A program made the translations under genes and the position numbers. The notes below the pieces were generated by a model. The model was given only the letters and a program-made list of their open reading frames with translations. It had not been told where the DNA came from and did not search any database. From an uncultured Ignavibacteria bacterium (GTDB lineage Bacteria; Bacteroidota; Ignavibacteria; SZUA-365), in the NCBI GenBank assembly GCA_913061095.1, contig CAJXVM010000018.1:1-64000 (forward strand): a stretch of 64,000 nucleotides of DNA. The letters are read 5' to 3'. Every line of letters starts with the position of its first letter. The first letter of the stretch is position 1. This document shows, one piece after another, positions 1-64,000 of the stretch.

Positions 1-227
1 TAGCTGATGCCGTCCTGCCGGAAATACAGCTGCACTCCGGCGACGCGGGCGGTGAACGCGATATCCATGCGCGGATTACCGTCGGTGTCGACGACCTGTC
101 CGCGGTTCTCCTGGAAACAGACCGGGGTGTTCTTCATCAGGGCGTCGCCGTCTCCAGCGAGCGGGTTCCCGGCGAAAGCCGTCATCGCAAATACAAGTAC
201 AAGCGTTGTCGTGGCCAGCAGTTTCAT
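1..227 (-). CDS. Secreted protein with DUF7948-like N-terminus (partial, 3' end outside window)
   Basis: The ATG at 227 is preceded on the minus strand by AGGAGGACAGGACC, a strong ribosome site. The visible 75 residues begin with a signal peptide (about residues 1-19, ending AMTAFAG). They continue into the motif FQENRGQ followed by a beta-rich stretch with VQLYFRQDGIS. The ENxGQ signature is typical of the DUF7948 domain that opens many large SBBP/PKD-repeat secreted proteins in Bacteroidota and relatives. The gene runs off the left edge, so repeats and any T9SS sorting domain cannot be seen. A palindrome at 392-411 and a 13-mer at 283-295 lie upstream, and both have counterparts before the TPR gene at 438-1232. 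Family assignment is inferred from the short N-terminus only. Confidence 0.72.
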   Translation of the reverse strand, partial: MKLLATTTLVLVFAMTAFAGNPLAGDGDALMKNTPVCFQENRGQVVDTDGNPRMDIAFTARVAGVQLYFRQDGIS

Positions 228-282
228 GGTCCTGTCCTCCTGAATGGAATGCATGGTGTCGATTGATCTATGAAATGGATAC

Positions 283-295
283 AGGTATTCCATGC
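283..295. promoter_or_regulatory. Shared 13-mer upstream element, copy 1
   Basis: AGGTATTCCATGC lies 56 bp upstream of the start at 227. It matches AGGTATTTCATGC at 1270-1282, which sits 38 bp upstream of the next minus-strand gene, with one mismatch. Read on the minus strand it is GCATGRAATACCT. A shared promoter or activator element is an inference. Confidence 0.35.
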
Positions 296-391
296 GGAAT
301 GGCGCGAGACAGCAGCTCGTCCAATCGGGGAAGCATCATGATGAAGCAGGTGATGACTGCCGGAAAGGTAGGGACTCACACCGGCGGGCGC

Positions 392-411
392 AATAGGCAG
401 GTCCACCTATT
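392..411. promoter_or_regulatory. Imperfect palindrome of the AATAGG/CCTATT family, copy 1
   Basis: AATAGG at 392-397 and CCTATT at 406-411 form an inverted repeat with an 8-bp spacer. It lies 165 bp upstream of the gene starting at 227 and just past the 3' end of the TPR gene at 438. The same core recurs at 1319-1340 and 43746-43763. It is probably an operator for a dimeric regulator; the regulator is unknown. Confidence 0.5.
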
Positions 412-437
412 TTTGGATGAAAAGATGGAACGATGAA

Positions 438-1232
438 TCAGATGTCTCCGAGATCCGCGTCGAGCCGGTTGAGAAGTGCCTTCGTGCGGGCACGCTCGGT
501 TTCGGATTCCTGTTCGAGACGATTCTGCAGCTGCACCCGGATTTCCCGGAATGTCTCCGGATGCTCGCCGACGAGCTCTATGCCGGAAGCGGGATCGCGT
601 TTCACGTACCAGCGGAGAAGCACGGTTCTCCACGCCCCGTCCAGCACTGCCCGGGCGGCTGCACAGCAGGGACGACGATCGTTGGCGCACAGCTCATCAA
701 TATCGTTCCTGATCGATTCCCAGACTTCGGATGACTCAACATGGCGAATGACCTGGTTGTATGCCCGGCGCGTATTCTGGATATCTCCCCTCGCGATATA
801 GCACAGCCCGAGGTTTCCCCAGCACCATGCCATGGATTCCTTCAATGCGAGAGCACGCTCCGTTGCGATGATGGCGCTGTCAAGATCTCCAAGACAATAG
901 TATGACCAACCGAGATTTCCCCAGACCATATGATGCCCCGGGAACATATCGATCAGGGTGTGCCATGTGTTGATGCTCGGCCGGTATTCTCCAAGCTCCA
1001 TAAAGGCAAACGACAGCTGTATGAGGAGAGCGCCTCGCTGTCTCTTCAGGAGATTCTGCTCTTCCCGCAATGCAGTTTCGGCATATGCACGGGCACCGGC
1101 ATGGTCTCCGGCGTCGAGCAATTCCCAGCCGCGCTGCACGACGGGCGAATCCTGCGCCCGCAGTGACCCCGCGGCAAGAACGATGCACAGCAGCGCCATG
1201 CACACCGGGACTGCATTCTTCATCAGTCGCAT
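438..1232 (-). CDS. Secreted TPR-repeat protein
   Basis: A protein of 264 residues from the ATG at 1232, chosen because AAGG lies 7 bases upstream; 1235 and 1223 are alternatives. An N-terminal hydrophobic signal (VCMALLCIVLAAGSLRAQ) predicts export to the periplasm or outer surface. Residues from about 30 to 170 form helical TPR-like repeats with patterns such as WGNLGWSYYCLGDLDSAI and WGNLGLCYIARGDI, which normally mediate protein contacts. The C-terminal 90 residues are helical and charged with no recognised domain. It is divergent from the response regulator at 1362, and a palindrome and the 13-mer element lie in the intergenic space, so the pair may be co-regulated. Its partner is unknown. 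Confidence 0.75.
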   Translation of the reverse strand: MRLMKNAVPVCMALLCIVLAAGSLRAQDSPVVQRGWELLDAGDHAGARAYAETALREEQNLLKRQRGALLIQLSFAFMELGEYRPSINTWHTLIDMFPGHHMVWGNLGWSYYCLGDLDSAIIATERALALKESMAWCWGNLGLCYIARGDIQNTRRAYNQVIRHVESSEVWESIRNDIDELCANDRRPCCAAARAVLDGAWRTVLLRWYVKRDPASGIELVGEHPETFREIRVQLQNRLEQESETERARTKALLNRLDADLGDI

Positions 1233-1269
1233 CATCGCACCTTTTTCTCTGGTATGACAGAAGAATAAT

Positions 1270-1282
1270 AGGTATTTCATGC
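1270..1282. promoter_or_regulatory. Shared 13-mer upstream element, copy 2
   Basis: AGGTATTTCATGC lies 38 bp upstream of the TPR gene start at 1232. It differs by one base from the copy at 283-295, and both stand in the same orientation between a palindrome and a minus-strand start codon. Confidence 0.35.
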
Positions 1283-1318
1283 ATTGATTCAAAACCGCCT
1301 TTCCATCCGCGCACGGAA

Positions 1319-1340
1319 AAATAGGCAGGTCTGCCTATTT
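1319..1340. promoter_or_regulatory. Perfect palindrome of the AATAGG/CCTATT family, copy 2
   Basis: The arms AAATAGGCAG (1319-1328) and CTGCCTATTT (1331-1340) are perfectly complementary around GT. It lies 21 bp before the response regulator start at 1362 and 87 bp before the divergent TPR gene start, a position suited to autoregulation or control of both genes. The RNA could also fold, but a poly-U tail is lacking. Confidence 0.6.
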
Positions 1341-1361
1341 CCTTTGGAAATGGAGTTGTGT

Positions 1362-1778
1362 ATGATCGATATGAACCCGCTCTCCCGATCACAGGTCCAC
1401 GGTGCATTCATGCGCATCCTCATCGCCGATGACTCAGCAGACGCACGCCGGGTCCTGCACGACGCCCTCGAGGATGTCACGCGCGACATCATCGAATGTG
1501 GCAGCGGCGAGGACGCACTGCGGCTCTGTGACGCGCAGCATCCCGATCTCGTACTGATGGACATCCGCATGCCCGGCCGCGGCGGACTCTGGGCCACACA
1601 GCGCATTCTCGAACGCAATCCGACGGCCCATGTCATCGTGGTCTCACAGTTCGACCAGCGCCGCTATCGCCGCGAAGCCCTGGAATCCGGAGCCGAACGG
1701 TTTTTCCCGAAGGACAGGCTGCTGGACCTCATCGACTATATCACGCAGACGTTCCCGAATGCCAATATCCCGAACTGA
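1362..1778 (+). CDS. Single-domain response regulator (CheY-like receiver)
   Basis: A protein of 138 residues. The ATG at 1362 has GGAG six bases upstream; the ATG at 1410 has no ribosome site. The protein is a single receiver domain: acidic pair D23-D24 (ILIADDS), phosphoacceptor D67 (LVLMDIRMPG) and conserved K117 (FFPKDRL). There is no output domain, so it probably acts by phosphotransfer or protein contact. It lies 84 bp upstream of a TPR sensor kinase on the same strand, which makes that kinase a plausible partner, though the kinase already has a NarL-type partner downstream. The perfect palindrome at 1319-1340 sits directly in front of it. Confidence 0.88.
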   Translation: MIDMNPLSRSQVHGAFMRILIADDSADARRVLHDALEDVTRDIIECGSGEDALRLCDAQHPDLVLMDIRMPGRGGLWATQRILERNPTAHVIVVSQFDQRRYRREALESGAERFFPKDRLLDLIDYITQTFPNANIPN

Positions 1779-1862
1779 GCGCCCGAAGACGGACCCGCAT
1801 TCTTGACATTCACCTGTTGTTTTCCGTTTATTTCCTCGTCGAACAGTACCGTTCCGTATTCC

Positions 1863-4283
1863 ATGCCACTGCAACGCATCATCTCCGGACTTGCCGTCGC
1901 GCTGGCGATCATGGCACTCACCTGCACCGCTCCCGCCCAGCGGGCGGCGATCGACAGCCTGAAACGGCTCGCGGCGACCGCAGCAGACGACTCCGTCCGC
2001 ATGCGCGCGTATTACAGTCTCTCGGACCGCCTGCAGTACAGCGACGTCGATTCGGCTCTGGCCTGCGCGCGGAAAGGCCTTGCCATCGCGGAGCGCCGCG
2101 GAAGCAGGTGGTGGATCGCGGGCGGGCTTCGGCTGGCGGGACTGGCGCTGCTGGAGCAGGGCTCTCCTTCGCGCGCCATGGAAGCGTTCCGCCGCAGCAA
2201 GGCCGTCTACGAAGAATTTGGAAATACAGACCGCATCGCAACCGTCCGGCAGAATATCGGAAAGACATTCTGGCGGCAGGGCATCTATGACAGTGCGATC
2301 ACACACCTGTCCGCCGCATGCAGAACGTTCCGGGAACTGGACGATGAAGAAGCGCTCGCGGGAGCGCTGATGGGGCTGGGCGCGGTCTACTACGAATCGG
2401 GCGACCTGCCGAAGGCCTTCGAGCTCACACACAGGAGCTGGAAAATATACGATACGCTCGGTGACCGCTTCAATGTCGCGCAGTGCCTGGTCAACATGGC
2501 AAATATCTACAGCCTGCAGCAGAAGCTCGGCAAGGCACAGGAACACCTGATACGCGCCCTGAAAATCTGCGAGGATCTCGGAGAACGGGGTATCGCCGCG
2601 AAATGCCTGGGGAATCTCGGGTACATCAACCTGCATGCCGGAAAGTACGAGCGCGCAAAGCGCTACAACGAGCGCAGTCTCGCCATCTTCCGCGATCTCG
2701 GCATAACACCCAGCATCGCCATCTGCCTGAATGTTCTGGGGAATATCCTTGTCCGTCAGGACTCCCTTCGCCGGGGAGTCGAGTATCTGGAAGAAGCCCT
2801 CGCACTGGAAGAAGAGATCGGTCGCACGCACGGTCTCGCGGTCGGACACTGCGACATCGGCGGCCACTATTATCGCATCGCGGAATATGAAAAAAGCGAA
2901 CGGCACCTGCGCCGGGCGCTGGAAATTGCCGAGCGCATCGGTGCCGTGCACAATATCGGCTGCGCCCTGCAGCAGCTGCATCAGACGCTCTTCGCGCTCG
3001 GGAAGACGCGGGAGGCCTACCGCGTGCAGGCGCGGTGGAACGCCCTGCAGGACAGCATCACGGCGGCCGAGAACAGGCAGGAATTCAACGATCTGCAGGC
3101 GAAATACGAAACCGATCGGCGGGATCACAAGATCATTCTGCTCGAGAAGGACAACGCCCTGCAGAAAATGGAAGTGGAGCGCCAGCAGGCCGTGGTCGCC
3201 CGGCAGCGGCTCGAGGCGCAGGACCGCGAACAGCGTCTCACCCTCCTGCAGAACAGGCAGGAAATCCAGCAGCTGCGCATTGCGCGGACGGAGGAGGAGT
3301 TGCAGCGGCAGAAGGCCGAGTCGCAGGCGCAGAAAAGCGAACTCGAGCGCGCCCGCACGGACCAGGAACTGAAGGCCACGCTGCTCGCACGCGAAAAGCT
3401 CATCCGCAACGTGAGTATCAGCGGCGTCGTGCTTGTCCTGATCATCGCTGCGCTCCTGTTCAAGCGCTATCGCGACCGCCGCACCGCCTCCGATCTCCGT
3501 GCCGAGGCGGCCGAGGCCCGCGCGGAAGCCGCCGACGCCGCGGCGCTGCGCATGCGGGCGGAGCATGAACGGCGCAGCCGTGAGGCGCAGGAACGATTCT
3601 CCCGCCGCCTCATCGGAGCGCAGGAGGAGGAACGACAGCGCATCGCCGGCGAACTCCACGACAGCCTCGCCCAGAAGCTCATTGTCATACAGAACCGCAC
3701 ACAGCTTGCGCTGCGGAAAAACAGGGAGAACCCAGACTATCTCGCCAGCCAGATCGAAGACATCTCGGGCACGGCGGTGGAGGCCCTGGCCGAAGTGCGC
3801 GGCATTTCCCATGAGCTGCGTCCCCCGCTGCTCGAACGCTTCGGCCTCGGCGGCACGGTCGAGGAAATGATCGCGGAACTCGATGAAGCGACATCCGTGA
3901 AATGGACCGCGGAAGTGGATATCCCCGAGGGCAGTGTCGATCCCGACAGCCAGATCAGCGCCTACCGCATCATCCAGGAAAGTGTGACGAACATTCTCCG
4001 CCATGCGGATGCGTCGCATGCATCGATCCGGCTCACAGAGAATGACGGACGTATCGATATCCGCATCGAGGACGATGGAAACGGCTTCGATACTGAAACG
4101 GCGCAGCAGTCCGACGGACTCGGCATGAAGAGCATGCAGGAGCGCGCGCGACTGCTTGGCGGTGAGCTGACCGTGCAGTCCGAACCCGGCCTTGGCACGC
4201 GCGTGCACCTCGTTCTGCCCGTCCGGCAAAACACGCCGGAATCCTCCGTCATTCAACAGCCCGGCACGAAGGAGAACGCATGA
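1863..4283 (+). CDS. TPR-containing sensor histidine kinase, HisKA_3 (NarX-type)
   Basis: A protein of 806 residues. I take the ATG at 1863 because it opens directly into a signal-like segment (MPLQRIISGLAVALAIMAL); an in-frame start at 1803 is possible and neither has a clear ribosome site. Order of parts: exported TPR sensor region (about 35-410), long coiled coil rich in E/Q/K (about 410-512), one membrane span (about 515-540, VSISGVVLVLIIAALLF), HisKA_3 dimerisation domain with GELHDSLAQ and phospho-acceptor H599, and HATPase_c (about 700-790) with N box ESVTNILRHA, DDGNGF and GLGMKSM. The periplasmic TPR array is the likely input module. The stop overlaps the next start (ATGA), so kinase and regulator are translationally coupled. 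Confidence 0.92.
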   Translation: MPLQRIISGLAVALAIMALTCTAPAQRAAIDSLKRLAATAADDSVRMRAYYSLSDRLQYSDVDSALACARKGLAIAERRGSRWWIAGGLRLAGLALLEQGSPSRAMEAFRRSKAVYEEFGNTDRIATVRQNIGKTFWRQGIYDSAITHLSAACRTFRELDDEEALAGALMGLGAVYYESGDLPKAFELTHRSWKIYDTLGDRFNVAQCLVNMANIYSLQQKLGKAQEHLIRALKICEDLGERGIAAKCLGNLGYINLHAGKYERAKRYNERSLAIFRDLGITPSIAICLNVLGNILVRQDSLRRGVEYLEEALALEEEIGRTHGLAVGHCDIGGHYYRIAEYEKSERHLRRALEIAERIGAVHNIGCALQQLHQTLFALGKTREAYRVQARWNALQDSITAAENRQEFNDLQAKYETDRRDHKIILLEKDNALQKMEVERQQAVVARQRLEAQDREQRLTLLQNRQEIQQLRIARTEEELQRQKAESQAQKSELERARTDQELKATLLAREKLIRNVSISGVVLVLIIAALLFKRYRDRRTASDLRAEAAEARAEAADAAALRMRAEHERRSREAQERFSRRLIGAQEEERQRIAGELHDSLAQKLIVIQNRTQLALRKNRENPDYLASQIEDISGTAVEALAEVRGISHELRPPLLERFGLGGTVEEMIAELDEATSVKWTAEVDIPEGSVDPDSQISAYRIIQESVTNILRHADASHASIRLTENDGRIDIRIEDDGNGFDTETAQQSDGLGMKSMQERARLLGGELTVQSEPGLGTRVHLVLPVRQNTPESSVIQQPGTKENA

Positions 4284-4966
4284 CTGCATCGAACAATCCC
4301 ATCCGGGTCATCATCGCCGACGATCACCCGCTCCTTCGCAGTGGCCTGCGGGAAACGCTGGAGCAGGACGATGTCATCGACGTCATCCATGAGGCGGGAG
4401 ACGGCGTCGAAGCACTGGCGACAATCCGCCGCCATCGGCCCGACATCGCCATTCTCGACATCGAGATGCCGGGAATGAACGGGCTCGATATCGTCCGCAC
4501 CCTCCGCGGCGAAGCGCATCCCACACGCATCATCATTCTGACCATCCACCGTTCGAAGCGCCTCTTCGACAAGATGCAGGAGCTGGGTGTCGACGGATAT
4601 ATATTGAAGGAAAGCTCCGTCGGAGACATCCTCGACGGCATTCTTTCGGTGTATCACGGGGAACAGTTCATCAGCCCCGTCCTCGCGGCGGGGATGTTCC
4701 GCGATCCATCCCCCATTCCCATTGACGGCTGTCCCGATCTCGGTGTGCTCAGCCGCGCGGAACGACGCGTGCTGCGTCTTGTCGCCGAGAACCGCACAAG
4801 CCGCGAGATCGCGGACATCCTCTGCATCAGCCAGCACACTGTCACCCGCCACCGCGAACACATAGCGGGCAAGCTCGATCTGCATGGCAACTTCGCGCTC
4901 ATGCGATTCTGTCTGGAGCATAACGCTTACATCATGGATGCGCTCGGCAAAACGACCCTGAACTGA
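4280..4966 (+). CDS. NarL/FixJ-family response regulator
   Basis: A protein of 228 residues with a receiver domain at 8-125 (acidic pair D14-D15, phosphoacceptor D60 in ILDIEMPG, K110 in GYILKES). A LuxR-type helix-turn-helix follows at about 157-215 (LSRAERRVLRLVAENRTSREIADIL, then HTVTRHREHIAGKL). It overlaps the upstream kinase by 4 bases and is almost certainly its cognate regulator. Its stop is 8 bp from the convergent caspase operon end at 4975, with no obvious terminator between them. Its DNA targets are unknown; the palindromes at 392 and 1319 are candidates only. Confidence 0.93.
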   Translation: MTASNNPIRVIIADDHPLLRSGLRETLEQDDVIDVIHEAGDGVEALATIRRHRPDIAILDIEMPGMNGLDIVRTLRGEAHPTRIIILTIHRSKRLFDKMQELGVDGYILKESSVGDILDGILSVYHGEQFISPVLAAGMFRDPSPIPIDGCPDLGVLSRAERRVLRLVAENRTSREIADILCISQHTVTRHREHIAGKLDLHGNFALMRFCLEHNAYIMDALGKTTLN

Positions 4967-4974
4967 TCGAAGTG

Positions 4975-6615
4975 TCAATTCCTGGGCGGTGCCGCTTTCA
5001 CAACCACGGAGATGGGAATCGACCGGTCCCAGTTGCCGATGGCGGTCGGATGCTGCTGGTTCTCGGTGTCGCGCTGCACCCTGTCGGAAACGTAGTCCAC
5101 CAGTTCTCCCAGCTTGACGAACCGGTCGGCATCCCTGTCGGCGGCTCCCTCGATGCCCTCGATCAGATACCAGGTGAACACGCCGTGCCCGCCCCCCCAT
5201 CTCTTCGCCTCGTGTGATTTCTCGTACACTTCGCTCGCGCTGAACAGCAATCTCCCCTCCCGGGCGGAAGCGGTCTCGTAAAGGAAACGCCCGATGCTCA
5301 CCGAATCCTCGGAATCCCTGCGCGCAAGGGAAGAGGAAACGGCGCCGCCGTGACAGGCGTCGAAAAAGCCGATGACCTTGCCGGCGCCGACATAATTATT
5401 AAGGGCGAAGTTTATATCCGCCTGCGGAAGCGCCGTGCTGCCGAGACTGGTCGGATCGCTGTCGTAGGGAAGGAAATAATAGAGATCCCGCCGCAGCGGA
5501 TCCGAGGTGCCGTGCCCGGCGAAAAAGATGATGAAAATGTCGTCGCGGACGGTGCGTTTCGAGAACTCGAACAGCGCATAGCGTATCTGCCGGTACGTCG
5601 CTTCCTCGTTGCGCAGCAGCAGGATATTCTCACGCGGCACGCCGCGGCCTCCGCGCGCGATCGGACGCTGGAGGTAATCCGCGAAACTCTGCGCGTCGTC
5701 GTCGGCATACTGCAGCTGCGTGATCCCCTGATGTTCGTAATCCGAAATCCCGATGACGACGGCGAACACCTGGTTCCGCAGCTGCTGCATCTCCTTCGGA
5801 ACGGCACTGCCTCCGTCCTCCGGCATGCGCCGTATCCTGATCGTCTCGATGCCCGCATTCTCGTAGGGATCGAGCGCCTCGATCTCGATGAGGTTATCTC
5901 CGAAGGTCAGCAGGACGTCCTTCTCAAAGCCCAGTCCGCCGGGACGCAGCGTGGGCTGCGCCTCCAGGCCGTTGACGTACACGATGGCGACGCCGCTGCT
6001 GTCGGATGCCTCGCCGCGAATCGTCAGTTTCGACGCCGTGGTGAGGATGACCTCTCCGAGCGAATCCGACGTGACGATGGCCTGCTCGTCGTCGAACGCG
6101 TAGAGGCGCACGCGCGGCGGACGCCGGTCAAGCGGAGCGCGACCGGGCCGGGCCTGCTGCCGGACCGCAAAAACACAGGGGTCGGTCTGCACCAGGAGTA
6201 TGCCCGAAGAGTCGCGGATCTCGGCGTGGAAGCGCATGTCTCCCGACTGCGCGTCGTCGCTGGCCTGCACGGGGATCTCGAGCGTGATCGAACCGCCCGC
6301 ATCGATTCCGTGAAACGCGGGAATTTCCTCGATGTGTACGCCATACGGTACGGCGGCAGGGACGAGACTGACCAGCGTGCTGTCGGCTTTGCCGTTCCCC
6401 TGGTTCGCGATCGTCAGCAGTATGTGACCACGCTCCCCCGCTTCGAGGATCCCGTTCTCCGAGGCGTCGCGGAAACGGAGTTCGCCGCGCAGCACCGGAT
6501 ACGGTTTGACCGAGAAGCTGATCCGCACATTGCCGGCGTCATCCTGCGCCGCCGCGAACGCCGGGAGCATCAGCAGGGAGAGGAAGATCATCGCTATGGA
6601 TCTCACGCTGCGCAT
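4975..6615 (-). CDS. Secreted caspase-like (peptidase C14) protein
   Basis: A protein of 546 residues. The ATG at 6615 follows GGGGGAG by 8 bases and begins 2 bp after the preceding stop; GTG at 6624 would overlap. A signal peptide (IAMIFLSLLMLPAFAAAQ) is followed by a CARDB-like Ig domain (about 35-120, NGILEAGERGHILLTIANQG). A second beta domain spans about 190-265 (IRGEASDSSGVAIVYVNG). The caspase fold from about 285 has catalytic His368 (FFAGHGTSD) and Cys421 (FFDACHGG). Orthocaspase-type proteins cleave after basic residues in known cases; this one is predicted to act outside the cytoplasm. It is the last gene of a three-gene operon. No T9SS sorting domain is seen at its end. Confidence 0.88.
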   Translation of the reverse strand: MRSVRSIAMIFLSLLMLPAFAAAQDDAGNVRISFSVKPYPVLRGELRFRDASENGILEAGERGHILLTIANQGNGKADSTLVSLVPAAVPYGVHIEEIPAFHGIDAGGSITLEIPVQASDDAQSGDMRFHAEIRDSSGILLVQTDPCVFAVRQQARPGRAPLDRRPPRVRLYAFDDEQAIVTSDSLGEVILTTASKLTIRGEASDSSGVAIVYVNGLEAQPTLRPGGLGFEKDVLLTFGDNLIEIEALDPYENAGIETIRIRRMPEDGGSAVPKEMQQLRNQVFAVVIGISDYEHQGITQLQYADDDAQSFADYLQRPIARGGRGVPRENILLLRNEEATYRQIRYALFEFSKRTVRDDIFIIFFAGHGTSDPLRRDLYYFLPYDSDPTSLGSTALPQADINFALNNYVGAGKVIGFFDACHGGAVSSSLARRDSEDSVSIGRFLYETASAREGRLLFSASEVYEKSHEAKRWGGGHGVFTWYLIEGIEGAADRDADRFVKLGELVDYVSDRVQRDTENQQHPTAIGNWDRSIPISVVVKAAPPRN

Positions 6616-6617
6616 GC

Positions 6618-7121
6618 TCACCACTCCCCCGGCCGGCCGCTGGGATCGGGAAATTCCGAAGGCTCCTCCTCACCGGAGAGGAGAAAATACACGGTCGCGC
6701 CCACGGCGGCCGCGGCGCCCACCAGGTACGGCGTGTATTTCTGGAAAAAACCGATTGAATACCCCGCCTCGAATCGCAGTGCGAGCTGCGCGGAGGGGTC
6801 GATGCCGTTCGGGAAATCCTCGGCGAGATCCCACTCGATCACCTTGCCGCGTCCGGGCGCGACATCATCGCCGATATCCCCGCGCATCCCCTTCGGCGCG
6901 TAGGAATACGACGGATCATCCTTCTTCCGCAGCATCAGCCGGATGTCATACCCGTCATCCTCCCCGACGAGGTCGTAGGTGATTTTCAGCTTCGCGTAGG
7001 TCTGCTCGAAGTTGACGTTTGTCATAACCACACCCTGGGCATGCGCACGCGGCGAGGCGAATCCGGCGAACAGCCAGACCGCGAACAGAACACATACCGA
7101 TATGGAAACGCTTCGCATCAT
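6618..7121 (-). CDS. Small exported protein with Ig-like GxxKxIxWD domain and C-terminal hydrophobic segment
   Basis: A protein of 167 residues from the ATG at 7121 (7118 also possible), 6 bp after the stop of the giant upstream gene. A signal peptide (VCVLFAVWLFAGFASPRAHAQ) is followed by a beta domain. In it VNFEQTYAKLKITYDLVG and GDIGDDVAPGRGKVIEWD resemble the small Ig-like domain often found beside surface proteins in Bacteroidota, with GxxKxIxWD as its hallmark. A hydrophobic stretch near residues 130-150 (TPYLVGAAAAVGATVYFLL) could anchor it in a membrane. It sits between the giant repeat protein and the caspase-like protease, so it may be an adaptor of the operon. The function is not known. 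Confidence 0.75.
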   Translation of the reverse strand: MMRSVSISVCVLFAVWLFAGFASPRAHAQGVVMTNVNFEQTYAKLKITYDLVGEDDGYDIRLMLRKKDDPSYSYAPKGMRGDIGDDVAPGRGKVIEWDLAEDFPNGIDPSAQLALRFEAGYSIGFFQKYTPYLVGAAAAVGATVYFLLSGEEEPSEFPDPSGRPGEW

Positions 7122-7127
7122 GCGGAC

Positions 7128-10100
7128 TCAGTGAGCGAGAATGATAAGAGGCGGCGACGTTTGCCGCGACGAACCGCCATGCGCATGAATGAAATACAGT
7201 CCCGCGGGTACCGGCCGTCCCGCGTCGTCGCGGCCGTCCCAGTAATACAGGCGACTGCCACTGCGTATCGGACCGGTATGAATAACACGGCACACGCGGC
7301 CGAGCATGTCGTGGACGGTGATTCCCACGACTGCATCCCGCGCGACCCGCAGGTCGAATGCCGCTCCGCGGGATGTGGGATTCGGATACGGAGCACCGAT
7401 CCGGATTTCTCCGGCCAACGGCGGATCCGCCGCGCGCTGTCCGGCGGAAGGACGTGCGAGGATATGCAGGATGGAGGGCGCATCGCCTGTGAACACGGGA
7501 TACTGCATCTGATCGCGCAGGGATACCTGCCGGCCGGTCAGCGGAACCTCGAGCAGGAGTTCCACATCCGGCGGCACGGCATCAAGCCCGTCAAAGGAAA
7601 GCACGACGGCCTCCCGCGTTTCCGCTTCGATCGAGAGCGTCCATTGATGCTCGGTAAGCTCCGAACTGCGCATGTCGCGCCCGCAGAAGCGCTGCGCCCC
7701 CTCCCACTCGGGATGCGTGAATGAGGCGAATACGCTCCCGATACCGCGGGGCGCCGGATAATCGCGCCGGTCGAACGCATTCTCCGCCTCGGGATGAACA
7801 CCGAAGGAAAGCGTGCGGTCCGTGACCGTTCCGTAGGCGAGGGATATGCCGACGGTCCATCCCCGGTCGTCAGCGGAAAACCGCGTCGTCGTGAAGAGAC
7901 TGTCCCAGGGAATGAGCAGTGAGGGCCGGTCGTCGCGGTTGAAATAATAGTACCCGTAATATGGCTCGAATGAGGAATGCGTCGAGCGCACATCGTCGAA
8001 GCGGTACAGTGGATCGCTCACACCGTTTACCTGCTGGACGACGGACCATGACAGCGTCTGAGGGAACGGATTGCCGATCAGATTCCATCCCTCGTGCAGG
8101 GAGATCGTGGCATTGCGTCCCGCATCGACGGGAGCAGACAATACCGTGCGGTCCACCGCGACGTCGCCGCGATGCAGCAGCCAGAACGCCCGTCCCGGTC
8201 GCGCCTGGAATCGCGCGCCGCCGTCATGGGGCAGCAGGTACGCCGATGGATCGCCCGCGCTGCCGTCATCGGTGAAGAGTTTCCAGTTTTCGTTCTGTCC
8301 GCCGGTGAGCAGCGTCGCAATATCGATCCCGGCATCCCCGGGCAGGGAAACGATGCGGTAATCCGACGGAATGTATGCGCCGCGGTCCTCGTGATAGGCG
8401 AAGCGCCAGACATGATCCAGATCCACTGTGGCGGGATACGGCCGTGGTTCTGCCGTCGCCGTGAAGAGCAGCGGACTGCCCGTGACGCCGTTCGACGTCG
8501 CGGTCACCTCGTACGTCCCGATCCTGTCACCGAGCGTCAGCTGTGTGCGCACCGTTCCGTCTGCGCCGGTGCTGCCCTGCAGGGGATCCAGCTGTCCGCC
8601 GCTCGCGCCCGGCGGCTGTGCGAGCTGGAACTCCACGGGAACGCCCTCCGCCGGCTCCCCGCCTCCATAACGAACGGTGACTTCCAGGGCCTGCGGCAGC
8701 GTCGTGCCCGTGACTGCGCGCTGATCGTTCCCTCCCGTGATGGTCATGATCAGCTCCGTTTCTCCCGCGACGTCGAACTCCCCGCTCTCCGCGAATGCGA
8801 GTCCGGCGGCAACCGCACGCAGCGTGAATCCCGAACCGGGAGCATCAAGGGAGATGTCATCGAAGCTGGCCCGGCCGTCGGATGCACGCCGGGATACGGT
8901 GCCATGCAGAACCGCAGATCCGGGATTGCTGCCGATCTCCAGAGTGATCCATGCGCTGCTGCTGTCGACGATATTCATGTCGCTGTCTGTGACACCCACG
9001 ACGATCTCCGGGGCGATCGCTTCGTCGACCGCGGCGTCGCCGGGCTGCTGCAGGAAGACGAGCCGCGCCGGGGCGCCCGGGGTGACGGAGAACGGATCGC
9101 TGACGGCGGACTGCAGTCCCGCGGACCTCGCACGCAGGCGATATCCCTCGCCGGGGGTGTCGACGGAAAGGTCATCGAAGACGGCGATCCCTCCCGACAA
9201 TCTGACCGCTGTGCTTCCGTTCAGGTTTGCCTGTCCGGGATTGCTTTCGAATTCCATCTGAATCCAGGCAGTGCTGCTGTCGACGATGTTCATCTCGCTG
9301 TCCATCACCGCGATCGCGATCTCCGGGTCGAGGACCTGGTTGATCGCCGCATCGCCGGGCTGCTGCAGGAAGACGAGCTGAACGGGCAAACCCGGTGCGA
9401 TGTCGAACAGGTCGCTCGTGTCGGGAATCAGCCCGGCCGAACGCGCCACGAGTGCATACCCGGCACCGGCCTCGGGGATGCGCAGTCCGCTGAATGCCGC
9501 GCGCCCCTGCTCTGCATTCACCCCGGCCGTACCGAGCAGCGCGGTGCGGTCATCGAGCACGCTGAGCTCGACCCGTGCGGAACTGTTGTCCACCTGCCGT
9601 CCATCGGCATCGAGCACGGTCACCACGGGCTGCGGGGAAAGGGACTGGTCGGCTGATCCGTTCGCGGGCCAGGCTTCGAACGCAACGCGGAACGCCTCAC
9701 CGGGTCCGATGACATTGAACGGCTGGCTGACCGCATTTGGCAGACCGGGCGATGTTGCACGCAGCGTGTACCCCTCACCGGGTTTGTCGATGCTCAGCGC
9801 ATCGAACGTGGCCTCCCCGTTTACCGTATTCCGCGGGCTCCTCCCGGAAAGGATGGCGCTGCCGCTCGGATCGTTCTCGAGGCTCAGCGCGACCTGCACG
9901 GGGGTTTCCGTCACGATGTTCCGCCACTGATCCTCGACACCCACGACGACGGTGGGAATGACCGCGTCCACCTCCGCATTGCCCGGTTGTGACCGGAAAA
10001 GCATTCGCGCGGCCGCGCCGTGCCTGATACTGAAAGCGTCGCTCGTATCAGCGATCACGTCCGCGGCCTCGGCGACGAGTCGATATCCGGCTCCGGCTTC

Positions 10101-12578
10101 ACGGATGCGGAGTCCGCTGAACCCGGCGACACCTTCAACCGTGGAAACGGGATTCGCGCCTCCTTCGAGGTCCACGCCGGGTTGATCGAGCACGGACAGC
10201 GTCACATCCAGCCCGTCCACATCGACCGGGCGACCGTCGGCATCCACGACTGAAATCCGCGGCTGTGCGGGCAGCGGCACATCCGCGTTGTCACCCGACG
10301 GCTGAACCGTGAAGCGCAGGCGGTTCGCCGTGGGAACGCGAACCGCAAAGGCATTGCTCGTATCAGAAGTCAGTCCCGACGACACCGCGGCGATGCGGTA
10401 GCCTTCTCCCGCGGCATCTATCGACAGCCCGGAAAACACCTCGGATCCGCGCACGATTTTCTGCAGTGTGCCCCGAAGCTGTCCCGGTCCGTTGCCCTGC
10501 AGCGTGAGCGAGACGGACTGTGTAAAATCGTTGTTTCTGTTACCGTGACGGTCGAGCACCTCCACGGTGAGGGCGAACGTTTCGTCGACCACGACATCCG
10601 CCATGGTGTTCGTGATACGAAGGCGTTCCGGCGTGCCGGCCGCCACGGTGAACGTGTTGCTCGTCGCGGGAGGAAGCCCGTCGGCTTCCGCGAGCAGATA
10701 ATACCCCGTACCCGCGCGCCGCAGCGTGAGCTGATCGAACACCGCCTCGCCCTCCTGCGCGGCCCGCGTGGTGACGCCGTGCAGTGTATCCGGCGGGGGA
10801 TCGTTCCCCAGCCGCAGCCGGACCTCGCGCGTATCCTTCCGCACACGGTCGCCGTTTGTATCCACCAGATGCACGCGCGTCTGGAACACCTCGCCCGCGC
10901 GCACGGTGGGAATCACCTGCTCGAAGCGCATCGCGACGGCTTCGGGCGCGGGAACGATATGCACGACCGGCGTCGAGGCGGTAATTGCGCTTCCGTACTG
11001 TGCGGTAAAGGTGTAGTCTCCTGCCATGTCCACGGAGATATCATCCCAGCTGGCCCGGCCGTTGACCAGCTGCGCCAGCGCTGTTCCGGACATCGTTCCC
11101 GCGGCAGGCGATTTTGTCAGAAGGAGTTCCGGCGTGATATTCGTCGTCGAATTCCCGGAGCTGTCCCGCAGTTCCGCGGTGAAAACATCGAGTGTTTCTC
11201 CCACCACGCCTGAATCCGGCCATGCGGTGAAAATCATTGAGGCGGGTGCGCCGGGAAGGATGTCAAACGCGGCGCTGACCGCCGCCTGCAATCCGGATGA
11301 CTGGAAAACGAGGTCGTAGTTTTTCGCTGCGAGATCGATACGCAGATCGGGGAACACCGCGATGCCGTTCGATGCCGTCTGTCGGGTCGGCGCTCCGCTG
11401 AGTTTCGCCCCGGGCGCCCCTCCGCTCAGCATGGCCGTCACGCTCACGCCCGCGCGGGACAGCAGGACGCCGTATCCGTCGAGCACGCCGACGAGGGGAT
11501 GCGGCGAGAGCGTCCAGCCCGAGGGGCCGGACTGCGGACTGCGCATCACCTGTAAATGTGATGGGGTTTCCGACGTGGGTACGGCGCTGCGATAGATGCG
11601 GCCGGAAGTGGCGGTCGAACCCTGGTACCTTCCGCAGATGTAGGCATGACCGGAGACGGGATCGACCAGCATGTCGCCGGCGTTGAAGTCTCCCGGAGCG
11701 ATCGCGTCCTTCAGACGCGTCTCCTCGCGGGCGATCCCCGGCTGCCGCCAGGAATACAGGGTGTTGAGCCCATACGCGAACAGTCGTCCGTCGGGACTGA
11801 CGGCCATCGGAGACGGAACCGGTGGCACGGGCGCGCTGTACATGCCGGTGTTCCAACTGCTGCCGTTGTCGCTCGTGTAGACGATGATGTTCTGCACGCC
11901 GGAGTGCAGCGAGGCGTACACGCGGCCGCTGTCACCCACCACCAGCGCAGCGACGCCGCTGTTGGGATACGACAATGTCGCGGCGCTCCAGGACTGTGAC
12001 GCGGAGCGGCTGAAAATCCCGTTGTCGGTCGCGGCGTAGAAATACCCGTTCGCGTAGGCGAGATCATTGATGCGCAGGCCCGACAGGCCATCCACATCCC
12101 AGATCCAGCCTCCGTCCGTCGACCGCAGTATCCCGTCGGCCGTCGCCGCGAACAGCGTACTGCCGTTGCCCGCGTCCGCGAGCAGAGAGAGTACCGGCGC
12201 CTTCACCTGCGCCTGCGCCGTCTGCCATGAGGAACCGTTATCCGTGCTGCGATAGATTTCGAAGGTGCTTCCCGCCAGGAGGACTCCCCGGCGCGCATTG
12301 TAGGCCAGGCAGGACACCTCCTCCTGTTTCTGCAGCTTCAGCGTGGATATCCCCGTCCACTGCATCCCGTTCCCCGAGCGATAGATATCGCCGCCGATCC
12401 TGCCCGCCGCCCAGAGGTAATTGCCGGAGATCGCCAGTGCCTGGATATCATCGGGAAGTTCCAGCACCCTGTCCCAGCTGTAGTTCTGGGCTGCCGCGCT
12501 GCCGGCGAGTACCGCGATCAACACGGCTGCCGTCAGTTCCCTGCGAAGAATGGCGCGACACATAGACAAGAGGCTCAC
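7128..12578 (-). CDS. Giant secreted propeller/Ig-repeat protein with T9SS-type C-terminus
   Basis: A protein of 1,816 residues from the GTG at 12578, which has GGAGG four bases upstream; the ATG at 12563 has no ribosome site. A signal peptide (AAVLIAVLAGSAAAQ) is followed by a BNR/sortilin-like propeller (about 25-350, IYRSTDNGSSWQ, ILRSTDGGWIWD). About nine Ig-like repeats of 100-115 residues follow, each with a pattern like RLVFLQQPGDAAVDEAIAP, then FDDLSVDTPGEGYxLRA. A Big_1-like domain (EPAEGVPVEFQL) comes next, then a beta domain. The end is a FlgD/T9SS-like sorting domain (PYPNPTSRG, DMLGRV, PVPAGLYFIHA). The repeats at about 8990-9080 and 9280-9375 are still alike at DNA level, so duplication was recent. 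It is the first gene of the caspase operon; a surface stalk or adhesin role is inferred. Confidence 0.85.
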   Translation of the reverse strand: MSLLSMCRAILRRELTAAVLIAVLAGSAAAQNYSWDRVLELPDDIQALAISGNYLWAAGRIGGDIYRSGNGMQWTGISTLKLQKQEEVSCLAYNARRGVLLAGSTFEIYRSTDNGSSWQTAQAQVKAPVLSLLADAGNGSTLFAATADGILRSTDGGWIWDVDGLSGLRINDLAYANGYFYAATDNGIFSRSASQSWSAATLSYPNSGVAALVVGDSGRVYASLHSGVQNIIVYTSDNGSSWNTGMYSAPVPPVPSPMAVSPDGRLFAYGLNTLYSWRQPGIAREETRLKDAIAPGDFNAGDMLVDPVSGHAYICGRYQGSTATSGRIYRSAVPTSETPSHLQVMRSPQSGPSGWTLSPHPLVGVLDGYGVLLSRAGVSVTAMLSGGAPGAKLSGAPTRQTASNGIAVFPDLRIDLAAKNYDLVFQSSGLQAAVSAAFDILPGAPASMIFTAWPDSGVVGETLDVFTAELRDSSGNSTTNITPELLLTKSPAAGTMSGTALAQLVNGRASWDDISVDMAGDYTFTAQYGSAITASTPVVHIVPAPEAVAMRFEQVIPTVRAGEVFQTRVHLVDTNGDRVRKDTREVRLRLGNDPPPDTLHGVTTRAAQEGEAVFDQLTLRRAGTGYYLLAEADGLPPATSNTFTVAAGTPERLRITNTMADVVVDETFALTVEVLDRHGNRNNDFTQSVSLTLQGNGPGQLRGTLQKIVRGSEVFSGLSIDAAGEGYRIAAVSSGLTSDTSNAFAVRVPTANRLRFTVQPSGDNADVPLPAQPRISVVDADGRPVDVDGLDVTLSVLDQPGVDLEGGANPVSTVEGVAGFSGLRIREAGAGYRLVAEAADVIADTSDAFSIRHGAAARMLFRSQPGNAEVDAVIPTVVVGVEDQWRNIVTETPVQVALSLENDPSGSAILSGRSPRNTVNGEATFDALSIDKPGEGYTLRATSPGLPNAVSQPFNVIGPGEAFRVAFEAWPANGSADQSLSPQPVVTVLDADGRQVDNSSARVELSVLDDRTALLGTAGVNAEQGRAAFSGLRIPEAGAGYALVARSAGLIPDTSDLFDIAPGLPVQLVFLQQPGDAAINQVLDPEIAIAVMDSEMNIVDSSTAWIQMEFESNPGQANLNGSTAVRLSGGIAVFDDLSVDTPGEGYRLRARSAGLQSAVSDPFSVTPGAPARLVFLQQPGDAAVDEAIAPEIVVGVTDSDMNIVDSSSAWITLEIGSNPGSAVLHGTVSRRASDGRASFDDISLDAPGSGFTLRAVAAGLAFAESGEFDVAGETELIMTITGGNDQRAVTGTTLPQALEVTVRYGGGEPAEGVPVEFQLAQPPGASGGQLDPLQGSTGADGTVRTQLTLGDRIGTYEVTATSNGVTGSPLLFTATAEPRPYPATVDLDHVWRFAYHEDRGAYIPSDYRIVSLPGDAGIDIATLLTGGQNENWKLFTDDGSAGDPSAYLLPHDGGARFQARPGRAFWLLHRGDVAVDRTVLSAPVDAGRNATISLHEGWNLIGNPFPQTLSWSVVQQVNGVSDPLYRFDDVRSTHSSFEPYYGYYYFNRDDRPSLLIPWDSLFTTTRFSADDRGWTVGISLAYGTVTDRTLSFGVHPEAENAFDRRDYPAPRGIGSVFASFTHPEWEGAQRFCGRDMRSSELTEHQWTLSIEAETREAVVLSFDGLDAVPPDVELLLEVPLTGRQVSLRDQMQYPVFTGDAPSILHILARPSAGQRAADPPLAGEIRIGAPYPNPTSRGAAFDLRVARDAVVGITVHDMLGRVCRVIHTGPIRSGSRLYYWDGRDDAGRPVPAGLYFIHAHGGSSRQTSPPLIILAH

Positions 12579-12870
12579 GAGTCCTCCGGCATTATCAGGG
12601 TTTATTATCACTGCGCCGCAGGTCGCTGCGGAACAGGAATGGTAAAACAGAATGAGTACAGGAAAACTACGATTATTTTATAGAAAGACAACCACGGCGA
12701 AGCGGCATACGCGGGCGGTGCAATTGCGGGAGCGCGCGTACCTCCTTTCGTTCCCTGACTTGACCAAGCTCCCCTCCCTCCCCACCGGCTACGGGACGCA
12801 GCCATCAGCAGCACGTGCCTCGTCCCGGGGCATTCGTCACTGACCAGGGGATGTCCTCATCAGCGTCTCA

Positions 12871-13491
12871 TTACATGATGACCATCCACGGCTTCCACAG
12901 CTTCTTGTTGAAGAGGTAGAAGGCGTCGGTCTGCGGTTCGACCAGGTACACCTTGTTGTCGGTGAATGAATAGAAAATGTTGACCGAATGGCCCCAGTTG
13001 AACGGAGGATTCTTCGGACCGTACCAGATCGTTCCAAAGGCGATGCCGGGGAAAAAGAGGTTGACATTGCCCTGCAGCACCTGGGAAAAGTCGTCGCAGT
13101 CGAACACCTCGGCAATCCAGACACGGAGGTCCGTGCTGTCGAAGTTCGTCATGAACTGTTTCAGTTCCCAGATGGAGTAACCGGTGTAACTTCCGTCCGA
13201 GACGTGAAACTGCCAGCTGCCCGGACCCAGCGCTGCCTTGATCGCGTTGATGACATTGATTCCGGGGATGTTGGGCTTCGTGCCGAAAGCATTTGCGACA
13301 TCATCGACCGGACGCGGATTCTTCTCGAAATCGAAGATCTCGACACTCTTGTCGAGATGCGGCGGATCGGTCGGCTCGTTATAGTCACGAAGGATCACGG
13401 TCGGCTGATCATCGCGCAGCGTGTCGACATAATCCTCGATGCGCTGTGCCGCCGGGATGGACTTCTGCAGTTCTTCGAGTTCCATATACAT
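12871..13491 (-). CDS. Papain-fold protein resembling the MOA lectin C-terminal protease domain
   Basis: A protein of 206 residues. The ATG at 13491 has AAGGAG eight bases upstream. No signal peptide or membrane segment is visible. The second half contains Cys132 (FDCDDFSQ), His168 (NWGHSVNIFY) and Glu185 (YLVEPQTDAFY), spaced like the Cys-His-Glu triad of the papain-like C-terminal domain of the Marasmius oreades agglutinin and of bacterial or phage MOA-related proteins. That fungal domain is a calcium-dependent cysteine protease. The lectin half is absent here, replaced by about 85 residues of unrecognised sequence. It is monocistronic between two giant surface-protein genes. Family assignment comes from recalled motifs and needs a profile search. 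Confidence 0.72.
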   Translation of the reverse strand: MYMELEELQKSIPAAQRIEDYVDTLRDDQPTVILRDYNEPTDPPHLDKSVEIFDFEKNPRPVDDVANAFGTKPNIPGINVINAIKAALGPGSWQFHVSDGSYTGYSIWELKQFMTNFDSTDLRVWIAEVFDCDDFSQVLQGNVNLFFPGIAFGTIWYGPKNPPFNWGHSVNIFYSFTDNKVYLVEPQTDAFYLFNKKLWKPWMVIM

Positions 13492-14177
13492 GGTGATATC
13501 TCCTTATCCGTGTGGTGGGTGATTTCTCATAGTCCGACAGGTCTGTGCTTCGGATCTCCCTTCCGCTACGTCATGAACACCACCTCCTCTCGGTCCGCCG
13601 GAGGTGATGCATGCTGACGACATGCGCTCACGAATCGACGAACCGTATCAGCTGTTCGGATTCAGTGATACATGCGCACCGTCGGACTGATGCACCAGCC
13701 CGCACGCCGTTTCCCTGCGAGAGGGAACGGCACGCCAACACTTCTCATACACCGCCTAGAGAATTCTATCAGGCCTGGACACATCGTCCATGCCCGCGTG
13801 CTCCCATTGCATCACGCCGGGCCGTCCGACAGTCCGTATGTTGTAAAAGATCTCTATGTCCTGTTAAGACGAAAACACATTACGCATTTCATGCGATAAT
13901 GTCAAGCGGTGGAGATCCGCGGACATGCATCTTTTTTTCGATGGAACAGGGCACTGGAATCACATCCATCAGGAGTCATGGAATGTCCGGGCGCGCTTCG
14001 GGCTCAGCTTACAAAATTGTAAGCCATCTGTCAGGAACTTGTAATGCAGAGTTCACCTGTTCGAAAGGTGGACATTCTAGATTGGGGTGTACGTCCGGTG
14101 TATCACGCGAGCACCGGTACCGGGAAATCCCCTCTGTCTGCCTGATAGTATCCATCATTGAACGGATGAGGTTTTGC
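13492..14177. other. 686-bp intergenic region with a palindrome
   Basis: I see no convincing gene here; short reading frames lack ribosome sites and coding character. The sequence is less GC-rich near 13840-14060. An 18-bp inverted repeat at 14007-14024 (arms GCTTACAA and TTGTAAGC) is the clearest element. The region probably holds promoters for the divergent papain-fold gene and the SprB-like gene. Confidence 0.4.
14007..14024. promoter_or_regulatory. Inverted repeat GCTTACAA-AA-TTGTAAGC
   Basis: The perfect 8-bp arms surround AA, 153 bp before the start of the SprB-like adhesin. A related half site CTTGTAATG follows at about 14038. An operator is plausible but unproven. Confidence 0.4.
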
Positions 14178-17100
14178 ATGAGACGCGTTAGATTCTGTAT
14201 CCCATTCATGCTGCTGTTGTTCCTCACCTCGCCCCTTGTGCTCGCACAGCAGGTGTCTGTCGACTTCAAGCAGGCCGCGAACAACGACAAGCGTTATCAA
14301 CTTGGAAACGTGCGCTGGATTCAGTCCGTTCTCCAGAGAAACAATTCGATGTATTTCGAGGGGATGTCCGTCCCGCAGCGCATCATGCTGGACAATATTC
14401 CGAAGACTGCCGGAAATCAGCATGCACTGACATTCAGTCATCTCGCGACGAAAAATGGCATCCACGCCTATGATTATCTGACTTCGTACAAACAGGCGAA
14501 GGACGCGTCCATCGCGATCGCCGGTCCGAATGTGCTTGTCAACATGAATGAATGCGGCACGTCCATTGGTCCGCCACGCAGTCTCGGATCCACCTGTGCG
14601 GCACTCCATTCCGGGCCACACAGCCTGGAAGTGCACGTCCCGGACGTGATGTCCGGCGTGCTGTCGCATGACATCAACAAAAGCATGGCGAATTACGAAC
14701 AGGAGTACGGGAACCGCACGATTACCATATACGGCGACGCGCCCATCACAGCCGCCACGCTGACATTCAACGGGTACTCGACGCACAAGGACAAACTCGC
14801 GGAGTACACGCTGAGCTGGACGTCCAGTTCCAGCGTCATCCTCGTGGAGATGGCGGCCCATCTCGCGCTTGGCGTTGACGTACAGAACGCCGGCAGTGGC
14901 ATCGGATACGGCAGCGGGTTCGGCGCTGGCAGCATCAGCGGCGCGCCGTTTCATTTCAAGCTTGAGGAGCTCGACGGCAGACCGCTCGGCAGCAGGGACA
15001 ATCAGATCATGAGTGCCGCCATACGGCAGCGCATCGACTGCGCCGTTAGCGGTCCCACACCGGTCTGCGTCGGGACACAGAACACCTACACCTTCGGCAC
15101 CGCATTGAAAGGGTTGAGCTTCAGCTGGAACATCTCATCCAACAGCAGCGGTGCGTCCATCGTCGGATCGTCGACCGGGCAGTCCGTCATCGTCGACGCC
15201 GGAAACACGACAGGCGCGTACACGCTGACAGCCAAGGTCAGCGACGGTGTGCAGGTGATCACATGCACGACGAAGGTCACCGTATCCGGCATCACGGTCG
15301 CTGCGAGCGCCACGCCGATTCTCTGCAAGGGCGGCAGTTCCACGGTCACCGTTTCCGCCAGCGGCGGAACGGCACCGTATACCGGCGCGGGGAATTTCAG
15401 CAAAAAGGCGGGCACGTATACGTTCACCGTCACCGACGCGAACGGCTGCAGCGGGATGACGACCGTGAATGTCAGTGAGCCCTCGGAGCTGCAGGCGTTT
15501 TCGAGCGCCACGACCGTGAGCTGTTCCAACAGCATGGCAACGGTGGATGTCACCGCCAAGGGCGGGAAGCCGCCGTACAAGGGCATCGGGAGATACAAAC
15601 GCAGCGCCGGCACACACACGTTCACCGTCACCGATGATCTCGGATGCCAGAAACAGACATCCGTCACGGTCACATCCTCACCGACGCTGACCGTCGCCGC
15701 TTCCGCGACGCCGATCGCCTGCAATGGCGGAACGTCCACGGTGACGGTCTCCGCCGGGGGCGGCACGCCGCCCTTCACCGGTGTCGGCACGTTCACTCGG
15801 ACGGCGGGAACGTATTCATTCACCGTCACCGACGCGAACAACTGCAGCGGCACGGCGACGGTGACCATCACCGAGCCGCCGGCACTGACGGCATCGCTCA
15901 ACGCCACGGCCATCGGCTGCAATGGCGGGACCTCGTCGGTGACAATCGCGGCTTCCGGCGGCACACCTCCCTATTCCGGCACCGGCACGTTCACGAAGTC
16001 TGCCGGGACGTACACCTTCACCATCACGGACGCGAATAACTGCAGCGTCACAAAGTCCGTGACGATCAGTGAACCGCCGACGCTTTCGATCAGCGCGAGC
16101 GCCACGGCGATCAGCTGCAGCAACAGCAATTCCACCGTCACCGTCGCGGCCACGGGCGGAACGCCACCGTATACCGGCACCGGCACGTTCACGAAGGGCG
16201 GCGGGACGCACAGCTTCACCGTCACCGACGCGAACGGCTGCTCGGAAACAACGTCAATCACCATCACCGCTCCGTCGTCGCTCACAGCTTCGGCCACCGC
16301 GACGCCGATCGCCTGCAACGGCGGCACTTCCTCGGTGACCGTTTCGGCCACGGGCGGCACACCGCCCTACTCCGGCACCGGCACATTCAGCAAAACAGCC
16401 GGCACATACAATTTCACCGTCACCGATGCGAACAACTGCACGGCGACAACGTCGGTAACCGTTACCGAGCCATCGGTGCTCACCATCACCGCCGGCGCCT
16501 CGACTATTGCCTGCAACGGCGGCACTTCCACCGTGACGGTCGCGGCCTCCGGCGGCACACCGCCCTATTCCGGCACCGGTACGTTCACAAAAGCGGCCGG
16601 CACGCATACATTCACTGTGACTGATGCCAACAATTGCTCGGAGACAGCCACGGTCACCATTACGGAGCCGCAGGCGATCACGGTGACGGCCAGTGCATCA
16701 ACGATCGCCTGCAACGGCGGTACTTCCACCGTGACGGTCGCGGCCAGCGGCGGTACACCCCCCTACTCCGGCACCGGCACATTCACGAAATCCGCGGGCA
16801 CGCACACGTTTACCGTGACCGATGCCAACAACTGCACTGCCGCGACGTCTGTCACCATCAGCGAGCCGCCGGCGCTCACTGCAGCGGCCAACGCGACCGC
16901 GATTACGTGCAGCAACAGCAGTTCCACGGTCACCGTGACAGCTTCCGGCGGTACACCACCATACTCCGGCACCGGCACGTATACTCGCGGCGCCGGCACG
17001 CACAACTTCACCGTGACGGACGCCAATAACTGCGCAACGACGACCTCGGTGACCATCACGGCGCCCTCCTCACTGGTCGCGACCGCCAGCGCAACGGCGA

Positions 17101-20100
17101 TCCAGTGTTACGGCGGATCGTCCGCCGTCACCGTCGCCGCCTCCGGCGGCACGCCGCCGTACACGGGCACCGGCACATTCACGAAGCCGGCCGGAACATA
17201 CAGTTTCACCGTCACCGACGCGAACAGCTGCACGGCGACGACATCGGTGACCATCACCGACCCGACGCAGCTCAACGTTACGTCGAGCGCAACACCAATT
17301 CTCTGCAACGGAGATCTCTCCAGCATCACGGTGTCCGCCTCCGGCGGAACCCCGCCCTACTCCGGCACGGGAACGTTCGACAAAGCCGCGGGCACGCATA
17401 CGTTCACCGTCACCGACGCAAACAACTGCGCGGCCACGACATCGGTGAGCATCACCGAACCGCCTGCGCTCACGGCGTCCGTCAGCGCGACCGCCGTCAC
17501 CTGTGCGAACAGCAGTTCCACCGTCACCGTGACGGCCGCGGGCGGCACGCCGCCGTATGCCGGGACAGGCACATTCACGCGCAGCGGCGGGACGCATACA
17601 TTCATCGTCACGGACGCCAACAGCTGTGCCGACACAGTCTCCGTCACCATCAACGCCCCGTCGGCGATCACCGTGGCTGCGATCGCAACCAACATCACCT
17701 GCAACGGCGAAGATGCCATCGTAACGGTTTCCGCCACGGGCGGCACACCGCCGTACACGGGTACGGGGCAGTTCAGCCGAAAGGCGGGCACACACACGTT
17801 CACGGTGACGGACGCCAACAGCTGCAGCGGATCAGCAACCGTAACCATCACCGAGCCGCCCCCGCTCGATGCGACCGCAGGTGCGACACCGATCGCCTGC
17901 AACGGCGGCAGTTCGACGATCACCATCACCGCGAGCGGCGGCACCGGTCCGTACATCGGCACCGGCACATTCACCCGCGACGCGGGCACGCATTCCTTTA
18001 TCGTCACCGACGCGAACAGCTGTGCCGACACGGTCTCACTGACGATCAACGAGCCTCCGCAGCTCATCTGCTCAGTGAGTCCCCAGCAGATACTCTGCAA
18101 CGGCAGCACCGCCAAAGTCACTGTCAGCGCGAGTGGCGGCACGCCGCCTTACAGCGGAACGGGAACGTTCGACAAGGCGGCGGGAACCCATATTTTCACC
18201 GTGACCGATGATAACGGCTGTACCGATTCCGACACAATCACGCTCACCGAGCCGCCGCTGCTGGATGTTTCCTCCAGCGCAACGCCGATTCTCTGCAAGG
18301 GCGGCACGACCACGATAACGATCGCCGCCACCGGCGGAACGCAGCCGTACACCGGCACGGGCACGTTCACGCGCGGTGCGGGTACGTACAGTTTCACTGT
18401 CACGGACGACAACAACTGCTCGGCGACCACGACAATCACGATTACCGAGCCGCCGCTGCTGAATCCCTCCGCCGTCGCAACGCCGATTCTCTGCAAGGGG
18501 GAAGATGCCACGGTGACCGTCACGGCCGCGGGCGGCACTCCGCCCTACACCGGCACGGGCACGTTCACGCGCGGCGCGGGCACGTACAGTTTCACGGTTT
18601 CGGATGCGAACGGCTGTTCGGCATCCACGAGCATCACGATCACCGAACCACCGCTGCTCACGGTCACCGCCAACGCGCCACCGGTCGCCTGCAACGGCAT
18701 GCCGACGCTCGTCAGCGTGAGTGCATCCGGCGGAACGCCGCCGTACACCGGCACCGGATCATTCAGCCGCACCGCCGGCACCTACACGTTCACGGTCACC
18801 GACAACAACGGCTGCAGCGATTCGGCGACCATCACAATCACGGAGCCGCCGCTGCTGACCGCGTCGGCCAGCGCGACGCCGATCGCCTGCAACGGCGACA
18901 GCGCCACCGTGACCGTTTCGGCGGTCGGGGGCACGATGCCCTACACCGGCACGGGTACATTCCGGCGTGCCGCGGGAACGTACACCTTCGTCGTGACAGA
19001 CATCAACAGCTGCTCCGACACCGTGGCGATTACCATCGACGAGCCGCCACTGCTCATGGTCACTGTCACAGCGACACCGATTCTCTGCTTCGGCGAGACA
19101 TCGACCGTCACAGTGACGGCCTCCGGCGGCACCGGACCGTACATCGGCACGGGAACGTTCACCCGCACCTCCGGCACACACACCTTCACCGTGACGGACT
19201 CGAACGGCTGTACGGCCGCGAAGACAATCACCATCACTGAACCGCCCCTGCTCATCGCCTCATCGAACGCGCCCCCGATCCTCTGTCACGGCGGGAGCAC
19301 GACGATCACGGTCTATGCAATCGGCGGTACGCAGCCCTACAGCGGTACGGGAACCTTCACTCGCAGTGCCGGGACGCACAGCTTCATCGTCACCGACGCG
19401 AACGGCTGCCTCGACACTACGTCCATCACACTCGTCGATCCTCCGGAGCTCATCGCTTCCATCGACGCCACGCCGATTCTCTGCAACGGCGGGAGCTCCA
19501 CGATCACAGTGAGCGCCACTGGCGGCACGCCGCCGTACAGCGGCACAGGCACGTTCATCCGCGGCGCCGGCACACATACGTTCACCGTCAGGGATGCGAA
19601 CAACTGCGCGGAGACCGTCACGATCACCGTGACCGAACCGCCGCTGCTGGTGGTGATGGGGAGCGCGTCACCGGTCACCTGCGGTGTCGATACATCGACG
19701 ATCACGATCACGGCAACCGGCGGCACGCCGCCATACACGGGAACGGGGACCTTCAAGCGCATGCTCGGCACGTACACGTTTACCGTCACGGATTCCAACG
19801 GATGCACGGCATCGACGCAGGTAACGGTCAACGGTCCCCCGCCAGTCGTGATCAACGTCAATGCACCCCCGATCGACTGCTACGGTGGGTCTTCCACGAT
19901 CACCGTTTCCGCATCCGGCGGCACGCCGCCGTACAGCGGCGTGGGCACGTTCACGAAGGGCCCGGGCACGTACATCTTCACCGTCGTTGACGCGAACGGC
20001 TGCAAGGACAGTGACACCATCAACCTCGTCGAGCCGCCCGAGCTTTTTGTCTCCTCGGCCGCGACGCCGGTGCTCTGTCACGGCGACCTGAGCACCATCA

Positions 20101-21215
20101 CGGTGCTGGCGACCGGCGGCACGCCGCCGTATTCGGGGACGGGTACGTTCGTCCGCGGAGCGGGCAGTTACACCTTCACGGTCACCGACGCCAATGGCTG
20201 TACGAAAGTCACGACCGTCAACATTGACGAGCCGCCCGAGCTCGCCGCAAACGCCACGACCGGAGCAGTGAATTGCGGCCGTGACAGCACGGCGATCGTC
20301 GTCACGGCCTCCGGCGGCACGCCGCCCTATTCCGGCACGGGCACGTTCTACCGCACGCCGGGGGTGCATACGTTCATCGTGATGGATGCCAACGGCTGCG
20401 CCGACACGGTCACCACCGCGGTCAGCGGTCCGCCGCCTGTCTATGCCACCGCCGCGGCGACACCGATTCTCTGCAACGGCGGAAACACGCAGATCACCGT
20501 TTCGGCATACGGCGGCACGCCGCCGTACAGCGGAACCGGAGTGTTCACGCGCAAGGCCGGCACACATACCTTCGTCATCACCGACGCGAACGGCTGTACC
20601 GACACGGCGACCGTCGTCGTGAGCGAACCGCCCGCACTGAACGTCATCTGTTCTGTCGGCGAATGCATCAACGGCGTGCGCCAGGTCACCGCATCCGTCA
20701 GCGGCGGCACACCACCGTATGACTTCCAGTGGTCGTACAGTCCGCACAACGGACCGATGATCGACATCCCCTGCACGTTCTACGGAACGATTACGCTTCG
20801 CGTGCGGGACGCCAACTACAGCTCCAATGATCCGAACAGGTCCTCCTGCGAAGCGTTCTGCAGTCTCAATATCATCTCGAAAGTTCCGAACGGCGGTTCC
20901 AAGCGGGTGCGTCCCACAAACGATTACGCACTCCACGAGAACTTCCCCAATCCGTTCAATCCCTCCACGACGATCGAATACTTCGTCCCGGAGGCGAGCC
21001 ATGTGCGGCTGAGCGTCATCAACAAGCTCGGCCAGACCATCGCGACACTGGTTGACGAAGAGGTCCCCGCCGGCGGCCACTTCGCCACCTGGAATGCCGA
21101 GTCCGATCGCGGAGCGAAGGTTCCATCAGGCAGCTACTTCTATCGCATCCATGCGCGATCGCTGATCAGCGACAAACAGTTCGTCAGCGAGCGCATGATG
21201 CTGCTTCTGAAATAA
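14178..21215 (+). CDS. Giant SprB-like repeat adhesin with T9SS sorting domain
   Basis: A protein of 2,345 residues. The ATG at 14178 has GAGG six bases upstream; 14166 is less likely. A signal peptide (FCIPFMLLLFLTSPLVLAQ) leads to an N-terminal beta domain (about 25-285) containing GFGAGSISGAPFHFKLEELDG. An Ig/PKD-like domain (about 290-370) follows. Then come 27 regular repeats of about 66 residues from nt 15294 to 20640, pattern ATPIxCNGGxSTVTVSASGGTPPYxGTGTFxxxAGTYxFTVTDANxC, and one divergent unit (GGTPPYDFQWSYS). The end has NFPNPFNPSTTIEY and a GLY-type sorting domain. SprB in Flavobacterium is a T9SS-exported motile adhesin for gliding; gliding here is only an inference. Codon use is uniform, giving long antisense frames that are not genes. 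A strong terminator follows at 21244. Confidence 0.93.
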   Translation: MRRVRFCIPFMLLLFLTSPLVLAQQVSVDFKQAANNDKRYQLGNVRWIQSVLQRNNSMYFEGMSVPQRIMLDNIPKTAGNQHALTFSHLATKNGIHAYDYLTSYKQAKDASIAIAGPNVLVNMNECGTSIGPPRSLGSTCAALHSGPHSLEVHVPDVMSGVLSHDINKSMANYEQEYGNRTITIYGDAPITAATLTFNGYSTHKDKLAEYTLSWTSSSSVILVEMAAHLALGVDVQNAGSGIGYGSGFGAGSISGAPFHFKLEELDGRPLGSRDNQIMSAAIRQRIDCAVSGPTPVCVGTQNTYTFGTALKGLSFSWNISSNSSGASIVGSSTGQSVIVDAGNTTGAYTLTAKVSDGVQVITCTTKVTVSGITVAASATPILCKGGSSTVTVSASGGTAPYTGAGNFSKKAGTYTFTVTDANGCSGMTTVNVSEPSELQAFSSATTVSCSNSMATVDVTAKGGKPPYKGIGRYKRSAGTHTFTVTDDLGCQKQTSVTVTSSPTLTVAASATPIACNGGTSTVTVSAGGGTPPFTGVGTFTRTAGTYSFTVTDANNCSGTATVTITEPPALTASLNATAIGCNGGTSSVTIAASGGTPPYSGTGTFTKSAGTYTFTITDANNCSVTKSVTISEPPTLSISASATAISCSNSNSTVTVAATGGTPPYTGTGTFTKGGGTHSFTVTDANGCSETTSITITAPSSLTASATATPIACNGGTSSVTVSATGGTPPYSGTGTFSKTAGTYNFTVTDANNCTATTSVTVTEPSVLTITAGASTIACNGGTSTVTVAASGGTPPYSGTGTFTKAAGTHTFTVTDANNCSETATVTITEPQAITVTASASTIACNGGTSTVTVAASGGTPPYSGTGTFTKSAGTHTFTVTDANNCTAATSVTISEPPALTAAANATAITCSNSSSTVTVTASGGTPPYSGTGTYTRGAGTHNFTVTDANNCATTTSVTITAPSSLVATASATAIQCYGGSSAVTVAASGGTPPYTGTGTFTKPAGTYSFTVTDANSCTATTSVTITDPTQLNVTSSATPILCNGDLSSITVSASGGTPPYSGTGTFDKAAGTHTFTVTDANNCAATTSVSITEPPALTASVSATAVTCANSSSTVTVTAAGGTPPYAGTGTFTRSGGTHTFIVTDANSCADTVSVTINAPSAITVAAIATNITCNGEDAIVTVSATGGTPPYTGTGQFSRKAGTHTFTVTDANSCSGSATVTITEPPPLDATAGATPIACNGGSSTITITASGGTGPYIGTGTFTRDAGTHSFIVTDANSCADTVSLTINEPPQLICSVSPQQILCNGSTAKVTVSASGGTPPYSGTGTFDKAAGTHIFTVTDDNGCTDSDTITLTEPPLLDVSSSATPILCKGGTTTITIAATGGTQPYTGTGTFTRGAGTYSFTVTDDNNCSATTTITITEPPLLNPSAVATPILCKGEDATVTVTAAGGTPPYTGTGTFTRGAGTYSFTVSDANGCSASTSITITEPPLLTVTANAPPVACNGMPTLVSVSASGGTPPYTGTGSFSRTAGTYTFTVTDNNGCSDSATITITEPPLLTASASATPIACNGDSATVTVSAVGGTMPYTGTGTFRRAAGTYTFVVTDINSCSDTVAITIDEPPLLMVTVTATPILCFGETSTVTVTASGGTGPYIGTGTFTRTSGTHTFTVTDSNGCTAAKTITITEPPLLIASSNAPPILCHGGSTTITVYAIGGTQPYSGTGTFTRSAGTHSFIVTDANGCLDTTSITLVDPPELIASIDATPILCNGGSSTITVSATGGTPPYSGTGTFIRGAGTHTFTVRDANNCAETVTITVTEPPLLVVMGSASPVTCGVDTSTITITATGGTPPYTGTGTFKRMLGTYTFTVTDSNGCTASTQVTVNGPPPVVINVNAPPIDCYGGSSTITVSASGGTPPYSGVGTFTKGPGTYIFTVVDANGCKDSDTINLVEPPELFVSSAATPVLCHGDLSTITVLATGGTPPYSGTGTFVRGAGSYTFTVTDANGCTKVTTVNIDEPPELAANATTGAVNCGRDSTAIVVTASGGTPPYSGTGTFYRTPGVHTFIVMDANGCADTVTTAVSGPPPVYATAAATPILCNGGNTQITVSAYGGTPPYSGTGVFTRKAGTHTFVITDANGCTDTATVVVSEPPALNVICSVGECINGVRQVTASVSGGTPPYDFQWSYSPHNGPMIDIPCTFYGTITLRVRDANYSSNDPNRSSCEAFCSLNIISKVPNGGSKRVRPTNDYALHENFPNPFNPSTTIEYFVPEASHVRLSVINKLGQTIATLVDEEVPAGGHFATWNAESDRGAKVPSGSYFYRIHARSLISDKQFVSERMMLLLK
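15294..20640 (+). repeat. 27 tandem coding repeats of about 198 bp
   Basis: Each unit codes for about 66 residues and begins near (S/N)ATPI(L/A)C(N/K)GG. Units are recognisable at DNA level through repeated ggcggcacgccgccgta-like and gtcaccgacgcgaac-like blocks. Units carrying CSNS instead of CNGG (for example near 15510, 16110 and 16910) recur at intervals. Expansion and contraction by recombination are likely. Confidence 0.85.
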
Positions 21216-21243
21216 CCTCATCCGTGAACAGCAATCCCGACCG

Positions 21244-21278
21244 CAGGGCGGATGCCGAACGCATCCGCCCTGTTTTTT
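21244..21278 (+). terminator. Strong intrinsic terminator
   Basis: A 12-bp perfect stem (CAGGGCGGATGC, 21244-21255, with GCATCCGCCCTG, 21261-21272), loop CGAAC, then six T. It ends the SprB-like gene, whose stop is 28 bp upstream. Confidence 0.9.
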
Positions 21279-21579
21279 CCCCGGCCCCGCACAATCGCCT
21301 TCATTTCGGCTGTGTGAACCAGATTCGATGCAATTTCTGCAAAGAATCGGGCTGTATCTGAAAGATCCGGCCGCGAAAATCACGTACGTTCCCCGGCACA
21401 GCTTCCTTCTCACGTGTGAAATGCACGGAGCGGAGGCACAACGGATTTCGGGAGGGCGGAAACCGCCCCGCCGCACGGAGGCGGGGCGGTTTTCAAATGT
21501 GACGCGTATTCGGCATGTTAGGCGGGTGGACACCGGGACCGCTCGCCCTCGACGCGCCGCCACGAACACGGACATCCCT
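21279..21579 (+). other. 301-bp leader of the hybrid sensor gene with an attenuator-like hairpin
   Basis: There is no convincing gene. At 21460-21492 a 13-bp perfect stem (AAACCGCCCCGCC with GGCGGGGCGGTTT) is followed by TC and AAA, terminator-like but with a short T run, 88 bp before the start codon. It could be an attenuator, the end of a small RNA, or a second terminator for read-through. Confidence 0.45.
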
Positions 21580-24500
21580 ATGAATCCCAGACGCATCCCC
21601 GCCTTTCTCCTCGCCGTCATGCTGCTTTGCAGCGCCGGATCGGTGCAGCAGGCGGCTTCCCAGGTGCGCTTTGACCGCATCGGCCTCGGGCAGGGCCTGC
21701 CGTACAGCCGCGTCAGCAGTCTGCTGCAGGACAGCCGCGGATACATGTGGATCGGCACCACTTCCGGGCTCGGGCGCTGGGACGGTTACGATATGCGTGT
21801 CTTCCGCGCGAACCCCTCCGACAGCGCATCGCTGTCCAATTCCAGCATCTGGACGATGTATGAGGATCACGACGGTGTGCTCTGGATCGGCACCGACGGC
21901 GGCGGTCTCAACCGCTACGACGTCATGACGGAGCACTTCACCAGTTTCCGGCATGACGATCACAATCCCGCCTCGCTCTCCGCCGACCGCGTCAGCAGCG
22001 TGTTCGAAGACAACGCGCATCGGCTCTGGGTCGCAACCAGCGGCGGGGCGCTCGACCGCCTCGACCGCGGCAGCGGCGGCTTCACCCATCTCCACGGCGA
22101 CCGCATGCCCTATCCCTGCGGATGGGGCATCTACCAGCGCACCGTCGTGCCCCTTGAGGACGGTCGCTTCCTCATGACCAGCGTCGGCGCAGGAGCCGCC
22201 GTGCTCGATCCCGAAGAGCCCTGCGCCACGCGGGACTTCATGGGTGTGAACATCGACGACATCGGCTGCCCCAACATCCTCGATGCCACACGGGATTCCC
22301 GCGGCGACTTCTGGTTCGCCACCTCCGAGGGGCTTGTCCGCCTTGCCTCGGCATCCTCCTCCTTCATTCATTATCCCGTGGATGCGGACGGAACACGCGG
22401 CACCAGTGACGGAAATATCTACGACGTCTTCGAGGACAGCCGGGGCTTCATCTGGGTGGGAACCGCCGACGGGCTCGACCGCTACGATCCCGCGAGCGGC
22501 CGCTTCACGCATTTCAACCATGATCCTCTCGATCCCTTCAGCCTCGCCGACAACACCGTCTACACCATCGCAGAGGACCGCAGCGGAAACCTGTGGGTGG
22601 GCACGCATCGCGGCGTCTCCGTTCTCACTTCGCGGAACATGGAGCTGCTGCACTTCCGGCATACACTCGCCGCAGGCAGCCTCATCCACGACGACGTCTC
22701 CGCCTTCGCCGAAAGTCACGACGGCACGATCTGGGTGGGCACATACGGCGGCGGCATCTGCCGCCTCAATCCCGCCACGGGACGTTTCACCGCCCTGCGC
22801 GGGGGGCCGCAGGGAAAGCTCATCCTCAGCATGCTCGAAGACGGCGAGGGCCGGCTCTGGGTCGGTTCCTACGGCGACGGACTGCACCGGTACGATCCTG
22901 AGACACGCAGCTGGCGCGTGTTTACCGCCGATTTCGACGATCCTGAACGGCTGTCACACAATGACATCCACACGCTGCTCGCCGACGGCAATGACGGACT
23001 GTGGATCGGCACGAATTACGGTCTCAATCGCTTTGATTTCAACAGCGGTACATTCTCGCGCTACCTGCGGCAGGATCTCACGCTGCTGCAGCATCAGATC
23101 CGCAGCCTGTACGATGACGGTTCCCGGCTCTGGGTCGGATCGGTCGGCGGGCTGTACCTGCTCGACCGCGGCGGCACACTGCGAACGGATATCGGAACGG
23201 TGAACGGCTCCACCGACGCGCCGTTTCGCCAGAACATCTCCGCCCTGTACGAATCGGACGACGGCCGCCTGTGGATCGGCACAAACGGCGCGGGGCTCTA
23301 TACACTGCACGTCGACGACATGTCGTGGAAGCGGTACACCGTCCAGAGCGGGCTCGTCAGCGATGCGATCTGCGCGATTGCGAAGGAGCGGGACGGCGGA
23401 CTGTGGATCACCACCCACGGCGGACTCAGCGTCTTCGATGAACGGCGCGGCAGCTTCCGGAATTTCGACGCCCGCGACGGTCTGCTGAATATCCAGTTCA
23501 ACCCGGGTGCCGCCCTCCGCGCGTCCAACGGAGCGCTGTACTTCGGCGGCACCGACGGCATCACCTACCGTCCGTCGGTCGTCCCGCGGCGGCACGCATC
23601 CGCGCCGCCGGTGTACCTGACCGAACTCCGGATATGGAACCGGCGTGTTCATCCGGGAGAACAGGGAAGTCCTCTGCAGCGTCCACTGGCCGTGACTGAC
23701 GCGATCAAACTCGACGCCGACCAGAACATGATCACGATCACCTTCGCGGCCCTCGATTTCACCGCACCCGAGCGCAACCGGTACCGATACTTCCTCGACG
23801 GACTGCACGAACGGTGGATCGAGGCCGGCAACAGCCACAGCGCCACCTTCACGAACCTCGATCCCGGCAGCTACGTCTTTCGTGTCGTCGCCGCGAACAG
23901 CGCCGGCATCTGGAACCAGGAGGGCGCCACACTCGCCATCGAGGTGCTGCCGCCCTTCTGGCGCTCGACCTGGGCTTACGTGCTGTACGTCGTGCTGGGT
24001 GTGCTCGTCATTGGCGCGCTGATGCGTGTGCGCGAACGGCAGGTGCGCCTGCAGGAGCAGCTGGAGCGTGAACGCCTCGAGGCCGAGCAGCTGCACGAAC
24101 TCGACCACATGAAATCCAGCTTCTTCTCCAACATATCCCATGAATTCCGCACGCCGCTGACCCTCATCCTCGGACCGGCCGCGCAGATCGCACGCCGTTT
24201 CGACGATCCGTGGATCCGCCGCAAGACGGGCGTCATCCGCGACCATGCCGGACGCCTGCTGCAGCTGGTCAACCAGATCCTCGACCTCTCACGCCTCGAG
24301 GCGGGACAGATGCAGATCTCCCCTCGCCGCGGCGACATCATCACCGTGCTGCGCCGCGTCACCGATTCCTTCATCTCCCACGCGGAGGAGAAAGACATCG
24401 ACCTGCGTTTCGACAGCGCGGAGGAAGCCTGCGCCGCGCTGTTCGACCGCGAGTCCATCGAACAGGTCATGATGAACCTCCTTTCCAACGCCTTCCGCTT

Positions 24501-25797
24501 CACCGAGCCTGGCGGCCGCATCACCGTCACCGTGCGCTGTGACGTCACCAGCGCCGGGGAGGAGAAGGATCCCGCGCGGGGAACGCGCGATGGTCGTTCC
24601 ATGCTCGAGGTCGTCGTATCCGACACCGGCTGCGGCATTCCCTCCCAGCATCTGCCGCATGTGTTCGACCGCTATTATCAGGTGCACGCGCAGTCGTACG
24701 CCGGCGGTTCCGGCATCGGGCTCGCCCTCGCGCGGGAGCTGGTCCGCTATCACGGCGGCGAAATCCACGTCTCCAGTGAGGAGGGACAGGGCACGACGTT
24801 CACCTTCACGCTCCCGCTTTCCGGGCGGGACTCCGGCGGCATGGCGAATGCAAGGGAGAGTGAGAACGATGCTGACATCCACGCGGATGGGTTCGATCAT
24901 CCGCAGGCAGGTGAAGGATGGGAAGAGACAGAGATATCGGGATCGGCGTCCGCGCGGACCACACAGGGGGATGCGGAAGCGCCCGGGCAGGATACCGGCG
25001 TCCCTGCCAACGCTGACGGATCCGCACCGCACATCATCCTTCTCGTTGACGATCATGACGACCTGCGCGAATATATGCGAGAGATCCTCGAACCGGAGTA
25101 CCGCGTGCTTGAGGCATCCAACGGACGCGAGGGGATGGACATGGCGGTCGAGCATCTGCCCGACCTGATCATCACCGACGTCATGATGCCGGTGATGGAC
25201 GGTTTCGCACTCTGCCGTGCCATCCGCGCCGATGAGCGCAGCAGTCACATTCCCGTCGTCATGCTGACGGCACGCGGCGACGACCGCAGCCGCCACACCG
25301 GTCTTGAAGAGGGAGCGAACGACTACCTGACCAAGCCCTTCAATCCCGACGAACTGCTGCTGCGTGTGCGCAACCTGCTCTCGCTGCGCCGTTCGCTCGC
25401 GGAGAAATTCTCCGCCGTATCCGTCACCGAGGGCGGATTCACGCTCGACGAGAAACAGTACGTTTCGCAGGACCGGAAATTCCTCGATGCCGTCGTGGCT
25501 GTCATCGAAGAGCGTCTCGATGACGAATCCTTTTCCCCGAACGATCTCTTCCGCGAAATCGGCATGAGCCGCACGCAGTTTCAGCGCAAGATCAAGGCGC
25601 TCACCGGCATGTCGCCCAGCCGCTTCATCCGCTCGGTGCGCCTTGAGCGCGCACGGCAGATGCTCGAGCAGAACACCGGTACCGTCGCCGAAGTCGCCTA
25701 CGCCGTCGGTTTCAACAGCCAGTCCTATTTCACCACCTGTTTCAGGGAGCGCTTCGGCATGACGCCGGGGCAGGTGAAATCACAGTCCCCCACATAA
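21580..25797 (+). CDS. Hybrid two-component system sensor/AraC regulator (HTCS) with Reg_prop propeller
   Basis: A protein of 1,405 residues. The ATG at 21580 opens a signal peptide (IPAFLLAVMLLCSAGSVQQAASQ); no clear ribosome site is present. Order: about a dozen Reg_prop propeller units (about 30-680, xGxxWIGTxxGLxRYD), Y_Y_Y domain (about 705-790), membrane span (about 794-814), HisKA with H854 (NISHEFRTPLTLILG), HATPase_c (about 960-1085, MMNLLSNAFRF, DTGCGIP, SGIGLALARELV), linker, receiver with phosphoacceptor D1200 (LIITDVMMPVMDG) and K near 1249, and an AraC HTH_18 domain (about 1307-1400, VAEVAYAVGFNSQSYFTTCFRERFGMTPGQ). HTCS proteins in Bacteroidota usually sense glycans and switch on utilisation loci. 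No such locus is seen nearby, so its target is unknown. Confidence 0.95.
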   Translation: MNPRRIPAFLLAVMLLCSAGSVQQAASQVRFDRIGLGQGLPYSRVSSLLQDSRGYMWIGTTSGLGRWDGYDMRVFRANPSDSASLSNSSIWTMYEDHDGVLWIGTDGGGLNRYDVMTEHFTSFRHDDHNPASLSADRVSSVFEDNAHRLWVATSGGALDRLDRGSGGFTHLHGDRMPYPCGWGIYQRTVVPLEDGRFLMTSVGAGAAVLDPEEPCATRDFMGVNIDDIGCPNILDATRDSRGDFWFATSEGLVRLASASSSFIHYPVDADGTRGTSDGNIYDVFEDSRGFIWVGTADGLDRYDPASGRFTHFNHDPLDPFSLADNTVYTIAEDRSGNLWVGTHRGVSVLTSRNMELLHFRHTLAAGSLIHDDVSAFAESHDGTIWVGTYGGGICRLNPATGRFTALRGGPQGKLILSMLEDGEGRLWVGSYGDGLHRYDPETRSWRVFTADFDDPERLSHNDIHTLLADGNDGLWIGTNYGLNRFDFNSGTFSRYLRQDLTLLQHQIRSLYDDGSRLWVGSVGGLYLLDRGGTLRTDIGTVNGSTDAPFRQNISALYESDDGRLWIGTNGAGLYTLHVDDMSWKRYTVQSGLVSDAICAIAKERDGGLWITTHGGLSVFDERRGSFRNFDARDGLLNIQFNPGAALRASNGALYFGGTDGITYRPSVVPRRHASAPPVYLTELRIWNRRVHPGEQGSPLQRPLAVTDAIKLDADQNMITITFAALDFTAPERNRYRYFLDGLHERWIEAGNSHSATFTNLDPGSYVFRVVAANSAGIWNQEGATLAIEVLPPFWRSTWAYVLYVVLGVLVIGALMRVRERQVRLQEQLERERLEAEQLHELDHMKSSFFSNISHEFRTPLTLILGPAAQIARRFDDPWIRRKTGVIRDHAGRLLQLVNQILDLSRLEAGQMQISPRRGDIITVLRRVTDSFISHAEEKDIDLRFDSAEEACAALFDRESIEQVMMNLLSNAFRFTEPGGRITVTVRCDVTSAGEEKDPARGTRDGRSMLEVVVSDTGCGIPSQHLPHVFDRYYQVHAQSYAGGSGIGLALARELVRYHGGEIHVSSEEGQGTTFTFTLPLSGRDSGGMANARESENDADIHADGFDHPQAGEGWEETEISGSASARTTQGDAEAPGQDTGVPANADGSAPHIILLVDDHDDLREYMREILEPEYRVLEASNGREGMDMAVEHLPDLIITDVMMPVMDGFALCRAIRADERSSHIPVVMLTARGDDRSRHTGLEEGANDYLTKPFNPDELLLRVRNLLSLRRSLAEKFSAVSVTEGGFTLDEKQYVSQDRKFLDAVVAVIEERLDDESFSPNDLFREIGMSRTQFQRKIKALTGMSPSRFIRSVRLERARQMLEQNTGTVAEVAYAVGFNSQSYFTTCFRERFGMTPGQVKSQSPT

Positions 25798-25867
25798 CAC
25801 ACGGCCCGTCACCCTTTCCCACTGATGCAGGATCGAGTGACGGGCCTGTGCCTTGTTGATACGATGA

Positions 25868-25985
25868 CACGAGCCGGTGGTGGATGCCGATCCGGTGCAG
25901 TCCCGTGCCGTCCCGCAGCACGAGCCGGTGGCTGATGCCGAACTGGTCCCGTGCCGTCCCACGGCACGAGCCGGTGGCTCGTGCC
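25868..25985. repeat. Triplicated CACGAGCCGGTGG element ending in a palindrome
   Basis: CACGAGCCGGTGG begins at 25868, 25919 and 25965 (spacing 51 and 46 bp), with GCCGTCCC blocks between the copies. The last copy forms a perfect hairpin, GGCACGAGCC (25963-25972), GGT, GGCTCGTGCC (25976-25985). It lies between two convergent genes and may act as a bidirectional terminator or REP-like element. Confidence 0.7.
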
Positions 25986-26004
25986 TACAGAAGGAGATGA
26001 CTTC

Positions 26005-28362
26005 TTATTTGGCCAGCAGCATGCGGCGCGTTTCGACCGTGGTGGCAGTGCGGAGCGTGTACATGTACACACCGCTCTGTGCGACCGTACCGGCAGCGTC
26101 GCGTCCGTTCCAGCGCACGCTGTGCGTTCCTTCAGCGAGGTCGCCGTCGACGAGTGTGGCGACGCGGCGGCCGAGCAGGTCATGCACGGTCAGCGTCACG
26201 GCACCGGATTCCGGCAGCGTGAAACGGATGACCGTGGACGGATTGAAGGGATTCGGGAAGTTCTGCTCGAGCACCGGCGATGACGGTGCCGCGGCGACGT
26301 CGTTCTTCGGCGCCGGGAACAGTGCGGGCACGGTCACCGTGGTGGTCATATTCGCATCGTCCGTCGCATCGTCCGTCGCGGTCACGATCAGCGACGCCGA
26401 GGCCGCCTTGACCTTGCGCAGTTCGCCGGTCAGCTCGAATTCGTAGTCGAACTTCGCGTAGTTGGGAAGCAGATCGAATTCGAAGTCATCACCATCCATG
26501 ACGGGCACTCCGCCGGCCGCCATGATCATGGACCAGAAGGCCTGCGGGTTCGGGGCTTCCACCGTCACGGCGTTCTGCAGGGGATGGAATTTCAGGCGGG
26601 GACGCTGTTCGACCATGTAGGTGACGACCGTGTTGTTGTCCACCATCGGGATGCTCATCACGGCACTGACGGAGGGATCGGGGTCACAGCCGTCGGTGGC
26701 GGAGAAGTCCACCTCGAAGTCGCCCTTGGTGGCGTTGATCTGCCTGACCAGGTCAAGCGACGCGTCGACCAGCGGGGCCGTGGTGTTGAGCACCGAGAAC
26801 AGCGTCACCGTGCCGCTGACCTCGCTGGCGCAGACGAGCAAGTGCTGACCGTTCGGACTGTCGGCGGCGTCGATGAAGATCAGTCCCTCCGGACCGAGAT
26901 CACCGATGGTATTCACGTTCGCGGGATCCTCGGGATCGAGCGTAAAGTCGCGGTTGTTGATGTAGGTCACATACACGGGCGCGGTCGGATCGCTGATGTC
27001 GTACACCATGATGCCGCCGATACGCTCGAGTCCGATGAAGGCATACACGCTGCCGCAGTATTCCGCCACGGCGATGGCCTCGGGCTCGGGTCCCTTTGCG
27101 TCGCTGCGGCCGTCGAAGTCATTCTCGTCATTGTCGGTGTTGAATTCCGTCGGAAGCAGCTGCTTGATCTTCTGCTCGATCTCGTCGCCGCTGTCCCAAA
27201 CCAGATTACCGTTCGCATCCCAGATCGAGAAGCTGCGTGCGCCGTAGGAATAGAGCTTGTCGTAGTCGCCGTCGTTGTCCGTGTCGCCGAGCGTGGTGGT
27301 GATGTTCAGGCGGCCGAGGTTGGCATCCTGCTGCAGCGTGGCGGCGTTCGGGAAGGCGGTGGGATCGAGCGTCAGGTCCTTGACACGCTCTTCCTCGCTG
27401 AATCCGTCATAATCACGGGCATCACCCTCGTTTGCGGAGACGATATAGGTGTTTCCACCGATCTCGACCGATGCGATCGCGTCCGGCTGATACATGCCGT
27501 ACACCGGCCAGGTGGTGATGTTGATGCCTGCGTCCCTGTCACTCGCGTCCAATGCGTTCACAGCGAGGCTGTGATCCTTGAAGCCCAGCGGGATGATGGC
27601 ACTGATCGTGGCGGAGCTGATGTCCACGACGGCCAGGGCATTGTTTTCCTGCATTGCCACCCAGGCGGTGTTGCCCTGCGTGGTGATGTATTCGGGTTCG
27701 AGGTCCTCGGAGACCGAGGCGCCCGGTCCGAAAATGCGCACACCGGCGTTCTGCAGCGCGGTTTTCTGGGCGTCGAAGGCATTGAAATCCGCCGTCGCAA
27801 CTGTGGCGGACAGGACGCCGCCGCTGATGTTGATCACGCTGATGGTTCCTTCGGGATCGACAGTGTAGTCATCGTTGGGCTCGCCCTCGTTTGCCACGAG
27901 CACATAACTGCCGTCTTCGGTGAACGTCAGCATGTCGGGCAGGATGCCGACAGTGACATCATTGAGAACCGTCCCGGACGCATCGAGAAAGTACACGCGT
28001 CCGGCGGAGTTAAACACATCGTTCTCAACCGCCACAGCGACGATACCGTTGTGCACGTCGACGCTGTTCGCGCCGCCGGCGTCGTTCCAGATGGCGGCGA
28101 AATTGATGGTCGACACAAGCATGGGCATTGCAGGATTGGCGATGGAGATGATATCCACCTCGGGTGCGTCGCCGCGCACCGAAAACAGCCGCTGTGAAGC
28201 GGGATCGTGGGCGACGATTTCCGCGGCGGACTCGTCAAGCACGCCGGTCTTGTATTCCCCGAGTACGGAAAGCTGTATCGACTGCGCGGACGCCTGGGCG
28301 GCCAGCAGCACTGTCAGAAGTATGGCAGGCAGGATGTAACGGACATGAGAAAACACCTTCAT
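26005..28362 (-). CDS. Choice-of-anchor I family secreted protein with T9SS sorting domain
   Basis: A protein of 785 residues. The ATG at 28362 has GGAGGAG four bases upstream. A signal peptide (YILPAILLTVLLAAQASAQ) is followed by the choice-of-anchor I propeller-like region (about 30-520). Signatures are VLGEYKTGVLDESAAEIVAHDPASQRLF, EGEPNDDYTVDPEGTISVI, NEGDARDYDGFSEEERVKD and FIGLERIGGIMVYDISDP. A beta region follows, then the sorting domain (about 695-785, LEQNFPNPFNPSTVIRF, DLLGRRVATLVDG). Related proteins are sometimes annotated as alkaline phosphatase-like, but no catalytic serine motif is visible, so I do not claim an enzyme. The upstream region is shared with the divergent carbonic anhydrase gene and carries the triple palindrome. 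Confidence 0.88.
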   Translation of the reverse strand: MKVFSHVRYILPAILLTVLLAAQASAQSIQLSVLGEYKTGVLDESAAEIVAHDPASQRLFSVRGDAPEVDIISIANPAMPMLVSTINFAAIWNDAGGANSVDVHNGIVAVAVENDVFNSAGRVYFLDASGTVLNDVTVGILPDMLTFTEDGSYVLVANEGEPNDDYTVDPEGTISVINISGGVLSATVATADFNAFDAQKTALQNAGVRIFGPGASVSEDLEPEYITTQGNTAWVAMQENNALAVVDISSATISAIIPLGFKDHSLAVNALDASDRDAGINITTWPVYGMYQPDAIASVEIGGNTYIVSANEGDARDYDGFSEEERVKDLTLDPTAFPNAATLQQDANLGRLNITTTLGDTDNDGDYDKLYSYGARSFSIWDANGNLVWDSGDEIEQKIKQLLPTEFNTDNDENDFDGRSDAKGPEPEAIAVAEYCGSVYAFIGLERIGGIMVYDISDPTAPVYVTYINNRDFTLDPEDPANVNTIGDLGPEGLIFIDAADSPNGQHLLVCASEVSGTVTLFSVLNTTAPLVDASLDLVRQINATKGDFEVDFSATDGCDPDPSVSAVMSIPMVDNNTVVTYMVEQRPRLKFHPLQNAVTVEAPNPQAFWSMIMAAGGVPVMDGDDFEFDLLPNYAKFDYEFELTGELRKVKAASASLIVTATDDATDDANMTTTVTVPALFPAPKNDVAAAPSSPVLEQNFPNPFNPSTVIRFTLPESGAVTLTVHDLLGRRVATLVDGDLAEGTHSVRWNGRDAAGTVAQSGVYMYTLRTATTVETRRMLLAK

Positions 28363-28801
28363 GAGGCTCCTCCGAATGAATTTTGGATGGGTTAGATCCG
28401 CAATTTCGGCACTGTCCTGTTAGCGCGCTGTTTGATTTGGATTAAATCCACAAAAATGCCTCCCATCCTGAAGGGCACGCGCAATATCGCCGGCTCCGGC
28501 ATCGCACACGCACCCGGCATCCGGGTGTGCCACCATACCGAACATCCTCGATGATGATGCAGAATTCCCGGATCCTACAGCATACACTGTCAGAATGGCA
28601 TTTTTACCCGGGTAAAATTGGGGTTTTACCCGGGTATAATTGCATTTTACCCGGGTAATAATATGCCAATCATGATTCTCCGCGGGAGAAACAGTGGACG
28701 CCCCAACGAGATGTGTATGTTTGTGTGGATGATTTCGCAGATGGCTTGTTTCCTGCGTACATTAGTGTGACCCATCACCTGTGACATTCGACAGGAAGCA
28801 C
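28363..28801. other. 439-bp divergent intergenic region
   Basis: No gene is seen. Besides the triple ACCCGGGT array at 28602-28660, it has the 13-bp palindrome TGGATTAAATCCA at 28438-28450. Local AT-rich stretches suit promoters for both flanking genes. Confidence 0.5.
28602..28660. promoter_or_regulatory. Array of three palindromic operators, TTTTACCCGGGTAAAA type
   Basis: The copies are TTTTACCCGGGTAAAA (28602-28617), TTTTACCCGGGTATAA (28624-28639) and TTTTACCCGGGTAATA (28645-28660). Their centres are 22 and 21 bp apart, about two helical turns, so bound proteins would lie on one face of the DNA. The array ends 142 bp before the carbonic anhydrase start and 240 bp from the divergent gene. 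A dimeric repressor or activator is likely, though I cannot name it. Confidence 0.75.
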
Positions 28802-29434
28802 ATGATTCCCGCCCATGACGCACTGGAAAGACTCAAGGAAGGAAACCGCCGTTTCGTGGCGGGCGAACGTCATATCGATGCCGATGCGCTCGCCCTTAGG
28901 CGTGCCGAGCTGACGGAGGGACAGCAGCCGTTCGCCGTCATTCTCGGATGCTCGGATTCGCGCGTTCCGGCTGAGATCGTATTCGACCAGGGCCTCGGCG
29001 ATCTGTTCGTCATCCGTGTTGCAGGAAACATTGTCGCTCCCTCGCTGGTGGGCAGCGTGGAATTCGCCGCCGCCGAATTCGGTACGCGTCTCGTCGTCGT
29101 CATGGGACACAGCCGCTGCGGCGCGGTAACGGCAACGATTGAAGACATCCTCCATCCTTCCGATGCGCATTCGAAAAACCTGCGTGCCATTGTCGACCGC
29201 GTGCGTCCATCGGTCGAAACGCTCATGGATACGGATCTCCGGCATGACCGTGAAGCACTGATCCACGCGGCCGTCCGTGCGAATGTCCGCGTCTCCGCCG
29301 ATCACCTCCGCCACGGTTCCGTAGTGCTGGAAGAGCTGATCCGGGAGGACAGACTCCTCGTCGTGGGTGCGGAGTATTCCCTTGAGACAGGTGTGGTCGA
29401 TTTCTTCGATGGTGTGCCGGAGGAGAACCGGTGA
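28802..29434 (+). CDS. Beta-class carbonic anhydrase
   Basis: A protein of 210 residues. The ATG at 28802 has AGGA five bases upstream; an in-frame GTG at 28781 is less likely. It interconverts CO2 and bicarbonate with a zinc ion in the cytoplasm. Zinc ligands are Cys50 and Asp52 (ILGCSDSRVPAEIVFDQGLGDLFVIR), His103 and Cys106 (VMGHSRCGAV), in the normal beta-CA spacing, with the conserved Asp52-Arg54 dyad. Length is usual for bacterial beta-CA. No signal peptide is present. The gene stands alone behind the triple palindrome array, so a dedicated regulator is likely. A REP-like palindrome follows at 29441. Confidence 0.95.
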   Translation: MIPAHDALERLKEGNRRFVAGERHIDADALALRRAELTEGQQPFAVILGCSDSRVPAEIVFDQGLGDLFVIRVAGNIVAPSLVGSVEFAAAEFGTRLVVVMGHSRCGAVTATIEDILHPSDAHSKNLRAIVDRVRPSVETLMDTDLRHDREALIHAAVRANVRVSADHLRHGSVVLEELIREDRLLVVGAEYSLETGVVDFFDGVPEENR

Positions 29435-29440
29435 TGGCAT

Positions 29441-29460
29441 CCACACGCTGACGCGTGTGG
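29441..29460. repeat. REP-like palindrome CCACACGC-TGAC-GCGTGTGG, copy 1
   Basis: The perfect 8-bp arms lie 6 bp after the carbonic anhydrase stop. About 20 further bases downstream (GGTTATCGCAGCTTCCTGC) match those after the copy at 36745 with few changes, so the repeat extends to about 45 bp. Confidence 0.7.
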
Positions 29461-29500
29461 TTATCGCAGCTTCCTGCATCCTGCTGAACCCTCGTAGCCT

Positions 29501-30082
29501 TCAGCCCCCTTCTTTTCGCCAGGTGACTCGCAGCGTTTCGGCCGGAGCGAATTCCTTCCTCTGCAGGTGATACACTGTCTGGGTGTCACCCGGGATGACG
29601 CTGGTATAGGGCATGCTCAGTCCGTTGAGACTGAGCCCATCGCGTATCCTGACTGTCATTTCCGCGTATTCCAGCGTGCGCTTCCAGTGCCTACGTGCGG
29701 TGAGAACATATTCCATCACGTGATCGGGTGTCGGCTGTCGGTAGGCGATTTCATACACCGCGATGCTCGTTTCAGGGATGCGCAGCGGGAACAGAAATCC
29801 CGCCGGCGCGCTCGCGCATGGCACCCTCTGTCCGGTGTGCCGGTCTGTCACGGTGATCTCCGTCGGCCGGGGCAGGCCAGGCCTGATCACCACGGGGAAC
29901 GTCAGGGTCTGTGAAACGGCGGTGTCACCCGTGTTCGCGAAATAATACGCTCCACGCAGCAGACAGCTCGTATCCTGCACATCGATGAGAATATCCTCGC
30001 GGAAGCAGTGCGGGGACTGCCCGCTTCCCCTCCCGGTCATCCCTCCCGCAAGAAGAATGAACAGCATGATGCGAACGAACAT
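29501..30082 (-). CDS. Hypothetical exported protein
   Basis: A protein of 193 residues from the ATG at 30082, preceded by GGAG nine bases upstream and opening a signal peptide (MFVRIMLFILLAGGMTG). An in-frame start at 30154 would bury the signal. The rest is beta-rich with no recognised motif: a repeated-strand region (LLRGAYYFANTGDTAVSQTLTFPVV, PTEITVTDRHTGQRVP, VYEIAYRQPTPDHVMEYVLTA). An N-terminal Ig-like fold followed by a second beta domain is plausible. It lies between the carbonic anhydrase and the second kinase/regulator operon. The 3' end reaches almost to the REP-like element. I do not recognise a family. Confidence 0.65.
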   Translation of the reverse strand: MFVRIMLFILLAGGMTGRGSGQSPHCFREDILIDVQDTSCLLRGAYYFANTGDTAVSQTLTFPVVIRPGLPRPTEITVTDRHTGQRVPCASAPAGFLFPLRIPETSIAVYEIAYRQPTPDHVMEYVLTARRHWKRTLEYAEMTVRIRDGLSLNGLSMPYTSVIPGDTQTVYHLQRKEFAPAETLRVTWRKEGG

Positions 30083-30168
30083 CGTGCCGGACTCCGAAAT
30101 GAATGCCAGTGTAAGGACAGGGGAATAATAAACGAGATTCCCGGTGAGAGTCAAGGACGCGTCCCCTC

Positions 30169-30186
30169 CCCACGCTCACGCGTGGG
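30169..30186. repeat. REP-like palindrome, short variant CCCACGC-TCAC-GCGTGGG
   Basis: The 7-bp arms enclose the same TCAC centre as the copy at 36696. It lies 18 bp beyond the stop of the response regulator at 30204, on its 3' side, so it could also end transcription of that operon. Confidence 0.6.
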
Positions 30187-30203
30187 TCTGCCGCGGCCTG
30201 TCC

Positions 30204-30875
30204 CTAGCCCGTCAGCTGCCGGGTGATGAGCGTTTGGTTCTCGAGAGCGAAGCGCAGCAGGGCGTGGCTGCCGTGAAGCTCGAGCTTACCGCAGATGTTT
30301 TCGCGGTGATGCGTGACGGTGCGGGGGCTGATATGCAGGCGCTCCGCGATGTCAGTACTGCTGTGATTGCGCGCGATCAGGTTCAGCACCCGCCGCTCGG
30401 TGGGCGTGAGTGCATCGAAGCGGGACTGCATGGCATCGAGGAGTGCGGTCCCGCCGCTGCTGTTGGACGGAAGCGCCGGGCTGACATGGTACTCCCCTTC
30501 CGCCACCCGGTGGATGGCGCGGAGGATGTCTGTCATCGCACTGTCCTTGAGAATGTATCCCAGCGCTCCGAGTTCCACGACACTTTCGAAAATCGTCTCA
30601 TTGTCATGAATGGTGAGCACGATGACACGGGTGGGGGATCCTTCTTTCCTGATCGCCCGCATCACGTCGATCCCGCTCATCTCGGGCATCTCGATGTCGA
30701 GTACCGCCACATGCGGTTGATGCAGGAGGATGGAATCCAGTGCCTGGCGGCCATTCTCCGCCTCGTCGATGACACGGATGCGCGGGTCGTGCTCGATCAC
30801 CTGGCGCAGTCCCATACGCACGACCGGATGGTCATCGGCGATCACCACGTTGATGCGGCGTCCGTTATTGATCAT
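30204..30875 (-). CDS. NarL/FixJ-family response regulator
   Basis: A protein of 223 residues. The receiver domain has D14-D15, phosphoacceptor D60 (VAVLDIEMPEMSG) and K110 (GYILKDS). A LuxR helix-turn-helix lies at about 155-215 (LTPTERRVLNLIARNHSSTDIAERLHISPRTVTHHRENICGKL). It closely resembles the regulator at 4280. The start ATG overlaps the end of the kinase gene by 4 bases, so the two are co-translated. Target promoters are unknown. Confidence 0.93.
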   Translation of the reverse strand: MINNGRRINVVIADDHPVVRMGLRQVIEHDPRIRVIDEAENGRQALDSILLHQPHVAVLDIEMPEMSGIDVMRAIRKEGSPTRVIVLTIHDNETIFESVVELGALGYILKDSAMTDILRAIHRVAEGEYHVSPALPSNSSGGTALLDAMQSRFDALTPTERRVLNLIARNHSSTDIAERLHISPRTVTHHRENICGKLELHGSHALLRFALENQTLITRQLTG

Positions 30876-33800
30876 GACGGCACCTCCGTATTCGGCACAG
30901 TGCTGCCGGCGGGATCGCGTGTGTGGGCGGCCGCTGTCTGGGGGATATCGATGAGCAGCTTCGTTCCAATGTTCTTCCGCGAGATGATGGTCATCGTGCC
31001 GCCGAGCATGCGCACGCGCTCGCGCATGCTGCGCAGCCCGAGTCCCTCTCCCTCACCGCCGCTGCCTTCAACGTCGAATCCGTGTCCGTCGTCCTCGACC
31101 GCAACGTGCAGCCCGGCATCTTGCTGCGAGATACGAATCGACGCATGGCTCGCGCCGGCGTGACTGATGACGTTGTTGGCAGCTTCCTGCAGGACGCGAT
31201 ACAGCGTGAGCTGGCGCGATGCTTCCATCTGCTCCGCGTCCGTCAGAACCGACAGCTCCCACTCGGTATCCGATACCGACTCGAGTTCGCGCGTCATATC
31301 CTCGAGCGCCTTGGCGAGTCCGAAGGTATCCAGCACCGGTGGATGCAGGTTATGCGAGATCACGCGGATTTCCTGGAGGATGTCATGCGTGGTGGCAGAA
31401 AGCTCGCTGATCAGTTCCCGTGGGTTCTGCACCTCACTGTCATCGGTAAGCGCAAGCTGGGTCCTGCTCCGGATGACGGCGAGTTTCTGACCGAGGCTGT
31501 CGTGCAGGTCGCGCGCGATGCGCGAGCGTTCGCGCTCCTGCGAGTCGATCAGGCGATGCGAGAACATGCGCTGAATTTCCGATTCCTTGCGTTCGGCATC
31601 CGCCTGCACGCGCAGTGCCTCCACTTCCGCGTCGCGTGCCCGCGACTCGGCCACCTCCGCGCGCAGCTCCGACACCCGTCGCCGCTGGCGAAGATGCCGC
31701 ACGATGAGGATGCTCAGCAGCAGGATAAGAGCCGCACCGATGATCGCGGCGTTGCGACGCGTCGTTTCCTGGGTAAGGCTCGCAGCCTGCAGGGAGCGGT
31801 CCTTTTCCAGCAGCTCGATTTTCTGCTGCTTGCGTGCCGCGTCGGCTTCCCTGCTGTGGAGATTGGCCTCCGTGACGGTCATTTCCAGTTCCTGAATCTC
31901 CGCCGCGCGCGAAAGCAGCTCGATTTCCTGCCGCCGCTGCAGCGCTTCGAGTCGACTGCGGCGGATGGCTTCATCGCGCCGCCGGAGTTCGAGTGACTGG
32001 AGCGCCTGATCCTTTTCCAGCAATGCAATTTTCTGCTCCCGCGTTTCAGCGTCGTACCTGGCCATGAGTTCATTGAGCTGTTTCTTTTCCGTCCCCCGCT
32101 GCGTACTGTCAAGGTATGCCTTCAGCCGCACGTGAGCGCGGTACGCTTCCATGTAATTTCCCATGGCCGCATACACCGCATGCAGGCGAGAAAGCGAACA
32201 TTCCACAATTCCCTCGGCCTGAATGCTCAGAGCAAGCTCAAGAGCTTCCTGCAGGTACGGAAGTGCGGCTGAAAAATTCCCGGAAGCCTGATAACACCAT
32301 CCGAGATGACACAGGGTGCGGGCAAGTCCATGCGAATCATCGAATGTTTCCAGGAGTGCTTTTGCCCTCTGCAGAAATTGGAGAGCTTCTTCATATCTCC
32401 CTACCTTTCTGTATACGGTTCCGATACCATCCAATGCCATTGCAAGACGTGACTCCTGTCCAAGAGAGTCAAACATGACAATGCTGCGATGCAGGTAATC
32501 CAGCGCCAGCGAATCTGAATCGAGTCCCGCATACGCCTTGCCCACCGCCGCCAGGCTTAACGCTTGCTCGGCCCTTAGTCCATTTGTTCGGGAGTATTCG
32601 AGACATTCATGGTAGTATTGCAGGGCTTTTGCATATGCGCACCTGTCATAATAGATCGTACCGATGTTCACTCGTATGATAGTCAGCAGGTAGTTATCAC
32701 CCGCTTGCTCCAGATGATCGATCGCTTCAAGGTAATATCGCAGCGCTTCTGAGCTATTGCCCTGCTTGCAGGCGACAATACCCATATTCATCAGGCTGCT
32801 TCCGATTTCAGGATGATATGCGATCTCCTTCGCGGCGGAGTACGCCCGTTCATAGTAGTCCATCGCTTTCCCGAACTTGCTCTGAGCCATGTACGACGCC
32901 CCAATTCCGTTACAGCAATGAGCGATTAAGGTTTTATCGCCAGCCTCCGTGTAATGCCGCAGTGCCCGGGAAAAATACTCCAGAGAGCGAAATGAAGATC
33001 CCTGCTCAATGTATACCTTGGCCAGATCCATCACGCAATGCGCAATGATATCCTGGTCCCCGATATGCTCAGCAATTTCCAATCCACGTTGAAGCTGTTC
33101 TGAAGCCTGTTTGAGATTTCCCATCTGTACTTCGGTTTCACCGAGGGCGGTAAGAATTTCCGCCATTCCTGCTTCATCGCCCAATTCTTCGTACACCTTC
33201 AGTGCATTGCGATAGACAGTTCTCGCCAGGGTGAGTGAATCCAGACGCCGGAGGCAGTACCCCATCCCATAATTGCATGCTGCGAGTTCATCCCGGTCCC
33301 CGAGCTCACGGGAGATCTCGGCACAGACTCGATACTGACGAAGCGCATCTTCATATCGTTTCAGCATCACGAGTGCATACGCAATTGCTTTGATTCCCCT
33401 TATCAGCGATGTTCGATCTGCGGAATTTTCCAGAAGCGTGACGCTTTCCCTCCAGTACTTCAATGCCTGCTCGTGATCGCCGCATAGCATTCGATCTTGT
33501 GCCATATTATGCAATATCCGTGACATGCTCGTCGTATCGCGAACATCTGCGCTTATCGCCAGGCTCTGTTCATAAAACGCCATCGCCTCCGGATACTGCT
33601 GTCTGCTACTGCAGGATAATCCGAGCGTATGCAATGCCTCTCCGGCTCCCATCGGGTAATTCACTTTCCTTGCGAGGGATAATGCTCTGGAGGCCAGTTC
33701 ATGCGCACTGTCAGGATTCGTCTCGACCTGCGTCAGGGCGAGCTGGTTCAATGCGTGAACCCGGGCAGTGTCGCTGATACGTGAACGGATCACACGTCGG

Positions 33801-33934
33801 AGGCTGTCCTTATTGATCTGCTGAGGCAGGCTTTCCACATGGATCTGCTGCGCCTGGACGCAGCACAGTGCATCCACCATCGCACAGAAGACGAACAGCA
33901 TCATGATGTTCGCGTGAATTGACCTGGTGTTCAT
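30872..33934 (-). CDS. TPR-containing sensor histidine kinase, HisKA_3 (NarX-type)
   Basis: A protein of 1,020 residues. The ATG at 33934 has GGAGG seven bases upstream; the longer frame to 34207 has no signal peptide at its start. A signal peptide (NIMMLFVFCAMVDALCCVQAQ) is followed by about 14 TPR units (about 40-600, for example YHECLEYSRTNG, ALQFLQRAKALLE). A coiled coil (about 610-725), a membrane span (about 730-750, AAIIGAALILLLSILIV), HisKA_3 with H811 (ARDLHDSLGQKL) and HATPase_c (about 905-1000, EAANNVISHA, DDGHGF, GLGLRSMRER) follow. It has more TPRs than its paralogue at 1863, suggesting repeat expansion of the sensor. It is first in an operon with the NarL-type regulator. The signal it senses is unknown. 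Confidence 0.92.
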   Translation of the reverse strand: MNTRSIHANIMMLFVFCAMVDALCCVQAQQIHVESLPQQINKDSLRRVIRSRISDTARVHALNQLALTQVETNPDSAHELASRALSLARKVNYPMGAGEALHTLGLSCSSRQQYPEAMAFYEQSLAISADVRDTTSMSRILHNMAQDRMLCGDHEQALKYWRESVTLLENSADRTSLIRGIKAIAYALVMLKRYEDALRQYRVCAEISRELGDRDELAACNYGMGYCLRRLDSLTLARTVYRNALKVYEELGDEAGMAEILTALGETEVQMGNLKQASEQLQRGLEIAEHIGDQDIIAHCVMDLAKVYIEQGSSFRSLEYFSRALRHYTEAGDKTLIAHCCNGIGASYMAQSKFGKAMDYYERAYSAAKEIAYHPEIGSSLMNMGIVACKQGNSSEALRYYLEAIDHLEQAGDNYLLTIIRVNIGTIYYDRCAYAKALQYYHECLEYSRTNGLRAEQALSLAAVGKAYAGLDSDSLALDYLHRSIVMFDSLGQESRLAMALDGIGTVYRKVGRYEEALQFLQRAKALLETFDDSHGLARTLCHLGWCYQASGNFSAALPYLQEALELALSIQAEGIVECSLSRLHAVYAAMGNYMEAYRAHVRLKAYLDSTQRGTEKKQLNELMARYDAETREQKIALLEKDQALQSLELRRRDEAIRRSRLEALQRRQEIELLSRAAEIQELEMTVTEANLHSREADAARKQQKIELLEKDRSLQAASLTQETTRRNAAIIGAALILLLSILIVRHLRQRRRVSELRAEVAESRARDAEVEALRVQADAERKESEIQRMFSHRLIDSQERERSRIARDLHDSLGQKLAVIRSRTQLALTDDSEVQNPRELISELSATTHDILQEIRVISHNLHPPVLDTFGLAKALEDMTRELESVSDTEWELSVLTDAEQMEASRQLTLYRVLQEAANNVISHAGASHASIRISQQDAGLHVAVEDDGHGFDVEGSGGEGEGLGLRSMRERVRMLGGTMTIISRKNIGTKLLIDIPQTAAAHTRDPAGSTVPNTEVPS

Positions 33935-34163
33935 GACATTGCCTCCACTGGTACCAGAAATTCTGCGCTCATTCTCCTGTGCGCCGCGGCATACGGACGG
34001 CAGGGATACCGCTCCGATGGGGAGATCTATGTGAACAGGGCTCTGTGCAGAGGATGACTCTGTAAATATTGCTCGTTCCGTTCTCATTGTCAAGACGGAC
34101 TCCCCGGTCGTGCATGGGCGGTGCGTGCATTGACGCCACGCACCTTCCTTCATGCAGAATCCG

Positions 34164-36545
34164 CTACTTTTGCAGAACCATTCGAATACACTGCATTTCA
34201 GCGGCACCGGTCAGCAGACACCAGTAGGTTCCGGAGGGCAGATCCTCTGCCTGAAAGACGGCGGTATGCACTCCGGCTCGCTGATACCCATCGAATATCG
34301 TTTGCTGCAACTGTCCGAGACTGTTGTACACACGCAGAACGACATGCATTTCTTCTGTGAGCCTGTAGGGAATGATCGTCTGATCGGTTTGTCCGACAGC
34401 CGATCCAAAGGGATTCGGATAATTTTGATGAAGATGACACAATGTGGGGGAGAGGAGGCGTTTCTTTGGCGTGCCCTCACACTGTGTTGTCACGACATTG
34501 GCACCGGCGTTGTACGTCTTCCCCGCCGCCTGCACGTCCGTCACGGTAAAGCACCAGGTGCCGGAGGGATTGCGATCCCACGCCGACGTCAGCGTGACTT
34601 CGCCGTTCGCGTCCGTTGTTCCGGAAAGGCTCCCGGATGTCGGACCTGCAAACACGGAGGTCACGAGCGCGCCGCTCACCGGCAGTCCCGTGTCGTCTTT
34701 GATCAACACCACGTCCTCCGCGGCAATCTTGTTCCCGGGAAGACTGACCCGCGTCACGGTCTGCGCTGCGACATACATGAACCCGCTCGGCACGGACGTC
34801 ACGGTGATGGTGACATTGTCAGTTGCAGTCGCGTTGTCATTGTCGGTGACGGTCAGCTGTGCGGAATATGTCCCGGGGGAGGAAAATGTGTATGACGGAT
34901 TCATCTGTGTGGATGCCCCGCTGCCGTCCCCGAAATCCCACGCATAGGATGCGATGGTTCCATCGGGATCAGAGGATCCGCTGCCGTCGAACGATACCGC
35001 GAGCGGAGCCGTACCGCTTGCCGGTGACGCATTCGCGACGGCCACCGGCGGCTGGTTGACGCTGCTGCCGCCGGGATCGTACTCGTACCAGGCGCGGCCG
35101 AATTGCGGTGTGTACGCAGTGAAATACAGCTTGCCGTTGTGCACCGTGAGGCGATGGGGATCTGATCCCCCTGCACCGCTGTTGACATCCGATACAAGTT
35201 CCGCGAGCGCCGTTGCAGCGTCATACCTCCACAGCTCATAGCCGTGGACGCCGTCGTCGGCTGCGAAGTACAGTTTCCCGTTGAATATCGTAAAGCAGAG
35301 TCTTTCGGAAGTGCCGTAATCCCGGGTTCCGACGAGAGCGCTCGAAATATCCGGAGCATAGTGAGGATTCGAACTCGCCGCACCGCTGGCGATGTCGGCG
35401 ACGAGCTGCACTGCGGATCCGTCCCAGCGAAACAGCTCCCTTCCTGTCGCTTCCGTATATGCCGTGAAATAGAGATCGCCATCGTACACGGTCAGCCAGC
35501 AGGGTTCGGAACTCCCCGTGACGTTGATGTTCACTGCGACGGAGGCAGTGCCGGTGTTCATGGGATCGCTGAGCGGGAAGCTCCAGAGCTCGGAATCGTT
35601 GTTCGTGTCGAGTCCGACAAAGTAGAGCACACCATCCATCGGCGTCATGAACACCGGGTAGGTGGAATGCGCGCCGTTCCCGACACCCGTCACCATGCGA
35701 ATCGCCGATCCGTCCGTACACCAGAGTTCGTTCCCGTCGTACTGACTGCGGCTGTTGAAAAACGCGCAATTGGCCGCGACGACCGGTTCGTGCACCGCGT
35801 ACACATGCCGGTTGTACCACTGCGTGTAGGGATTGTCGTCTTCCATGCCCCACTGACCGGGTGTCATCGTCCCGATCGGGACGGTGCTGCTGCCATTGTG
35901 GATGAACAGTTCGCGACCGTACCCGCCGGTATTGAGCATGTCAAGTGCATCGATGATGAGGTTTCCATTCAGTTCGATCATCTTCTGCACGTCGAGGTCG
36001 TCATAGATTTCGACCGTACCGGAGGATGTGCCGTCCGTCCGGTAGAGACCGAAGTCCCAGACGGAACCATTCTTTTTCATCCGAAATGATTCAAACGCGC
36101 CGAAATAGCTTTGACCGTTGATTGCGACATACCCGCCTTCCAGTTGGGACGCATTCATGGAGGGATCAAGCGTATTGAGATTGTCCAATAGCGATGTTCC
36201 GCTTATCGTTCCGTCGCTCGCCCAGGGCTCATCACCGGCATGGCTGCCGTCGTCTGCCCAGAACACAAGGTAGCTGCCACCGTTGTGCATTGCGCTCATG
36301 GCATCGAGCTGCGGCAGCAGCATCGACGCTCCGCCGCCGTCCAGAGTATACAGTGTCTTTCTGCTGCCGTCGTTCCCGACGAAATGGATCTTGCCGTTGA
36401 ACACCGTACGTCCGGTGACGACAAGTTCGGTCGATATGTTCGCGGCATTGATATCGGCGACCATGCGCAGGGTCTGGGACTGAAGCCCCTGTGCAAAGAC
36501 ACAGAGCATACAGGTAATCGAAATTGTCAGACATGTGCGTTTCAT
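34164..36545 (-). CDS. ELWxxDGT-repeat and PKD-domain surface protein with T9SS sorting domain
   Basis: A protein of 793 residues. The ATG at 36545 has AGGAGG eight bases upstream. The signal peptide ends near QGLQSQ. Residues about 30-490 form a propeller of ELWxxDGT-type units (for example DGNELWCTDGSAIRMV, GRELFRWDGSAVQLVADI, GYELWRYDAATALAELVSDV). A PKD domain spans about 495-585 (SFDGSGSSDPDGTIASYAWDFGDGS). An Ig-like domain follows (SGALVTSVFAGPTSGSLSGTTDANGEVTL), and the sorting domain starts at about 705 (LHQNYPNPFGSAVG, NSLGQLQQTIFDG). It is predicted to be exported and attached or released at the cell surface. It is single-gene, with REP-like repeats upstream. No enzymatic motif is seen. 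Confidence 0.9.
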   Translation of the reverse strand: MKRTCLTISITCMLCVFAQGLQSQTLRMVADINAANISTELVVTGRTVFNGKIHFVGNDGSRKTLYTLDGGGASMLLPQLDAMSAMHNGGSYLVFWADDGSHAGDEPWASDGTISGTSLLDNLNTLDPSMNASQLEGGYVAINGQSYFGAFESFRMKKNGSVWDFGLYRTDGTSSGTVEIYDDLDVQKMIELNGNLIIDALDMLNTGGYGRELFIHNGSSTVPIGTMTPGQWGMEDDNPYTQWYNRHVYAVHEPVVAANCAFFNSRSQYDGNELWCTDGSAIRMVTGVGNGAHSTYPVFMTPMDGVLYFVGLDTNNDSELWSFPLSDPMNTGTASVAVNINVTGSSEPCWLTVYDGDLYFTAYTEATGRELFRWDGSAVQLVADIASGAASSNPHYAPDISSALVGTRDYGTSERLCFTIFNGKLYFAADDGVHGYELWRYDAATALAELVSDVNSGAGGSDPHRLTVHNGKLYFTAYTPQFGRAWYEYDPGGSSVNQPPVAVANASPASGTAPLAVSFDGSGSSDPDGTIASYAWDFGDGSGASTQMNPSYTFSSPGTYSAQLTVTDNDNATATDNVTITVTSVPSGFMYVAAQTVTRVSLPGNKIAAEDVVLIKDDTGLPVSGALVTSVFAGPTSGSLSGTTDANGEVTLTSAWDRNPSGTWCFTVTDVQAAGKTYNAGANVVTTQCEGTPKKRLLSPTLCHLHQNYPNPFGSAVGQTDQTIIPYRLTEEMHVVLRVYNSLGQLQQTIFDGYQRAGVHTAVFQAEDLPSGTYWCLLTGAAEMQCIRMVLQK

Positions 36546-36695
36546 CGGACTGTCCTCCTTGAGACGGAAATGGAATATCTGTCAGTTGTGATTTGCGACC
36601 TGAGGAATTGTAATCCGACTCGAAGCGACCCGCAATGGGAGTTCGTACCCATTTTTGGCATATCCCCACATCGGTCGAGGATCGCTCCTGCCTGC

Positions 36696-36715
36696 CCACA
36701 CGCTCACGCGTGTGG
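36696..36715. repeat. REP-like palindrome CCACACGC-TCAC-GCGTGTGG, copy 2
   Basis: The perfect 8-bp arms have centre TCAC. It is the same family as 29441 and 36745, and lies 49 bp from its neighbour start to start. Confidence 0.7.
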
Positions 36716-36744
36716 CTGGCGCTGCCCACGCACTATCCACGGAT

Positions 36745-36764
36745 CCACACGCTGACGCGTGTGG
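36745..36764. repeat. REP-like palindrome CCACACGC-TGAC-GCGTGTGG, copy 3
   Basis: The arms and centre are identical to 29441. The flank GGTTACTGCAGCATCCTGC also resembles the flank there. Confidence 0.7.
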
Positions 36765-36872
36765 TTACTGCAGCATCCTGCTTCCAGCAACAAGCCGTTG
36801 CTCCGCGCCTGCGCTTCCCGTAGATTTCGGGTGATTGGCCGTCCATCTCATCAGCGACAGGCAGAGAGCTTC

Positions 36873-39161
36873 ATGGCGAAAAAAGCATCACGGCGTCCCG
36901 CCGCGGCACAGTCCAAATCCTCCCGCTCCGCGAAGCAGAAAAAAAACATGGCGCAGCAGGAGCCGCGCCCTCCTGCCGCGCTGATGCGTTCGGCAGGCGC
37001 GGCGTTCGCGGCCCTGGCCGTGCTGCGTCTCGTCGCGGGGCAGTTTCCCGAGGCACGCCTGTGGGGACTCTCCTATCCCGGCTACCTCCCGGTCTGGGGC
37101 GAGCTGCTCATCGCGGCGCTCGGCATCGCGCTCGCCACGCCGATCTTCTACGGTCTCTACCGCTGGAAGTCCGACCTGCTCGAACGCCTGCCCGCGCTGC
37201 CGCTTTCGCTGTTCGTCGCCGTTGTGGGCGGCATCGTGTTCTGGCTCTTTCGCATGGATACCTTCTTCCTCGGTGACGGCGCGTCCTATCTCGCCGAACA
37301 CTTCCGCTGGGTGCGCGGGGCGCCGATCTCGGAAGACGTCCTGTTCTCCCCCGGCTCCGCCCCCATGACCGCCTGGCTGCTGGCCACACTGGCGAAGCTG
37401 CTCTACGGCGGCGGGGAGGGAGTCACCGCACAGCCGCAGTTCATTTTCCAGGCCGCGGCCGCCGTGTCGGGCGCCGTGTTCCTGTTCATCGTGCTCTACT
37501 CGTCGCTGCGCCACACGGAGGATGCCGCGCTGCGCCTCGCGCGCATCGCCCTGCTCATCGCCACGCCCGGACTGCTGTTCTTTTTCGGCTACGTGGAATA
37601 TTACACTCTGTATTTCACCGCGCTGACGGCGTATTTCATCGCCAGCGCCGCGGTGGCCGAGGGGAAGCTCGCACCGCAGTGGATGATTCTCGCCTTCATC
37701 ATCAGCGCCGCCCTGCACCTGATGACGCTGGTCACCCTCCCCGGGATGCTGATCGCGCTCGCCGCGCGTGGCGGTGAATCCGCCCGGCGCCAGGTGACGC
37801 TGCGCAATCTGATCATCGGCACGGCCATAGTCCTCGTGCTCGGCGGGATCTATTATTTTGCCTCGGGCGTCGCCTTCGAGGGCAGCCGCGTCATCCTCGC
37901 GCTGCAGCCCTTCGGCGAGGAGGGCGCGGTGCAGCATTACACCCTGCTCTCCGGCGCGCATCTCGGCGACATCCTCAACATGATCTTCCTCGCTGCCGCG
38001 CCTCCGCTCCTGCTGCTCGCATTCGTGCCGTGGCGGGGACGCGAATGGTCCCCGGCGGAACTCGTAACGCTGTCGCATGTGCTGTACACCGGCTTCCTGC
38101 TGCTCTTCGGCTACACCTGTTTCGGGATGGCGCGCGACTGGGATGTCAACGCCGGTTTCGGTGTGGCCGCGTCGCTCTTCGCCGTCACCATGCTCGCCGG
38201 ACGCACCGATGCCCCCCGCCGCGCGTGGCTCGGCTACCTTGCCACGGGCGCCGCCATCGTTGCTGTCGTCCCATGGCTCATCGTCAACATCGACACGGAC
38301 ACCTCGGAGCAGCGCTTCCGCGACATCATGGCGCTCGACGACGAACTGCTCACCGGCGACTTCGCGCTCAACGGCTATGAGCACCTCCGCAAGCATTACC
38401 AGCGTACCGGACAGCCGGAGGAAGAGGCCTGGACGATCAGGAAAAAGGTCGAAATGGTCGGGTATCCTGAGGATTTCCGCAAGCTGCTCCGGGCCGTGGT
38501 GATGCAGGTGCCGGCCGCGGATCAGAAGGGATACATGGATTTCGTGTTCGCGGAACTCGCGGAAAAACTGCGACGCATGGAGACGCAGGATGTCGGGAAC
38601 ATGTATGCGGGGGAGAAGCGGGAATTCGTGGAAGTGTCCGCGGAGGCGCTGCTGCAGATTCCTCAGCTGCAGGGACTGCAGGATGCCGGGGATGCGTATT
38701 TCGAAAAACAGTACCGTATGCTCTCGGACATCATCCCAGACGATGCGCTCCTCGGGATGGCGGCGCTGGAGTACCGCCACGACCGCGGCGCCGTGCTTTC
38801 CGATCCAGCACCCTTCATCGAAGCCATGCCGCTGATTGAGCACAGCAGCCTGCTTGCTTCCCGCGCCGGACGCGCGCTCATCCTCACCGGCCGTCCCGAA
38901 GAGGCGACCACCATGCTCAACCGCGCGATGGAGATTGATTCCGCTTTCACCCTCCCGCATTTCCTGCTCGGCTACCTCGCGGCCACGGCGGAGCCGCCAC
39001 GTCCGGAAGAGGCAATTCGGCACCTCGAAACCTTCGTCGCCACGCCCGAGGGACATCAGCTCGCCGATCCCGCGGCGCAGGAGCGCTACATTCGCCAGGC
39101 CCGCGAGATGATCGGACGCATGACCATGCGCTCGATGGGCATCGATCCGGGGATGCGATAA
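36873..39161 (+). CDS. Polytopic membrane protein with C-terminal helical (TPR-like) domain
   Basis: A protein of 762 residues. The ATG at 36873 follows GAGAG and opens a basic, lysine-rich tail (MAKKASRRPAAAQ). About ten membrane spans fill residues 35-470 (for example PLSLFVAVVGGIVFWLF, LLFFFGYVEYYTLYFTALTAYFIA, NLIIGTAIVLVLGGIYYFA). The loop FRMDTFFLGDGASYLAEHFRWVRG with acidic residues after the second or third span recalls GT-C type glycosyltransferases, but this is weak. From about 490 the protein is soluble and helical, ending in TPR-like units (LLASRAGRALILTGRPEEATTMLNRAME). It is monocistronic. The function is not known; cell-envelope glycosylation is one guess. Confidence 0.75.
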   Translation: MAKKASRRPAAAQSKSSRSAKQKKNMAQQEPRPPAALMRSAGAAFAALAVLRLVAGQFPEARLWGLSYPGYLPVWGELLIAALGIALATPIFYGLYRWKSDLLERLPALPLSLFVAVVGGIVFWLFRMDTFFLGDGASYLAEHFRWVRGAPISEDVLFSPGSAPMTAWLLATLAKLLYGGGEGVTAQPQFIFQAAAAVSGAVFLFIVLYSSLRHTEDAALRLARIALLIATPGLLFFFGYVEYYTLYFTALTAYFIASAAVAEGKLAPQWMILAFIISAALHLMTLVTLPGMLIALAARGGESARRQVTLRNLIIGTAIVLVLGGIYYFASGVAFEGSRVILALQPFGEEGAVQHYTLLSGAHLGDILNMIFLAAAPPLLLLAFVPWRGREWSPAELVTLSHVLYTGFLLLFGYTCFGMARDWDVNAGFGVAASLFAVTMLAGRTDAPRRAWLGYLATGAAIVAVVPWLIVNIDTDTSEQRFRDIMALDDELLTGDFALNGYEHLRKHYQRTGQPEEEAWTIRKKVEMVGYPEDFRKLLRAVVMQVPAADQKGYMDFVFAELAEKLRRMETQDVGNMYAGEKREFVEVSAEALLQIPQLQGLQDAGDAYFEKQYRMLSDIIPDDALLGMAALEYRHDRGAVLSDPAPFIEAMPLIEHSSLLASRAGRALILTGRPEEATTMLNRAMEIDSAFTLPHFLLGYLAATAEPPRPEEAIRHLETFVATPEGHQLADPAAQERYIRQAREMIGRMTMRSMGIDPGMR

Positions 39162-39374
39162 ATTCTGAAAAAATATTGGTTTTCATGGATTCCGGAAGAA
39201 AAATATTGTATTATGAAGCCGTGTAACCACGGCCTGACAGCACCCGTACTGTATTTCATTTCCCTGCAGTGCACATCGAACATTGCTTCGGTGTGCCGGT
39301 GACGTTTATCATGGAATACTGAGAGCCATATCGATTCAGTGTTTTCCAATACATTCCATTTCCAGGAGGTATAG

Positions 39375-41459
39375 ATGAAACGGAATATTTATATCGTCTT
39401 TGCCGCGGCGCTGCTGTTTGCAGCCTGCAGTGAGGGACCCGAGGGTCCCGTCGCCAGCAATGAACAGTCCGGTCCGGAGGTCAACACCCTCCACAAGGCC
39501 GATGGGGCTGCCGATCTCACCGATCGCTATATCGTCGTTTTCAAGGACGATGTCGGAAATCCGAAGTCCATGGCCGCCGAAATGACACGCGGCAAGGGCA
39601 TCACGACGCATTTCACGTACCAGCATGCCATCAAGGGTTTCGCGGCGACGATTCCCGAGCAGGCACTCGAGGGCATTCGCCATAATCCCAATGTCGCGTA
39701 CATCGAGCCCGACGGACTCGTATATAAGACCGTGACGCAGTACAATCCCCCCAGCTGGGGACTCGACCGCATCGATGAACGGGATCTGCCCATGGACTCG
39801 AAATATGAGTATCAGAATGAGGGCGAGGGCGTCAACATATACATCATTGATACCGGCATCCGTTTCAACCACAAGGAATACAATGGACGCGCCTTCAGCG
39901 GGTATGATTTCGTCGATAATGACAACGACGCGTCGGACTGTGACGGACACGGCACACACGTCGCCGGTACCGCCGCCGGCGAGAATGTCGGTGTGGCGAA
40001 GAAAGCGACGCTGTACGCGGTGCGCGTGCTCGATTGCAATGGTTCCGGGACATATTCCGGTGTGATCGCCGGCATCGACTGGGTGACGCAGAATCACGTC
40101 AAACCGGCCGTGGCCAACATGTCCCTGGGAGGCGGCTTTTCCTCCTCTCTGAATGCAGCGGTGAATAACTCCGTTTCGGCCGGTGTGGTGTATGCAGTAT
40201 CCGCGGGCAACAGCAACAGCAACGCCTGCAATTATTCCCCCGCCAGCGCCTCCAGCGCACTGACCGTCGGATCGACAACGAGCAGTGATGCGCGCTCCTA
40301 CTTTTCGAATTACGGCAGCTGCGTGGATATTTTCGCACCGGGTTCCGGCATCTATTCTTCCACGATGAACACCACCAGCAGCTATGCCAGCTGGTCGGGC
40401 ACCTCGATGGCCTCACCGCACGTGGCGGGCGTCGCAGCGTTGTACCTTGCCTCAAACACAAACGCCACTCCATCGGCCGTGGAGAGCGCCATCAAGAACG
40501 GCGCCTCGGCGAACAAGATCAGCAATGTGGGGACTGGTTCTCCCAACCTCCTGCTCTACAGCCTGATCGCGGCACCGGTATCCTCGAATCCTCCCGCGGC
40601 TCCGTCGGGCCTTTCCGCCGCGGCGGTATCCACCTCACAGATCAACCTGTCATGGACCGACAACGCCAATGACGAGGACGGGTTCTACATCGAACGTGAT
40701 GCCGGAAGCGGTTTCCAGCAGATCGCCAGTGTCGGCGCGAATGTGACCACCTATTCCAACACGGGCCTCACGTCGAACAGCACATATTCCTATCGCGTGC
40801 GTGCCTGGAACAGTGCGGGAAATTCGGGTTACAGCAACACGGCCAGTGCGACGACACAGCAGCTGACCGCTCCGGCCGCACCGACCGGCCTGCAGACGAC
40901 GATCGTTTCCGCAGGTTCAGTTTCATTGACCTGGACGGACAATGCAGGCAGCGAGGACAACTACGAGGTCAAGCGTTCTGCTGACAACGGCAATACGTGG
41001 AGCCTGCTTACGTCCACGCTCGCCCCGAATACCACGAACTACACCGACAATTCCGTTTCTGCCGACAGTGATTACCAGTACCAGGTGTTCGCAACGAATT
41101 CTGTGGGGAGCTCGGGCAGCAACATCATCAGTGTAACCACGCCAACCCCTTCAAATGTCATCACGATCGCATCGATCACAACGACCTCGGTCGGCAACAG
41201 AAGCCAGTGGCGTGGCGAGTTCACCGTGACGATCGTGGACGGCAGTAACAACCCGGTATCCGGCGCAACGGTCTCCGGGAACTTCAGCGGTGGAACCACC
41301 GGACCTGGTTCCGCTGTGACCGGTTCGAACGGTCAGTGCACGATCCCGAGTGACTGGATGAAAAAGAACATCGGCTCGGTGACATTTACCGTGACGAGCG
41401 TGACAAAGAACGGGGAAACCTGGGATCGCGTTCAGAAGTCCGCGACCGCATACAAGTAA
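39375..41459 (+). CDS. Subtilisin-like (S8, proteinase K type) serine protease lipoprotein
   Basis: A protein of 694 residues. The ATG at 39375 has AGGAGG six bases upstream. A lipoprotein signal ends at Cys18 (LLFAACSE). An inhibitor I9 propeptide follows (about 48-120, DRYIVVFKDDVGN, IKGFAATIPEQALEGIRHNPNVAYIEPD). The catalytic domain (about 125-400) has Asp159 (YIIDTGI), His192 (GHGTHVAGT), oxyanion Asn near 290 (SAGNSNSNA) and Ser344 (SGTSMASPHVAG). Two fibronectin type III domains (about 410-590) and a C-terminal Ig-like domain come next. There is no T9SS sorting domain, which fits anchoring by lipid instead. The gene is followed by a strong terminator at 41490. Confidence 0.94.
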   Translation: MKRNIYIVFAAALLFAACSEGPEGPVASNEQSGPEVNTLHKADGAADLTDRYIVVFKDDVGNPKSMAAEMTRGKGITTHFTYQHAIKGFAATIPEQALEGIRHNPNVAYIEPDGLVYKTVTQYNPPSWGLDRIDERDLPMDSKYEYQNEGEGVNIYIIDTGIRFNHKEYNGRAFSGYDFVDNDNDASDCDGHGTHVAGTAAGENVGVAKKATLYAVRVLDCNGSGTYSGVIAGIDWVTQNHVKPAVANMSLGGGFSSSLNAAVNNSVSAGVVYAVSAGNSNSNACNYSPASASSALTVGSTTSSDARSYFSNYGSCVDIFAPGSGIYSSTMNTTSSYASWSGTSMASPHVAGVAALYLASNTNATPSAVESAIKNGASANKISNVGTGSPNLLLYSLIAAPVSSNPPAAPSGLSAAAVSTSQINLSWTDNANDEDGFYIERDAGSGFQQIASVGANVTTYSNTGLTSNSTYSYRVRAWNSAGNSGYSNTASATTQQLTAPAAPTGLQTTIVSAGSVSLTWTDNAGSEDNYEVKRSADNGNTWSLLTSTLAPNTTNYTDNSVSADSDYQYQVFATNSVGSSGSNIISVTTPTPSNVITIASITTTSVGNRSQWRGEFTVTIVDGSNNPVSGATVSGNFSGGTTGPGSAVTGSNGQCTIPSDWMKKNIGSVTFTVTSVTKNGETWDRVQKSATAYK

Positions 41460-41489
41460 TCATTCCAGGTAACATCAGCTTCAATGAAG

Positions 41490-41524
41490 CGGGGACCGGG
41501 TTCCGGTCCCCGTTTTTTTTTTTT
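41490..41524 (+). terminator. Strong intrinsic terminator
   Basis: A 10-bp perfect stem CGGGGACCGG (41490-41499), loop GTT, CCGGTCCCCG (41503-41512), then twelve T. It ends the subtilase gene 31 bp after its stop. Confidence 0.93.
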
Positions 41525-41670
41525 GCGCGGTACCCGCACGGAGCGATACCGCCGCTCTTACACACGCACCGGATCACAGTTGAACAGGAGCATATAATCC
41601 CGTAGCTTGACGATACGCAGATCAGCGTTCATGACGTTCCCCTCCCTCCTCTCACTGGAGAGTGACAGTA

Positions 41671-43668
41671 ATGGCTCTCAACCGAACGACCGGGTTGCCA
41701 CGAGGCATGCGGCATATGCTGCTTTTGCTGCTCGTTTCCTGCATGCATGCGACGGCACAACCGCGTGTGAGTGACAGCCTGCGCACCCTGCTTGCCTCCG
41801 CTCCGCCAGACAGCGACAGGGTGCTGCTGCTGAACCGTCTCGCACAGTCTCTCGCCGGCCGTGATCCCGCGACAGGACTCGACTCCGCACAGGCGGCGCT
41901 CGCACTCGCACAGCGTCTGCAGTGGCGCCGCGGCGAGGCAGAGATGCTCAACACCATCGGTGCGCTCAACACAAATCTCGGCGTATACGAAGAAGCTCTG
42001 CGGAATTTCAACCGCTGCCATGCGCTCTGCGACAGTCTCGGCGACGATGCAGGTGCCGCGCGCGCGCTGCGCAACATCGGCGTCGTGCAGCGTCGCATCG
42101 GCAATCTCGATGAGGCGCTCGCCTTCACCGAACGCGGCGCTGAACGCAGTCTGCGGTCCGGCGACTCGCTGGCCTACGCGAAGGCGATGGTCAATCTCGG
42201 CAACATTCACAATCAGATGGAACAGCACCGCGCGTCGATCGGCTACTATCGTCGCGCCGAACCGATCTTTCGCCGCATGCAGGACGAGTACGGCATCTCA
42301 ACCGTGCTCAACGGAATCGGGAATGCCTATTCCAATCTGGGCATGCATGAGAAGGCGCTGGCACTGTACGAAAGAAGCCTGGCACTGATTGAACGTCGCG
42401 GGGACAAACGGTCCATCGCGAGCCTGCTCATAAACATGGGGATCATTCATCTCGAGGAGGGCGAGAGGCGCAAAGCCATCGCCACCATCAGCAGGGGGAT
42501 CAGGACCGCGGAGGAGATCAATGCGATGGATCTCATCGAAATCGCGGGCGAAAAACTGGCCGAGCTGTATGCGGAGCTCGGGGATTATCGGCGCGCCTAC
42601 ACATACCTCACGCTGCACTGGGCCATGCATGATACGCTGACAAATGAACGCCGCCTGCACGAGATCAACGCCATGTCGCGCCGGCACGAACGCGAGCAGC
42701 ATGCGCAGGAAATCGCACTGCTTGAAAAGGAAGCGCAGTTGAAGGAAGCCGAACTCGCGCGCGAAGCGCTGATACGGAACCTGATCATCGGGGGATTCAT
42801 CATCACCGCACTCGTCGCGTTCTGGGTGTTTCATCTCGCGCGGACGCGCAAGCGCAGCAATGAGCGTCTGAGAAAGGCGCTTGCCGACCTCGAGCGCACA
42901 CAGCAGCAGCTCATCCACGCCGAGAAAATGGCGACGTTCGGACGGCTGTCCTCCGGCATCGCCCATGAAATCCTCAATCCCCTCAACTTCATCATCAATT
43001 TCGCAGAACTGTCCTCACCGCTTGTATCCGATCTGGCGTCTTCGAACGACAGCAGCGACACGGAAGAAGCGCGCGCACTGGCGACGAATATCCGGAAAAT
43101 TACCGAGTACGGACGGCGTGCCGAAGCCATCGTGCGCAATCTCGTGCAGCATGCCGGACCTGACCGCGGCGAGTGCGTGATGACGGATCTGAACCTCCTG
43201 GTCCGGCGGTCGGTGGAACTGGCTGAGAAAGCGCTGCGATCCGATGAAGATGACTTCCCGCTCTCGGTGCAGATCGTCCCCGACAGCACGCTTGCACCGA
43301 CAGCGGTCTATCCTCGGGAAATAACACGCGTCATGCTCAACCTGTTCGCGAATGCCTGGGAATCCGTGCGTGCGAAAAGACGAAGTACGGAAGGCTCCTT
43401 TCATCCGCATATCCTGATCTCGACATCCAGCCTCGATGACACTGCTGAAATCCGCATGCGTGACAACGGTCTCGGTATCGCCCCGACGATCCGGTCTCGT
43501 GTGTTCGAGCCGTTTTTCACCACCAAACCAGCGGGTTCGGGAAGCGGTCTCGGACTTTCCGTCAGCTATGACATCATTGTCGAGGGGCACGGTGGTTCAC
43601 TGTCGGTGGAAAGCGAGGAAGACCGGTACGCCGAGTTCATCATTCACCTGCCGAAATCAGACGACTGA
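41671..43668 (+). CDS. TPR-containing sensor histidine kinase, HisKA type
   Basis: A protein of 665 residues. The ATG at 41671 has GGAG ten bases upstream; GTG at 41662 is too close to it. A signal peptide (MRHMLLLLLVSCMHATAQ) leads to a TPR region (about 30-320). A helical linker and one membrane span (about 370-394, LIIGGFIITALVAFWVF) follow. A coiled coil then precedes HisKA with H432 (GRLSSGIAHEILNPLNFIINFAEL) and HATPase_c (about 545-660, MLNLFANAWES, RDNGLGIAP, GSGLGLSVSYDI). Unlike the kinases at 1863 and 30872 it uses the HisKA rather than HisKA_3 fold. It has no response regulator beside it, so its partner lies elsewhere. The palindrome at 43746 lies 78 bp past its stop. Confidence 0.9.
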   Translation: MALNRTTGLPRGMRHMLLLLLVSCMHATAQPRVSDSLRTLLASAPPDSDRVLLLNRLAQSLAGRDPATGLDSAQAALALAQRLQWRRGEAEMLNTIGALNTNLGVYEEALRNFNRCHALCDSLGDDAGAARALRNIGVVQRRIGNLDEALAFTERGAERSLRSGDSLAYAKAMVNLGNIHNQMEQHRASIGYYRRAEPIFRRMQDEYGISTVLNGIGNAYSNLGMHEKALALYERSLALIERRGDKRSIASLLINMGIIHLEEGERRKAIATISRGIRTAEEINAMDLIEIAGEKLAELYAELGDYRRAYTYLTLHWAMHDTLTNERRLHEINAMSRRHEREQHAQEIALLEKEAQLKEAELAREALIRNLIIGGFIITALVAFWVFHLARTRKRSNERLRKALADLERTQQQLIHAEKMATFGRLSSGIAHEILNPLNFIINFAELSSPLVSDLASSNDSSDTEEARALATNIRKITEYGRRAEAIVRNLVQHAGPDRGECVMTDLNLLVRRSVELAEKALRSDEDDFPLSVQIVPDSTLAPTAVYPREITRVMLNLFANAWESVRAKRRSTEGSFHPHILISTSSLDDTAEIRMRDNGLGIAPTIRSRVFEPFFTTKPAGSGSGLGLSVSYDIIVEGHGGSLSVESEEDRYAEFIIHLPKSDD

Positions 43669-43745
43669 GTCCTCTCCGGTGTCATGCCATCGGATCACCT
43701 GCCCTTACGCATCGGTGATTCGCTTCCCTGTCAGTCCGGGATAAA

Positions 43746-43780
43746 ATAGGTGGTACCACCTATGGAAATAGGTGGTAACA
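43746..43780. promoter_or_regulatory. Perfect palindrome of the AATAGG/CCTATT family plus half site, copy 3
   Basis: ATAGGTGGTACCACCTAT (43746-43763) is a perfect 18-bp palindrome. It is followed by GGAAATAGGTGGTAACA, a second half site. It shares the AATAGG/CCTAT core with 392 and 1319. No annotated gene starts downstream on the plus strand for more than 600 bp. Confidence 0.55.
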
Positions 43781-44081
43781 CGCATTGCGGAATACGTCGT
43801 GAAACAATACACTGTTATCAATTATTTGTCGCAACACGTACAGGAAGCGTACAGCACGATATCACGTTCATGAAAGGAACAGGACCGTGCCACGAGGTAC
43901 GCAACACGTGAGAGGAGGCAAATATTCATTTTCCGGGCTGTGCTCAACGGAGAGGCAGAGCGCATATGCGTGCCGCAGGCCACTACCCTGACGTCACAAT
44001 CGGTATCCTGCGGCACGTCGCACCCGGAGAAGAGGACGCCGTTACGTCACAGGGACTCGTGAGGGAGCAACTGCGGGGCGG

Positions 44082-44101
44082 GGGTGATCCCGGGATCACC
44101 C
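44082..44101. repeat. Perfect 20-bp palindrome GGGTGATCCCGGGATCACCC
   Basis: It is a continuous self-complementary 20-mer, four bases before the next hairpin. It could be an operator or part of a terminator structure. Confidence 0.55.
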
Positions 44102-44104
44102 GGA

Positions 44105-44130
44105 ACGGGCGGACTGTTGAGTCCGCCCGT
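44105..44130 (+). terminator. Terminator-like hairpin
   Basis: An 11-bp perfect stem ACGGGCGGACT (44105-44115), loop GTTG, AGTCCGCCCGT (44120-44130), followed by CATTTATA. The T run is weak. It may end transcription of an unrecognised RNA from the left or of the minus-strand LVIVD gene. Confidence 0.5.
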
Positions 44131-44200
44131 CATTTATATGCAGTCCGTGACAGCATCGTGTTCACAATTTCAGGACTGTCGTTCCCGGTCGCGAGTCTCA

Positions 44201-44280
44201 CCGCAGCAACTTCTGTTTCACCGCAACAGTTTCAGTTCCACCGACGCGGTTTCGGTCTCACCGGCGCGGTTTCGGTCTCA
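44201..44280 (-). repeat. Four exact-length 20-bp tandem repeats at the 3' end of the LVIVD gene
   Basis: The units are 44201-44220, 44221-44240, 44241-44260 and 44261-44280, with partial matches outside both ends. On the minus strand each unit ends in (C)GGTG(A/G), and the last bases of the array coincide with the stop codon of the gene at 44278. The two units nearest the gene differ mainly at one base. Confidence 0.8.
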
Positions 44281-46422
44281 CCGCAGCAGCTGCATCGACA
44301 TCGTTTCCAGATGTGCGCCGGTGACCATCCGGCAAATGTAGGTGCCTGGTGGAAGGCCGTCGGTCTGCAGACGTACGTGATGTGACCCGGCGGACATCCG
44401 ACAGTCACGCAGCACTGCAACTTCACGTCCAAGTAAATCATGCACGGAGAGACGCACCCGCATGTCACGATCAAGTTGGATCTCAATGACGGTGTGCCCG
44501 TGAAACGGATTCGGGTAGTTCGCCCGGAGCATTGCATCCTCCGGGATGATAGGCTGCCGCACAGCGGTGGTCTGCTCAAAACGAACGATATGCAGACCGG
44601 AAAGCCAATCGCTGACGACGCAGTAATCGCCGATCAGGGCGACGTCGCGCGCCGACGCCGCGGTGCGGAAAAATCCCTGCGAGACCGGCACCGAGGGATC
44701 GGTGACATCGAACACCAGCAGACCGTTATACCCGTCCGCCACCCAGGCGCGCCCATCGGAGACTGTACTGTTGTAGGCGTTCTGTATCCCTGGAAGCTCC
44801 GCGACCAGTGTCGGGTTCGCGGGGCTGGATATGTCGACGATTGTCGCACCGCCGTAATAACGCGCGATATAGGCACGATCTCCGTCGAGCGTGACACCGA
44901 TCGCGATGGAGGACGTGGGGAATACTCCTGTTTCCTGCGGTGATGCGGGGTTACTGACATCGACAATGCGCAGTCCCTCGCTGCCATCCGCGACATAGGC
45001 GTAACCTCCGCGCACGGTCACTGCGCGTGTGTCGCCGCCGAGCCCGATGGTCGCGATTTCCGTGGGATTCCCGGGATCGGAGACATCCATGATGGACAGT
45101 CCCGCGGAACCGTTCGCCAGAAAGACGTACGTCCCCGCCTTTGCGATGCCCATGCTGCGTCCGTCGGTATCCAGGCTTCCGGCAATGAACGGCGCGGAAG
45201 GATCGGAGACATCGACGATCGTCAGGCCGCGCATAACACTGGCGAGATAGGCATAGTCACCGTCGACGACCACATCCTCGACGTAGGTCTGGGGACTGAA
45301 CTCGCTCACCTCCACCGGGTTCTCCGGATTCGACAGATCCACGATTCGGAGACCGCGGTCATAGGCGATGACGTACGCATAATCCCCCTGCACATCGAGA
45401 TTCATGGAGTATCCGCCTGAGGGGATGGTCGCGGTGAGCGCCGGCGCTGCGGGATCGGAAATGTCGACAAAGCAGAATCCTCCCGTTTCCGCCGCGACGA
45501 AGGCGCGCTCGCCGTCCAGATGCACCCGGACCGCACTGCCGCCGGTGACAACCGTACCGACCTCGACGGGATTCTGCAGATCGGCCAGATCGGCGACATA
45601 CAGTCCCCTGCGTCCGACCGCGTACGCATATCTGTTGGTGACCACGACATCCTCGAAATACTGACTTCCCATCGCAATCGATGCGCCTTTCACCGGTTTG
45701 GCGGGGTCGTACACGTCGACCAGCTGCACGCCGGGGTAGCCGGTTGCGAGGCCGACGGTTGTTCCCCGGACGCCCACACCGATACACTCGCCAAGCCCAC
45801 CGAGGGAACCGACGAGCACCGGGTTCGCCGGGTCGGTGATGTCGAGGATATGCAACCCATCGTTCCCGAGTGCGACATAGGCGTACGATGAGACGATGGC
45901 GACGTCCCGGAAGTGCGTGTTCTCCGGATTGTAGACGCCGACCTCCGCCGGGTTCATGGGATCGTTGATATCCACCACGCGCATGCCGCTGCCGAGGCAT
46001 CCGACATAGCAGTAATTGCCGTGCAGCAGCAGGCGATCCGACCGCACGGGAAACGTCAGATGCGCCACCTCCCGCGGCGCGGCGGGATCCGACACGTCAA
46101 TGATCCGGAGCCCGTAATCGTCATTGGAGACATAACAGTACGCGCCGCTGACGGCAACGTCATTGACAATACCGGGCAGCCGAAGCCGGCTCAGCATCCG
46201 GGGTGAAACGGGATCGGTCACATCACGGATTTCGAGCAGCGAACCGTTCCCCATGTACAGTGTCGTTCCCGAGACGGCTCCGCCGAAGCAGGGACCACCC
46301 GGCAGGCTGCCGATCTGTGTGACGTTCCGTGCCTGCTGCGCGGATAGGGGAGCAATCCCGGGCAGAAGGAGGCAGATGGCAGTGAGTCCCATGACAATGC
46401 GTCGACGTAGCAGGTGCTTCAT
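44278..46422 (-). CDS. LVIVD-repeat propeller protein with T9SS sorting domain
   Basis: A protein of 714 residues. The ATG at 46422 has GAGGAG seven bases upstream. A signal peptide (VMGLTAICLLLPGIAPLSAQ) is followed by about 14 LVIVD units of roughly 42 residues, each with the pattern GLRIIDVSDPxxPxExxxxxxxGxxxxVxVxGxYAYVA. They should fold as one or two beta propellers. The sorting domain starts near 630 (LRANYPNPFHGHTVIEI, DLLGREVAVLRDCRMSAGSH). Such proteins occur widely on bacterial surfaces with unclear roles. The stop codon lies within a 20-bp tandem repeat array, so the C-terminus could vary between strains. Confidence 0.9.
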   Translation of the reverse strand: MKHLLRRRIVMGLTAICLLLPGIAPLSAQQARNVTQIGSLPGGPCFGGAVSGTTLYMGNGSLLEIRDVTDPVSPRMLSRLRLPGIVNDVAVSGAYCYVSNDDYGLRIIDVSDPAAPREVAHLTFPVRSDRLLLHGNYCYVGCLGSGMRVVDINDPMNPAEVGVYNPENTHFRDVAIVSSYAYVALGNDGLHILDITDPANPVLVGSLGGLGECIGVGVRGTTVGLATGYPGVQLVDVYDPAKPVKGASIAMGSQYFEDVVVTNRYAYAVGRRGLYVADLADLQNPVEVGTVVTGGSAVRVHLDGERAFVAAETGGFCFVDISDPAAPALTATIPSGGYSMNLDVQGDYAYVIAYDRGLRIVDLSNPENPVEVSEFSPQTYVEDVVVDGDYAYLASVMRGLTIVDVSDPSAPFIAGSLDTDGRSMGIAKAGTYVFLANGSAGLSIMDVSDPGNPTEIATIGLGGDTRAVTVRGGYAYVADGSEGLRIVDVSNPASPQETGVFPTSSIAIGVTLDGDRAYIARYYGGATIVDISSPANPTLVAELPGIQNAYNSTVSDGRAWVADGYNGLLVFDVTDPSVPVSQGFFRTAASARDVALIGDYCVVSDWLSGLHIVRFEQTTAVRQPIIPEDAMLRANYPNPFHGHTVIEIQLDRDMRVRLSVHDLLGREVAVLRDCRMSAGSHHVRLQTDGLPPGTYICRMVTGAHLETMSMQLLR

Positions 46423-46549
46423 GGCCTTTCTCCTCGTAAGAACAGCGATGTCGGAATGCGCGCAATCTAAGAAATTCCGACGAGAAATACTGCTATCAGT
46501 TCTGTGTCATATGTGACTCAGCTTCGTGTGCTGGATACATACCCTGCGG

Positions 46550-47113
46550 TTATTTTTTTTCGGGGAAATTCACGCGCACGGACACGACGACCCGCGGTTC
46601 GTCGCCGCGGTCATCCGACATATACCGCTTCACGTAGAGCTTCCGGTAGAACGATTTCTGTTTATCCTTATAGAATACGTGATCGTCGCGTGTGGAAATT
46701 TTCACGTTATCGGAGGCCAGCAGAACGGGAATCTTCTCCAGGAGTGCGTTGTAATACGCGAGACAGGACGCATCGGACGTGAAGGATTTCCTCGCGCTCA
46801 CGATGAAATCGGGAGTATCATTCGGAAGCTTCACGATGCGTGCCCGCTCCCGCTCGAATTCCGGGATATCGAAATCGATATCGAGCCGTGCAATCCGCGT
46901 ATCTTCGATCTTCGTATCTTTCAGCCACCGATCCCACTCCTCCGCGGCGACGAGGCCGCTGTAGCGCGTCGGCGCTTCCTTCCAGAGCGTGATGAGCGAC
47001 GTGTAGACCGCATCGCCCGGTCCGCCCGTGGAATGCAACCGGGTGGAAATCGTCAGTGTCAGCAAAACTGCGGCGGCAGACAGCACGGCCGCCTTGCGTG
47101 TATATGAAGTCAT
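46550..47113 (-). CDS. Hypothetical exported protein
   Basis: A protein of 187 residues from the ATG at 47113, with GGAG six bases upstream; 47125 and 47200 are poorer starts. An N-terminal hydrophobic segment (AAVLSAAAVLLTLTIS) predicts export or a membrane anchor. The remainder is mixed and charged (WKEAPTRYSGLVAAEEWDRWLKDTKIED, FKDKQ-like FYKDKQKSFYRKLYVKRYMSDDRGDEPRVVVSVRVNF), probably alpha/beta. It is divergent from the PP2C phosphatase gene, with about 120 bp between starts. I do not recognise a family. Confidence 0.65.
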   Translation of the reverse strand: MTSYTRKAAVLSAAAVLLTLTISTRLHSTGGPGDAVYTSLITLWKEAPTRYSGLVAAEEWDRWLKDTKIEDTRIARLDIDFDIPEFERERARIVKLPNDTPDFIVSARKSFTSDASCLAYYNALLEKIPVLLASDNVKISTRDDHVFYKDKQKSFYRKLYVKRYMSDDRGDEPRVVVSVRVNFPEKK

Positions 47114-47235
47114 GGCTGTCTCCATGTGTTGCATGAAACGTGTAGCGGAAATATACAGATTCGCGCGGCAACTTTCATATACCCGCGGCGTATACAGCAC
47201 TGTTGTCCCACAGACTGAAACGTGAGATACCGACT

Positions 47236-48801
47236 GTGAACAGACGAATCCCGTACATTCTCCAGACCGCGCTGCTCAGCCTGCTTGTCTTCATCGCGCT
47301 CATGGTGCTGTACATGCCGCAGACGGAGGTCTACGCGGAGGCGGCAGAGAAGTTCGAACGCTACATGGAGGAGTCCGGCAATTCCGCCCATGGCGCGCGG
47401 GAGAGCATGCGCATCGGCTTCATCTACGGCTACCTGGTCGTCAGGGAGAGTCTGACGGTGTTCGTCCTTCTCGGCATCAGCATCCTTGCCGCCGCAGGTC
47501 TGGTGTCACTCTATCACAGTCTGCAGCGCAGACATGCGAAGAACTTCCCTCTCGCGAATCCCGGTGATTCCCTGAAAAACATTCTTTCGCACGTGGTACT
47601 GTTCAGCTTCGGGATCTTCAATCGGCGCGCAGCGGAGCCCCTGCGATATTTTTTCGACCGGTCCGCGAGGGTGAAAGTCCTCGCCCTGCTCGCATACGCA
47701 CTGATCTTTTTCTCGATTACGCTGGTTTACGACCTGCCCGGAGACAGCCCGTTCCTGCAGCGCTACCGCCTCGTCGTGCTGGTCTGGCCGCTGTATCCGG
47801 TATCACTCATCACGCTTGCGTTTTTCATCGAGCCGCTGCAGCGCCGTTCCACACGATGGCTTTTCTGGCTCTCGCTCTCCGGACTGATCGTGTATTTCAT
47901 CGTCAGTGCCGCGCTCGGCGCCCAGATCGGTGTCAGCGGACCGGGCGCTGCCGAACGTGCGTTCGAAGAATTCCAGATCCTGAACGTAAAGGACCTGTTC
48001 ACGACACTGCTGATCGCGCTGGCGTTTTCATTCTACATCGAACTGATGAAGTCCACCATCGTGGACAAAACCCGCATGGAAGCGGAGATCCGCGTCGCAC
48101 AGCGCATTCAGAGCGAGCTGATTCCCGAAATCGCAGTGCGCACGGAGCAGTATGAGATTTTCGGCAAGGCGGATCCCGCCCGGGAGGTCGGCGGCGACCT
48201 GATCGACGCGGTGCAGCTTTCCGGAGGAAAGACCGCCGTCGCGGTCGCCGATGTGTCAGGACACAGCGTCGGCTCCGGCCTGCTGATGAGCATGCTGAAG
48301 ACGGCATTCCGGACGGAGCTCGCGTATTTCCGGGATCCGAAAACGCTCGCGGAATCGCTGAACCGGACGATCGCCGGAAACAAGACCCGGAACATGTTCA
48401 TCAGCTTCCTGCTCGGCATCGTCGACACCGAAGAACAGGTGTTTTCACTGGTCAACTGCGGTCATCCGCCGCTGCTGCGCGTTTCCTCTTCCGACGGCGC
48501 GATCACGCAGTACCGCACCGGTGATCCCGCCCTTGGACTGCTGCATTCGGCGACGTTCTCCGTCCGCGAGATTCCCTGTCAGCCCGGAGATGTGTTCGTC
48601 CTCTTCAGTGACGGACTCGCGGAAAGCGCGAAATCCACCGGGGAGGAATGGGGCGTCGAGCGGCTGGAAGAGACGCTGCGGGAGCACCGGTACGCCTCCG
48701 CACAGGATATTCACGACGCCATTCTCCATGCCGCCGGGACGTTTCGGGGAGACATGCCGCAGCGCGACGACGTGACACTGCTGGTGCTGCGCATGCTGTA
48801 G
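47236..48801 (+). CDS. Membrane-bound PP2C (SpoIIE/RsbU-type) serine phosphatase
   Basis: A protein of 521 residues from GTG 47236; TTG 47203 in the same frame is an alternative, and neither has a clear ribosome site. Six or seven membrane spans fill residues 1-280 (for example YILQTALLSLLVFIALMVLYM, LLALLAYALIFFSITLVYDL, TLLIALAFSFYIELM). The phosphatase domain (about 290-520) begins AEIRVAQRIQSELIPE. It has the metal-binding acidic residues D321 and D324 (EVGGDLIDA), D339 (VADVSGHSVGSGLLMSML) and D459 (FSDGLAES). RsbU-type enzymes dephosphorylate anti-anti-sigma factors in partner-switching systems, but no STAS or RsbW gene is nearby. Confidence 0.88.
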   Translation: MNRRIPYILQTALLSLLVFIALMVLYMPQTEVYAEAAEKFERYMEESGNSAHGARESMRIGFIYGYLVVRESLTVFVLLGISILAAAGLVSLYHSLQRRHAKNFPLANPGDSLKNILSHVVLFSFGIFNRRAAEPLRYFFDRSARVKVLALLAYALIFFSITLVYDLPGDSPFLQRYRLVVLVWPLYPVSLITLAFFIEPLQRRSTRWLFWLSLSGLIVYFIVSAALGAQIGVSGPGAAERAFEEFQILNVKDLFTTLLIALAFSFYIELMKSTIVDKTRMEAEIRVAQRIQSELIPEIAVRTEQYEIFGKADPAREVGGDLIDAVQLSGGKTAVAVADVSGHSVGSGLLMSMLKTAFRTELAYFRDPKTLAESLNRTIAGNKTRNMFISFLLGIVDTEEQVFSLVNCGHPPLLRVSSSDGAITQYRTGDPALGLLHSATFSVREIPCQPGDVFVLFSDGLAESAKSTGEEWGVERLEETLREHRYASAQDIHDAILHAAGTFRGDMPQRDDVTLLVLRML

Positions 48802-48943
48802 CGTTCCCCTGCTCCTTTCGTTTTCTGACCTTTGCTTATTGGACCTTTCCATCGTCATGCTCCAACGCGAAATTCCCGTCCTCCCCTTTTGACAATTTCA
48901 TGACATTCCGGACGCAGGGGAATCGTATGATGCAGGCAGTCCC

Positions 48944-49564
48944 ATGCGAACGACGACTCCAGCATATCACTGCGATCCACGGACGCGCGGAGAGCTGCCG
49001 GCAAGGCAGTTCCGCAGTCTTCTCCTGGCTTGCGCGACCCTGTTGATGCTGTCATCATGCGGAGGCGACATTCTCGTGCATCAGATCATTCACGGGCATC
49101 CTTTCAAGTCCCGCCGGCAGCAGGAGCGGGAGCGGCTGGAGCGCATGAAACAGGGCAAGGACGTGCTGCGCGCGCTTCGCGCCGAGGACGTGCAGTTCCC
49201 CTGTGCGACGACGGTCGTGACGGATTCCGGATCGTTCGATTTCCGTGCCCATTTCGCGGGGATCTGCACCGTAGACGGCACGCGATATCTCCACGGATCT
49301 GCCGACACGCGCGACGGGTACGGACTCGAATACAGGGCCATTCCCTTTCCCCGGCTTCGCTCGGTCACGTTCGACTGGCCGATCCGGCTGCTTCTCGCCG
49401 ATCGCAGCGAGGTGCGGTTCGAGGAGGGCGCGTGGCGTGCCGTTTACGCAGACGGTGCATTGCTGGCATACGCGTTCAATCGTGATACCGACGGCGGTGC
49501 CGTCCGTGACACCATTTCTGCGGAAGATGTCATGCTGGTCATGGACGGACACAGCGAACGGTGA
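48944..49564 (+). CDS. Hypothetical lipoprotein
   Basis: A protein of 206 residues. A lipoprotein signal is seen at about 24-39 (SLLLACATLLMLSSCGG), with Cys39 as likely lipidated residue; the tail before it is long, so a later start is possible. The rest is mixed, with a helical QERERLERMKQGKDVL stretch and a beta-rich half (GICTVDGTRYLHGSADTRDGYGLEYRAIPF). No family is recognised. It follows the PP2C gene by 142 bp on the same strand. Confidence 0.65.
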   Translation: MRTTTPAYHCDPRTRGELPARQFRSLLLACATLLMLSSCGGDILVHQIIHGHPFKSRRQQERERLERMKQGKDVLRALRAEDVQFPCATTVVTDSGSFDFRAHFAGICTVDGTRYLHGSADTRDGYGLEYRAIPFPRLRSVTFDWPIRLLLADRSEVRFEEGAWRAVYADGALLAYAFNRDTDGGAVRDTISAEDVMLVMDGHSER

Positions 49565-49645
49565 GTACATGCCCGGCAACGGTGATCCGGGTGCTGGGCA
49601 GACATTCGCACATACCGGCGATGAAGGCCGGAGGCAGGAGATACG

Positions 49646-51715
49646 ATGAAGAATTCAATCTCAAAAATCAAAGGGCAGCGGCCGAAGATGCGGGCACCAT
49701 CCCCGATTCCCGGTTATCCTGCGAATCCGATTGCAGCTGTATGGAAGATGCTATCGCCGGGTGTGCTGCCGGCCACGGTACTGCTGTTCCTGTTGATATG
49801 CTCTCGAGAAGTCCACGCGCAGTGGTCATGGGATCCGGCAGTCAACACCGCAATCTGCACGGCATCCGGCAACCAGGAACAGACCAGTATCTGCACCGAC
49901 GGCAGCGGCGGGGCTCTCATCACCTGGAAAGATGCACGTGCAGGAAATCAGGACGACATCTACATCCAGAGAATCAGCGCTGCAGGAACTGTCATGTGGT
50001 CGCAGAACGGCATTCCACTCTGCTCGGCCGGCGGAATACAGGATGCCCCTCAGATCTGTCCTGACGGCAGTGGAGGTGCGATCGTCGCCTGGGAAGACGG
50101 CCGGCCCGGAAGCGGGGATCAGTACATTTTCGCGCAGCGAATTTCTTCCTCCGGTTCCATTCAATGGACCGCCAACGGGGTTTCGATCTGTAACGCACCG
50201 GGCTACCACGCCACTCCCCAGCTCTGCAGCGACGGCAGCGGGGGAGCGATCATCACCTGGGTGGACGGTCGTGCAGCTGTCGGGAAAGATATTTACGCGC
50301 AGCGAATCAGCGGAGCCGGTGCCATCCAATGGACGACGAACGGTGTCATTGTCTGCGCTGCACCTGATTACCAGGGACAGGTACAGATCTGCAGTGACTC
50401 GCATCACGGCGCAATTGTCGCATGGCAGGACGCACGGGTATCGTACGCATTTGACATCTACGCCCAGCGAATAGATGCTTCAGGAATTGCGCAGTGGCCG
50501 GCAAACGGTGCAGCGATCTGCACCGCTTCCGGGGCTCATGGAGATGTGCGGATTTCCGAGGACGGCAACAGCGGTGCCATACTGACCTGGACCGACGGCC
50601 GATCTCCGCAATCGGACATCTACGCCCAGCGGATCAGCGCGACAGGTGTCATTCAGTGGGCGTCAAACGGTATCGCAGTATGCGCTGCGACAGGACGCCA
50701 GCAATTTGCCGTTCTCTGTACGGATCATGCTTCCGGCGCGATCATCGCCTGGCAGGATATGCGGTCTGGTTCCGGTATCGACATATATGCACAGCGAATC
50801 AACAGTTCCGGAAATGCACAATGGGCGGCAGATGGAGTCGTTGTCTGCACCGACCAGGGGAATGATTTTCTGAATGACATCTGCGAAGACGGCAACGGCG
50901 GCGCGATCATCACGTGGAGTGACTTTCGAGCCGACTGGGATATCTATGCACAGCGAGTGGATACATATGGAGTCATGCAGTGGACACAGAATGGAGAAGC
51001 CGTGAGTTCCGCGACCAGCAATCAGTCATATCCGAAACTCTGCAGTGATGGCAGCGGAGGCGCAGTTGTGACATGGACCGATGGGCGGCAGAATCCCAAT
51101 GACATTTACTCGGCCAGAATTCGTTCAAACGGTGTCCTATTCCCTGTTGACCTCCTATCCTTCTCGGCGACGAAGAGTGGAAACGCCGTCACATTGACAT
51201 GGGTCACAGCTACCGAAACGGGCAATCACGGCTTCGAAGTACAGCGGAACAGCGGGGATGAGAACTGGACAGTGCTGAGCTTCGTTGATGGTAATCACGC
51301 GACGGCACAGGAGCGCAGGTACCTGTATATCGATGACCTGCAGGGCGTTCCGGCTCGGGCGGTCCCGCTGCGTTATCGACTCCGGCAGATCGACCATGAT
51401 GGCATCTGGGCATACTCTCCCGTGGTCGAAGTGCGGATATCCGAGGGGCCACCTCGGCTCACCCTGTCCCAGAACTATCCCAATCCATTCACCCCTTCTA
51501 CCGAAATCGAATATGCCCTCCCGGGTGATGGCACAATCACGCTGATTGTCTACGATCTCTCTGGCCGTGAGGTTGACCGTCTGGTCGATGCCGCCAAACC
51601 GGCCGGGACATACCATGTACGGTTCAACGGATCACGCCTGCCTTCCGGCGTATATCCCTATCAGCTTGAATGGAATGGGCAGGTGATTTCACGAACAATG
51701 ACCGTGCTGAAATAG
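49646..51715 (+). CDS. Secreted eight-repeat propeller protein with T9SS sorting domain
   Basis: A protein of 689 residues. The ATG at 49646 has GGAG five bases upstream (GGAGATACG). A long basic N-terminus leads to a hydrophobic signal (LPATVLLFLLICSREVHAQ). Residues about 65-480 hold eight units of about 51 residues, pattern ICxDGSGGAIITWxDGRxxxxxDIYAQRIxxxGxxQWxxNGxxxC, likely one eight-bladed propeller. A linker domain (VDLLSFSATKSGNAVTLTWVTATETGNHGFEVQR, typical of T9SS proteins) and the sorting domain (about 600-689, LSQNYPNPFTPSTEIEY, DLSGREVDRLVDA) follow. The gene is followed by a terminator and by the first 81-bp direct repeat. Function unknown; surface exposure is the confident part. 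Confidence 0.9.
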   Translation: MKNSISKIKGQRPKMRAPSPIPGYPANPIAAVWKMLSPGVLPATVLLFLLICSREVHAQWSWDPAVNTAICTASGNQEQTSICTDGSGGALITWKDARAGNQDDIYIQRISAAGTVMWSQNGIPLCSAGGIQDAPQICPDGSGGAIVAWEDGRPGSGDQYIFAQRISSSGSIQWTANGVSICNAPGYHATPQLCSDGSGGAIITWVDGRAAVGKDIYAQRISGAGAIQWTTNGVIVCAAPDYQGQVQICSDSHHGAIVAWQDARVSYAFDIYAQRIDASGIAQWPANGAAICTASGAHGDVRISEDGNSGAILTWTDGRSPQSDIYAQRISATGVIQWASNGIAVCAATGRQQFAVLCTDHASGAIIAWQDMRSGSGIDIYAQRINSSGNAQWAADGVVVCTDQGNDFLNDICEDGNGGAIITWSDFRADWDIYAQRVDTYGVMQWTQNGEAVSSATSNQSYPKLCSDGSGGAVVTWTDGRQNPNDIYSARIRSNGVLFPVDLLSFSATKSGNAVTLTWVTATETGNHGFEVQRNSGDENWTVLSFVDGNHATAQERRYLYIDDLQGVPARAVPLRYRLRQIDHDGIWAYSPVVEVRISEGPPRLTLSQNYPNPFTPSTEIEYALPGDGTITLIVYDLSGREVDRLVDAAKPAGTYHVRFNGSRLPSGVYPYQLEWNGQVISRTMTVLK

Positions 51716-51740
51716 TGGCCGCTCATCGATTTGCATCCAG

Positions 51741-51769
51741 GCCCCGTGCAACAGCGGGGCTTTTCTTTT
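51741..51769 (+). terminator. Intrinsic terminator (stem GCCCCG/CGGGGC, T-rich tail)
   Basis: GCCCCG at 51741-51746 pairs with CGGGGC at 51755-51760, followed by TTTTCTTTT. It ends the gene at 51715 and is part of the 81-bp direct repeat. Confidence 0.65.
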
Positions 51770-51823
51770 CCATGACAGTATCAGACCAAGGGACGTACCG
51801 GAATCACGATATCCACGATATGC
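51743..51823. repeat. 81-bp direct repeat, left copy
   Basis: It matches 58079-58159 with 3 mismatches. It contains the terminator and, on the minus strand, codons for IVDIVIPVRPLV and a stop, the tail of the gyrI-like gene found in fuller form at the right copy. Confidence 0.85.
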
Positions 51824-52253
51824 ACCCGCCCCCATAACTCGTTGTCATTGCTTCACTTACGGGCATCCGGACAAACTGGTCGCCGTTTGGTCGCCGTTTT
51901 TGATCTCGGTACGTTCGGCAGACGGCGTGCCGAAATCGCCTGAAATGCGAAAAACACCTTCTCAACCATCTGGAGATATTGACAGGCGCGAAAGGATTCC
52001 GCGTCGTTGAACACCGTGTGGAGGAGATTTCACATATCCGAAATCGTCAGAAGATGCGCCTGCAGGTGAAATCCGCTGCACTCCTGTTGAAGGCGCTCGC
52101 GTGATCATTCGAGAAGAATGAACACCCGCGCATCGGGAAAAGCACCTGGATTGTGAACACGACAATCTCCTTGATCCTTCTGTTGACAATCGTGAAAATT
52201 ATCAGTACAATGAAGACAAACAATACATACTTATCTCTTGATATGGAGCCGGT

Positions 52254-53945
52254 ATGTCCACAATCGTATGCGAGAATCCTTGCGTCATGGAGCAGAGTCC
52301 ACGGCAACAACGGACATGGATCCCTCTCTGGCCGTTTCTGGCTGGATTGTTTCTCTTCTTCGTGCTTCCGGTTTCCGCCCAGGTGCGACTGGACGATGCA
52401 TCGCTGCAGAAGCACTCGAACGCAGTCTCGGACTGGCACCCGGAGGTGGAACTGCGCGAGTTCTGGGTGAGCTATGACCTGCGCACGCTGCACTATGATG
52501 CAGGCCGCGACCCGCAGCGGCTGGGCGATATCAACGATGACGGGTTCGACGATTTCGCGTTCCGCAGCAGGGAAGACACCACGTTCGTCTACCTCGGCGA
52601 CACGCTGGTTTCACGCCTGCCGTATCTCATCCTGCCGGGAGGAGGATTCGGGTTGGTATCGGGAGATTTCAACGGCGACGGATTTACGGATCTCGCTGCC
52701 GTGGTTGAACATCCACCTCCCGATAGTGCGCGTTTCGGGCTCGTGTACATCTACATGCATCAGCGCACGGTGCCGGAATATTCTCGGCTACCCGATTTTG
52801 AACTTCACGGTGACTCCACCTACTATGCTTGGGGACAAGTGGGCGAACCCAAAATCACCTCGGGTGACTACAACGGCGACGGATACGACGATATCGCCTT
52901 CCATACCGGAGGCCCGTACGATCCTGTCAAGCGACGCTCTGGCGGCGTGGTGCTGGTCAATGGTGCGCCAGATTTCAGGGGAGAGGTGACGGACATCTTC
53001 TGGATGCACGACGATCCGTACACGAGCTCGAAGGACGGACTCTGGTCGGCCGATATCACGGGCGATGGGAAGGATGAACTGATCGTCCGAGGCAACAGTC
53101 TCGATGGCCTGGTCCTTCTGATCTATCAAGGGACCGACCGGGAAACCCTGGGCGCATCACTCGACGCTGCTATTCGTGTGGGTATCGATCCCATTTGTGG
53201 AGAGAGGATCTCAGCGACTGGAATCCAGTTTTGCGATGTAAACGGCGATGGATACGCTGATGTCATCGGCTTCGAAGGCGCGGGGCTTCGCTATCCGGAA
53301 CGGGCGGTATGGTTCGGGCGATCCCGACTTCCATCCATCTTTCCGGTCGATACACTTGCACCAAATCCCGATCCGGATAAAAACATCTTGGTAAGTGCGA
53401 TTGGGGCGTTCCGGCACGGCGACATCGACGGCGACGGCTACCGCGATTTCTCGCTTGCCTTCAGCACCGGTACCACGGATGCCTGGACGAACTTCATCTA
53501 CAGCGGCCGGCCCGGCTGGCCGCCGAAAGCGATCGCCTGGTACGGCCTGAATCAGTGGCTGATGCAGATCGAAGGACAGCCGCATGACATCGGCGACGTA
53601 AACGGTGATGGGTACGACGATATTCTCCTTGGTGGATTCAGCAGCTTCCGCATAATCCTTGGCCGGAAGATGTCGACAACCGATGTCGAGGAGGTGCCGG
53701 AGACTGTCGAGCTCGATTTCGATGCGTACCCGAATCCCGTGCGCGCGGGAAACGAAATCCAGGTCCGTCTCTCCCATGCCCACCGTGGCGAGCTTGTTCT
53801 TTTTGACACACTCGGCAGACGCATGTTCCGCAGCACGGTCGAGCGTCAGGCAGCGATTCCCACGGCAGGCTTCCCTCCCGGTCTGTACTTCATGCTGCTC
53901 TCAGCCCGGGACGCGTTGCGCAGCACGCGCATCGTGCTGTACTGA
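52254..53945 (+). CDS. FG-GAP (integrin-like) repeat protein with T9SS sorting domain
   Basis: A protein of 563 residues. The ATG at 52254 has GGAG five bases upstream; the ATG at 52287 is an alternative. A signal peptide ends at about residue 41 (LAGLFLFFVLPVSAQ). Residues about 70-480 hold seven FG-GAP units with calcium-binding loops: GDINDDGFDDFAF, GDFNGDGFTDLAAV, GDYNGDGYDDIAFH, ADITGDGKDELIV, CDVNGDGYADVIG, GDIDGDGYRDFSL and GDVNGDGYDDILLG. Seven blades match an integrin alpha-like propeller. The sorting domain (about 488-563) has AYPNPVRAGNEIQVRL and DTLGRRMFRS. It starts the segment enclosed by the 81-bp repeats. Confidence 0.9.
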   Translation: MSTIVCENPCVMEQSPRQQRTWIPLWPFLAGLFLFFVLPVSAQVRLDDASLQKHSNAVSDWHPEVELREFWVSYDLRTLHYDAGRDPQRLGDINDDGFDDFAFRSREDTTFVYLGDTLVSRLPYLILPGGGFGLVSGDFNGDGFTDLAAVVEHPPPDSARFGLVYIYMHQRTVPEYSRLPDFELHGDSTYYAWGQVGEPKITSGDYNGDGYDDIAFHTGGPYDPVKRRSGGVVLVNGAPDFRGEVTDIFWMHDDPYTSSKDGLWSADITGDGKDELIVRGNSLDGLVLLIYQGTDRETLGASLDAAIRVGIDPICGERISATGIQFCDVNGDGYADVIGFEGAGLRYPERAVWFGRSRLPSIFPVDTLAPNPDPDKNILVSAIGAFRHGDIDGDGYRDFSLAFSTGTTDAWTNFIYSGRPGWPPKAIAWYGLNQWLMQIEGQPHDIGDVNGDGYDDILLGGFSSFRIILGRKMSTTDVEEVPETVELDFDAYPNPVRAGNEIQVRLSHAHRGELVLFDTLGRRMFRSTVERQAAIPTAGFPPGLYFMLLSARDALRSTRIVLY

Positions 53946-54004
53946 GAGCGGTTTCACATAGATAGATACGAATCGGAGAAATGCACATGTAAGGAGAAGA
54001 CGAA

Positions 54005-54631
54005 ATGCGGTACGCGGGAATCCTGGTACTTCTGCTCATGGCGGCACTCGCCAACGCACAAAACCCGGCAATGGGACAGTACGGACGCTTTGTCATCGGC
54101 GTGGATAACGTAGCGCCGAGTACACCGATGCCCTATCCGAACCTCCCACCGGATGGGACTTATCCTCATCATGTGGTCGATGCCCAAGCGAATGGCGGTG
54201 CCATCGGTGACATCGACACCTGGATTCCCTGGCAGCGCTGGCTGCAGATGACGGATCTCGACCTGGACCTTGCGATTGTGACGCTCGCCGATGCTGCGGT
54301 GCATCCCACACGCGATGGAGCGGAGCACGTGGTGGAATATGCCACGGACAACGGTATCGATGTCGGCTTCAGCGACATGGGCACTGCGGGTGGAGGGATC
54401 TACGCACACTCGGGGATGATGCGCGAATACCACCACCTCGAGTCATCGCGCGACATGGAGAATACGCATCCGTCACCGGTCACGAATGGCAATTTCAATC
54501 CGGACAATCTCGCGCTTGACCGGTTTCCATTGGATGATCAATTCGGGAACAACGCCGTACGGTACAACGATCAGAATCCCGACCCGGTCATGTGGGGGTA
54601 TCTTTCGCGCTGGCGGCGGCACACGGAGTAA
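54005..54631 (+). CDS. N-terminal fragment of a large secreted protein (ends at an in-frame stop)
   Basis: Reading begins at the ATG at 54005 with AAGGAG nine bases upstream and a signal peptide (YAGILVLLLMAALANAQ), and stops at TAA 54629-54631 after 208 residues. The same frame stays open from 54632 to 58051, and the joined protein would have about 1,347 residues, one sensible secreted protein with a T9SS tail. The fragment has no known domain; it includes DGTYPHHVVDAQANGGAIGDIDTWIPWQRWLQ. A nonsense mutation, stop-codon read-through or a sequence error would each explain it. Confidence 0.6.
   Translation: MRYAGILVLLLMAALANAQNPAMGQYGRFVIGVDNVAPSTPMPYPNLPPDGTYPHHVVDAQANGGAIGDIDTWIPWQRWLQMTDLDLDLAIVTLADAAVHPTRDGAEHVVEYATDNGIDVGFSDMGTAGGGIYAHSGMMREYHHLESSRDMENTHPSPVTNGNFNPDNLALDRFPLDDQFGNNAVRYNDQNPDPVMWGYLSRWRRHTE
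54629..54631 (+). other. In-frame TAA interrupting one long reading frame
   Basis: The codons around it read CGG CAC ACG GAG TAA AAA CAC GAG TTC AAC CTG. The next in-frame stop is at 58051. The stretch 54632-54787 keeps coding character (GEYYISLSLFYNPLGQEPG) although it has no start codon, so it was translated as part of one gene until recently. Confidence 0.75.
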
Positions 54632-54787
54632 AAACACGAGTTCAACCTGAGGAACGAGGGGGAGTACTACATATCTCTGTCGCTCTTTTATAATCCGCTC
54701 GGGCAGGAACCAGGCCACGAAATTCCAACGACACCGCGAGACGACAGTCTAACGATCTTTCGCCTCCGCATCTACGACGGAGCTGCC

Positions 54788-57700
54788 GTGCTGCACGAGA
54801 TGCGGGTACTCGGGAGCGAATTCGCCGGGGTGAACGGCTACGCCGAGATGTTCCTCGGCATCGTACATATCGAACAGGACGCGACCACGTTGCGGCTCAC
54901 GGCGGAGGAACGCACGAGCGGTAACGTAAATCCTTTGGGCGACAACAGCGGGCTCCCGCTCCTGGACCAGGCGGAACACGAACTATTGCGTTTCGAGCTC
55001 GAATACATGCCCTTCTCCACCCGGCGGCCCATCATCGACGTCGATGCTGTCGTCGTGAGCGACGGACGCGCCTTCGCGCTCTTCAATCCGACGCACGATT
55101 CGCTGCATACGGATTGGCATAACAGTGGCGGACCGCCTCCCACCGTTGCACCTCTAACCTGCGTCGAGAACCAGATCGACATGTTCGCCAACATGACCAA
55201 TCCGCCGCGCGTGCTGATGTTCAAGGAGAGCGGGGAGATGGCCGGGAATATCGGGACGATGCGGTTTATCCAGCAAAGGGTCGCTGCCGAAGGTATTACA
55301 GGGTACCTCTACACAAACAGTATGACGCCAATGCGCCAGGAGTACTTTACGGCAGCCTACAGAAATTTCCTCCAGGGACCGTACTGCTATGCGCTAAACG
55401 CTTTTGCGGATACAGCGAATACCATCCCAGCGGCTATCCCCGAGGACGCTGAGTATTACGAGCAACAGTTCCCGCCCGGTGATCCCGATCCCGGCTGGGG
55501 AATGCAGCGCATGATAAATTTCTACCGCAGCTACGCGCTCACACGACATGAACAGGGGGCACACGAGGATTTCATCCCGGCCATTCAGAATCACTCCTAC
55601 GGCTTCGCGGACGGATTTCCGAATGGGTACACGACAACGGACATTGCATGGTCACGTGAACCGACCAACAAGGAACTCCGCGCCGAGGTGAACCTTGCGC
55701 TTGCGTACGGCGCCCATGGCATTCTGTATTACCTCCTGTGTCCCGTGCAGGGATCAGACACACTGGATCTGTCTAGGACGGGCTACCGGGCGTTCCTCAA
55801 TACTGACTATACGCCTCGTACGCTCGACCGGTACCAGGAGAACTACTACGATTCTGTTGGTACGTTCAATCGCGAGTACCTGCGCGTGATCGGCGATACG
55901 ATCTACGACCTGCGCTGGGTGGCAGGCTACAGTGTACAGCAGTCCAACACTCTTGGAGAATTGGGAGATTATGTAGGGTACGTGATGTCCGAGCGACAGG
56001 ATGTCTCGGTCGATCTCTCTGACGAGACATACGTCGAAGTCAGCGAATTTACCCGCATCGATCCACCGGGGAATCCAGCTCTTCAATACCTCTTCGTCGT
56101 CAATAAACGTACCAGGGAAGGAGATCATCGTCACATTACCGTAAAGCTCCGCCCCAATGGTGCCACGCAATGGAAGGTGACCGATGTTCTTTCCGGTGAC
56201 ATATGGATCGTGAAAGGTACGGAGTATCCGGATCATGTATCGCACGACAATGGATTCACAGGATATTACGAACCAGGCGCCGCCAGATTATACAGGGTGG
56301 AACCGATTACGGACGAGCAGTGGGACGATCCATCCGCATGCCTGCCCGGCAACCTATACATTGAGCCCGCTGCGACACTGCGGACGGATCCGACGGATGT
56401 GCTCAGCTTTCAAGCAAACAGAGGACTGTATGTCGATGGTGCTCTCTACACACAGGGAAGCACATTCCAAAGCTGCAACGTGGAGGGATCATGGGACGGC
56501 ATTCACATACGCGGTATCAGCGGGTACGCTGAACTTGATGACGCACACGTTTTGCGTGCCGGTGTAAATTCAGGTGCATGGGGCCTCGTCCATCTCTACA
56601 ACTCACAGATACAGAACACTGACGTCGCCTTGACGAACATGGGTGGATTCTGTGTGAGCTACAACACCACATCTAGCAATGTGCTGTACCACCTGTGGTG
56701 TGAGGCGGCAAGTTCCTATGTCGCCGCTCGTCTCTTTGGTGATCATGCGACCGGAGCCGGAATCAACGGTTCGACATACGGTGACATTGGGATCCTGGCT
56801 ATGGACGGAACAAACCTGAGCGTCGAGGAGAGTCATTTCGATAATTTTTCGCATGCGGTGATGCTCACACAGGGATCCTTCCTCATTGGCAATGGAAACG
56901 CATATCCTCCGGGCGCGATGGGCAACAACAGTTTTCACGGGGTAAATCGGGGATTAACGGTCCTCGGAAACAGCGAGGTGGATCTCGGTTCTGATCCTGT
57001 GTATCCGGGCGATAATAACGCGAAGAATGAGATCATCATCGATAACACTGCCACAGGGTACCATGCCTACGCGGATGCATCCAGCACGATCGACGCATAC
57101 CAGAACTGGTGGGAACCCTATCCCCCGACAGTAACGCCAACCGTGAGCTGGAATCCCGCATACCCGGTCGATCCCGTACCGTTTATTGGGAGTGAAGGTT
57201 CAAGTCTCTCGAAGTCGATTGCAACAGGAACGACCACCGCTACCCCACCGAATACGCTTCGAGATTATCTGCGAGCGGCACTGCGACAAAAGAACTACGG
57301 CCAGGTTCGTCACCTTGCGGGCCAGTTTCTTGCATCCGCACAGGCATTCTCGGCTGACAACCGCTTCCTTCGCTTCGTGCATCGGGCACTTCGCGTTGCG
57401 AACGCACCGGGAGCCCTCGATACGCTTCTCACCGTCTGTCTTTCACGATCCGACGTGGAGTCGAAGCTCCTCGCATCGGACATCGCAAGTGACGACACGT
57501 TGTTCATTGATGCCGTTCATATCCTCAATAGCTACAGTTTCGCGGGATCGACCACACTGCAGCGACATGCGCTCATGCGGAAAGCCGTGTTGTATCCGCT
57601 CGCGTGGCGAGGCGGATATCAGGATGGGCTTGCTGTTCTTGATACGTTGCAGCAGTTGCTTCCCAACGATTCAATCCTTCAGCGATTTACCGGTCTGTAT

Positions 57701-58051
57701 CCGGCACTCTTCAGCGGACTTACACCCCCGGGGAATCACGGCATACCCAAGAAACACAAATGGACGCTCATGGACCGTGCGATTCCGGAAGGAATCGAAA
57801 TCGGTCAGAACTACCCCAACCCCTTCCGTGACGTCACATCATTCACCTTCAAACTCGGAAAGGCAACACACGTGCGGCTGACGGTCCACGACGCCATGGG
57901 ACGCGAGGTGGCCGTACTCACCGATGCGGACTATACACGCGGAGTGCATTCCGTCGTGCTGCAGAGTACGCATCTTCCGAGCGGTCTGTACTTCTCCCGT
58001 TTCATGAGCGATGATGGGATCATTCAGCGGAAGATGATGCTGGTGAAATAG
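54788..58051 (+). CDS. C-terminal part of a large secreted protein: TIM-barrel-like and beta-helix domains with T9SS sorting domain
   Basis: 1,087 residues counted from GTG 54788, but the frame is open from 54632 and no ribosome site supports an independent start. It most likely belongs to the gene beginning at 54005. Residues about 120-510 look like a TIM-barrel glycosidase-type fold (for example FIQQRVAAEGITGYLYTNSM, RAEVNLALAYGAHGILYYLLCPVQG), but I could not assign catalytic residues. About 515-800 is a parallel beta-helix-like region (GSWDGIHIRGISGYAELDDA, AMDGTNLSVEESHFDNFSHAVML). A helical stretch and the sorting domain follow (about 1000-1087, IGQNYPNPFRDVTSFTFKL, DAMGREVAVLTDA). Substrate and role are unknown. 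Confidence 0.65.
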   Translation: MLHEMRVLGSEFAGVNGYAEMFLGIVHIEQDATTLRLTAEERTSGNVNPLGDNSGLPLLDQAEHELLRFELEYMPFSTRRPIIDVDAVVVSDGRAFALFNPTHDSLHTDWHNSGGPPPTVAPLTCVENQIDMFANMTNPPRVLMFKESGEMAGNIGTMRFIQQRVAAEGITGYLYTNSMTPMRQEYFTAAYRNFLQGPYCYALNAFADTANTIPAAIPEDAEYYEQQFPPGDPDPGWGMQRMINFYRSYALTRHEQGAHEDFIPAIQNHSYGFADGFPNGYTTTDIAWSREPTNKELRAEVNLALAYGAHGILYYLLCPVQGSDTLDLSRTGYRAFLNTDYTPRTLDRYQENYYDSVGTFNREYLRVIGDTIYDLRWVAGYSVQQSNTLGELGDYVGYVMSERQDVSVDLSDETYVEVSEFTRIDPPGNPALQYLFVVNKRTREGDHRHITVKLRPNGATQWKVTDVLSGDIWIVKGTEYPDHVSHDNGFTGYYEPGAARLYRVEPITDEQWDDPSACLPGNLYIEPAATLRTDPTDVLSFQANRGLYVDGALYTQGSTFQSCNVEGSWDGIHIRGISGYAELDDAHVLRAGVNSGAWGLVHLYNSQIQNTDVALTNMGGFCVSYNTTSSNVLYHLWCEAASSYVAARLFGDHATGAGINGSTYGDIGILAMDGTNLSVEESHFDNFSHAVMLTQGSFLIGNGNAYPPGAMGNNSFHGVNRGLTVLGNSEVDLGSDPVYPGDNNAKNEIIIDNTATGYHAYADASSTIDAYQNWWEPYPPTVTPTVSWNPAYPVDPVPFIGSEGSSLSKSIATGTTTATPPNTLRDYLRAALRQKNYGQVRHLAGQFLASAQAFSADNRFLRFVHRALRVANAPGALDTLLTVCLSRSDVESKLLASDIASDDTLFIDAVHILNSYSFAGSTTLQRHALMRKAVLYPLAWRGGYQDGLAVLDTLQQLLPNDSILQRFTGLYPALFSGLTPPGNHGIPKKHKWTLMDRAIPEGIEIGQNYPNPFRDVTSFTFKLGKATHVRLTVHDAMGREVAVLTDADYTRGVHSVVLQSTHLPSGLYFSRFMSDDGIIQRKMMLVK

Positions 58052-58078
58052 GTTACAACACATGACGTGTGGATCAGT

Positions 58079-58159
58079 CCCGTGTAACAGCGGGGCTTTT
58101 CTATTCCATGACAGTATCAGACCAAGGGACGTCCCGGAATCACGATATCCACGATATGC
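58079..58159. repeat. 81-bp direct repeat, right copy
   Basis: It matches 51743-51823 with 3 mismatches, 6,336 bp apart. It overlaps the 3' end of the gyrI-like remnant and the terminator after the large secreted protein (CCCG/CGGG stem with a CTTTTCT tail). Confidence 0.85.
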
Positions 58160-58442
58160 TTCCCTTCGGGGTGTTCGCGGTGGTCGTTGTGGTAGATTTC
58201 GAAGCTGAGGCCGTCGGAGGGCTCGTAGCCGCTGTCGGGAAGCCAGTCGCCGCAGACCGCGTCCCAGGCCGCACAGAACTGGTCGCTGGTGACTTCGACG
58301 CGGGCGAAGGTGTAACGGACGGCCGAGATAGCATAGGCTACGCTCCCTTCCCTGCCTTCGCATCCGCACGCCGTTCGTCCAGCAGACGCTCTGTCTCCCG
58401 CACGCTTTCGGGCAGATCGGTCATCGAGGTCATGGCGTACAT
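58117..58442 (-). pseudogene. Remnant of a GyrI-like (AraC effector-binding) domain gene
   Basis: On the minus strand the last 70 or so codons read AISAVRYTFARV, then FCAAWDAVCGDWLPDSGYEPSDGLSFEIYHND and HPEGKHIVDIVIPGRPLV. This matches the C-terminal half of GyrI-like/AraC effector-binding domains (WLPxSGYEPxDGxxxExYxND, IxxPV). Upstream, a 34-codon piece in another frame (58338-58442, MTDLPESVRETERLLDERRADAKAG) looks coding too but ends in TAG, so at least one frameshift separates the two. The N-terminal half of the domain is missing. GyrI-like domains bind small molecules or DNA gyrase in known cases. The assignment is from memory of the family pattern. Confidence 0.5.
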
Positions 58443-58566
58443 GCGGTTCTCGCGGGATGTCACTGCAGTTCAATCGAGCATCGCTTGCAGATGCGACGCT
58501 CCGGCTGCAATATACTGTCTCCGTCACGGGCATGCACGTGCGGGGCGGTGCATCGAAACGCTCGCC

Positions 58567-59244
58567 CTATGAGGCCATGCGCGAAGACTCCTCATCATCA
58601 CCGTGAATGAATATATCGCGGGGATTGATGATGTCGTTTGAACGGCCGGCGTCGGCGTGGAGCTTCTCGCACATGCGCACGCGGAGCCTGGCGACATCGG
58701 CCGGAGGGATGCGAAGGGCGCGGGCGATCTGCGATGCATTCCGGTTCCTGGTCAGCTGTGAGAACAGCTGCAGCTCCTTCGTATCGAATGCGGCACGGAC
58801 GCGGTCCGGGACGGCATCATCAAGAATGGCGTCACGGCAGGCGGCGAGCAGCGGACAGGTAAATCGATCGCCGTTCATCAGTGTGCGGGCCGTCCGCACG
58901 ATATGCTGCGGAAGATCCGTCGTCAGCAGGAATGCATCGGCCGGTGCGGCCATGGCGGATTGGAGAGCGTCGCGATTGCTGAGAGGCACGAGCATGATTG
59001 TCCGCGGAGGGGAATCGGACTTCCGCAGCTCGCGCACGACATCCGGTCCACTGCGCAGCGGCAGTTGGGCATGCACGATGACGATGTCAGGTGTCGTTTC
59101 GGTGACGGCACGCAATGCCGTTTCCCCGTCTGCCGCCTCTCCGACGACACGCATGTCCTCATGATCCCGGCAGAAGGTGATCAGTCCCCTTCGCACCAGA
59201 GGATGTTCAATGGCAATGAAAAGACGAACAGGTTTCCCGACCAT
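58567..59244 (-). CDS. LuxR-family regulator with degenerate receiver domain
   Basis: A protein of 225 residues. The ATG at 59244 has AAGGAG six bases upstream. The N-terminal 120 residues align with NarL-type receivers, but the key positions are changed. The acidic pair is I12-E13 (IAIEHP, where paralogues have IADDHP), the phosphoacceptor Asp is replaced by His58 (DIVIVHAQLP), and the conserved Lys is replaced by Thr (LLTTDLP). A LuxR helix-turn-helix follows (about 155-205, LQLFSQLTRNRNASQIARALRIPPADVARLRVRMCEKL). Classic aspartyl phosphorylation is therefore unlikely; it may respond to a ligand or protein contact or act constitutively. It has no kinase gene beside it. Confidence 0.85.
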   Translation of the reverse strand: MVGKPVRLFIAIEHPLVRRGLITFCRDHEDMRVVGEAADGETALRAVTETTPDIVIVHAQLPLRSGPDVVRELRKSDSPPRTIMLVPLSNRDALQSAMAAPADAFLLTTDLPQHIVRTARTLMNGDRFTCPLLAACRDAILDDAVPDRVRAAFDTKELQLFSQLTRNRNASQIARALRIPPADVARLRVRMCEKLHADAGRSNDIINPRDIFIHGDDEESSRMAS

Positions 59245-59397
59245 GACACACTCCTTCACGCAGGCTTGGGATTATCGCCGCGACAGACGAAACAGTCCCA
59301 TAATGATATACTGGCAGACAACGCGCGAAATATGCGTGCGAAATTCGGACAAGACAAGTCTGATATTCGTCCCCATGGGAACATTACGGCGATCGGC

Positions 59398-59661
59398 TCA
59401 GAACTGCGAGAATGAGAGTCCGATGACGATGGCGACGATGAAGATGAGGATGTAGAGGGGAATGACGATGATCAGAGACGCGACGATGTAGTGTCCGAGC
59501 ACGGCGAACGCACGCGTCAGGAAGCTGCCGCTCAGCAGCGCAGTCTGCGGGAGGTCGGGCTGCATCGATTGCCGGCGTTCCATCGAGACGACGCGTTCCT
59601 CGATCGTCTTGATATGGGTCTGCATTTCATTAAGGCGGTGCTGCAGGTCCTGTTCTTCCAT
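59398..59661 (-). CDS. Small coiled-coil membrane protein
   Basis: A protein of 87 residues from the ATG at 59661, which follows AGGAGGAGCC; a start at 59697 would lack this site. Residues 1-30 form a heptad-like helix (EEQDLQHRLNEMQTHIKTIEERVVSMERR). One long hydrophobic segment follows at about 55-83 (LGHYIVASLIIVIPLYILIFIVAIVIG), probably one or two membrane spans. The coiled coil suggests oligomerisation. It lies between the degenerate regulator and the RRM gene, all on the minus strand. No family is recognised. Confidence 0.75.
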   Translation of the reverse strand: MEEQDLQHRLNEMQTHIKTIEERVVSMERRQSMQPDLPQTALLSGSFLTRAFAVLGHYIVASLIIVIPLYILIFIVAIVIGLSFSQF

Positions 59662-59685
59662 TGGCTCCTCCTGTGGTAAATGAAA

Positions 59686-59706
59686 GCGGCGCCGCAAGGG
59701 CGCCGC
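59686..59706 (-). terminator. Intrinsic terminator of the RRM gene
   Basis: On the minus strand GCGGCGCC, loop CTTGC, GGCGCCGC, followed by TTTCATTT. It lies 57 bp past the RRM gene stop. Confidence 0.75.
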
Positions 59707-59763
59707 AGGGCATGTATCAACGGGACATCACGGTCGGATAGGATAACGCGGGCTGGAAGCAGT

Positions 59764-60030
59764 TCAGAAGCGCGGACGCGGCGATTCGGAGCGCGGCCGG
59801 GCCTGGTTGACCTTGACATTGCGGCCGTCAAGCTCGGCATTGTCCAACTGACGGATCGCTTCCTCCGCCTCGCTGTCCGTGGGCATCTCGACGAAGCCGA
59901 AGCCCTTGGAGCGTCCGGTCTCCCGGTCACGGATAATTTTTGCGCTGCTGACTTCGCCGTACGCCTCGAAGGCGGTGCGAAGGTCGTCGTCCGTCATCTG
60001 ATAGGACAGATTGCCAACATAGAGATTCAT
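59764..60030 (-). CDS. RNA-recognition-motif (RRM) RNA-binding protein
   Basis: A protein of 88 residues. The ATG at 60030 begins the conserved domain directly; a longer frame upstream has no homology. It is a single RRM: RNP2 LYVGNL (3-8) and RNP1 KGFGFVEM (42-49), with the usual beta-alpha-beta spacing, then a short basic tail (VNQARPRSESPRPRF). Bacterial single-RRM proteins of this size bind single-stranded RNA and are often cold-induced. The gene has a long upstream region of 337 bp to the MarC gene. It is followed by its own terminator at 59686. Confidence 0.93.
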   Translation of the reverse strand: MNLYVGNLSYQMTDDDLRTAFEAYGEVSSAKIIRDRETGRSKGFGFVEMPTDSEAEEAIRQLDNAELDGRNVKVNQARPRSESPRPRF

Positions 60031-60367
60031 AACAGAAAACCTTGAAAAGTGATGTGCCATCGCGTAACAAAACTTTGCCAGACCGTGGACCAATGGCACT
60101 GAAGCCTGTGTCTGACACGCCGCGCAACCGCGAGACGATTTCCGCCGAATGCCCTGAGACCATGTACGCCTGTGGGGACAGGCACAGAACACGTCATCCA
60201 GGCTCTGCAGCCCGACCCTCTCCACACGCAGGTCAGAGCAAACGGAACCGTCTTACCGAACCTTGGGGGAGAAAAGTCAAGCGAAAAATCGTACTTCGGG
60301 AGATGAAAAACAAGCGATTTTCATATGATTTGCATGAGATGGAAAAACGGTGCCTGCCGACCCTGTC
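60031..60367 (-). other. 337-bp region upstream of the RRM gene
   Basis: No gene is seen. The minus strand starts with T-rich hairpin-prone sequence after the MarC stop (CACCGTTTTTCC, and CGATTTTTCGCTTGACTTTTC further on), which could hold a terminator and the RRM promoter. The remaining roughly 200 bp may be a long untranslated leader. Confidence 0.4.
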
Positions 60368-60997
60368 TCAGGATATTCCCAGCCAGTTGGTCACCCCGCG
60401 CATAATCATCTCAATGGAAAACGTGCCGACCACCAGCGCAAGGACGCGTCCCGCAATATCGACATACCGTTCCACGAGCTTCTCATTCCGCGGACGCACA
60501 AAGTCGTGCAGTGCCTTGAGAAGAATCATGACAAACACGGAAGCAAAGACGGCGAGCACAACGATCACCGGTCCCCAGATCACACCGAGCTGCTGACCGG
60601 CTATGATGCTCGCGCTGATCGTGGCCGGACCGATCATGATGGGCATCGCGACGGCGCCCGCAACCTGCTCGGGAGCTCCGCGAAGATGCAGCAGGGCCTT
60701 GTTGCCGTAGAACACAAAGCGCACGCCGATCACCAGGAAAATAATTCCTCCGAACACCTGGAATGATTCGAAACGCGCGTTGAGCACCGTGCTGAACACC
60801 GCATCCCCCACCACGGCGAACACGACGAAGACGACACCGCTGATAGCGCCCGCGCGCCGAAGTGCGGAGGAGAATCCCCGTTTGTCCAATTCCTCGAGCG
60901 GCTCAAGCAGATAGATAATGAGGAGAAACGGGTTGAGCAGCATGAACACGAGGGAAAATGCCTGCAATGCGCTTTCGATGTCGGGAAGTGCCGTCAC
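60368..60997 (-). CDS. MarC-family integral membrane protein
   Basis: A protein of 209 residues from GTG 60997, which has AAGGAG six bases upstream; earlier in-frame starts lack this. About six membrane spans are visible. They carry the MarC hallmarks LLNPFLLIIYLLEP in the first span and AMPIMIGPATIS in the fourth, with IIFLVIGVRFVF between them. Length fits the family. MarC proteins (UPF0056) were once linked to multiple antibiotic resistance, but this was later discounted and their substrate is unsettled. The gene is divergent from actA with a 270-bp spacer. Confidence 0.9.
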   Translation of the reverse strand: MTALPDIESALQAFSLVFMLLNPFLLIIYLLEPLEELDKRGFSSALRRAGAISGVVFVVFAVVGDAVFSTVLNARFESFQVFGGIIFLVIGVRFVFYGNKALLHLRGAPEQVAGAVAMPIMIGPATISASIIAGQQLGVIWGPVIVVLAVFASVFVMILLKALHDFVRPRNEKLVERYVDIAGRVLALVVGTFSIEMIMRGVTNWLGIS

Positions 60998-61128
60998 GAT
61001 CGTCTCCTTCGATGAAACGTGAATATTTCCCCCGAATCGGGGACAGCATGGTAAGATACCAATCTCGTACCCGGACGCAACCGCCGCTGCCGATCGCGGC
61101 CTTCCCCACGGGTTTGAAATTCCACGAC

Positions 61129-61156
61129 AATTCCATAATTTAGTCTTCAATTAAGA
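61129..61156. promoter_or_regulatory. Inverted repeat in the marC-actA intergenic region
   Basis: AGTCTT, CAATT, AAGACT form a short inverted repeat in a local AT-rich stretch (about 61130-61175) between the divergent MarC-family and actA genes. It is a candidate control site only. Confidence 0.3.
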
Positions 61157-61271
61157 CTGCACTCTCTTAAATGCCCTTTCTCCGCATACCGACACTCTCA
61201 TCGCCGTGTCAGCTGGCCCAGGGTCAAACAGCAGAAATGAATCTTCGTAATACAGACTAAGAGGATAAACT

Positions 61272-61919
61272 TTGGCGCAAATTTTCCCAGAGTGGACCAA
61301 CACACTGCCCGGAAAAATCATACTTTCCGGTGGAATTCTCGTGATCCTGGTGATCGCGGGGATCTGGTACTACTGGTCGCCGTGGTATACTGACGTGGGG
61401 TATCAGCCTGTTCAGCCGGTTCCGTACAGCCACAAGTTTCACGTGGGGGAACTGGGAATGGACTGCCGCTACTGTCATACCGGCGTCGAAGTCTCCCCGG
61501 TGGCCATGGTGCCCCCGACGCAGACCTGCATGAACTGCCACGCCATGATCAAAACCGAGAGCGAGCAGCTGGCGCCGATCCGCGCGAGCTGGGAATCGGG
61601 CCAGCCCGTGCGCTGGGTGCGCATCAACAAGGTGCCCGACTACGCGTACTTCGACCACAGCGCGCATGTCAGCGTGGGCGTCGGCTGTGAAAGCTGCCAC
61701 GGCAACATCGCCGACATGGAAGTCGTGCATCTCGACCAGCCACTCAGCATGGCCTGGTGCCTCGACTGTCATCGCAATCCGGACCCGCACCTGCGTCCTG
61801 TAGAAGACGTCACCGTCATGGGCTGGGTCGCTCCGGAAGACCAGGCTGAACGTGCCGCCGCCATCAGGGAAGCGCTCGACATCAATCCCCCCGAAACCTG
61901 CTCGGGATGCCATCGATGA
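61272..61919 (+). CDS. actA: ActA, pentaheme cytochrome c subunit of alternative complex III
   Basis: A protein of 215 residues from TTG 61272, with GAGG about seven bases upstream. One N-terminal membrane anchor (KIILSGGILVILVIAGIWYYW, about 15-35) precedes a periplasmic domain with five CXXCH haem motifs: CRYCH (65-69), CMNCH (86-90), CESCH (139-143), CLDCH (163-167) and CSGCH (210-214). Alternative complex III oxidises menaquinol and passes electrons to periplasmic cytochromes or directly to an oxidase; ActA carries the electrons out. It overlaps actB by four bases (ATGA). The rest of the act operon should lie right of the window. Confidence 0.93.
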   Translation: MAQIFPEWTNTLPGKIILSGGILVILVIAGIWYYWSPWYTDVGYQPVQPVPYSHKFHVGELGMDCRYCHTGVEVSPVAMVPPTQTCMNCHAMIKTESEQLAPIRASWESGQPVRWVRINKVPDYAYFDHSAHVSVGVGCESCHGNIADMEVVHLDQPLSMAWCLDCHRNPDPHLRPVEDVTVMGWVAPEDQAERAAAIREALDINPPETCSGCHR

Positions 61920-64000
61920 ACAATCCGTCACCATCCGCCGACAGACCCGCAATGAAACACGGAAAAGACTACTGGCTGAGTCTGCGCGACAAGGCCGACA
62001 CGGACGAATACCGCAGCATGACCGAACGCGAGTTCCCCGAGGGACCACTTGCGCCTCCCGCTGCCATGAAGCGGCGCACTTTCCTGACGCTCATGGGCGC
62101 GTCGATTGCGCTGGCGGGACTGACCAGCTGCCGACGTCCCGAAGAAGAGATCGTTCCCTACGTGGCGAAGCCCGAGGAAATTACACCGGGCAACATCCTG
62201 CGCTACGCGACGTCCATGCCGATGGGCACCGACAATGCGAGCCTGCTCGTCGATACGCGCGAAGGACGTCCGGTGAAAATCGCCGGCAACGATCGCGATC
62301 CCGTCACCGGCTCGGCCATTGGCGTCTGGGCATCCGCGTCCGTGCTCGGGCTGTATGATCCCGACCGTTCGCAGCAGACCATGACGGGAGACGAGCCCTC
62401 CACCGTTGCGGCATTCACCGAGTTCTGGACCGGCAAGCACAAGAGCTTCGTGGAAAACGGCGGAGTCGGACTCGCCCTGCTCTGCCAGCCATCCGCGTCG
62501 CCAACGCTGCACCGTCTGCTCAATACATTCCGTGCCGCGTTTCCCGCTGCCACGGTGGCCGTCTATGATCCCGTCAACGATGACTACGTGCTCACCGGAA
62601 GTGCAACCGCGTTCGGCCGTTCCCTGCGTCCCCGCCATGATTTCAACCGCGCCGATGTCGTGCTGGCCCTCGACGCGGATCTGTTCGGCAGTGAATACGA
62701 CGCCGTCGCCAGTGCACGCGCCTTCGCCAAACGCCGTCGCATCACATCGGCCGACGCAGGCACAAACCGCCTGTACGTCGTCGAGCCGACGCTGACGCAG
62801 ACTTCCGCGCTTGCCGACCACCGCCTGCGCCTCCCCGCGGGCATGGTCCCCGCCTTCACTGCCGCGCTCGCACGCGCACTGCAGAAAAAAGGCCTGGCAC
62901 TGCCCGACGCTGTTGTCGCGGCGCTGCCTGCCCCGGACAGTATCGACCGCGCGTGGGTTGACGCCGTGGCTGACGATCTGCTGATACATCGCGGACGGGC
63001 GGTCATCGCCGCCGGACGCGGACAGCAGCCGGCCGTGCACGCCCTCGTCGCACTGCTGAACGAGGCGCTCGGAAACACCGGACGCACCGTGCAGTACGCG
63101 TCACAGCCCTATGCATCTGAAACCGATCCCGCCACATTCGCCGTCCTCGCCGAACAGATGAAAGCGGGCGAGGTCGACACGCTGATCGTGCTCGGGGGCA
63201 ACCCGGTATTCGATGCTCCCGCCGACATGGATTTCCGTTCACTCCTTGAAAACGTCGGCACCGCGGTGCATGCCGGACTCTATCACGACGAAACCGGCCG
63301 CGCCTGCCGCTGGCACCTGCCGCTGCGGCACTACCTCGAATCCTGGGGTGATGTCAGCAGTCTGCATGGACGCCTCGGCGTCATCCAGCCCATGATCGAA
63401 CCGCTGTATGCGGACGGCATCAGCGATGTGGAACTCCTGCTTCTGCTCGCCGCGGGCACCGCGGAGAAGGGCTATGACATCGTGCGGCGGAGCTGGACGG
63501 ATCTCATTCCCGGCATGGACGACCGCAGCTGGCGGGGCATTCTGCATGACGGTATCTATCCCTCCGCCGTGCAGCTCGAAACGCCCTCTGTGAACACCGC
63601 CGCCGTCACCGGCGCGATCGACAAGAGCGTCTTCGCCGGCGTCATGCCGACCCGCGACAACATGGAACTTGTCTTCCGCCTCTCTCCCGCCGTGCATGAC
63701 GGCCGCTACGCCAACAATGCCTGGCTGCAGGAGTTTCCCGATCCGGTCACCAAGCTGACCTGGGACAACGCCGCGCTGATCAGCACCGCCACCGCGGCTG
63801 AGCTGGGGCTGAAAGACGGCGACCTGGTGCGTCTCAGCACGGAAGGACATGAAACTCCGATGCCCGTGTGGGTGCTGCCCGGGCAGGCCGACAATACGGT
63901 GACGGTGACGCTTGGCTACGGACGCCGTGCTGCCGGACGGGTCGGCACCGGCGTGGGCTTCAACGCCTATCGACTCCGCAGCGCGTCCGCTCCTTACATT
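61916..64000 (+). CDS. actB: ActB, molybdopterin-oxidoreductase-like/Fe-S subunit of alternative complex III (partial)
   Basis: The ATG at 61916 overlaps the actA stop. The frame is open to the window end (695 codons seen, usual length about 1,000). The N-terminus has the WLSLRDKADTDEYRSMTEREFPEG segment of the TAT-variant domain, then a twin-arginine-like signal, MKRRTFLTLMGASIALAGLTSC. After it comes the molybdopterin-oxidoreductase-like domain (SVLGLYDPDRSQ, LVLGGNPVFDAPAD). In known ActB this domain has lost its molybdenum cofactor, and ferredoxin-like Fe-S clusters follow in the C-terminal part, which is beyond the window. It works with ActA in quinol oxidation. Confidence 0.92.
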   Translation, partial: MNNPSPSADRPAMKHGKDYWLSLRDKADTDEYRSMTEREFPEGPLAPPAAMKRRTFLTLMGASIALAGLTSCRRPEEEIVPYVAKPEEITPGNILRYATSMPMGTDNASLLVDTREGRPVKIAGNDRDPVTGSAIGVWASASVLGLYDPDRSQQTMTGDEPSTVAAFTEFWTGKHKSFVENGGVGLALLCQPSASPTLHRLLNTFRAAFPAATVAVYDPVNDDYVLTGSATAFGRSLRPRHDFNRADVVLALDADLFGSEYDAVASARAFAKRRRITSADAGTNRLYVVEPTLTQTSALADHRLRLPAGMVPAFTAALARALQKKGLALPDAVVAALPAPDSIDRAWVDAVADDLLIHRGRAVIAAGRGQQPAVHALVALLNEALGNTGRTVQYASQPYASETDPATFAVLAEQMKAGEVDTLIVLGGNPVFDAPADMDFRSLLENVGTAVHAGLYHDETGRACRWHLPLRHYLESWGDVSSLHGRLGVIQPMIEPLYADGISDVELLLLLAAGTAEKGYDIVRRSWTDLIPGMDDRSWRGILHDGIYPSAVQLETPSVNTAAVTGAIDKSVFAGVMPTRDNMELVFRLSPAVHDGRYANNAWLQEFPDPVTKLTWDNAALISTATAAELGLKDGDLVRLSTEGHETPMPVWVLPGQADNTVTVTLGYGRRAAGRVGTGVGFNAYRLRSASAPYI

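Follow-up and report, generated by a model that had tools for sequence, protein, structure and literature searches.

The window analysed here, 64,000 nucleotides from an uncultured Ignavibacteria bacterium, carries a short row of palindromes between a gene for a beta-carbonic anhydrase and one for a choice-of-anchor I surface protein. The question raised by this locus is which protein reads the palindromes, and what it does there.

The palindrome array and its flanking genes

There are three palindromes at positions 28600–28662 (TTTTTACCCGGGTAAAA, TTTTACCCGGGTATAA and TTTTACCCGGGTAAT). They share the core ACCCGGGT, which starts at 28606, 28628 and 28649, so that the core-to-core distance is 22 and then 21 bp. 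The original prediction of three near-identical palindromes at these distances is borne out, and so is their position between the two genes. The carbonic anhydrase gene (28802–29434, plus strand; Pfam Pro_CA, E 1.4e-39) is a candidate target, its ATG lying about 139 bp from the end of the array. The choice-of-anchor I gene (26005–28362, minus strand; choice_anch_I, E 2.2e-145) is a candidate divergent target, with its ATG about 237 bp from the array. With up to two mismatches TTACCCGGGTAA has four matches in the 64 kb against 0.76 expected, a count reached in one of 100 shuffles, and three of the four fall inside 55 bp.

Other features of the window and its genome are recorded here for completeness. 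In the stretch that separates the choice-of-anchor I gene from the array is another inverted repeat, GCACACGCACCCGGCATCCGGGTGTGC (28504–28530); it could form a hairpin and is not of the DUF2239 type of site described below. Rfam covariance models gave no match at the gathering score anywhere in the window. Further upstream are a large 2534-residue repeat protein with dozens of units like TGGTPPYTGTGTF, which looks like a surface adhesin (13611–21215), and a hybrid two-component protein in one piece, comprising Reg_prop, Y_Y_Y, HisKA, HATPase, receiver and AraC-type HTH domains (21328–25797). The genome has a second carbonic anhydrase homologue (G000:C8:28396–28968, L062), where the match crosses one in-frame TAA.

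Arrays of the same kind in the genome

The original prediction called for a genome-wide search with the motif, and this search finds 20 more arrays of the same kind. TACCCGGGTA has 64 sites in the genome against 2 for the control, and TTTACCCGGGTA has 83 matches against none for its reversed control. Read out with the scoring matrix described below, the genome (G000) contains 73 sites in 21 arrays of 2 to 7 sites each. The 52 spacings within these arrays are of two kinds only, 45 being 21–22 bp and seven 30–32 bp; because all of them equal two or three helical turns, neighbouring sites lie on the same side of the helix. The proposed cooperative binding of a dimeric regulator on one helix face is consistent with all 52, although the binding itself is something that we infer. 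Three arrays (L019, L017 and L026) consist of tandem copies of one 22-bp unit with identical spacers.

All 21 arrays are intergenic, nine between divergent, nine between tandem and three between convergent genes, as judged from gene calls that outside the window are our own rough ones. Promoters are expected in the regions that hold 18 of the 21. The three convergent arrays, one of which is conserved in a sister species (L021/L035), do not fit a promoter operator. The neighbours of the arrays include DUF2239, a Na+/H+ exchanger, phosphofructokinase, an ion channel with TrkA domains, a YceI protein, an OmpA protein, an operon with DsrC- and DsrE-like proteins, nitric oxide reductase (convergent) and surface proteins with secretion-tail domains. 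These genes have no obvious pathway in common.

Sister species and the class

The genomes used for comparison (G000–G184) are mostly draft assemblies. Among 40 relatives the 12-mer sites are numerous only in the congener G004, which has 12 arrays. Four of these are at places orthologous to those of G000: the window array (L040 in G004), which is kept between the same two genes, and the pairs L016/L041, L021/L035 and L029/L042. Coding DNA around the four shared loci is only 70–84% identical, and the intergenic flank of the window array is mostly unalignable between the two species, with the palindromes retained. In L027/L037 and L019/L054 the gene neighbourhoods of the G000 and G004 arrays are related but the intergenic gaps that hold them are not the same, as though arrays could emerge or move within a region. 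At an rRNA methyltransferase locus of G004 a small toxin-antitoxin-like pair of genes adjoins the array (L035, 3310–3932); in G000 the genes at this locus are only about 90 bp apart.

In three further congeners (G001, G002 and G003) there is no array before the orthologous carbonic anhydrase genes. The expectation that the array would be conserved there thus holds in G004 and fails in these three, which makes the carbonic anhydrase array a recent addition to a broader set of candidate targets. G001 and G003 have one array per genome, situated 34–46 bp upstream of DUF2239, the same gene as at L016 and L041. In G000 this gene is on the minus strand (G000:C2:325595–326167; L016, 3369–3992), and residues 9–199 of its 207-residue product match PF09998 with 250.2 bits against a cut-off of 25, which places the gene behind the L016 array in this family.

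The association with DUF2239 extends to the class as a whole. DUF2239 is present in seven of 149 genomes, and a palindrome pair is found directly upstream in all seven, in G008 as the drifted version ATCCGGAT/ATCCGGGT. A strict paired pattern matches four of the 149 genomes, each of them DUF2239-positive, and none of the 142 negatives (hypergeometric p about 2e-6). We also ran a sequence-only operator profile over 33 genomes, counting matches on both strands. It has 138 matches in G000, 55 in G004 and 4–6 in each of G001, G002, G003 and G009. Of ten DUF2239-negative relatives nine have none; the exception is G006, where the site that was read falls inside a coding frame. Carriers of DUF2239 in other phyla have 0–9 matches. 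These low numbers suggest that near self-only control is the common state, and that the 73 sites result from an expansion in the lineage of G000 and G004.

The proposed DUF2239 operator in other phyla

A scan of 84,980 species gave at least 582 DUF2239 relatives among the matches listed, and 80 loci were kept from these at least 582, representing at least 10 phyla going by record titles. The pattern ttttACCCGGGTaatATTGAC-N-atTTTACCCGGGTaaaAt recurs upstream of DUF2239. An exact WYCCGGRT pair, 24–33 bp apart, is present upstream in 31 of the 80 loci, whereas the count expected from dinucleotide shuffles is 0.00 and none of 77 downstream controls has such a pair; when one mismatch per site is allowed the pair is found in 57 of the 80, against 2.25 in the shuffles and 4 of the 77 controls. 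A matrix site of at least 16 bits lies directly upstream of DUF2239 in 78 of the 80 loci; 55 of the 80 had helped to build the matrix.

The usual arrangement at DUF2239 is two palindromes about 28 bp apart. At this spacing the consensus holds a promoter, TTGACA-N17-TAaAAt, with the two sites overlaying its -35 and -10 elements, which is the anatomy of an autorepressor. The two loci of the 80 with no site directly upstream are L127 and L145, where the pair is 1.2 kb off and stands before neighbour genes rather than directly before DUF2239. Apart from the upstream sites, the 80 loci contain just the distant pairs of three Bradyrhizobium loci (L127, L144 and L145), which lie at 1.2 kb and precede a GIY-YIG-like gene (named by inspection; no Pfam match). 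In L127 the site also serves as the upstream region of a divergent neighbour, and DUF2239 is separated from it by an opposite-strand gene that by eye is glutathione-S-transferase-like. The pairs of L127 and L145, away from DUF2239 and in L127 with a gene between, indicate that the site is more than a piece of the DUF2239 promoter.

Extra targets in carriers of other phyla are few, namely an alpha/beta hydrolase in Kaistia terrae and the GIY-YIG-like gene in Kaistia defluvii and a Bradyrhizobium. A strict pattern applied to such carriers recovers only about a third of the operators known from these loci, and minor regulons in other genomes may have escaped it. In Rhizobiales a 111-residue GIY-YIG-like protein with no Pfam match adjoins DUF2239 or has its operator (L139, L127, L144, L145, L185 and L186), and may be an old DUF2239 target. 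When the genes next to DUF2239 were compared between phyla in search of conserved ones, the large clusters were discarded because they appeared to be antisense frames or genes of particular lineages.

The scoring matrix was made from DUF2239 operators of other phyla, with no sequence from Ignavibacteria. Scanned over the 64-kb window, it ranks the three sites of the array first: ATTTTTACCCGGGTAAAATT (28600–28619, 32.3 bits), GGTTTTACCCGGGTATAATT (28622–28641, 26.4 bits, its centre 22 bp from that of the first) and CATTTTACCCGGGTAATAAT (28643–28662, 29.1 bits, its centre 21 bp from that of the second), all three listed without a strand. The next best place in the window reaches 10.1 bits. Because this is 16 bits below the weakest of the three sites, the array is no chance cluster, and because a cross-phylum matrix puts all three first by this distance, they match the DUF2239 operator.

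The DUF2239 protein

From its N-terminus DUF2239 consists of an alpha/beta domain, a disordered linker whose GRP core is AT-hook-like, the segment REVTLLPRHWxWL..QPGxASVxLRxLV and a helical C-terminus. Over 60 DUF2239 sequences GRP and REvTLLPRHW show little or no variation, in keeping with an operator that hardly differs between phyla. The AlphaFold monomer has a mean pLDDT of 85.5, with helices predicted at residues 105–112 and 117–153 after the extended REVTLL segment. This predicted order of strand, helix and helix resembles that of a ribbon-helix-helix dimer; the PDB, searched by sequence and by fold, gave no usable match, and an hhalign comparison of DUF2239 with a two-sequence ribbon-helix-helix-like alignment gave none.

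MetJ, Arc and CopG are autoregulated dimeric ribbon-helix-helix repressors with paired or tandem palindromic operators. The system described here is like them in its palindromic sites, in helically phased tandem copies and in the overlap with a promoter, as well as in a short, predicted strand-helix-helix-like segment with invariant residues. DUF2239 differs from them in having the GRP motif in a disordered linker and N-terminal and C-terminal domains of its own, and its operators are a 28-bp pair at its own promoter and mostly 21–22 bp arrays elsewhere. The Pfam entry (PF09998, an uncharacterised protein conserved in bacteria) gives no function, operator or regulon; DUF2239, COG3644 and PF09998 are not named in the open-access literature that we searched, and open-access papers containing TACCCGGGTA look unrelated, judging by their titles.

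Alternative explanations

The original prediction had proposed a regulator dedicated to this carbonic anhydrase and concerned with CO2, pH or growth phase. Apart from the presence of the array before the gene in G004 as well, the results go against it: twenty further arrays stand beside unrelated genes, three congeners lack the array before the orthologous genes, and the element follows the DUF2239 gene. The analysis gave no indication that the signal is CO2 or pH, and we consider such a dedicated regulator very improbable. A dispersed intergenic repeat of the REP/BIME or minisatellite-like kind, spread without regulatory function, is only slightly better placed. The tandem 22-bp units with identical spacers do suggest local duplication, and some arrays of G000 and G004 are at non-matching places in related regions, but a mere repeat is hard to reconcile with spacings confined to two or three helical turns, with a match to the DUF2239 operator of other phyla and with palindromes retained while their flanks diverged. 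No RAYT (Y1 transposase) gene was found among the array neighbours scanned.

The operator could instead be read by some other transcription factor, with DUF2239 as just its conserved target. One example is the LacI family, whose operators have a central CG, as the sites here do. Five congeners have a single LacI gene each, be the number of sites 2 or 73, so gene number is not in step with the arrays. The element follows DUF2239 over at least 10 phyla, as autoregulation predicts. We regard this as improbable, although the arrays may be read by another factor that always accompanies DUF2239. The strongest competitor, which we nevertheless think unlikely, retains DUF2239 as the bound protein and supposes that the arrays act mainly on chromosome structure, much as Noc or parS clusters do, by anchoring DNA or associating with the nucleoid, and not as operators of their neighbours. 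The distribution of 21 arrays over many contigs, all intergenic and beside unrelated genes in every orientation, would suit this, as would the conservation of one convergent array in G004. Noc of Bacillus binds NBS sites (ATTTCCCGGGAAAT), which are dispersed palindromes, like those here, with a CCCGGG core. Unlike NBS sites, the arrays here are phased and all intergenic, and the genome has no extra ParB-family protein: PF02195 has one match in each genome that has any and none in G003, the count being the same in congeners with and without many arrays. Most carriers in other phyla have, besides the pair at the DUF2239 promoter, no more than a few sites, and the placing of 18 of the 21 arrays in promoter-containing regions also argues for operators.

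A model for DUF2239

We therefore favour the explanation that DUF2239 is an autoregulated DNA-binding protein and that the arrays are operators of this protein, which have grown in number in this lineage; from the sequence comparisons we put the probability of this at about 0.8. The window array would then be three phased binding sites for a protein encoded elsewhere in the same genome. Dimers of DUF2239 would bind a 16–20 bp palindrome made up of ACCCGGGT and T-rich and A-rich flanks, and adjacent dimers, on the same helix face, would cooperate in binding. With sites over the -35 and -10 elements of its own promoter, DUF2239 would shut off its own synthesis, and in most bacteria its own gene would be nearly its sole detectable target. 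In the Ignavibacteria-like lineage the operator would have spread to 21 intergenic loci, partly through tandem duplication of 22-bp units. Between the carbonic anhydrase and choice-of-anchor I genes, bound DUF2239 would modulate one or both genes, most likely as a repressor, by analogy with the geometry at its own promoter.

The broader proposal is that DUF2239 constitutes a new family of transcription factors whose operator is nearly unchanged from Planctomycetota to Pseudomonadota, which normally control little but themselves, and one of which has become a global regulator in a single Ignavibacteria lineage by multiplying helically phased arrays. We hold this to be probable, at a lower level of confidence than the autoregulation itself. 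A family found in hundreds of species of at least 10 phyla would gain a likely function, as a DNA-binding regulator that controls its own gene, and an operator that can be tested. The proposal would also provide a clean natural case of the birth of a regulon, from near self-only control in most carriers, through 2 sites in sister species, to the 73 sites in 21 arrays found here.
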